Shown: positions 1 through 39,016 of the stretch, one piece after another | Numbering within the stretch: position 1 is the first letter of the stretch | Layout of the letters: each line of letters begins with the position of its first letter | Origin: Gammaproteobacteria bacterium | GTDB taxonomy: Bacteria; Pseudomonadota; Gammaproteobacteria; Steroidobacterales; Foliamicaceae | NCBI GenBank assembly: GCA_007571315.1 | Contig: RKRP01000156.1 | Span: 1 to 39,016, forward strand | DNA length: 39,016 bases | Reading direction: 5' to 3' | Translations under genes and position numbers: made by a program | The notes under the pieces: model-generated | Told to the model about the DNA's origin: nothing | The model's input: only the letters and a program-made list of their open reading frames with translations | The model's database searches: none

Positions 1-249
1 CGCGCCTTGTCGGACCTTTACTCGACCACAACTGCCGTAGCAAGCGGCTTCACAGTGACGCTGACATTGGCGGGCACAGCCGTAGCGGGCGGCGCGACCG
101 CCGCTGCGACGAAGGCCGCAACATGGCTTGTTAGTTGGTGGGTTACGGAGTCCGTCCTGGAGATCAACGATTTGCCGTCCACGACCTCCATATACGCAGA
201 CATCAACACGCACAACGCGGTATACGACATGGGGGAATCCCTGCTATAG
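1..249 (+). CDS. Possible C-terminal part of an unidentified protein entering from the left edge (hydrophobic Ala/Thr/Val-rich)
   Basis: Frame open from base 1 to a stop at 247-249 (RALSDLYSTTTAVASGFTVTLTLAGTAVAGG...); no family recognised. Confidence 0.25.
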   Translation, partial: RALSDLYSTTTAVASGFTVTLTLAGTAVAGGATAAATKAATWLVSWWVTESVLEINDLPSTTSIYADINTHNAVYDMGESLL

Positions 250-411
250 GGCATTCAGCACTCATGGCGGCCCCATCGCAGAGCTGATGTATCTTGAATG
301 TGTGGAAAGCAATCCCCCAAAATGGGAACTGGAAGAAGACGAGCGGATACCGGGGCCGATTCCGCCGCCGCCGGTGCAGCCGGTGCCGAAGGTACCTCTG
401 CGCGGCATCGG

Positions 412-573
412 CTAGCGCGCCGCCCGGCGCTGCGGCCACTCGGCCCATTCCGGACTAGCGCCCTTCAATTCAAGCTTGCGCCCGCCGCCCTGCGGCGGGC
501 TGCCTTTGTACGTCTTCGCCGCGTGGCAGTGGATGCAAAGCCGCCGCCCGCACTCACGCAAGAGGCGGGCGGG
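412..573 (-). pseudogene. C-terminal fragment of an HNH-type endonuclease (truncated relic)
   Basis: Minus-strand open frame ...LLRECGRRLCIHCHAAKTYKGSPPQGGGRKLELKGASPEWAEWPQRRAAR* carries the LCxxCHxxKT signature of phage-type HNH nucleases; an in-frame TAA (574-576) removes the N-terminal half. Confidence 0.45.
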
Positions 574-611
574 TTAGCGGCCGCGGAGTCCAGGGCCCGC
601 TTTGCATGGGC

Positions 612-1496
612 CTATTTGCGTGATTCCATCACCTTCTTGAAGTAGGTCCAGCTGGTCTCGTTGGGGCGGTTGTCGTCCATGGGCGGCGCGTGCCGGTACA
701 ACGGGAAGTGCTCCTCGATGACCGTGCGGAAGTCCGCCGGCACGTTTTCGTAATCGCCCACCTTCTTGCCGCCGGCATGGAAATACATCTTGCCGGCCCG
801 GGAGCCCATTTCCATCCACGGCAGCCACTGCGCCAGCCGCACCCACCCCACGAACAAGGTTGCCGAATCGCTGTCCGCATCCAGCAGGTCATCCAGTTTG
901 CCCTTGAAATTGAACATCTCGGTGGCGTGATAGGTGCCGCCCACGTACTTCTGGTAGTCGCCTCCAAGCGGGTTGGGGTAGAACAGCGGCACCGCCGCCG
1001 ACCACCACCAGTCGTTCCCCTGCGTCACCAGCGGCAGAGGGTACTCCGAACCATCGCGCCGAAGCGGATGCTGGGGCGGCTGATTGACAGGATCGTTGGC
1101 CACGTGAATAACCTCCACCGTCTCGCCGGTGTAGGGGTTCTCCCAGTTGCGCAGCATTTCACCCGTCTCGATATCCTGGTACACCAGAATCTCTCTGGAA
1201 ATCAGGCGGAAGCCGTCGCCGCGTTCGGCGTGGGGCACGCTGGCGCAACGGCGCACATTAATGCCCTCCACGCGAAACAGCCTCAAGTCCGGCTGGCCGG
1301 GAACATGCCCGTAGGCAGTGCCTGTCCACCAGAAAAAGGACTCCTTGCCGTCGGTCATGGAGCACTGCATCCTGCGGTAGGCGGCCAGCCGCCCCTCCGC
1401 GCTATCCAGTCCCGCCGCGGCCGTATCCGCATGCGCTACGCCCCCGAGCAACAGGGCAACCGTTAGCAGCGCGCAATTTCCAATCAGCGATTTCAT
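612..1496 (-). CDS. DUF1838 family secreted protein
   Basis: ORF with signal peptide from internal ATG at 1496 (MKSLIGNCALLTVALLLGGVAHA); body resembles DUF1838 proteins. Confidence 0.75.
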   Translation of the reverse strand: MKSLIGNCALLTVALLLGGVAHADTAAAGLDSAEGRLAAYRRMQCSMTDGKESFFWWTGTAYGHVPGQPDLRLFRVEGINVRRCASVPHAERGDGFRLISREILVYQDIETGEMLRNWENPYTGETVEVIHVANDPVNQPPQHPLRRDGSEYPLPLVTQGNDWWWSAAVPLFYPNPLGGDYQKYVGGTYHATEMFNFKGKLDDLLDADSDSATLFVGWVRLAQWLPWMEMGSRAGKMYFHAGGKKVGDYENVPADFRTVIEEHFPLYRHAPPMDDNRPNETSWTYFKKVMESRK

Positions 1497-1563
1497 GGGA
1501 GCCTCCCGTAAAAGTGAACACACGCCGCCTTCCAGCGCGGCGGCGACTGTATAGAATAACCGC

Positions 1564-2367
1564 ATGAATCACTCCGTGACCGCGCTTTTGCTGGGCAATC
1601 TGGCTCTTGTTCTGGGAATCATGCTGGCGCTATGGCTGTTGAGCTTGCGGCTGCGCGACACCAGCATTGTGGATCTGTTCTGGGGCCTGGGGTTCGCGGT
1701 CATCGCGCTGGCCACGCTGTGGCGCACCGGCGGCGTTTCGCCGCGCGCGTTCCTGCTGGCGCTGCTCACCACGCTGTGGTCGCTGCGCTACAGCTGGCAT
1801 CTGTGGCGGCGCAACATAGGCCGCGGCGAGGACTACCGCTACGCCGCCATGCGCAGGAGCACCGAGGAACACGGCGGGTCGTGGAGCCTGCGCAGCCTCT
1901 ACGTGGTGTTCCTGCTTCAGGGCTTCATCCTGTGGCTGGTGTCGCTTCCGGTCCAGCTGGGGCAGATTTACCAGCAGCCGGTCACGCTGGGCTGGCCGGT
2001 TATCGCAGGCGTTGCGCTATGGATCGCCGGAGTGCTCTTCGAGGCGGTGGGCGACATGCAGCTGAAGCGTTTTCGCGCCAATCCCGGCAACCGCGGAAAG
2101 GTCCTGGACACCGGGCTGTGGCGCTACACCCGCCATCCCAACTACTTCGGCAACGCCTGCCTGTGGTGGGGAATCTGGCTGTGCGCGGCGGAAGTCGATG
2201 CGGCGGCCTGGGCGTTCTTCAGTCCGGCGCTGATGACCTGGGCTTTGCTCAAGTTCTCCGGCGTTCCGATTCTTGAGAAGCACCTGGCGACCACCCGTCC
2301 GGGCTACGAGGACTACATGCGCCGCACCAGCATGTTCTTCCCCCTGCCGCCCAAAAAGGGAGGCTGA
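1564..2367 (+). CDS. DUF1295 domain membrane protein (steroid 5-alpha-reductase-like)
   Basis: Multi-TM protein with C-terminal LWRYTRHPNYFGNACLWWGIWL motif. Confidence 0.85.
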   Translation: MNHSVTALLLGNLALVLGIMLALWLLSLRLRDTSIVDLFWGLGFAVIALATLWRTGGVSPRAFLLALLTTLWSLRYSWHLWRRNIGRGEDYRYAAMRRSTEEHGGSWSLRSLYVVFLLQGFILWLVSLPVQLGQIYQQPVTLGWPVIAGVALWIAGVLFEAVGDMQLKRFRANPGNRGKVLDTGLWRYTRHPNYFGNACLWWGIWLCAAEVDAAAWAFFSPALMTWALLKFSGVPILEKHLATTRPGYEDYMRRTSMFFPLPPKKGG

Positions 2368-2369
2368 TT

Positions 2370-3371
2370 TTGGCCGGCAAACGCGCCAAACGCGAAGAGC
2401 AGGGCCTCAACCTTTCGTTTCTGGATGTGGTCTGCTGCGGCTTCGGCGCGGTTATCCTGCTGCTGGTCATTACCAAGATCCATGAGCCGGTCATCATCGA
2501 ACGCAGCCGCGAGGAATTGGAAGGCCTGATCCTGCTTCTGGAGCGGGAACTGTTTGAAATCCGGGGTGAAACCTCGGTGCTGAAGCGCAACCTCGAACCC
2601 TTGAGGGCGGAAACCGCCGAGCGCGCGCGGCGTGTCGATACCACCCGGCGCGAAGTTGAGGAAGCCGAAGAGCGGCATTTCGCCGCCCGTGACTCGGCCG
2701 AGCAGGGCAGCGACGAGGCCGGCCAGCTGCTGTCGGCGCGCCAGACGCTCACCGAGGAGATGGAACGGCTGCTGGCGAACTACCAGCCGCCCCCCAACGA
2801 CACCACCGTGGGCGGCATCCCGGTGGACAGCGAATACATTATTTTCGTGATCGACACCTCCGGCAGCATGGTGGCCAACGCCTGGCCCGCCGTCCAGCGC
2901 CTGGTGGCCGAAACGCTTCGGGTGTACCCCACGGTGCGGGGCATACAGGTGCTCAACGACGAAGGGCAGTATCTGTTTTCCTCCTTCGCGGGCCGCTGGA
3001 TCCCCGATTCGGCTTCGCGCCGGCAGTCGATCGTGCGCGCGATCGCCAACTGGCAGGCGTATTCGGACTCCGACCCGTCCGAAGGAATCGCGCAGGCCAT
3101 CAGCACCTTCTACGACGAAACCCGCAAGGTGAGCATTTACGTGTTCGGGGACGACTTTTCCGGCGGCTCCGCCGAGGCGCTGATCCGTTACGTGGAACGA
3201 ATCAATCAAGCCGACCGTTTCGGCAACCGTCTGGTTCGCATCCACGCGGTGGGCTTCCCGGTGCAGCTCTACGGCGGCGCCTTTGGGCAGTTCAGCCGCT
3301 TCGCCAACCTGATGCGGGCGCTGTGCGAGCGCAACGGCGGCACTTTCGTGGCGCTCCCCACACTGAATTAG
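2370..3371 (+). CDS. Membrane-anchored coiled-coil protein with von Willebrand factor A domain
   Basis: TTG start preceded by AGGGAGG; N-terminal TM (SFLDVVCCGFGAVILLLVI), coiled coil, MIDAS motif DTSGSM. Confidence 0.8.
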   Translation: MAGKRAKREEQGLNLSFLDVVCCGFGAVILLLVITKIHEPVIIERSREELEGLILLLERELFEIRGETSVLKRNLEPLRAETAERARRVDTTRREVEEAEERHFAARDSAEQGSDEAGQLLSARQTLTEEMERLLANYQPPPNDTTVGGIPVDSEYIIFVIDTSGSMVANAWPAVQRLVAETLRVYPTVRGIQVLNDEGQYLFSSFAGRWIPDSASRRQSIVRAIANWQAYSDSDPSEGIAQAISTFYDETRKVSIYVFGDDFSGGSAEALIRYVERINQADRFGNRLVRIHAVGFPVQLYGGAFGQFSRFANLMRALCERNGGTFVALPTLN

Positions 3372-3416
3372 GGGCCCGTTAACGCTGCGCGACGCTGCTC
3401 TGCCCGGCCTGATTCC

Positions 3417-3629
3417 TCAAACGGGAGGACGACCGCCGGCGGCGGCAAAGCCCTCGTGCTGCTGCGGAGCCATTTCCTGGCCGCGGAAGAACAGCGCTTG
3501 GTATTCGAGCCAGGCCGAGCGGATTTCCGCGAGGACCGCTGCATCCGGCGGCTGCGAGATGTCCACGCCGCCCACTGTGGCGCCGAAGGTTCCGGTGACA
3601 GGCCGCGCCGAAATATGCTCGTAATTCAT
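3417..3629 (-). pseudogene. Truncated N-terminus of TauD/TfdA-family dioxygenase
   Basis: MNYEHISARPVTGTFGATVGGVDISQPPDAAVLAEIRSAWLEYQALFFRGQEMAPQQHEGFAAA matches the TauD N-terminus, then a stop after 70 aa; full-length family members are ~280 aa. Confidence 0.7.
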
Positions 3630-5086
3630 ATGGGGGCGCTCCAGGGCACCTCCATATCCTCCGCCAGCGGCCCTTCATGCACCCAGCCGTATTGCGTGTT
3701 GCTGGGTTGAGGCCCGCTTTCCAGATAGGCCGCCCGCATCCGGCTGAGCCGGTCACCTGGTATCGCTTCCAAGGCCGCCGCCATGTCGATTCCGTACATG
3801 CGCGCCGCATTCAAGCCGAGGATCAATTCCTTGTCCTGCCTTGTTAGCGCCGGATAACCGTGCTTGTCCTGCAGTTCTTCGGGAATCTCGAAGCGGCGGA
3901 ACGCCTCGATCTGCCATTGCGGCGAACCCCACCAGATCGAATCGGTGCCCCAGATGACGCGCTCACTGCCGAAAGCCTTGAGAATCTGGCCCATCAGGTG
4001 CCCGCATATTTCCGGATGGGTGATTGCCGTGTGCCCAAACACGCTGCCCAGTTCCATATAGACATTGGTCATCCGGGGCGTTTCCAGGCGGTCCTTCACG
4101 ATGTCGGAGGTCCATACCAGGTAGCCGTTCTCGTCGATTCCGGTTGCGCCGGCCGACAGTTCATTGGTGAGATTCCTGAAGCCCGAGTGATAGACGATAA
4201 AGTTGAGATCCGGCCAGTCCAGGGCGGCCTTGCGGATGTCCCAGGGACGGCAGAATTCCGGGTCGGTGCCGGTTATCGGCAATCCCTTGTGCACCGAAAT
4301 ATTGGTTATGCCCAGCTTGAGCGCGAGCTCGTAGAAGGGGTACGCCACGTCCTCGTCATCCATGCGCCAAGGGTCAATCGGAACGCCGGTGTAGCACTTC
4401 CAGCCGTCCACCTTAAGCTCGGCAGCCTGACGCTCGATTTCCTCCAGGCTGCCCGGCATGTTGGGCGCTGCCAGACCATGGCTGAGCATGCGCCGCGACC
4501 CCGCCAGATCATTGATCGTCCTGCGCGTTTCCACCATCATATCCACCGGCAGGATGTTCTGATCTTCGCGACCGATCGGGGCGCCGCTGATGATGCCCAT
4601 TGCCGTGTCGCTGTCCAGGAACACTTCCTTGATGAAATTCTCAAGGTGCAGGTCGCCGCGTTTGGGCCGAACGCCCACAAGGTCCGGATTGAGATTGAAC
4701 ATGCCGGCGAGCCGGCGGAAGCCCAGCGGGCCTGGAATCTCGTCCTTGACGTGATGCAGCTGCGCGTCGAAGATGAACTGCGGCCACGCCTCCCCCCGGT
4801 CATCAAGCTCTGCGGCCTCAGCCCAATCGACGAGAAAATACCTGCCAAACACTTCGTTCATCGCCAGGAAGGCGGCAGCCATTCCGCCGGCGCTGCGCAG
4901 ATACTGCCTGCGGCTGATTCCGCGTTTCCGGGCCAGGCGCTCCGCGAGTTGGTGAATTCGACGCTCCACCCGCCGCTGATCTTCGGTCTGCGGCATCGGA
5001 AGATACTCCTCGTTGGAAACCACCTGCGTTGGAACCGGTGTGAACCGGTCTTCCCGCCGGTCCTTGTCACTCTTGCGAACCCACAT
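3626..5086 (-). CDS. Amidohydrolase (amidohydrolase-2/TIM-barrel metal-dependent hydrolase) with putative Tat signal
   Basis: 486 aa; SRRQYLRSAGGMAAAFLAM Tat-like leader; C-terminal VIWGTDSIWWGSPQWQIEAFRRFEI typical of the family. Confidence 0.8.
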   Translation of the reverse strand: MWVRKSDKDRREDRFTPVPTQVVSNEEYLPMPQTEDQRRVERRIHQLAERLARKRGISRRQYLRSAGGMAAAFLAMNEVFGRYFLVDWAEAAELDDRGEAWPQFIFDAQLHHVKDEIPGPLGFRRLAGMFNLNPDLVGVRPKRGDLHLENFIKEVFLDSDTAMGIISGAPIGREDQNILPVDMMVETRRTINDLAGSRRMLSHGLAAPNMPGSLEEIERQAAELKVDGWKCYTGVPIDPWRMDDEDVAYPFYELALKLGITNISVHKGLPITGTDPEFCRPWDIRKAALDWPDLNFIVYHSGFRNLTNELSAGATGIDENGYLVWTSDIVKDRLETPRMTNVYMELGSVFGHTAITHPEICGHLMGQILKAFGSERVIWGTDSIWWGSPQWQIEAFRRFEIPEELQDKHGYPALTRQDKELILGLNAARMYGIDMAAALEAIPGDRLSRMRAAYLESGPQPSNTQYGWVHEGPLAEDMEVPWSAPI

Positions 5087-5242
5087 GAGCGATTACCCCT
5101 CGTCGCTTCAACCGCCAGTCTAGCAGCCCTTGGCCAAAGTCCGGCGCAGGCTCTGGGCGGCAGGCCGACGGTACAATTTCCACATATGGGAACGGAAGAT
5201 CGACGATAGAACGTCTGTCCGCGCACTGCAACCCGAAACGCA

Positions 5243-5962
5243 ATGAAGGATTCTGGAAAAACGCTCAACGCCGACGCGGCCGAACTGGAGCGCTTTGCCG
5301 CTATGGCGGCGCAGTGGTGGGACCCCAACGGCCCGAACCGCGCTCTGATGGCCATGAACCCGGTGCGTGTTGGATACATTGTTGAACGGGTGGGAGGGCT
5401 GACCGGCAAGCGCTGCCTCGATGTGGGATGCGGAGGAGGACTGCTCGCCGAATCGCTGGCCGGCGAAGGCGCGGAGTCGGTTCTGGGGCTGGATGCCTCC
5501 GAGGAAATGCTCGAAGTGGCGCGTCTGCACGCAATGGCCGGCAATCTCTCCAACCTTGAGTACCGACGCGGCACGGCGGAAGAAGCGGATGGTCAATTCG
5601 ACGTGGTCTGCTGCCTGGAGGTGCTGGAGCACGTTCCCCGCCCCGGCGAACTCATCAATGCCTGCGCCCGCCTGACGCGCCCCGGCGGGCACCTGCTGGT
5701 ATCGACGCTCAACCGCACCCCCAGAGCGTTCGCCCTGGGGGTGGTCGCGGCCGAATTTCTGCTGGGGCTGCTGCCGCGCGGGACGCACCGCTACGAAAAA
5801 TTCATCCGGCCGTCCGAGCTTGAAGCCTGGGCGCGCAAGGCGAACCTAAGCGCCCGGGACTTTACCGGGCTTCAATACAATCCCCTGCACGGCAGTTTCC
5901 GGCTGGGCGGCGGCCTGGACGTGAACTACATCGCGCATTTCACCAAAACCGGCGGCGCATGA
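5243..5962 (+). CDS. ubiG: Bifunctional 2-polyprenyl-6-hydroxyphenol methylase / 3-demethylubiquinol 3-O-methyltransferase
   Basis: SAM motif CLDVGCGGGLLAESLA, WWDPNGPNRALMAMNPVRVGYI N-terminus, C-terminal GLQYNPL. Confidence 0.92.
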   Translation: MKDSGKTLNADAAELERFAAMAAQWWDPNGPNRALMAMNPVRVGYIVERVGGLTGKRCLDVGCGGGLLAESLAGEGAESVLGLDASEEMLEVARLHAMAGNLSNLEYRRGTAEEADGQFDVVCCLEVLEHVPRPGELINACARLTRPGGHLLVSTLNRTPRAFALGVVAAEFLLGLLPRGTHRYEKFIRPSELEAWARKANLSARDFTGLQYNPLHGSFRLGGGLDVNYIAHFTKTGGA

Positions 5963-6657
5963 GCACGGTGAATCCCCGGGTGCGCGCCGTGCTGTTCGAC
6001 CTGGACGGCACGCTGGCGGACACCGCGCCCGACCTGGTGGGCTGCGTGCAGGAGGTGATGCGCGCGCAGGGCCGGCGCCCGCCGCCGTTCAACACCCTGC
6101 GCGCCTATGTTTCCCGGGGCGTGCGGGGGCTGATCTCAGCAGGCTTTGGGGAAGAATTCATCAAGGGCGAGGAATATCCGCGCGTGCAGCGGCAGTGCCT
6201 GAAACTGTACTCCGCCCGCCTTGCCGAGCGTTCACGCCTGTTTCCTGGAATGCGGCGCGTGCTGGACGAGCTTGCGCGGCGCCGCCTGCGCTGGGGCGTG
6301 GTCACCAACAAGCCGGAATACCTGACCCGTCCCCTGCTGAAGGCGCTGCGCCTGGAGGAAGAATGCGCGGTGACCGTGGGCGGCGACACTACGGCTCACA
6401 CAAAGCCGCACCCCGAACCCATGCTTTACGCAGCGCGGCGCCTGACCCTGGACACTGCGAACTGCGTCATGCTGGGCGACGACCCGCGGGATGCGCAAGC
6501 TGCCGCGGCCGCAGGCATGGCCTCGCTTGCGGCCGGATGGGGATATTTCCCCCCCGGTGAGGACCTCCATGCCTGGGGCGCGGCCGATGTGCTGGAATCG
6601 CCGGAAGACCTCCTGACCTGGATCGACCAACAGGGCGCCGCGCCCAACATAAACTGA
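5959..6657 (+). CDS. gph: HAD-family phosphoglycolate phosphatase
   Basis: FDLDGTLADTAPDL, VVTNKP and MLGDDPRDAQAA motifs; ATGA overlap with ubiG. Confidence 0.88.
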   Translation: MSTVNPRVRAVLFDLDGTLADTAPDLVGCVQEVMRAQGRRPPPFNTLRAYVSRGVRGLISAGFGEEFIKGEEYPRVQRQCLKLYSARLAERSRLFPGMRRVLDELARRRLRWGVVTNKPEYLTRPLLKALRLEEECAVTVGGDTTAHTKPHPEPMLYAARRLTLDTANCVMLGDDPRDAQAAAAAGMASLAAGWGYFPPGEDLHAWGAADVLESPEDLLTWIDQQGAAPNIN

Positions 6658-6669
6658 ACCGTCAGGAAA

Positions 6670-6780
6670 GCCGCTCCGCTCTTGCTGGCAGGCCGATACT
6701 GGCGATGGCTGCCGCGAGCTCGAACCTTCCGCCATCCGTCCCTTTCGATCATGCGAATGGCATTTTTGACAGCAGGCATT
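6670..6780 (-). pseudogene. Truncated HicA-like mRNA interferase toxin
   Basis: MPAVKNAIRMIERDGWRKVRARGSHRQYRPASKSG matches the HicA N-terminal half (GW..VR..GSH.QY); homology ends where the convergent gph gene begins; no HicB seen. Confidence 0.55.
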
Positions 6781-6790
6781 CCTGTAACGC

Positions 6791-9700
6791 TCAGTCCGGT
6801 CCGGATTGCGGGGTTTTGGCGGAAGCGGGGCGCGCCCACTGCCACCAGCGATGCGCGCACTCGGTGGCGACCGCGGCCGGAAGACGATTGGCGACCGCAG
6901 AAGCCAGACACCGGCGGCGCAAGTCGCTTCCGGCAAGCACCGGGTGGTTGTCGAGGTATTCCTGCTCGATCAGGTAGTTCCGCAAATGCTCAAGGTTGTT
7001 GCGGCGAAATCCCTTCAGGCGTGGATCCTTGCGGCGGGCCAAGGCTTCAACAAGCTGCTCAGAGTCCCCATCCAGTTCCCTTGCCACCTCAACCACATCA
7101 TCAAGGTAGCGTCCGCTCACAGCGCCGCTTTCAGCCAGCGCGTCCCGGTCAACCGGCTTGCCCCGCCCCTGCTTCCACAGCTCGCAAAAGACCTCAAGCA
7201 GGTCCAGCCTAAAGCCAATTTGCGCGGCGGCGGCCCATTCGGCGGCCAGCCTTTCCTCAAGCGCGGTTCCCGCAACGGTTTTCCACTGACCAGCCCGCTC
7301 GACCCCTCGGATCAGCAAGCCGCGCAACAGGTCCAGCTCGTCCCACAGCGCATAGAACATATGCTGCCGCGCAAAGCCCAGCGCCGGGCGGAACGCGGGC
7401 ACGCGCAGCAAAGCCCCGTAGGCTTCGGGCGTCAATCCGCCGGGCGCAGGCACAACCGGCGCAGGCGGAACGCGAAGCGCCTCCGGGCCGCCAACGCTCC
7501 CGGCGCTCATTCGCACCCGCGCGAGATCGATAACCCTGGCAAGTTCGCGGCCATCCTGGAGCAGCGCATGCCGAATGCGGTCCACATCAAGCGGATCGCT
7601 GGTGAGATAGAAAATCTGGCGTTCCTGCTCCTGCGCAATCTGCCCAAGGCTGCGCGCCACCGCTTCAAATCTTTGCGGGTCGCTCTGGTCGAGCGCTTCG
7701 TCAAGAAACAGCGGAAGCGCCTTGCCCTGCTCCACTTCCTCGGCAAACGCCAGGCGCGCCGCCAGCAGCAATTGCGCCCGCGTGCCGTCGGAAAGTTCAT
7801 CGATTTCGCGCCTTCGCCCGCTGCGTAATTCGACCGCGAACAGCCGCGCGCTTTCGCCTCCCTTCTCCAGCCGCAATTCGTAGTTGTGGAAAGTGAAGCG
7901 GGAGAAATGATCCTGCGCGAGCTCGAACACGCGCGGCATTCGGGACTGCTCGTATTCCTGCCCGACCTCCGCGAGCAGAAACTCCCCGGCCCCGGCGAAA
8001 AGCGCCGCATCGCGCATATCTTGCAAGCTCGCGCGGGTTTGCTCGCGCGCAGCGATGAGGTTTTGCATATCGGCGGCGGCTCTGATCTGTTTTACCTGGG
8101 CGTTGATGCCGGCAATTTCATCTCGCAATTGACTTGCTTGCGAAGCGGCTTGCGCAAGCTCGTCTTTGAGTTGTTCCAGCGGCTGGCTGTCCTGGCTGGA
8201 AAGTTCGGACTCGCCGGCTTTCTCAAGTTCATCGCGGTCGAGTTCATTTTGGCTGGCCAGCTTTTCTTTCAAGCTGGTCAATTCGCGGTGCCGCGGCAAC
8301 TTCTCAAGCAGCGAAGCAAGACCGGCCGCATCGCCGCTATCCAGCCCTGCGGCCGCGTAGATGCGGCTTATCGAAGCCCGGGCGGCGTCTTGATCCGAGG
8401 CGTTGCGCCGCAACTGATTCATAACCCTTCGCTCAGTGGAAAGCGCCTTTCTCAGCCGCGAATTTCGATCGGCAAGGCTGTGAAACCGGGCCCTGGCCTG
8501 CGCGGCGCCGTCAGGCCGCGCTTCGCCGTGCCGCTCCAGAATGCTGGCAAGCTGCGCCAGCAGGGAAGTGTGGAGTTTTTCCTGCTGGCGCAGCTTGCCC
8601 TCCGCGCCTTCGTGCTCGCCGCGAGCCAGCCTGAAATGGTCCAGCGCCCGCGCAAAATCCACCAGCTCCGCATCAGGAGGCAGCAATTGCAGGCGCAGCG
8701 CAGCCTTCAGGTCCTGACGGCGGGCTTCCAATTCCTTCTCTTTATCAGCCAAAGCTTCCAGTTTTTTCTTCAGCGGCTTGCGCTCCACATCACGGTCGCG
8801 CGCCCGCGCGCGCGCCGCTTCCAGCTCCGATTGCCTGCTTTCCAAACGGCGCAACGCGGCGCTCACGCACAGCGCATCCCAGCGCTCCGGCGATTCCATG
8901 CCCAAACTCTCGTAGCGGCGCTGCTCCTCCTTTCGCTGCGGATTGGCGCCATGCTCATTGCCAGAAAACCATGCCGCCAGACCGATGCCGGCGCCCGCGG
9001 CCGCAACAAGAGCCAGCAGCGGGTCCATGAGCCAGGCAAGCGCCAGCCCCCCCGCCACTGCCGCGAACGCCAACAGGAGCCAGGGCCACCGGCTCCGCAA
9101 CCGGATGGCGGGCAACTCGGATGGCGGCGCGCGCAGCCAGGAACGCAGCGCATCGACGGCGCTCGCAATCTTGTCGGGGTCGAGGTCGCGCTTGCTTGCC
9201 CCGGGCGCATCAGCGCTGTTGAGCACATCAAGCCGTTCGGTGATTTCGCGAACCTGGACCGCGTGCGAATGGCTGGCGCGCAGGAACTCGAACAGTTGGT
9301 GGTGGTCGGGCAAACTCAACTGCGGGCAATCCGTTTTCCCTCCGCCAATCGCCGCCGAGGCCGAGGCCAGCTTTCCCGCCGCTTTCGCGCGCTCGCTTCT
9401 TGCCGCCTCAAGCGTTTGTTCGATTGTTCCCAATTCATCCGCCTTGTCGCGCCACGTCGCGATATCCGCTTCCTCAAGCGGGCTGTCAAGCCTGGATTTT
9501 TTCGTGTCTTCGCGCGCCGCGCGCAACTCGGCCCCAAGATCGCGGGCGAGCGCGCCCAGCCGGGCCAGCTGCTGCTGTTCCTTATCGGCAGCATCGCGCT
9601 CCTGGCCCGTCAGGCAGGCCAGGGCGGCCGGCAGCGCGCCAAGGCGGGCGGTGATTTCGGCAAGCCGCTCCCGGCGCTGCGCAAGGCCGATTGCGCGCTC

Positions 9701-10324
9701 AACCTGGACGCGGCGCCTGGCGGCGGATTCCGCCTTCTTCAGTCGCGTTTTGCGTTGCTCAAGCTGATCGGCGCGTTGCTGAAGGCCCAATTGCTTGCGC
9801 GCCTCCCGTTCAACGCCATCCGACGCATCGTTGTAGGCTTTTCGCCCCTGGCGTTTTTTTTGCGGGCTGACCGGAGGAAAGAGGCTGGAAGCAACCCGGC
9901 CAAGATCAAATCCGCCCGACATCTGGCGGCGGATTTCCAAAGCAATGTCAGCCGTGCTCTCCGACGAGGGATCGATCAGCTCGCGGAGGTTCAGAAAGAA
10001 GCACCGGCGGGTGTGCCATGGGGGAAAATCGGGCGGGAAGCTAACCTGGCCGCCCTCAACTTCATCGCCGCGGCTCCAGCGAACGCTCGCTCCTTCGCGC
10101 TCTCCCCGCCACGTGTTTCCATCCCATTCGAACACGCCGCTTACGGAAGTTTTCCGCGAAGAGCCGCGGTCATCCCAATACAGCTGTTCCACAGCGCGGC
10201 AAATGCTCGACTTGCCGATGCCGTTCGGCCCAAAAACGATGTGCACCCCCGGGCTTTCCAACTTGATTTCGAAAGGCTCGCGTATGCCGGGCAAACGGTT
10301 AACGGCGAGTCGTTTGAGGAGCAT
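6791..10324 (-). CDS. SMC/Rad50-like AAA ATPase, YhaN type, with central transmembrane hairpin and C-terminal extension
   Basis: 1177 aa; Walker A GPNGIGKSS, signature ELSDGTRAQLLLAARLA, Walker B LPLFLDEALDQ, long coiled coils, two hydrophobic helices (WPWLLLAFAAVAGGLALAWLMDPLLALVAAAGAGIGLAAWF). Confidence 0.85.
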   Translation of the reverse strand: MLLKRLAVNRLPGIREPFEIKLESPGVHIVFGPNGIGKSSICRAVEQLYWDDRGSSRKTSVSGVFEWDGNTWRGEREGASVRWSRGDEVEGGQVSFPPDFPPWHTRRCFFLNLRELIDPSSESTADIALEIRRQMSGGFDLGRVASSLFPPVSPQKKRQGRKAYNDASDGVEREARKQLGLQQRADQLEQRKTRLKKAESAARRRVQVERAIGLAQRRERLAEITARLGALPAALACLTGQERDAADKEQQQLARLGALARDLGAELRAAREDTKKSRLDSPLEEADIATWRDKADELGTIEQTLEAARSERAKAAGKLASASAAIGGGKTDCPQLSLPDHHQLFEFLRASHSHAVQVREITERLDVLNSADAPGASKRDLDPDKIASAVDALRSWLRAPPSELPAIRLRSRWPWLLLAFAAVAGGLALAWLMDPLLALVAAAGAGIGLAAWFSGNEHGANPQRKEEQRRYESLGMESPERWDALCVSAALRRLESRQSELEAARARARDRDVERKPLKKKLEALADKEKELEARRQDLKAALRLQLLPPDAELVDFARALDHFRLARGEHEGAEGKLRQQEKLHTSLLAQLASILERHGEARPDGAAQARARFHSLADRNSRLRKALSTERRVMNQLRRNASDQDAARASISRIYAAAGLDSGDAAGLASLLEKLPRHRELTSLKEKLASQNELDRDELEKAGESELSSQDSQPLEQLKDELAQAASQASQLRDEIAGINAQVKQIRAAADMQNLIAAREQTRASLQDMRDAALFAGAGEFLLAEVGQEYEQSRMPRVFELAQDHFSRFTFHNYELRLEKGGESARLFAVELRSGRRREIDELSDGTRAQLLLAARLAFAEEVEQGKALPLFLDEALDQSDPQRFEAVARSLGQIAQEQERQIFYLTSDPLDVDRIRHALLQDGRELARVIDLARVRMSAGSVGGPEALRVPPAPVVPAPGGLTPEAYGALLRVPAFRPALGFARQHMFYALWDELDLLRGLLIRGVERAGQWKTVAGTALEERLAAEWAAAAQIGFRLDLLEVFCELWKQGRGKPVDRDALAESGAVSGRYLDDVVEVARELDGDSEQLVEALARRKDPRLKGFRRNNLEHLRNYLIEQEYLDNHPVLAGSDLRRRCLASAVANRLPAAVATECAHRWWQWARPASAKTPQSGPD

Positions 10325-10330
10325 GGCCGG

Positions 10331-11719
10331 TCAGCTTGATTTCTGGCTGGAGAGCATCGCGCTCAACGCGGCCTTCCCGGAGCGCAGCAGAAAGGCGCGC
10401 AAATCCTCGTCGGACAGGCTGTCCGCGCCGCTGCGATGCTCCCGAACCGGTTGCCAGATGTCCTCACGGTCGATTTCGCTCAAATGCGCCCGCCCCCTGC
10501 CCAAAAAATCCCTGGAGCGCTCATCATCCTGCCCCAAAAGCAGCAGGCGCTGGGCCAATAGCGCTGCGGGGTCATGGCCCGACGCCAGCTGCCGGAGGTC
10601 CAGGCTCAGATCCATCGCATCGGTAATCCTGTTGAAAAAAACGACCGTATCGCCCGCGCTGCGCAGCATTGATTTCCATGCGCCATCGGCAATCCATTTC
10701 CGTATGTTGTCATAGGCGGAGCTGGCGCCGACAAGCTCCGCGCGAAGCCCCAGGGCGCGCGGAGCCAAGCCATCCTCCGCCAGCGTCCAGGCGCGCTCCC
10801 GCGCCTCAGCAAGCAGCCGGTCGGCCAAATCGTCCGCATGGCCGATTCCATCCACTGGCACCTGGATGCGTTCCCACCGCAAGGGCGCGAGCGCAATATG
10901 CTCCGGTTCAACGCCGCCATCGGCGGATAACTTCACAAGCCACGGCCCGCGCGGTCCGGTTTCTGAAGGATCGAGGCCAACCAGTGAACCCAGATAACCG
11001 CAAGGACGGGCGCCGGGCGCCGCCGATGCGCCTGCGAGCGAGGGCTTGTGAATGTGGCCCAAAAGCCAGGCGTCGCAACCTGCATCGTCGAGTTCAGATT
11101 GCCTGATGGGCGCGTAGCGACCGCCCGACGCGCCCAGATCCCCGTGCAGCAAACCGATTCTCGGCACTGGGGACGAGGGCGTCGGCAGCGGCTCAGCGAG
11201 CAACTGCGCCAGCGGACTTTCACGCACATGCTTGCGGGGGAAGGACCAGCCCAGCACTTGCGCAAAAGGCTCTCCGGCCCTGGAAAGGAGCGCCGCTTCC
11301 CAGCGGCCGCCGGCGCCCAGCAGCCTGAACCCGCCGATCAGCTGAGCGAGCCGCGGCAGCGCGTCCACATCGTGGTTGCCCGCAACCGCGATGACTTCGA
11401 TGCCGGCATCCACAAGCCGCTGAACGTTTTTCTCAAGAGGCGCCATGGCCTCGAATCGGGCGTTGGCGCTTTCCACCACATCGCCTGCGAACAGCACGCA
11501 ATCCACCTTGCGGTCGATGGCGCAATCCACGGCGAGCCGCAACGCAGCCGCGGGCGCGAGGCTGGCCGGGTCCACATCCAGGTCCGATAACCCATCGGGC
11601 AGCCCGGAGCAGGATGTTCCCAGATGAACATCGCCAATTGCAAGAATCAGAGCGTTTTCGTTCACTGGATCAGGGACTAGCTGCGGGGCGCGGCCGTGGC
11701 GAAGCGATTGCCCGCTCAT
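10331..11719 (-). CDS. Mre11/SbcD-like metallophosphoesterase (DNA repair exonuclease family)
   Basis: GDVHLG, GDVVES, GNHD, HGDLG and GHIH phosphodiesterase motifs; stops 6 nt before the ATPase start; alternative GTG start at 11665. Confidence 0.85.
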   Translation of the reverse strand: MSGQSLRHGRAPQLVPDPVNENALILAIGDVHLGTSCSGLPDGLSDLDVDPASLAPAAALRLAVDCAIDRKVDCVLFAGDVVESANARFEAMAPLEKNVQRLVDAGIEVIAVAGNHDVDALPRLAQLIGGFRLLGAGGRWEAALLSRAGEPFAQVLGWSFPRKHVRESPLAQLLAEPLPTPSSPVPRIGLLHGDLGASGGRYAPIRQSELDDAGCDAWLLGHIHKPSLAGASAAPGARPCGYLGSLVGLDPSETGPRGPWLVKLSADGGVEPEHIALAPLRWERIQVPVDGIGHADDLADRLLAEARERAWTLAEDGLAPRALGLRAELVGASSAYDNIRKWIADGAWKSMLRSAGDTVVFFNRITDAMDLSLDLRQLASGHDPAALLAQRLLLLGQDDERSRDFLGRGRAHLSEIDREDIWQPVREHRSGADSLSDEDLRAFLLRSGKAALSAMLSSQKSS

Positions 11720-12452
11720 TCTGCGCCGCCTGGGCTTGGGGGATAAGGGTAAGGCACTTTGGATCGATTTCGCGCCAGCGGCCGCGGGGAAGGTCGCGGG
11801 GCAGGCCCACCGGGCCGTAGCGAACGCGCACCAAGCGGCTTACGGCGTGCCCCTGGGAACTCCACAGGCGGCGCACCACGCGATGGCGGCCTTCGCCCAA
11901 TACAACCCGGTACCAGCGGTTGGAGCCGCTGCCGCCCTGCTCGGCAAGCGAATCGAACCGCGCCAGCCCATCATCCAGCAGCACGCCTTCGACGAGGCGC
12001 TGCAAGGCGCCTGCGCTGGGCCGGCCCAGCACGCGCACAAGGTACTCGCGCTCCATGCCGAAGGAGGGGTGCATCAGGCGGTGCGCCAGCGCGCCGTCGG
12101 TGGTCAACAACAGCAGGCCGCTGGAATTCAGGTCGAGGCGGCCTACCGCCACCCAGCGCCTCCCCTTGAGCCTTGGCAATGCGGTGAACACTGTGGGGCG
12201 CCCGGCCCGGCGGCCGCGGGTCACCAATTCGCCCTCCGGCTTGTTATAGGCGATCACCCGCGCGGCGACCGCGGCCGAAGAGCTGAACCGCAGCGGGCGC
12301 CCGTCCAGCCGGTACTGTTCGTCTCCCGCCACGCGCAGGCCAGGAATCGCCGGGCGACCGTTCACGGTCAGGCGGCCTGCCGCAATCCAGCCTTCCACCT
12401 TGCGCCGGGAGGCGACTCCAGCATCCGCCAAATACTTCTGAACCCGGATCAA
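11670..12452 (-). CDS. rluB: 23S rRNA pseudouridine synthase RluB (RsuA family)
   Basis: S4 domain [23 protein letters not shown], catalytic [18 protein letters not shown]; follows scpB. Confidence 0.92.
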
Positions 12453-13108
12453 TCGGAAGCAGGGCGGGTTTTGGCCGGTTCCTGCGCGCCGTTGAACAGG
12501 TCGGCGCCCTGCTCCGCACCCGCAACGGTCCCAACCGGGACGCTCTGGCCGCCGCCAGGCGGTTCCGTGGCAGGCGCGTCTTCCAACGAAGCGAATTCGC
12601 CCGGCGACGGCAGATCGTCGAGCCTTTTGAGGCCAAAGTAGTCCAGGAAATCCCGGGTCGTGCCGTACAGCGCAGGCCGCCCCGGCGTTTCGCGGCGGCC
12701 CACCACTTCGATCCAGTTGCGCTCCATAAGCGCGCGGATGATTTGGCCACTCAGGCGCACGCCCCGCAACTCCTCGATTTCGGCCCGCGTAATCGGCTGC
12801 CTGTAGGCGATCGCGGCGAGGGTCTCAAGCAGCGCGCGCGAAAACTTTGGCGGGCGGAATTTCTCCAGGCGCGCCAAGCGTTCCGCGGCGGCGCTGCCGG
12901 CTTGCACGCGCCAGCCGCCCGCCACTTCCGCCAGGCGGATTTCCCGGCCGGCATAGTCGCGCTCCAACTCTCCCAGGGCCTGGCGCACCTGGTCCTCGCC
13001 GATGTCCTCAAGAGGATCGAACAGAGCCAGCAGCTGGGGCATGCCCAGGGGCCCGCCCGCTCCCAGCAAGGCCGCCTCCAACAGGTTCCGCGTGGCGGCG
13101 GCGTTCAT
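12449..13108 (-). CDS. scpB: Segregation and condensation protein B
   Basis: Winged-helix sequence [33 protein letters not shown] overlaps on both sides. Confidence 0.92.
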
Positions 13109-13950
13109 CTTCCGGAACCCTCCTGACGGCCCGCGGAGGTCACGTAAATGGGCGCATAGGGTCCGTTTTGCACCGCCCGCACATCCTTGTCGCGAACCAG
13201 TTCCAGCAACGCCGAAAAGGTCACGGCCGCCCCCATGCGTCCCTCGCCGGCAGCGAAAAGGTCCGTGAATTCGGTAAATTCCCGCCCGGACACCTGCTTG
13301 AGGATGTCCCCCATCCGTTCCCGCGTGGACAACTGCTCGGTCTGCACGGCCCAGCCCACCTGGAAGCGAACGCGCTCGACAATCCGCGCATAGGCCAGCG
13401 CCAGCTCATTGAGCGTAGCTTGCGGCAACTGGCGCCGTTCACGCTCAATGAGCTGGCGCTGCTCAGACGCATCGACCGAGGCCTGCAGGGCATCCCGCTC
13501 CAGGCGGGGCATTTCATCCAGCCGGACCGCCAACTGCTTGAGGCGCTCGTATTCCAGCAGCCGCTCAAACAACCGCGCGCGCGGGTCCAGTTCGTCGTCA
13601 TCCTCCAGCGGCAACTGCGGCGCCAGCATTCGCGACTTGATTTCCGCCAAGGTCGCGGCCATCACCAGGTACTCGCCGGCCAGCTCAAGCTGCATGCCCT
13701 GCATTAACTCGATGTATTGCGCATACTGCTCGCAAATATCGGTGAGCGGTACTTCCATGATGTCCAGGTCATGGCGGCGGATGAGGTACAGCAAAAGGTC
13801 CAGAGGCCCTTCAAAGGACTGCAAAAACACCCTCAAGGCCTCCGGAGGAATGAACAGGTCGGCCGGCGCTTCTACGTACGGTTTGCCGGACACAATAGCC
13901 AGCCCCGCCTCGCGGCCGCTGCTGCGCGCCCCTTTCTGCTTCTCCGCCAT
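13105..13950 (-). CDS. scpA: Segregation and condensation protein A (kleisin)
   Basis: [31 protein letters not shown]; overlaps scpB. Confidence 0.92.
13396..13461. repeat. Perfect 21-bp inverted repeat inside scpA, 24-nt spacer
   Basis: Arms 13396-13416 (cagcgccagctcattgagcgt) and 13441-13461 (acgctcaatgagctggcgctg) are exact reverse complements. Confidence 0.9.
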
Positions 13951-13956
13951 GCTGAT

Positions 13957-15009
13957 TCAGCCGGACTCTACTACGATTTTGGGGAAGGCCGTTCGGGCGC
14001 CGCGGGCGCGGCCGGCCAGGCGCGCGGCCATGGCGCGGGAAAGCGTCCGGTAATCGCCGCCCGAATCCGGCTCGCCGGGCGCCACCAGCCGCCCTTCATC
14101 AGTGGCGGCGCGGACCTCCGCCGAAAGCGGCAGCCGCGCCAGCACGGGCAGGCCGAATTCCGCGGCCAGGCGCTCGCCGCCGCCTTCGCCGAACAGCTTT
14201 TCGGCATGGCCGCAGCGCGGGCACGCATAAGCGCTCATGTTCTCGACCACGCCCAGCACTGGCACGTTGACCTTGCCGAACATGTTGATCCCCTTGCGCG
14301 CGTCGGCCACGGCGAGCTCCTGCGGCGTGGTCACCACCAAGGCCCCCGCCAGCGGCACGCGCTGCGACAGCGTCAGTTGAATGTCGCCAGTTCCCGGCGG
14401 CATATCGACAATCAGATAATCGAGGTCCTTCCAGCGCGTCTGGCTTAGCAATTGCATCAGCGCCTGGGTCACCATGGGGCCGCGCCACACCATGGGGCTG
14501 CGGGTATCGACCAAAAAGCCGATTGAACTGGCCTGCAGGCCGTGGGCGCGCAAGGGCTCGAAACTCTTGCCGTCCACGCTGCGCGGCCGTTCGCCCTCCA
14601 GGCCCAGCATCCGCGGCACGCTGGGGCCGTAAATGTCGGCATCCAGAATTCCGGTGCCGGCGCCGTCCATCGCCAGTCCCGCGGCCAGGTTCGCCGCCAC
14701 AGTGGATTTGCCCACCCCGCCCTTGGCCGAAGCCACCGCGATAACGTTGCGGACCTGCTCCAGCCTTTGAATTTGGGGCGGCGTCGCGTGGGGCGCAATC
14801 TCGGTGCGAACCACCACTTCTTCCGCGGAAGCAGCCTCGCGAACCCGCGCCCGCAACTCTTCCGCAAATCCGTTGCAGGGGAAACCCACGGTCAACTCAA
14901 CGGCGCGGCCTTCATTTTTCGCGCGCGCGCGCGCGCCGGCCTCGCCCAGCGTCAAGCCGCCAAACGGAGCCTCCACTCCCAACACCGCAGTTTCCAGGCT
15001 CCGAGACAC
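13957..15009 (-). CDS. mrp: Mrp/ApbC/NBP35-type Fe-S cluster carrier ATPase
   Basis: VIAVASAKGGVGKSTVAANLAAGLA, DADIYGPSVPRMLG, DMPPGTGDIQLTLSQ; GTG start at 15009 preceded by GGGAGG. Confidence 0.9.
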   Translation of the reverse strand: MSRSLETAVLGVEAPFGGLTLGEAGARARAKNEGRAVELTVGFPCNGFAEELRARVREAASAEEVVVRTEIAPHATPPQIQRLEQVRNVIAVASAKGGVGKSTVAANLAAGLAMDGAGTGILDADIYGPSVPRMLGLEGERPRSVDGKSFEPLRAHGLQASSIGFLVDTRSPMVWRGPMVTQALMQLLSQTRWKDLDYLIVDMPPGTGDIQLTLSQRVPLAGALVVTTPQELAVADARKGINMFGKVNVPVLGVVENMSAYACPRCGHAEKLFGEGGGERLAAEFGLPVLARLPLSAEVRAATDEGRLVAPGEPDSGGDYRTLSRAMAARLAGRARGARTAFPKIVVESG

Positions 15010-15040
15010 GCATCCTCCCGAATAAACGGCATGATTGTAA

Positions 15041-15086
15041 GCGCCAAACACAAAGGTAGCGGCTAAACTGCGTTTGATTTTGGCGC
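15041..15086. promoter_or_regulatory. Imperfect inverted repeat in the divergent mrp / transporter spacer (operator-like)
   Basis: gcgccaaacacaaa (15041-15054) vs tttgattttggcgc (15073-15086), 12 of 14 complementary. Confidence 0.35.
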
Positions 15087-15103
15087 AAAAGTCTAACAGC
15101 GCA

Positions 15104-16522
15104 ATGAAAAACGGGAATTCACAGTGGCGCGGCGCGGCGCCTGCCGATGGCTCTCTTCCGCAAAGCTTGCGCATCAACTTTGGCGCCGGCGCGCTGGGCA
15201 TGGCCGTAATCCTGAACACCATGGGCGGCATCCTCGCCCCTTTCATGACCAACTTCCTGGGGATAAGCGCAGGAGCGGCGGCCACGTTGCTGCTAGCCTC
15301 CAAACTGTACGACATGGTGACCGATCCCCTGATGGGCGTGATCAGCGACCGGACGACGACGCGGTGGGGCCGCCGCCGCCCGTTCCTCATGCTGGGAGGA
15401 GTCATCGGCGCTCTCGGATTTGCGCTGGTGTTCAATCCTCCGGCCCTCGGCAACCAGGACCTGCTCATCGCTTATGTGCTGGGGGCGCTGCTGATCACCT
15501 ACACCGGCTACACGGTTTTCAATATTCCCTACCTGGCCATGCCCGCGGAAATGACCCGCAGCTACCACGAACGCACCACGCTGATGTCGCACCGGGTTGT
15601 ATTCATCAATATTGGCGCGCTGGTCGCGGCATCCTCGTTTGCCATGGTCCAGTGGCTGGGGGATGACCGGGCCGCGCACGGAACCATGGGCTGGACGTTC
15701 GCAGCCCTCATTCTCCTGGGGTCGGCCTATTGCTTCTTCGGCACCGCGGCCGCCCGGCAGACATCCCCAAAGGGGCATGCCTGGCCGGTCGGCGCGCAAA
15801 TCCGCACCGCCTTCAATAACAAGCCGCTGGCGCTTCTGCTTGGAGCCAAGTTCTGCCAGTTGCTGGGCCTGTCGGCTTCAGGCGCTATGGGAGTGTATTT
15901 CAAGGTTGGCATTCTTGGACTCAGCTATCAGCTCACAACCGTGTACCTGTTCACCAGCATCCTGGTCATCCTGGCGTTCATTCCGGTGTGGAACATGGCG
16001 GCGCGCAGGCACGGGAAGCGGCTCATCTACATGGCCGCCAGCGCCGGTTACGCGCTTGTAACGCTAACTTGGCTGCTGGCCACCGCGGACGACCCCCTCT
16101 CCTGGATCTTCATCCGGGCGGTCCTCCTCGGCGCTTTCGCCAGCGGCATTCTGGTCATGGGGCCGGCCCTGCTGCCGGACGCGGTGGAGTACGACTACCT
16201 CAAAACCGGAATGCGCCGGGAAGGCACCTTGTCTTCGTTCTATGCGACCGTGGAAAAGCTGGCTTTTGCGATTGGCCCGGCGCTGACGCTGTGTTTCCTG
16301 AGCGGGTTCGGCTACCAGGAAGGCACCGAAGGCATGCAGATTGAGCAGCCGCAAAGCGCTATCATCGCAATCTATATCGGCGCCGGCCTGATCCCGGCCG
16401 CGCTATACGGGTTCAGTCTGGCCTTCCTGTGGAAGTATGACCTTTCGGAAGACAGGCTCAAGGCGCTGCGGTCCCGCGGCAATGCAGCCGGACGAGAAAG
16501 CGCCAGCAGGCCATCAAGCTAA
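15104..16522 (+). CDS. MFS transporter, GPH (glycoside-pentoside-hexuronide):cation symporter type
   Basis: ~12 TM; SKLYDMVTDPLMGVISDRTTTRWGRRRPFLM is the characteristic MelB-like motif. Confidence 0.85.
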   Translation: MKNGNSQWRGAAPADGSLPQSLRINFGAGALGMAVILNTMGGILAPFMTNFLGISAGAAATLLLASKLYDMVTDPLMGVISDRTTTRWGRRRPFLMLGGVIGALGFALVFNPPALGNQDLLIAYVLGALLITYTGYTVFNIPYLAMPAEMTRSYHERTTLMSHRVVFINIGALVAASSFAMVQWLGDDRAAHGTMGWTFAALILLGSAYCFFGTAAARQTSPKGHAWPVGAQIRTAFNNKPLALLLGAKFCQLLGLSASGAMGVYFKVGILGLSYQLTTVYLFTSILVILAFIPVWNMAARRHGKRLIYMAASAGYALVTLTWLLATADDPLSWIFIRAVLLGAFASGILVMGPALLPDAVEYDYLKTGMRREGTLSSFYATVEKLAFAIGPALTLCFLSGFGYQEGTEGMQIEQPQSAIIAIYIGAGLIPAALYGFSLAFLWKYDLSEDRLKALRSRGNAAGRESASRPSS

Positions 16523-16611
16523 ATCCGGGCCAACCCGGAGCAGGCTCGCCAGCCTGAAGAGCGCGGGCGCCGCGGCGGGTTGACCGGCCTGAATCCTGGC
16601 GGCCCGCAGGC

Positions 16612-16968
16612 TTATAGTCCCAGATACTGTAGAGCCTTGAGGACGGCAACAATAGTTCCAGCCATGAGGTAGATCTTCGTGTTCAACCTGGACTCCAGAG
16701 CGCTCATCTTCGCATCGAACCTGGACTCCAGAGCCCGGATATCGCTCTTTGTTTCGTTCCTCAGAGCAGCGATATCGCTCTTAAGGGCAACGATATCGCC
16801 TTTCACAGCAGCGATGTCACCTTTCACAGCAACGATGTCGCTTTTCGTTGCGATTTCCTCGTTGCGCTGCGCTATGGCGCGCACAATCGCCCGCGCCTGA
16901 TTGGGAGGAATACCCTCGGCCCTGAGTCCGTCAATGGCGGCGGCGGTGTCTATCATGTATCCAGCCAT
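16612..16968 (-). CDS. Small coiled-coil protein with C-terminal TM (DUF1640/CCDC90-like), copy 1
   Basis: MAGYMIDTAAAIDGLRAEGIPPNQARAIVRAIAQRNEEIATKSDI...LNTKIYLMAGTIVAVLKALQYLGL; AAGGAGG upstream; close paralogue of 18261-18593. Confidence 0.75.
   Translation of the reverse strand: MAGYMIDTAAAIDGLRAEGIPPNQARAIVRAIAQRNEEIATKSDIVAVKGDIAAVKGDIVALKSDIAALRNETKSDIRALESRFDAKMSALESRLNTKIYLMAGTIVAVLKALQYLGL
16765..16848 (-). repeat. 21-bp tandem repeat (about 4 diverged units) encoding a heptad xKxDIxA
   Basis: Units at 16828-16848, 16807-16827, 16786-16806 and 16765-16785, e.g. GTGAAAGGTGACATCGCTGCT. Confidence 0.8.
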
Positions 16969-17179
16969 GGAACGCGTGCCTCCTTGTTCGCTCAAATGCA
17001 GCATCCGTTCGACAGCGTATTATAACGCGCTCCACCGCAGCGCGGCCCACCGCTTGCGCACGGGCTCGCCGTCTCAGGCGGGCGGCGCTCCTGCGAGTCA
17101 TGTGGCGCGGCGCGACCGAAAGGCCACGGCCAGCGCCCGCACGGCAGCATCCAGGCGCGGCGCGGCCTTATGCGGGCAG

Positions 17180-17413
17180 TCAGTCGTCGTCGAACCAGTC
17201 ATCAAGTTCGGCGCCCTTCAGTTCCTCGATCGCGTATTCGTTGAAAAAGCGGTACGCCGTCCAATGGCTGATCTTGTCCTGAAGGGCGAGTTCCTGTTCC
17301 GAATCCGCGCCGTCCAGAGCTTCACGGTAACCGCGCAGCTTGTTGTTGGAATAGTCGATGCAACGCTTCAGGAAATCCTCAACAATGCGCTTTTTCTCGC
17401 TGGATGCGGCCAT
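17180..17413 (-). CDS. Small acidic hypothetical protein (77 aa)
   Basis: ATG at 17413 with AAGGAGG upstream; MAASSEKKRIVEDFLKRCIDYSNNKLRGYREALDGADSEQ...AELDDWFDDD. Confidence 0.65.
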   Translation of the reverse strand: MAASSEKKRIVEDFLKRCIDYSNNKLRGYREALDGADSEQELALQDKISHWTAYRFFNEYAIEELKGAELDDWFDDD

Positions 17414-17513
17414 TCGATCCTCCTTTTTTTGAGGGCTGGCCGATATACTACGCCGCGGCCCGGGATTTTCCGAAATCCCAGGGGCCCCGGAAACCCCGGA
17501 GGCTTCCAAAACA

Positions 17514-18167
17514 GTGACTGCCCACCTCAACCTCGATGCATACCGCCGCAGCCTTTTCGGCTGCGAGGACGAATTGCTTGCCGGGATTATGCCCGCGGCG
17601 ATCGCTCGCGGCCTGCCTGATATTTCCGTAAACGCCGAAACGGGACAGGCGCTTAATCTCCTCGCGCGGATGATTGGCGCACGCAGGATCCTGGAATTCG
17701 GCACCTTGGCCGGCTATTCGGGAATCTGGCTGGCGCGCGCGCTGCCGCCGGACGGACTGCTGGTAACCAACGAGCTCGAGCCGCTGCACGCCCAGGTGGC
17801 CGGGGAGAACTTTCGCCGCGCCGGGGTGGAGGACCGGGTTCGCATCGTCATGGGCAGCGCTCTGGAAGCGCTGCCTGAACTGGCCGCTTACGCGCCGTAC
17901 GACCTGACCTTCATCGACACGGCCAAGGAGCTTTACGGCGAAGCGCTGGATTTCGCCCTGGAGCATACCCGGCCAGGCGGCCTGATTCTGGGCGACAACA
18001 CCAACTGCTTCGGCCAGGGCCACGAGGAGCTGGCGCCGGATCATCCCGCATACGGCATACAGGTTTTCAACCGCCGCATCGCCACCCACAAGCGGCTTAA
18101 GTCCATGATCGTGCCGGTCGGTTCCTGGCTCTCGGTATCGCTGGTGCTCGCCCGCCCCGAAAAATAA
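17514..18167 (+). CDS. Class I SAM-dependent O-methyltransferase (CCoAOMT/COMT-like)
   Basis: RRILEFGTLAGYSGIWLARALPPDGLLVTNELEP, YDLTFIDTAKELY, GGLILGDN; GTG start with upstream GGAGG. Confidence 0.82.
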   Translation: MTAHLNLDAYRRSLFGCEDELLAGIMPAAIARGLPDISVNAETGQALNLLARMIGARRILEFGTLAGYSGIWLARALPPDGLLVTNELEPLHAQVAGENFRRAGVEDRVRIVMGSALEALPELAAYAPYDLTFIDTAKELYGEALDFALEHTRPGGLILGDNTNCFGQGHEELAPDHPAYGIQVFNRRIATHKRLKSMIVPVGSWLSVSLVLARPEK

Positions 18168-18260
18168 ATATTCAGATTAAGGGCCGCGCTGCGATGGAGC
18201 GCGTTATAATGCGCTGACGAATGGATGCTGCATTTCAGCGAACAGGGAGGCCCGCGTTCC

Positions 18261-18593
18261 ATGGCTGGATACATGATAGACACCGCCGCCGCCATTGACG
18301 GACTCAGGGCTGAGGGCCTTCCTCCCAATCAGGCGCGGGCGATTGTGCGAACGATAGCGCAGCGCAACGAGGAAATCGCAACGAAAAGCGACATTGTTGC
18401 TGTGAAAGGTGACATCGCTGCTGTGAAAGGCGACATCGCTGCTGTGAAAGGCGACATCGCTGCTCTGAAAAGCGACATCCGGCGGCTGGAGAGCGAAATC
18501 CGCGCTCTGGAGTCCAGGTTGAACACGAAGATCTACCTCATGGCCGGAACTATTGTTGCCGCCCTCAAGGCTCTACAGTATCTGGGACTATAA
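18261..18593 (+). CDS. Small coiled-coil protein with C-terminal TM (DUF1640/CCDC90-like), copy 2
   Basis: MAGYMIDTAAAIDGLRAEGLPPNQARAIVRTIAQRNEEIATKSDIVAVKGDIAAVKGDIAAVKGDIAALKSDI...LKALQYLGL. Confidence 0.75.
   Translation: MAGYMIDTAAAIDGLRAEGLPPNQARAIVRTIAQRNEEIATKSDIVAVKGDIAAVKGDIAAVKGDIAALKSDIRRLESEIRALESRLNTKIYLMAGTIVAALKALQYLGL
18381..18485 (+). repeat. 21-bp tandem repeat, 5 units, encoding a heptad coiled coil
   Basis: Units at 18381, 18402, 18423, 18444 and 18465; GTGAAAGGCGACATCGCTGCT occurs twice exactly. Confidence 0.85.
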
Positions 18594-18602
18594 AGCCGCT
18601 TG

Positions 18603-18643
18603 ATCGGCCCCGGCGCGATTGAGGCGGCGGCGCCGGGGCCGAT
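18603..18643. terminator. Strong stem-loop between convergent coiled-coil gene and ftsH
   Basis: atcggccccggcgc (18603-18616) / gcgccggggccgat (18630-18643), perfect 14-bp stem, 13-nt loop; no U-tract. Confidence 0.5.
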
Positions 18644-18660
18644 AGCGAGGGGCAGCGCTG

Positions 18661-20595
18661 TCAGTGCTGCTCGGCGGGCTTGCCAATATCGCCGCTGGCG
18701 GCGCGCTTGCGCTTCCTGCGCGCGGGCTTTTCCTTCTTGTCCTGCTGGTCCCAGCCTGGAGGCGGGCTGGGTTCCTGCCCGTCCATGATCTCCTTGATTT
18801 GCGCCTGCTCGATGGTCTCGTACTGGAGCAGCGCCTCGGCCATGGCGTGCAAACGGTCCATGTGTTCGGTGAGTATGCCCCTGGCATCCTCGTAGGCCGC
18901 GTCAATGAGCTCGCGCACTTCCTTGTCGATGGCGTGAACCGTGGCGTCCGACACCTGCTTGTGCTGGGTTACAGCGCGCCCAAGGAAAACCTCGCCGTCT
19001 TCCTCGCTGTAGGTTAGCGGGCCAAGCCGCCTGGAAAGGCCCCACTTGGTAACCATGTTGCGCGCAATCGCGGTGGCGCGCTCGATGTCGTTGGCCGCCC
19101 CGGTGGTTACCGCATCCTTGCCGAACACCAGTTCCTCGGCCACGCGGCCGCCAAACAGGCTGGCAATCTGGCTAACTAGGCGCTGCCTGGAATGGCTGTG
19201 GCGGTCCACTTCCGGAAGAAACATGGTTACGCCCAGCGCCCGCCCGCGCGGAATGATGGTGACCTTGTGCACCGGGTCGTGTTCGGGAACGTTCAAGCCC
19301 ACAATAGCGTGCCCGGATTCGTGATAGGCCGTGAGTTTGCGCTCCTCGGGACTCATCACCATGGATTTGCGCTCGGTGCCCATCAGGATTTTGTCCTTGG
19401 CGCGCTCGAACTCTTGCATTTTCACCTTGCGGGCGCCTGCCCTGCCGGCAAGCAGGGCGGCCTCGTTGACGAGGTTGGCGAGGTCGGCGCCGGAAAAGCC
19501 AGGCGTGCCGCGCGCCAGGGTGCTGGCTGAAACGCTATCGTGAACCGGCACCTTGCGCATGTGGACCTTGAGGATCAGTTCGCGGCCGCGAATGTCCGGC
19601 AGCGGCACCACCACCTGGCGATCGAAGCGCCCCGGCCGCAGCAGCGCCGGGTCCAGAACGTCCGGGCGGTTGGTGGCGGCAATTACGATAATGCCATCGC
19701 TGCCGGCAAAGCCGTCCATTTCCACCAGCAACTGGTTGAGCGTTTGCTCGCGCTCGTCATGGCCGCCGCCCAGGCCCGCGCCGCGATGGCGCCCCACCGC
19801 GTCGATTTCGTCGATGAAGATGATGCACGGAGCCTGCTTCTTGGCCTGCTCGAACATGTCGCGCACTCTGGATGCGCCCACGCCCACGAACATCTCCACA
19901 AAATCCGAGCCGGAGATGGTGAAGAAAGGCGCCTCGGCCTCGCCCGCGATGGCGCGCGCCAGCAGCGTTTTGCCGGTGCCGGGCGGACCCACCATCAGCA
20001 CCCCCTTGGGAATCTTGCCGCCCAGGCGTTGAAATTTGGATGGGTCCTTGAGGAACTCGACCACCTCGCCCACTTCCTCCTTGGCCTCCTCCACGCCCGC
20101 CACGTCCTCGAAGGTGACCGGCGTCTGGTCCGGATTGAGCAGGCGAGCCCTGCTGCGGCCGAACGACAGGGCGCCGCCGCGGCCGCCCACGCCGCCCTGC
20201 ATCTGCCGCATGAAGTACAGCCAAATGCCAATCAGCAGCAGAAACGGGAGCAGGTTGAGAAGGAAGGACAGCCAGGCGCTCTCCGACTTCGGCTTGGGAG
20301 AACGCACCACCGCGCCGTTATTGGTGAGCTCGCGCACCAGTTCCGAGTTGTCGGTGGACGGCGGGCTGTAGGTAACGAATTTCTCGCCGCTGGTCTGCTC
20401 GCCCCGGATGGTGCGGTTTTCGAGTATTTCAACCTCGCGCACCCCGCTGTTGCGGACCATTTCCACAAATGCCGAGAAATGGAGCTCTTGCGCAGGCGCG
20501 GTGCTGTTGTTCAGAGGCCGGAGCAGCAGCATCAGGGCCAGCGCAATCACCAGCCACAAAAAGAGGTTCTTGGTCAGTTTGTTCATCATCCGCAC
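18661..20595 (-). CDS. ftsH: ATP-dependent zinc metalloprotease FtsH
   Basis: [41 protein letters not shown] zinc motif, two N-terminal TM helices. Confidence 0.95.
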
Positions 20596-20649
20596 CGGAT
20601 TGTACCAAAGCGCCCGCTCCCCCTGATTTGAGGATGCTCCCTAATATCT

Positions 20650-21231
20650 TCAAGCGCGGCCCGTCAGGTAGGTTTCGCGGCTGGCGCGCCTGGATGCGGC
20701 GGGCGTGCGAAGGCGCGCTTTCGCCAGGCGGCGGCGGGCTTCGGCCACAAATTCCTCGAACCCGGCGCCTTGGAAGAGCTTGGTTACGAACGCCCCTTGA
20801 GGCCGCAGCAGGGCCAGCGCCGCATCCAGGGCCAGGGCAGCCAGTTCCATCGACCGGGCCTGGTCGAAATCGCGGTTCCCGCCAAGGCGCGGCGCCAGGT
20901 CCGAAATCACTGCATCGGCAGACCCGCCGAGGGCATCGCGCACCTGCTCCAGCACCGCCTCGCGGGTCACGTCGCCCTGCAGCGCATGCACCCCGGCAAT
21001 CGGCTCTAGCGGTTCTATATCAACAGCAACCACCCTGCCCCCCGGCAGCACCTTGCGGGCCGCGTACTGGCTCCACCCCCCGGGCGCCGCGCCCAGGTCC
21101 ACCACGCGCCCGCCGCGCCTGAAAAGCCGGTCGCGGCGGTCCAGTTCAGCCAGCTTGAAAACCGCCCGGGAGCGCCATCCCTCAGCTTTGGCGCGGCGCG
21201 TCCAGTAATCTGCCCAGCCCTTCGCTTTCAT
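20650..21231 (-). CDS. rlmE: 23S rRNA (uridine-2552-2'-O)-methyltransferase
   Basis: RSRAVFKLAELDRRDRLFRRGGRVVDLGAAPGGWSQYA, VISDLAPRLGGNRDFDQARSMEL; ATG at 21231. Confidence 0.92.
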   Translation of the reverse strand: MKAKGWADYWTRRAKAEGWRSRAVFKLAELDRRDRLFRRGGRVVDLGAAPGGWSQYAARKVLPGGRVVAVDIEPLEPIAGVHALQGDVTREAVLEQVRDALGGSADAVISDLAPRLGGNRDFDQARSMELAALALDAALALLRPQGAFVTKLFQGAGFEEFVAEARRRLAKARLRTPAASRRASRETYLTGRA

Positions 21232-21236
21232 GCCGC

Positions 21237-22385
21237 TCAGCGTATCAGCTCGCCCGCCCACAGGCGCTTCAAAAAATCCAGCGCTGGCAGCGCCAGCACA
21301 TTGCCCCAGCGGGCCGGCCGTTGTGCGGCGCATACGCCCAGGCAGGTGGTTTTCCGGGAGCCCAGCGCCTCGCTGAGCCTGAGCAGGCCGCGGTTGTAGC
21401 GCTTTTCCCACCGGGTCGCCGCCTGGATTTCCAACGCCAGAAAGCCGCTCGCCGTTTCCAGCAGCGCATCGACTTCCGCGCCGTCGTAGGTGCGCCAGTA
21501 GTGCATGCGGTAGTCCAGCTTCGAGTACGAAAGGTAGGCGCGAATCTCGTTGAGCACGAAGGTTTCCATCTGGGCGCCCAGTTCTTCGCGCGTGGGCGGA
21601 TAGGGCAGCCGGCCGGTGAGCGCCCGGGCAACGCCGCAATCGAAAAAGTAGAACTTGCTTCGCGCCACCTGCCGGGTGGCGGGTTTGAGTTTCCAGGCAG
21701 GCAGCCAATAGCCCAGAAGCGTGTCGGCAAGAATCTGGAAGTGGCTCTCCACGGTGCGGCGATGCACGCCAGCCTCCCGGGCAATATTGGTGGCGTTGGA
21801 CGGCTGTCCGTTCCGGAGCGCGGCGATTTCCAGGAAACGCGCGAAGGCGCCGACGTTTCGCGTAAGCGCTTCCGCCCGCACCTCCTGCGCCAGATAGGTG
21901 TCCGCATAACTGCGCAAGTATTCGCCCGGATTGCCGCCCTCCACGGCCATGGGCAGCATGCCGAAGCGAAGCGCCTTGCCAAGGTCCACATTGAACGAAA
22001 CCTCCGCGGATGCCAGCGGAAACATAGCGGTAGTGACCGCCCGGCCTGCCAAAAGATTCACGCCGCCCCGGCGCAGTTTACGGGCGCTGGAACCGGACAG
22101 AACAAAGCGCAAATCGCGCCGCTCAATCAGGCGATGCACTTCGTCCAGCAGCTCCGGGGCTTTCTGCACTTCGTCGATGACGGCCCAGCTTCCGGCCGGG
22201 AGCAATGAAAGTTCCCGGTACAGCGCGCCCGGGTCCTTGGCCAGCCGCAAGGCCTCGCCGGTATCCAGCAGGTCGTAGTACGCAGCGTCCGGGAACCGCT
22301 GGCGCAGCCATGTGGATTTTCCGGTTCCCCGAGGGCCAAACAGAAAAGCGGACTGAACAGGAGTTGGAAGTAATCTGGCATACAT
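21237..22385 (-). CDS. AAA ATPase with DUF4143 domain
   Basis: Walker A FGPRGTGKSTWLRQRFP, VIDEVQKAPELLDEVHRLIE, FVLSGSSARKLRRGGVNLLAGRA, C-terminal GAQMETFVLNEIRAYLSYS. Confidence 0.85.
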   Translation of the reverse strand: MYARLLPTPVQSAFLFGPRGTGKSTWLRQRFPDAAYYDLLDTGEALRLAKDPGALYRELSLLPAGSWAVIDEVQKAPELLDEVHRLIERRDLRFVLSGSSARKLRRGGVNLLAGRAVTTAMFPLASAEVSFNVDLGKALRFGMLPMAVEGGNPGEYLRSYADTYLAQEVRAEALTRNVGAFARFLEIAALRNGQPSNATNIAREAGVHRRTVESHFQILADTLLGYWLPAWKLKPATRQVARSKFYFFDCGVARALTGRLPYPPTREELGAQMETFVLNEIRAYLSYSKLDYRMHYWRTYDGAEVDALLETASGFLALEIQAATRWEKRYNRGLLRLSEALGSRKTTCLGVCAAQRPARWGNVLALPALDFLKRLWAGELIR

Positions 22386-22526
22386 GATAGCCAATAATAA
22401 GCGAAAAAAGGCACATATAGTGGCCAATTTTTCAAAACATGCGCACCAATCATTCCCGTATGGGACGGCAGACGGCCCGCAGGCCCAGACCGCGCTGACC
22501 CTGGAGCGCCTGACCCGCATATTTCA

Positions 22527-22566
22527 ACAGGGGTTCATGCGTCCCCGCCGAGAGGAGGGGCAACCC
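22527..22566 (-). repeat. Possible degenerate copy of the hairpin-core repeat family
   Basis: Reverse complement gcccctcctctcggcggggacgcatgaacccctgt resembles gccccctcctcccgggagacgcatgaatacatccctgt at 29375-29528. Confidence 0.3.
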
Positions 22567-22623
22567 GCGCGAACTCAGCAAGTGGCGGGGCAGCGTGCTC
22601 GATGCCCAGGCTATGCGGGGCGG

Positions 22624-23096
22624 CTACTCGTACCGCACGGAGAGGATTTCGAAGCGCCTCAGGCCGCCGGGAGCGCTTAATTGCGCCTCGTCGCCCTCGT
22701 ACTTGCCGATCAGCGACCGGGCCATGGGCGAGACAAAGGAAATGGCATCGTCCCGCGCCCGGGCCTCGTCTTCGCCCACAATCTGGTACTCAACCCGCTC
22801 CTCCCCGTCGAGCTGCTGCAATTCCACCGTTACGCCAAACACCACCCGGCCGTCGCGAGGCACGCGCGCCACGTCGATAACGCGCGCGTGCGCCAGCCGG
22901 CCTTCGATATCGCGGATGCGCGCCTCCACCAGCCCCTGCTGCTCCTTGGCGGCGTGATACTCGGCGTTCTCGCGCAAATCGCCATGCTCCCGAGCCTCGC
23001 CAATGGCGCGCGCCAGCCGCGGCCGCTCCTCGTTTTTCAGGCGTTTGAGCTCTTCGCGCAGGGCGCGCTCGCCTGCGCGGGTCATGGGAACCTGGG

Positions 23097-23100
<4 letters not shown>
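22624..23100 (-). CDS. greA: Transcription elongation factor GreA
   Basis: [51 protein letters not shown]. Confidence 0.95.
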
Positions 23101-26301
<3,201 letters not shown>

Positions 26302-26318
<17 letters not shown>

Positions 26319-27438
26319 GGCGTTCCATTATGCTGGCGAAGCGGCGGAAGGCGTAGCCCAAGTCGTGCGGGCCGGGGCTGGCTTCCGGATGGCCCTGAAA
26401 GCCGATCGCAGGGCGGCTGCGATGGGCCAGGCCCTGGAGGGTGCCGTCGAACAGTGAGCGGTGGGTGGCGCGCAGGCAATCGGGCAAGCTGTCCTCATCC
26501 ACGGCAAAACCGTGATTCTGGCTGCTGATCGCCACTTCGCCGGTGTCCAAATCCACGATCGGATGATTGGCGCCATGATGGCCGAATTTCATCTTGACAG
26601 TGCGGGCGCCGCAGGCCAGGCCCAGAATCTGGTGGCCGAGGCAAATGCCCAGAATCGGCGTGCCGGCGGCCAGGATTTCCCGCGCCGCCTTGATGGCGTA
26701 GCCGCATGGCTCGGGATCGCCCGGCCCGTTCGACAGGAAGATGCCGTCCGGCTTTAGCGAGAGGGCCTCGGCTGCCGGCGCTTCGGCCGGCAGCACCGTC
26801 ACGCGGCGCGCCAGGCGGGCCAGCGAGCGGAGAATGTTGCGCTTGATGCCGTAATCGTAAGCCACGATCCGTTCGAATTTCGGTTCTCCGGCCTCCATCA
26901 TCCAGTCCACCGCCGGATCGCTGGAGCCTTCCGGCCACTGGTAGGCCGAGGCAGCGCTCACGACCCGCGCCAGGTCCATCCCCGCCATCCCCGGCGCCGC
27001 CCGCGCCTGCGCCACCGCTTCTTCGCCGCGGTCCTCGCCCGTCAGGATGCAGCCCTGCTGGGCCCCCTGCTCACGCAGAATGCGCGTAAGGCGGCGCGTG
27101 TCGATGCCGGCTATCGCCACCACGCCTTCGCTTTGAAGAAAGTCGGAAAAGGCGGCGTCCTTGCGCCAATTGCTTTCCGTGACCGGCAAATCGCGAATCA
27201 CCAGCCCGGCGGCGAAAACGCGGCTGGACTCGTAGTCCTCCCGGTTGGCGCCGGTATTGCCCACATGGGGAACGGTGAGCGTAACGATCTGGCGGCAGTA
27301 CGAGGGATCGGTAAGGATTTCCTGGTAGCCGGTCATAGCGGTGTTGAAAACCACCTCGCCCCGGCCCTCGCCTTCAGCGCCGACCGACCAGCCGCGAAAC
27401 ACCGCCCCGCCCGCCAAGGCCAGCACCGCGGGAGTCAT
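26302..27438 (-). CDS. carA: Carbamoyl-phosphate synthase small subunit
   Basis: [46 protein letters not shown]. Confidence 0.96.
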
Positions 27439-28238
27439 TCCGAAGGCGCCATTACGGAGGAAAGATCGTACATTCCGGGCGGTTGCCCGGCCAGCCAGCG
27501 CGCGGCCCGCAAGGCCCCGGCGGCGAACACGCCCCGGCTCAAACTCTGGTGGCGCAATTCGAGCGCCTCGTCGTTGCCAGCCAGGATTACCGAATGATTG
27601 CCGGAAAACCCGCCGCCGCGCACGGCGCTGAACCCGATCGCTCCCTTCCGGCGGGCGCCCGTTTGGCCGTGGCGCTGAAACTCCGCAACGTCCGCAAACT
27701 CCCGGCCGCGCGCCGCCGCCGCCGCGCGGCCCAGCTGCAGCGCGGTTCCCGAGGGGGCATCGGCCTTGCCGCGATGGTGAATGTCGATGATCTCCAGGTC
27801 GTAATCCTCTCCCAGGCGTTGCGCGGCAATGCGCAGCAACTCATTGAGCACGAACACGCCCAGGCTCATGTTGCTGGCCTGAAGCACTGCCGTCTGGCGC
27901 GAGGCGCGCTCCAGGGCGGCCTGACCTTTGGCGGCAATCCCGGTTACGCCCTCCACCAGGGCGCAGCCGGCCTCCGCGCAGGCCGCGGCGATGCTGGCGG
28001 TAACCGCCGGCGCGGAAAAATCCACGGCCACATCCGCTCCGGCGATGCTTTCCTCGGGGGAGCTCGTTACCCGCGCGCCGGCTTCGGGAAGATTCGCAGC
28101 CAAGCCTGCATCCTGGCCGATCCAGGGGTCGTCCGGCGCCGCCAGGGCGCCGGTCAACTCAAGGTCGGCAGCGGATGCCACCCGCGCCAGCAACTCCCGT
28201 CCCATGCGGCCGCTGGCGCCCAGCAGGCTGATTTTCAT
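27435..28238 (-). CDS. dapB: 4-hydroxy-tetrahydrodipicolinate reductase
   Basis: [38 protein letters not shown]. Confidence 0.95.
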
Positions 28239-29365
28239 GAGCTTTTGCGCTCCGATTCGGCGGGCTGGCTGGCGGCCCAGTCGCGCCATTTGGCGGCGCG
28301 CGGATGCTGCCGGTCGCCGGCGCGGCCACTCGCGCGAGAGAACTCTTCAAGCAGGCGCCGCTGCTTGCGGCTCAAACCCACCGGAGTTTCCACTTCGATG
28401 TGGCAGTACAGGTCGCCGCTGCGCCCCCCCCGAGCCGGCTTCACCCCGCGGCCGCGCAGGCGGAAGGTGTGCCCGGACTGCGTGCCTGAAGGCACCTTCA
28501 GTTTTACCGGGCCGGTCAACGTGGGCAACTCCACTTCTCCCCCCAAAGCTGCGGTGGCAAAGCTTACTGGAAAGCGGCAATGCAGGTTGGCGCCCTCGCG
28601 CTCGTACAGGGGGTGCGCGCGCACCTGCATTTCCACAATCAGGTCGCCGGGCGGGCCGCCGCGCGGGCCGGCGTTTCCTTTTCCGCGAATCCGCGAGCGA
28701 TCGCCGGTATCGACTCCCGGCGGCACTTTCAGCGATATTTCCTCAGTCTTGCGAACGGCGCCTTTGCCGGAACAGTCCGCGCAGGGGCTGGAAACCACCC
28801 GCCCTTCGCCGCCGCAAGCGCCGCAGGTTTGGCTTATGGCGAAAACGCCCTGACGGATCTGCGTTTGGCCGCTGCCGCCGCAACGCCCGCAGGTGCTGGT
28901 TCCGGTGCCCGGCCGGGCACCCGACCCGGAGCAGGTGGAGCAGGCCGCGGCGCGCGGGACCGTAATGCGCACCGTATCGCCGAAGATGGCTTGGGTGAAG
29001 CCGATCTCCAGCCGGTAGCGCAGGTTGGCGCCCTGGCGCGGCTGGCCACCCCCGCCCCGCCGGGATCCGAAAACTTCGCCGAAAATGTCGCCGAATATGC
29101 TGCTGAAGGGATCGCCCCCCGCAGAACCGCTGCTGGCATCCACTCCGGCATGGCCGAACTGATCGTAGGCGCCGCGCTTTTCGGCATTGCTGAGAACCTC
29201 GTAGGCGCGCTGAACCTCCCTGAAGCGGTTGGCGGCCTCCTCGCTCTGGTTGGGGTTGCGGTCCGGGTGGTAGCGCATGGCGAGACGGCGGTACGCCTTC
29301 TTGACATCCGCATCCGAGGCGTTGTGGTCCACGCCCAGGACCTCGTAGTAGTCCCGCTCCGCCAT
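28235..29365 (-). CDS. dnaJ: Chaperone protein DnaJ
   Basis: J-domain with HPD, four CxxCxGxG zinc motifs; ATG at 29365. Confidence 0.95.
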
Positions 29366-29374
29366 CCAACTATG

Positions 29375-29528
29375 GCGCTTGCTTGCCGCCTGCTTGCTGC
29401 CCCCTTCTTCCGGGAGCGCTGGAGTGCGCGCCAATAGCGGGGCGCATACGGGTGCCGGAATGAGCTACAGGGATGTATTCATGCGTCTCCCGGGAGGAGG
29501 GGGCAGCAAGCAGGCGGCAAGCAGGCGC
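29375..29528. repeat. Long hairpin element (copy A) in the dnaK-dnaJ spacer
   Basis: Arms 29375-29404 and 29499-29528 complementary over 30 bp with one mismatch, continuing imperfectly inward (29405-29416 / 29487-29498); core shared with 35752-35919. Confidence 0.85.
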
Positions 29529-29566
29529 TTCTGCGCGGAGCGCGGAGACTGGGCGGCACATGGGGG

Positions 29567-31501
<1,935 letters not shown>

Positions 31502-31548
31502 GCGTATTCCTCAATAAAAACTGCGCGTGTTCCGCTTGCTAGTGGCCG

Positions 31549-31577
31549 ATATGAGGGCTTGGGAGGCGCAATTCAAT
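31549..31577 (-). promoter_or_regulatory. Candidate sigma-32 heat-shock promoter upstream of dnaK
   Basis: Minus strand ATTGAA - 15 nt - CCTCATAT, compared with CTTGAA / CCCCATNT; ~48 nt before the dnaK ATG. Confidence 0.45.
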
Positions 31578-31584
31578 AGGCTTC

Positions 31585-32193
31585 TCATGCGCTTTCGCCG
31601 GATGCCTCGCCGGACGCCGGCTCCTCCGCATCGGGCGAGCTGCCGGGCGGGCCGGAGCAAACCACCACCCGGGCCGCCCGAAGCAAGCGGCCCTGCATGA
31701 GATAACCCTTCTGCATTACCGAGAGGACGCTTTGCGGCTCAACCGCGTCGGAGGGCTGCATCCCCACCGCCTCGTGCCGTTCGGGGTCGAAAGGCTGCCC
31801 CTGCGGCTCCACGGCTTCCACCCCAAACTGCCCCAGCGCCTTGAGCAATTGGCGCAGAACAGCGCGCTGGCCTTCCGCTAAGTCTGCGGCGCTGGCCGCG
31901 TCCAAGGCGTCAAGCCCCAGCTCCAGGCTATCAATCGCGGCCAGCAGCTCGCGCGCAATCTGGCGCTGGCCGCGCCCGTAGGCCTCGCTAACCTGCTTCT
32001 GCGCCCGGCGGTTAATGTTCTCGGCCTCGGCGGCCGCCCGCAGGCGCGCCTCGCGCTGTTCGGCAAGCGCGGCCTCAAGGTCCTGGATGCGTTGCGCGGC
32101 GCCCGCGATGCCCGCGGAATCCGACGGTTCGGCAACACCGCCGGCCTCGTCCCTGTCCAGAGCGGCGGCGGTCTCGGTTTCTTCCTTTTTCAT
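31585..32193 (-). CDS. grpE: Nucleotide exchange factor GrpE
   Basis: AEAENINRRAQKQVSEA..., GQPFDPERHEAVGMQPSDAVEPQSVLSVMQKGYLMQGRLLRAARVVV; upstream of dnaK. Confidence 0.93.
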   Translation of the reverse strand: MKKEETETAAALDRDEAGGVAEPSDSAGIAGAAQRIQDLEAALAEQREARLRAAAEAENINRRAQKQVSEAYGRGQRQIARELLAAIDSLELGLDALDAASAADLAEGQRAVLRQLLKALGQFGVEAVEPQGQPFDPERHEAVGMQPSDAVEPQSVLSVMQKGYLMQGRLLRAARVVVCSGPPGSSPDAEEPASGEASGESA

Positions 32194-32202
32194 GCCGGGG
32201 TA

Positions 32203-32230
32203 CTATGGTGCATCATTCCATTTTTTCAAG
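32203..32230 (-). promoter_or_regulatory. Candidate sigma-32 promoter upstream of grpE
   Basis: Minus strand CCACCTTGAA - 14 nt - CACCATAG; consensus -35 and spacing; only 9 nt before the annotated ATG. Confidence 0.6.
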
Positions 32231-32281
32231 GTGGGGCCGGCTGCCGCCCGGAGCCGGCAAACCGGCAGTAAGAGCCCGCAA

Positions 32282-33145
32282 ATGCAGCAGACCGAATTCC
32301 AGCGAGTGGCGATACTGGCGCGCGAAGGGCCAGGAGCCATAGCGCAAGCCGCCGCTGAACTGGCCGCCCACCTCCGCAGGCTGGGATGCGCCGCCGCTCT
32401 CGCCAACGGCCCGGACAGCTTTTCGACGCTCAAGGAAGCGCAGTTGCTCATCGTGGTGGGCGGCGACGGCGCCATGCTGCGCGCGGCGCAGGCCGCGGTG
32501 AAGCACGGCAAGCCGCTGCTGGGCGTGAACCTGGGCCGGCTGGGCTTTCTGGCGGATCTGAGCAAGCAGCGTTTCGAATCGGAACTGGCCTCGCTGCTCG
32601 GCGGTCAATACACCTGCGAGAAGCGCATGCTGCTGAGCGCCCGGATGACGCGGCGCAAGGGACGGGGCCTGCGCGCCGCCGCGCTTAACGATGTGGTTGC
32701 GCACCGCAGCGGCGGCGCGCGCATCCTGGAGCTTTCCACCACTGTGGACGGGCGCCACATCGCCACGCACCGCGGCGACGGCTTCATCGCCGCCACTCCC
32801 ACCGGCTCCACCGCCTACGCCATGAGCTGCGGCGGGCCGATCGTTGATCCGCGCCTGGATGCCACAGTGATGGTTCCCATCTGCCCGCACAAGCTGGACG
32901 ACCGGCCGCTGGTGATACCCGGAAGCGCCAAGCTGGCTCTTTCCATTCCCGCAAACGCCGGAGCAAGCGCGGCTGTAACCTGCGACGGCATCGACTTGGG
33001 CATCCTGGAATATGGGCAAACACTGCGCATTTCGCGCTCGTCAAGCAGGCTCAACCTGATCCATCCTTCCGATTACAACTATTTTTCGATGCTCAGGGAG
33101 AAACTGAACTGGGGCAAGGGCCCCGCCACGCAGAACTCCGGCTAG
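32282..33145 (+). CDS. nadK: NAD kinase
   Basis: VVGGDGAMLRAAQ, LGVNLGRLGFLADL, TPTGSTAYAMSCGGPIVDP; ATG at 32282. Confidence 0.95.
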   Translation: MQQTEFQRVAILAREGPGAIAQAAAELAAHLRRLGCAAALANGPDSFSTLKEAQLLIVVGGDGAMLRAAQAAVKHGKPLLGVNLGRLGFLADLSKQRFESELASLLGGQYTCEKRMLLSARMTRRKGRGLRAAALNDVVAHRSGGARILELSTTVDGRHIATHRGDGFIAATPTGSTAYAMSCGGPIVDPRLDATVMVPICPHKLDDRPLVIPGSAKLALSIPANAGASAAVTCDGIDLGILEYGQTLRISRSSSRLNLIHPSDYNYFSMLREKLNWGKGPATQNSG

Positions 33146-33166
33146 CGCCTGGCCAAAGTCAAGACG

Positions 33167-34876
33167 ATGCTGACCCACCTGGCGATCCGCAATTTGGCAG
33201 TGGTCGATACCGTCCGACTGGACATGGAGCCCGGTTTCACCGCCCTGACCGGCGAAACCGGGGCGGGAAAATCCATCCTGGTGGGAGCGCTGGCGCTGGT
33301 TGCCGGCGAGCGCGCCGCTGCCGGGCAGGTGCGCGCGGGAACCCGGGAAGCGGACATAACCGCCTGTTTTGAAGTGCCCGAAGGGGCGCCTCTGCCCGAA
33401 TGGGCGGCGGAATACGAACTGACGGACGAATGCATCATGCGCAGAGTGGTGCGCGCCGACGGCCGCTCGCGCGCTTCCCTCAACGGCGTGCCGGTGCCCG
33501 CCCGGCAACTGCGCGAGATTGGGGCCTGCCTGGTGGATATCTGCGGGCAGAAGGCCCATCAGGCGCTGCTGCGCGCCGGCGCGCAACTGGCGATCCTGGA
33601 TGAATACGCCGGGCTGATCGAGTCCGCGCATGAGATGTCGGAACAGTTCGCCGCCCTGCAAAAGGCCAGGCGCGAGTTTGAAGCCCTTGAGCGCCAGTCC
33701 GCGGAGCGCGCCGGCCGCATGGAACTGCTAGGCAGTTGGATAAGTGAACTGGACGCGCTGAATCCTCAGCCCGGCGAGCTGGAAGAACTGAACCGGCAGC
33801 GCCTGAGGCTGGCCAACCGCGCCAATCTGCTTGACGCGGCAAACAGCGCGCTTGAGTCGCTGAGCGACAGCGAGCGCCCGGCCGGCGGCGCGCTGGCCGC
33901 GGCGCGGCAGGAACTGGAAGAAGTAGCGGAATTCGAGCCGCGGTTGGGCGAGGCCGTGCGCATGCTTGCGGAATCCGAAGTGCTGGTGGAAGAAGCGGTG
34001 GCGGCGATACGCCCCGTTTGCGCGGACCTTGATGAGGGCGGCGGCAACCTGAATGAGATTGAGCAGCGCCGCCAGGCACTGCTGTCGGTGGCCCGCAAGC
34101 ATGGGAGAACGCAGGAAGAACTCCCCGCTCTGGCGGATCAACTGAAAGCTGAATTGTCGGGACTGGAGAACCTGAGCAAGCAGCTCGCCTCCGCGCAGGC
34201 GCGCCGCGACGCCCTGGGCGAAAAAACCGAGGCGCTGGCCTCGACTCTTTCCACGAAACGCGCCCGCGCCGCCGGGGAATTTGCCGAGGCCGTGTCGGAA
34301 CGAATGCAGGGGCTGGCCATGGAAGGCGGGCGCCTGCTGGTGAAACTTGGCCAGGCGCCCGGGGTCGGGCGGCGCGGACGGGACAAGCTGGAGTTTTTCG
34401 TTGCCATGAACCCCGGGCAGGCCCCGCGCCCGCTGGCGCGCTGCGCTTCGGGCGGCGAACTGGCCCGGATTGGGCTGGCGATACAACTGGCCGCCGCCAG
34501 CGCGCGTCAGCCGCCCACCATGATCTTCGACGAAGTCGATTCCGGGATTGGCGGCCGGGTGGCCGAGGTGGTCGGGGCCGGGCTGGCGGAACTCGCGCAA
34601 CGCGGCCAGGTGCTGTGCGTGACCCACCTGCCGCAGGTGGCCAGCCAGGCGAACCGGCAGGTCCGCGTAAGCAAGGTGGTTTGCGGCGGAAGCACGCAAA
34701 CGGTATCCACTCAACTGGAGGAAAGCGAGCGTGTGCGCGAGGTTGCGCGTATGCTGGGAGGCATGGAAATTACGCCGCGCACGCTGGCGCACGCCGAGGA
34801 AATGCTGGCCAACGGCCGCGCCTGGCAATCGGGGCAGGAAGGCCGGCGCGGGAGCGCGGAAGCTGCGGAGAAATAG
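33167..34876 (+). CDS. recN: DNA repair protein RecN
   Basis: MLTHLAIRNLAVVDTVRLDMEPGFTALTGETGAGKSILVGAL, ASGGELARIGLAIQ, MIFDEVDSGIGG. Confidence 0.95.
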   Translation: MLTHLAIRNLAVVDTVRLDMEPGFTALTGETGAGKSILVGALALVAGERAAAGQVRAGTREADITACFEVPEGAPLPEWAAEYELTDECIMRRVVRADGRSRASLNGVPVPARQLREIGACLVDICGQKAHQALLRAGAQLAILDEYAGLIESAHEMSEQFAALQKARREFEALERQSAERAGRMELLGSWISELDALNPQPGELEELNRQRLRLANRANLLDAANSALESLSDSERPAGGALAAARQELEEVAEFEPRLGEAVRMLAESEVLVEEAVAAIRPVCADLDEGGGNLNEIEQRRQALLSVARKHGRTQEELPALADQLKAELSGLENLSKQLASAQARRDALGEKTEALASTLSTKRARAAGEFAEAVSERMQGLAMEGGRLLVKLGQAPGVGRRGRDKLEFFVAMNPGQAPRPLARCASGGELARIGLAIQLAAASARQPPTMIFDEVDSGIGGRVAEVVGAGLAELAQRGQVLCVTHLPQVASQANRQVRVSKVVCGGSTQTVSTQLEESERVREVARMLGGMEITPRTLAHAEEMLANGRAWQSGQEGRRGSAEAAEK

Positions 34877-34878
34877 AA

Positions 34879-35292
34879 ATGAAAAGAAGCGTTCCGAGAA
34901 AGAACCTCAGGGCGGCCGGCCTGAAGGTTACCCAGCCGCGCCTGAGCATTTTCCGGCTGCTCGCCCAAAGCAGCGAGCGCCATCTCAGCGCCGACGACAT
35001 CTATGCGCAGCTCATCAAAAACGACGATGAAATTCCGCTGGCGACGATTTACCGGGTGCTGACGCAGTTCGAGCAGGCGGGCCTGGTGAACCGGCACAAC
35101 TTCGAGGGCGCCCATTCCGTTTTCGAACTTGACTCGGGCGAGCATCACGACCACATGATTTGTGTGGAAACCGGAGAGGTAATGGAGTTTGTGAATGAGG
35201 ACATTGAGCGGCTGCAGGAGGAAATCGCCCAATCGGCGGGCTGCGAGCTGATCGACCACAGCCTCGTCCTGTACGTCCGAAAACGCCGCTGA
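34879..35292 (+). CDS. fur: Ferric uptake regulator family transcription factor
   Basis: LRAAGLKVTQPRLSIFRLLA...SADDIYAQL...IPLATIYRVLTQFEQAGLV...GEHHDHMICVETGEVMEF; ATG at 34879. Confidence 0.92.
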   Translation: MKRSVPRKNLRAAGLKVTQPRLSIFRLLAQSSERHLSADDIYAQLIKNDDEIPLATIYRVLTQFEQAGLVNRHNFEGAHSVFELDSGEHHDHMICVETGEVMEFVNEDIERLQEEIAQSAGCELIDHSLVLYVRKRR

Positions 35293-35424
35293 GCACAGCG
35301 CTGTCTGCGCGTCACGCCCTCGGCGCCGTCCCCCGAGCACATGCGAAAGCGCCACTGAGCCCTTGCGCTTCCGGGCTAATTCGCGCAATGCCCTGGGGCT
35401 GGGCAGGCTATACTCCCCGGCGCG

Positions 35425-35748
35425 ATGAAGCATTGTTCCCTGGCAGCCCGAAACTTGGCCCTGGCGGCGGTCGCCTGCGCCGTTCTGGCGGGTTGCGTTT
35501 ACAAGGTTCGCGTTTTCCAAGGCTCCATCGTTGATCCCGGCGACCTCGAGAAGGTGGAAATCGGCATGACCCGGGAGCAGGTCGCGTATGTGCTCGGAAC
35601 ACCCACGGTAAACGATCCCTTCCACGCCAACCGCTGGGACTACGTGTTCACCGACGGAACCCTGCAAGGGGAGCGGCGGCTGGTGGTGGTCCGCTTTTCC
35701 GAGGAGGGAGTGAGCGCCATCGAAACCATGGGCGCGCCCGGCAACTGA
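35425..35748 (+). CDS. bamE: Outer membrane protein assembly factor BamE (SmpA/OmlA)
   Basis: Lipobox VLAGC; VYKVRVFQGSIVDPGDLEKVEIGMTREQVAYVLGTPTVNDPFHANRWDYVF. Confidence 0.92.
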   Translation: MKHCSLAARNLALAAVACAVLAGCVYKVRVFQGSIVDPGDLEKVEIGMTREQVAYVLGTPTVNDPFHANRWDYVFTDGTLQGERRLVVVRFSEEGVSAIETMGAPGN

Positions 35749-35751
35749 AGG

Positions 35752-35919
35752 AGGCCGTTTCGATTCCGCCTCTTTGCGCGCCTCTCTCTTTCGGGAGACG
35801 CATTAATACATCCCTGGAGCTTGGTTCCGCATCCCTGCGCGCCCAGCTCAAGCGGTTGGCGCGCGCTCCGGCACTCCCGGAGGAAGGGGGCGAAGAGCAA
35901 GTCGGAATCGAAACGGCCT
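35752..35919. repeat. Long hairpin element (copy B) between convergent bamE and rnfH
   Basis: Perfect 17-bp outer arms aggccgtttcgattccg (35752-35768) / cggaatcgaaacggcct (35903-35919); core cgggagacgcattaatacatccctggagct...ggcgcgcgctccggcactcccggaggaagggggc shared with copy A. Confidence 0.85.
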
Positions 35920-35955
35920 GATTCAGACTTCGAGGGCTTCAAGCCCCTTTTCTCC

Positions 35956-36231
35956 TCAACGGGCGGCGCGGCGGCGGGCTTCCAGCGGATCGTTTTCCAG
36001 CGGACGGTAGATTTCAAGACGGTCGCCGTCCTTGAGCCGGTAGTTGCCGGCCACTTCAACACCGAACACGCCAAGCGGGCAGTTGCCAATGTCAATTTCC
36101 GGAAAAAGCTGCTCCATGCACGACAGGGCAGCCGCTTGCCGGGCCGTGCAACCGCGGGGCACGCGGAGCGCCAGCACCCTCTGGGCGCCGGGCACGGCGT
36201 AGCTCACCTCAACGGCCAGCCCGTCACTCAT
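35956..36231 (-). CDS. rnfH: RnfH family protein (ubiquitin-like fold)
   Basis: VEVSYAVPGAQRVLALRVPRGCTARQAA...VGVFGVEVAGNYRLKDGDRLEIYRPLENDPLEARRRAA-type pattern. Confidence 0.9.
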   Translation of the reverse strand: MSDGLAVEVSYAVPGAQRVLALRVPRGCTARQAAALSCMEQLFPEIDIGNCPLGVFGVEVAGNYRLKDGDRLEIYRPLENDPLEARRRAAR

Positions 36232-36661
36232 TGGACGAGCCGGCCCGCCGCGCGCGATTCAGAAAATCCGCAACAAGCCGGTCGCACAGGGCCTCGAAAC
36301 TGCGCCCCAGCAACAGTTCCTGCGCCCTGCTCCTGAACTCGAACCGGACCGTAAGCGACACCCTGCATCCGTCGCCGGCCGGCTCGAAACGCCATACCCC
36401 GGTCAAGTGCTTGAACGGCCCGTCGCTCAAGTTCATTTCCAGCCGGCGCGGGCGCTGCATGCGGTTGAGCGTGGTCAGGCGCTGCCGGAACACGCCTCCC
36501 CTTAAGTCAAGACTGGCCAGCGCCTCGTTCTCGTCCTGCCGGTGAACCTCAGCGCCGGCGCAGCCGCGCAGAAAAGCGGGATAGTCCTCAATTGCCGCAA
36601 CGAGATCGAAAACCTGCTGGGGCGCGCTGGCCGTCAAGGCCTCTCTTGATATTTCATGCAT
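36224..36661 (-). CDS. ratA: RatA/Coq10-family START-domain protein
   Basis: VFDLVAAIEDYPAFLRGCAGAEVH, FEALCDRLVADFLNRA; beside rnfH and smpB. Confidence 0.9.
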   Translation of the reverse strand: MHEISREALTASAPQQVFDLVAAIEDYPAFLRGCAGAEVHRQDENEALASLDLRGGVFRQRLTTLNRMQRPRRLEMNLSDGPFKHLTGVWRFEPAGDGCRVSLTVRFEFRSRAQELLLGRSFEALCDRLVADFLNRARRAGSSNE

Positions 36662-36854
36662 CCGTTTTCAGGCGGCGGGCGCAGCGCCCGATTGTCCCCG
36701 CGTCGATAAACGGCATCGACAAGCGCAACGCAAACGCCGCGCAAACGCAAAAATCCCGTCAACCCGGAACGGGGACTGCCACGTTGGCGAGCCGCGGCGT
36801 TATTCTACCGGCGTGCCCAAAGGCGGCGAAGCGCCGTCAACGATTCAACGCATC

Positions 36855-37331
36855 ATGGCCAAAAAACCGCAACCCGGGCGAATCGCCACCAACCGGCGGG
36901 CCTACCGGAACTATGAGATTCTTGAGGAACTTGATGCCGGCCTCGCCCTGCTCGGCTGGGAGGTCAAGGCCCTGCGCGCCAACCGCGCCAGCCTGGTGGA
37001 GGCCTATGTGGCCATCCGCGGCGGAGAAGCCTGGCTCACGGGCGCCAATTTCGCGCCCTTGCCGAACGCCAGCGCCCATCCGGCGCCGGTCCCCGCCCGC
37101 GACCGCAAGCTGCTCCTGCGCCGCCACCAGCTCGACCGGCTGATCGGCAAGGTGCAGCAGCGCGGCCTGACTCTGGCGCCGCTGGCGCTTTTCTGGGGCG
37201 GCCCCAGGGCAAAGCTGCGAATTGGGCTGGGGCGCGGCCGCAAGCAATACGACAAGCGGCGCGTTGACCAGGAGCGCGACTGGGCGCGCGAGAAACAGCG
37301 GCTGGCCCGCCACGCCGCAAAGGGACGTTAG
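36855..37331 (+). CDS. smpB: SsrA-binding protein
   Basis: IATNRRAYRNYEILEELDAGLALLGWEVKALRANRASLVEAYV, GRGRKQYDKR. Confidence 0.94.
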   Translation: MAKKPQPGRIATNRRAYRNYEILEELDAGLALLGWEVKALRANRASLVEAYVAIRGGEAWLTGANFAPLPNASAHPAPVPARDRKLLLRRHQLDRLIGKVQQRGLTLAPLALFWGGPRAKLRIGLGRGRKQYDKRRVDQERDWAREKQRLARHAAKGR

Positions 37332-37335
37332 CGCC

Positions 37336-38217
37336 ATGAAAAACAAGCCTCCTCTCCCTTGCGCCGATTTTGCAGGCGTCATTCAACAACGCCGGAGCAC
37401 CCGCAAGTTCGAACCCGGGCGGGCGGTGGAGCGCGCGGCGCTGGACCGGATCGTCGATTGCGGGCGCTGGGCGCCGTCGGGCGCCAACAGCCAGTGCTGG
37501 GACTTCATTACGGTGGACGATCCGGGCATGCGCGAAGCCGTGCGGCAGGTTTTTCTCAAGCAGGCCGCGCGGCTGCTCGAACATGCCAGGGGCTTTCCGG
37601 CGGTTGGCAAGGACTACCTCAAGAACACGGTGGCGATCATCCTGGCGCTTGGCGACCCGCGCTGGAAAGTCTGCTTTCCGCAGCCCACCCGCCCGGAATG
37701 GGAACAGGAGTACAAGGACAACAACGAGGCGATCTTCCTTTGCTCGCTGGGCGCGGCGGTCCAGAACATCCAGCTTGGCGTGACCGCCGAGGGGCTTACG
37801 TCCGCATGGCTGTCCGGCGGCGGCGAGGACAGCATCAACCGCGAGCTTTCCGCCCTGCTCGGCTATCCGCCGTGGATGAAAGCCTACGCAACCATACCCG
37901 TAGGCTACCCGGTCAAGAGCCAGGACCGCCGCTACCGGCGGCCGCTGGACCAGGTCCGGCACTGGAACCGCTACCAACCCGCCCAGTACCGCCCTCACGC
38001 GATGGTGGATTTCTACGAAAGCACTATCCGGCCTTTCGCCATGTACCGGGATCGTGAAGATTTGCGCGACTGGCCGGACTTCCGCAAGCGCCTGGGCGAT
38101 TGGGCCGAAGCATTCACCGCGGCCCATCCAAACCCGGGCGGCAAGCTGGAAGCGGAGGCCGATTTCTCCCGGCCGCGAACCGCAGGCCCGGCCACCAAGG
38201 CCCGGCGGCGGCGATAA
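37336..38217 (+). CDS. Nitroreductase family protein (FMN-dependent)
   Basis: IQQRRSTRKFEPGRAVERAALDRIVDCGRWAPSGANSQCWDFITVDD; ATG at 37336. Confidence 0.88.
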   Translation: MKNKPPLPCADFAGVIQQRRSTRKFEPGRAVERAALDRIVDCGRWAPSGANSQCWDFITVDDPGMREAVRQVFLKQAARLLEHARGFPAVGKDYLKNTVAIILALGDPRWKVCFPQPTRPEWEQEYKDNNEAIFLCSLGAAVQNIQLGVTAEGLTSAWLSGGGEDSINRELSALLGYPPWMKAYATIPVGYPVKSQDRRYRRPLDQVRHWNRYQPAQYRPHAMVDFYESTIRPFAMYRDREDLRDWPDFRKRLGDWAEAFTAAHPNPGGKLEAEADFSRPRTAGPATKARRRR

Positions 38218-38230
38218 TCCGGGCTGCGAG

Positions 38231-38728
38231 CTAAGAAGAGCCTTCCTGCGAACCGGGCGCGGGCGCGGGTTCAGGACCCGGGAAGAACCAGTCCGGGCCG
38301 GCGCAAGGCGCGTCGAGGAACAACGAAACCGATACTTGCCGCGAGGGAAATTCCGCGACCTCCGCAAGATCGGCCAGGTCGCCGCGTTGCCTGGGCGTGC
38401 AGTGGATTCCGTCGCCGTCAGCATCCACCCATGCGTACACGACCAGGCCTTCGCCGAGTTCGACCGGATAGTCGAAGCTGAAATTCGAGGCGCCAAGCTT
38501 CGTCTCGAAGCGTTCGACGATTTCCAGCGGATAGCGCAGTTCCCCGGTGTTGCTCCATGCGTGATGCGCGGAAAGATGCACGGTGGCCGACGGATCGACA
38601 GCCTCGGGAGCGGCTACCGTCACCGACAGGTCCACGGACATCGCCAACTCGGACGACTGTTCGCCGCCGCAACCGGAACACAGCGCGGCGAGCAATGCCG
38701 GAATCGTTCTGTTTTTGCGCGCGCTCAT
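38231..38728 (-). CDS. Putative secreted/lipoprotein hypothetical protein
   Basis: N-terminal ALLAALCSGCGG signal/lipobox-like; DADGDGIHC calcium-loop-like motif; ATGA overlap with upstream amidohydrolase. Confidence 0.6.
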   Translation of the reverse strand: MSARKNRTIPALLAALCSGCGGEQSSELAMSVDLSVTVAAPEAVDPSATVHLSAHHAWSNTGELRYPLEIVERFETKLGASNFSFDYPVELGEGLVVYAWVDADGDGIHCTPRQRGDLADLAEVAEFPSRQVSVSLFLDAPCAGPDWFFPGPEPAPAPGSQEGSS

Positions 38729-39016
38729 GATGTCTGGCCCTCCAGGATGATTGCCGGCATTCCGAATACGCGGGTGAAATTGCCGGCCAGGATCAGGCGC
38801 ATCTGGTCCGTCGTATAGCCCACCTCCTGCATTCCCTCCACGAACGCCTCCAGATGCGACTTGACGTAGCCGGGAAACTGCGGCCCGTCGGAGCCGTAGA
38901 TCAGCTTTTCTATAACACCGCCCGAGCGAATGCGCTGCAGGTAGTCATGCAGCACTCGTTCCGCCCGCTCAGCGCCCAGCGCGCCCGGTTCCAAATACAC
39001 GTTTGGGTAACGCCGC
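38725..39016 (-). CDS. Amidohydrolase family protein, C-terminal part (runs off right edge)
   Basis: RRYPNVYLEPGALGAERAERVLHDYLQRI...KLIYGSDGPQFPGYVKSHLEAF...LILAGNFTRVFGM; open through the window end. Confidence 0.75.
   Translation of the reverse strand, partial: RRYPNVYLEPGALGAERAERVLHDYLQRIRSGGVIEKLIYGSDGPQFPGYVKSHLEAFVEGMQEVGYTTDQMRLILAGNFTRVFGMPAIILEGQTS

Follow-up and report, generated by a model that had tools for sequence, protein, structure and literature searches.

Two Rfam families come closest to the hairpin described here. TwoAYGGAY (RF01731; Weinberg et al. 2010, PMC2864571) is on record in gamma-proteobacteria and Clostridiales; it likewise has two GGA-loop hairpins, enclosed by an outer stem of low sequence conservation, and CsrA binding has been proposed for it from the same GGA motif (PMC4333381). 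Ysr224 (RF02770) is a temperature-responsive Yersinia sRNA ranked among the most prevalent bacterial sRNAs (PMC9029176). The CsrA-sequestering sRNAs of the CsrB/RsmZ type also carry A-N-GGA-N loops in short hairpins, paired to suit the CsrA dimer; the SELEX consensus of CsrA is RUACARGGAUGU, with GGA in a six-base loop on a weak stem (PMC7652899). Palindromes scattered through intergenic DNA at the 3' ends of genes are familiar as REP/BIME sequences with RAYT transposases, and the double-hairpin elements of fungal and sponge mitochondria (PMC2800124), compared here by kind only, are repeated mobile intergenic hairpins that are unrelated in sequence and host. An old question is how extended stems stay perfectly paired as their sequence changes over time, and template switching in replication has been proposed as a maker and keeper of stems that leaves paired stem changes and loop inversions (PMC8794818).

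The window analysed here, a stretch of 39,016 nucleotides of a gammaproteobacterial genome (contig RKRP01000156.1), contains two copies of a dispersed hairpin element (Table 1). An earlier note on this DNA had placed two copies with a common core at these positions, and its reading holds: the core GGGAGACGCATKAATACATCCCTG is present with 0 mismatches at 35793-35816 (+) and 29468-29491 (-), 100 shuffles produced no match, and a search of the window found no third copy. We call the strand read in that note the first strand and its reverse the GGA strand. Copy B has long, nearly perfect arms and a fold far better than shuffles (z -12.1). Copy A is degenerate, with 17 perfect outer base pairs, mismatched inner arms and a fold barely better than shuffles (z -1.4), and looks like a mosaic or an element with a copied-over end, because its right side mirrors the left-end motif TTCGATTCCG where other copies carry GGCTACGG; its inner arms are mutually unrelated, and it is probably a recombinant of two opposite copies, judging from this arrangement.

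Table 1. Features of the two element copies and the adjoining genes in the window.
Feature	Position	Strand	Remarks
Element copy A	35752..35919	+ (first strand); GGA strand -	Between bamE and convergent rnfH-like gene
Copy A, outer left arm AGGCCGTTTCGATTCCG	35752..35768	+	Includes the family's usual left-end motif TTCGATTCCG
Copy A, outer right arm CGGAATCGAAACGGCCT	35903..35919	+	Perfect complement of 35752-35768
Copy A, GGGAG	35793..35797	+	5' side of constant basal stem; partner CTCCC 35874-35878
Copy A, inner hairpin HP1	35807..35818	-	TACATCCCTGGA on +; loop AGGGAT on -; stem partly degenerate
Copy A, inner hairpin HP2	35828..35839	-	CGCATCCCTGCG on +; CGCA-GGGA-TGCG on -
Element copy B	29375..29528	- (first strand); GGA strand +	Between dnaK and dnaJ
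Copy B, GGGAG of basal stem	29487..29491	-	Partner CTCCC 29412-29416
Copy B, HP1	29466..29477	+	TACAGGGATGTA on +; equals CsrA SELEX consensus RUACARGGAUGU positions 2-12 plus one base
Copy B, long HP2 variant	29417..29458	-	Lacks a GGA loop
dnaJ	28238..29365	-	
dnaK (Hsp70)	29570..31501	-	
bamE	35425..35745	+	

A genome search with the core, as the earlier note had proposed, was productive: a 112-nt query gave 52 matches in the element's own genome (2.2 Mb, 204 contigs), most with E<1e-6. A covariance model matched all 9 of the 9 genus genomes at 43 to 149 matches each, which are rough counts, given that at most 150 candidates were scored and that a palindrome may match on both strands; the E-values of the model are approximate. 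The typical element is a hairpin of roughly 115 bases, in which a conserved core of ~58-82 nt is enclosed by arms of ~25 bp in most copies. Its genus consensus on the first strand begins GCGCTTCGATTCCGCC-(variable arm)-CCCTTCTTCC-GGGAG-ACGCATGAA-(TACA TCCC TGTA) and continues GCTTGCTCC-(GGCA TCCC TGCC)-TCCAATA-CTCCC-GGAAGAAGGG-(complementary arm)-GGCTACGG; a longer form carries GTGCGCGCCAAGCTATTGGCGCGCAC in place of the second inner hairpin. Among 201 extracted copies, arm length is mostly 20-29 bp; in relatives, pairing stops abruptly near position 25, and arms in the own genome are looser, some exceeding 40 bp. The copies inspected by sequence show no T-run 3' of the stem; together with a stem of at least 25 bp and a 58-82 nt interior, this does not fit an intrinsic terminator.

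Several structural variants accompany the typical form. Copies L248, L261 and L280, from named genomes, carry additional small hairpins inside HP2, several of them with GGA loops; it looks as though the element were growing by insertion of its own parts. In the own genome, copy L025 (contig C47:1-151) is a perfect 120-nt palindrome that mirrors the element's own core; it sits at a contig end, so either misassembly or a fold-back event may explain it. Contigs C134, C5, C63, C89, C2, C109 and C119 of G000 carry copies in close pairs, head-to-head or tandem and ~100-200 bp apart, resembling BIME clusters. A sister family of dispersed hairpins with a different core, GGGAGTCGCCATCCTGGCTCGATTCTCGCTGTCCTTGCTCCAACGCTCCC, and arms such as GCCTCTTTGTGTGCATTCC occurs at L149:915-1014, L194 and L102 (G007, G003, G006); its reverse strand reads GCC-AGGA-TGGC, likewise with a GGA loop. 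Shorter (104-105 nt) and weaker covariance-model matches may be a form related to this sister family.

The arms of a copy are 97-100% complementary to each other although their sequence is copy-specific. Identity between copies falls to 0.29-0.5 at arm positions 14-22, and within the hairpin, per-position identity is 0.7-0.97 over positions 1-24 in the own genome, while most positions in relatives reach 0.95-1.00; the 201 extracted copies contain 135 mismatches in 5064 arm positions. In an alignment of 27 copies (945 cells), 96.9% of cells are paired, both sides have changed in 24 of 27 outer-stem pairs, wobble pairs are few and the inner hairpins covary too; the covariation score of 0.648 was reached by 0 of 500 shuffles, against 0.14-0.20 for slid-structure controls. 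A set of 68 copies, from the scanned named records and related ones, behaves alike, with arms 0.25-0.55 identical between copies and 0.82-1.00 paired within them (positions 1-21). The constant terminal inverted repeats of an ordinary MITE are lacking, as the arms differ between copies. The constant core within variable, self-complementary stems that the earlier note described thus extends across the class, distant copies again having arbitrary but paired arms. Its statement that arms are copy-specific and self-complementary applies to nearly all copies, but they are not wholly unrelated: the arms of different copies form a graded series with stepwise differences, and their innermost ~13 bp are partly conserved (CCCCTTCTTCC).

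Orthologous sites in five close relatives (92-95% identity over syntenic DNA) reveal how the arms change. At the dnaK-dnaJ site, four close relatives carry the same element, in which one arm pair is C-G in two and T-A in two and arms and core are otherwise unchanged. In the element upstream of bamE, exactly two compensated pairs separate G003 from G006; G001 and G008 have no element there, and G007 has a mosaic in which the left half derives from another copy. Among 50 same-orientation ortholog pairs from close species, 35 are the same element and 15 have wholly different arms and core. The 35 same-element pairs differ by 0-6 paired changes with the core almost unchanged, and their 770 arm pairs include 74 compensated and 18 uncompensated changes, with ~3 compensated changes expected by chance; ordinary hairpins in the same DNA, few and short, gave 0 compensated and 38 uncompensated changes. 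The pair-substitution rate of 9.6% equals the per-site divergence of the near flanks (9.6%; 6.1% over 40-400 bp), and the core diverges by 2.3%. A constant core thus lies in a ~25-bp stem of free sequence whose pairs are replaced together at the neutral rate.

Changes on a larger scale occur at the same sites. In the 15 replaced ortholog pairs the arms are again almost perfectly paired, and replacement is seen at sites with flanks 90-100% identical. A further 30 ortholog pairs are in opposite orientation; G003_L135 and G008_L211 show a clean inversion, in which core and inner arm are flipped and flanks and outer arms stay the same. The core is therefore inverted in place at some sites, and whole elements are present, absent or replaced between close species. 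The paired changes, at a rate equal to that of the flanks around a slower core, fit templated correction at the DNA level (template switching or quasipalindrome repair), together with core inversion in place and ectopic replacement, and ectopic conversion clearly adds to arm change. The suggestion in the earlier note that arms are remade after insertion comes close, in that arms drift in pairs, are sometimes replaced wholesale and enclose cores that flip in place, but the arms are inherited first.

Site comparisons between relatives fell into 144 filled, 55 empty and 6 partial cases. The arms and about 15-25 bp on each side appear and vanish together with the core, and empty sites in relatives have no short hairpin with the arm sequence. 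An unsystematic look at the empty/filled comparisons showed no obvious target duplication. With gene strands taken from a simple codon model and orthologs kept in, copies near gene ends number 55 between convergent, 8 between divergent and 94 between tandem genes; in tandem pairs the element strand runs with the genes in 54 cases and against them in 40 (p=0.18, not significant). A cis role in mRNA is weakened by this absence of strand bias relative to genes. The transposase search raised in the earlier note came back empty for one class of enzyme, the Y1_Tnp (PF01797)/RAYT transposase, which was found in 0 of 9 genus genomes with positive controls detected.

The two strands of the element are not equivalent. 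Arm mismatches on the first strand are A.C in 35 cases and G.T in 12 in the genus, and 50 and 11 in the distant set; these A.C mismatches correspond to G.T (G.U) wobbles on the GGA strand. Because of this asymmetry, the strand that folds, as RNA or single-stranded DNA, is probably the reverse of the first strand; strand-biased C-to-T mutation or a single-stranded DNA intermediate could alternatively produce the wobble asymmetry. The idea that the stems have no G-U pairs and hence are kept purely at the DNA level was dropped once the mismatches proved strand-asymmetric.

On the GGA strand, the inner hairpins read UACA-GGGA-UGUA and GGCA-GGGA-UGCC, or CCCA-UGGA-UGGG and GGCA-UGGA-UGCC; their loops have the invariant form A, N, GGA, N, and their stems vary and covary. 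Two A-(N)GGA-N hairpins are present on this strand in 88 of the 122 distinct genus cores, one in 31 and none in 3; the opposite strand has any such hairpin in 0 of 122, and 0.4% of shuffles have two. Paired GGA loops are spaced 21-26 nt apart. Two GGA hairpins also occur in 15 of 19 distant copies found by the covariance model; two further copies were scanned on the wrong strand. Genus cores conform to the sequence rule for CsrA, an A-N-GGA-N in a hairpin loop with sites usually paired (PMC7652899, PMC4333381). Minimum-energy RNA folding of a typical copy gives the outer stem together with HP2, and an alternative takes the place of HP1. CsrA is present in 47 of 51 carrier genomes and 269 of 318 non-carriers, which is no useful association, and four carrier genomes have no detected CsrA.

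We consider it rather probable that this is a dispersed non-coding hairpin element, probably mobile, with DNA-templated stem upkeep and a core selected as a CsrA-type site. Arm complementarity would be upheld mainly by template switching or quasipalindrome correction on an extruded hairpin, whereby a mutation in one arm is copied into the other, helped by ectopic gene conversion between copies. Such correction is a mutation process rather than an element, and its published account deals mostly with stems of rRNA and microRNA (PMC8794818). It predicts that stems change in pairs, that they are perfect and that loops invert, and each of these is present here. Ordinary compensatory evolution, in which a selected RNA or DNA stem changes in two independent steps with no special mutation process, seems unlikely to us. 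The fixed arm length and the strand-biased tolerance of wobbles indicate that the fold matters, and uncompensated intermediates exist (18 of 770 pairs); however, one-step copying from arm to arm predicts a neutral pair rate, two steps through harmful intermediates should be slower than neutral, the observed rate is faster than such intermediates would lead one to expect, and many arms are perfect over at least 25 bp with few wobble pairs. Strong selection for pairing could account for some of the paired changes. That arm differences arise mainly from overwriting by other copies, through ectopic conversion or repeated insertion at one site, and not from drift is somewhat unlikely: the 15 of 50 pairs replaced between flanks 90-100% identical and the half-replaced mosaic in G007 speak for it, but it leaves unexplained the other 35 pairs, with their few paired changes around a near-constant core, and the graded series among arms.

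In the preferred reading the element would be moved in trans by some enzyme. A rival that we take seriously without holding it probable is a transposon-type palindrome of REP- or MITE-like kind, whose hairpins serve only its mobility and whose GGA loops are single-stranded DNA recognition hairpins of some enzyme with CsrA irrelevant. Presence and absence at orthologous sites (55 empty and 144 filled comparisons), a REP-like position at gene 3' ends (convergent 55 versus divergent 8), a strand asymmetry suited to a single-stranded DNA intermediate and an unbiased gene orientation all agree with it; the lack of Y1_Tnp/RAYT in the genus and of a clear target duplication do not, and loop bases that are invariant exactly at A and GGA above free stems are the CsrA rule. 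The element differs from REP/BIME further in its longer stem of free sequence and its two inner hairpins. The earlier note's proposal, insertion of the core into the loops of hairpins or terminators already in place, is hardly credible: elements do sit just past genes, like terminators, but the intact short hairpin it foresaw at empty sites appears in none of the empty/filled comparisons, arms are gained and lost only along with the core, their length is fixed at ~25 bp across families and no T-run follows the stem. Since empty sites are free of such hairpins, the core did not enter existing ones.

Under the preferred reading of a DNA-templated hairpin with a CsrA-type core, selection would act on the core, with reverse-strand transcripts probably binding a CsrA/RsmA dimer through one or two A-N-GGA-N loops and acting either as decoys or as CsrA sites in 3' UTRs. 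Against the CsrA part stand the failure of CsrA presence to track the element, the annotation of Ysr224 on the opposite strand and the minimum-energy fold that lacks HP1. The broader proposal, that mobile CsrA/RsmA-binding hairpins have spread across gammaproteobacteria to tens of copies per genome as 3'-end sites or a distributed sponge, with stems kept by arm-to-arm copying and not by compensatory selection in two steps, is a tentative one that we judge doubtful. CsrA binding is the most testable predicted function of the family. Compared with CsrB/RsmZ-type sRNAs, each element offers one or two sites, occurs in numerous scattered copies and is closed by a long stem. Should CsrA bind its loops, a repeat that may be swelling Rfam counts (Ysr224, TwoAYGGAY) would be a dispersed regulatory element of a major global regulator, to be taken into account in mapping the Csr/Rsm regulons of genera such as Marinobacter, Microbulbifer, Rheinheimera and Pseudomonas and of their relatives. 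The natural copies run to hundreds and include orthologs at several divergences, so that paired changes could be counted and found at the neutral single-site rate; few natural cases show so clearly how pairing is maintained in DNA hairpins.

The hairpin family is a repeat related to TwoAYGGAY and Ysr224, and concerted arm evolution is its striking part. At gathering score, Rfam gave no match in the window, Ysr224 included, and a permissive Rfam search of eight loci returned only weak microRNA-type matches to plain long hairpins. The TwoAYGGAY model aligns full-length to elements on the GGA strand at scores below its gathering score of 43 bits, the best being 40.0 in the genus (0 of 9 genomes above) and 39.7 and 38.0 in distant loci. 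Unlike TwoAYGGAY, the element has loops AGGGAT as often as AUGGAU; with U or G as second loop base in genus elements, AYGGAY fits only part of them. The published TwoAYGGAY descriptions that we examined contain no high copy number, concerted arms or inversion. The Ysr224 model scores 133.9 bits (cut-off 70) at a Yersinia similis plasmid copy (L355) and at most 31.6 at the other loci tested; Ysr224 is single-copy in that Yersinia plasmid and is annotated on the strand opposite to the GGA strand. Its high prevalence rank may reflect the dispersed hairpin repeat, not one conserved gene. Publications on palindromes in gammaproteobacteria, and on CsrA in connection with repeats, held no account of this family, and a literature search by element sequence words gave chance primer matches only.

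Across the class, the covariance model matches 51 of 369 genomes, in 44 of 271 genera. In a pattern scan, the named records among the matches listed are proteobacterial, alongside many MAGs, and the genera among the matches listed include Marinobacter, Microbulbifer, Rheinheimera, Marinimicrobium, Pseudomonas/Halopseudomonas, Luteimonas, Oceanimonas and Sedimenticola. A phage collection gave no element match. Among 5426 E. coli genomes, 5 have similar copies, which in 4 cases lie on plasmids. The plasmid search gave one match, a Yersinia plasmid. On the Y. similis plasmid (L355:1451-1927), which is conjugative, the element (Ysr224) lies directly before a ryfA RNA gene.
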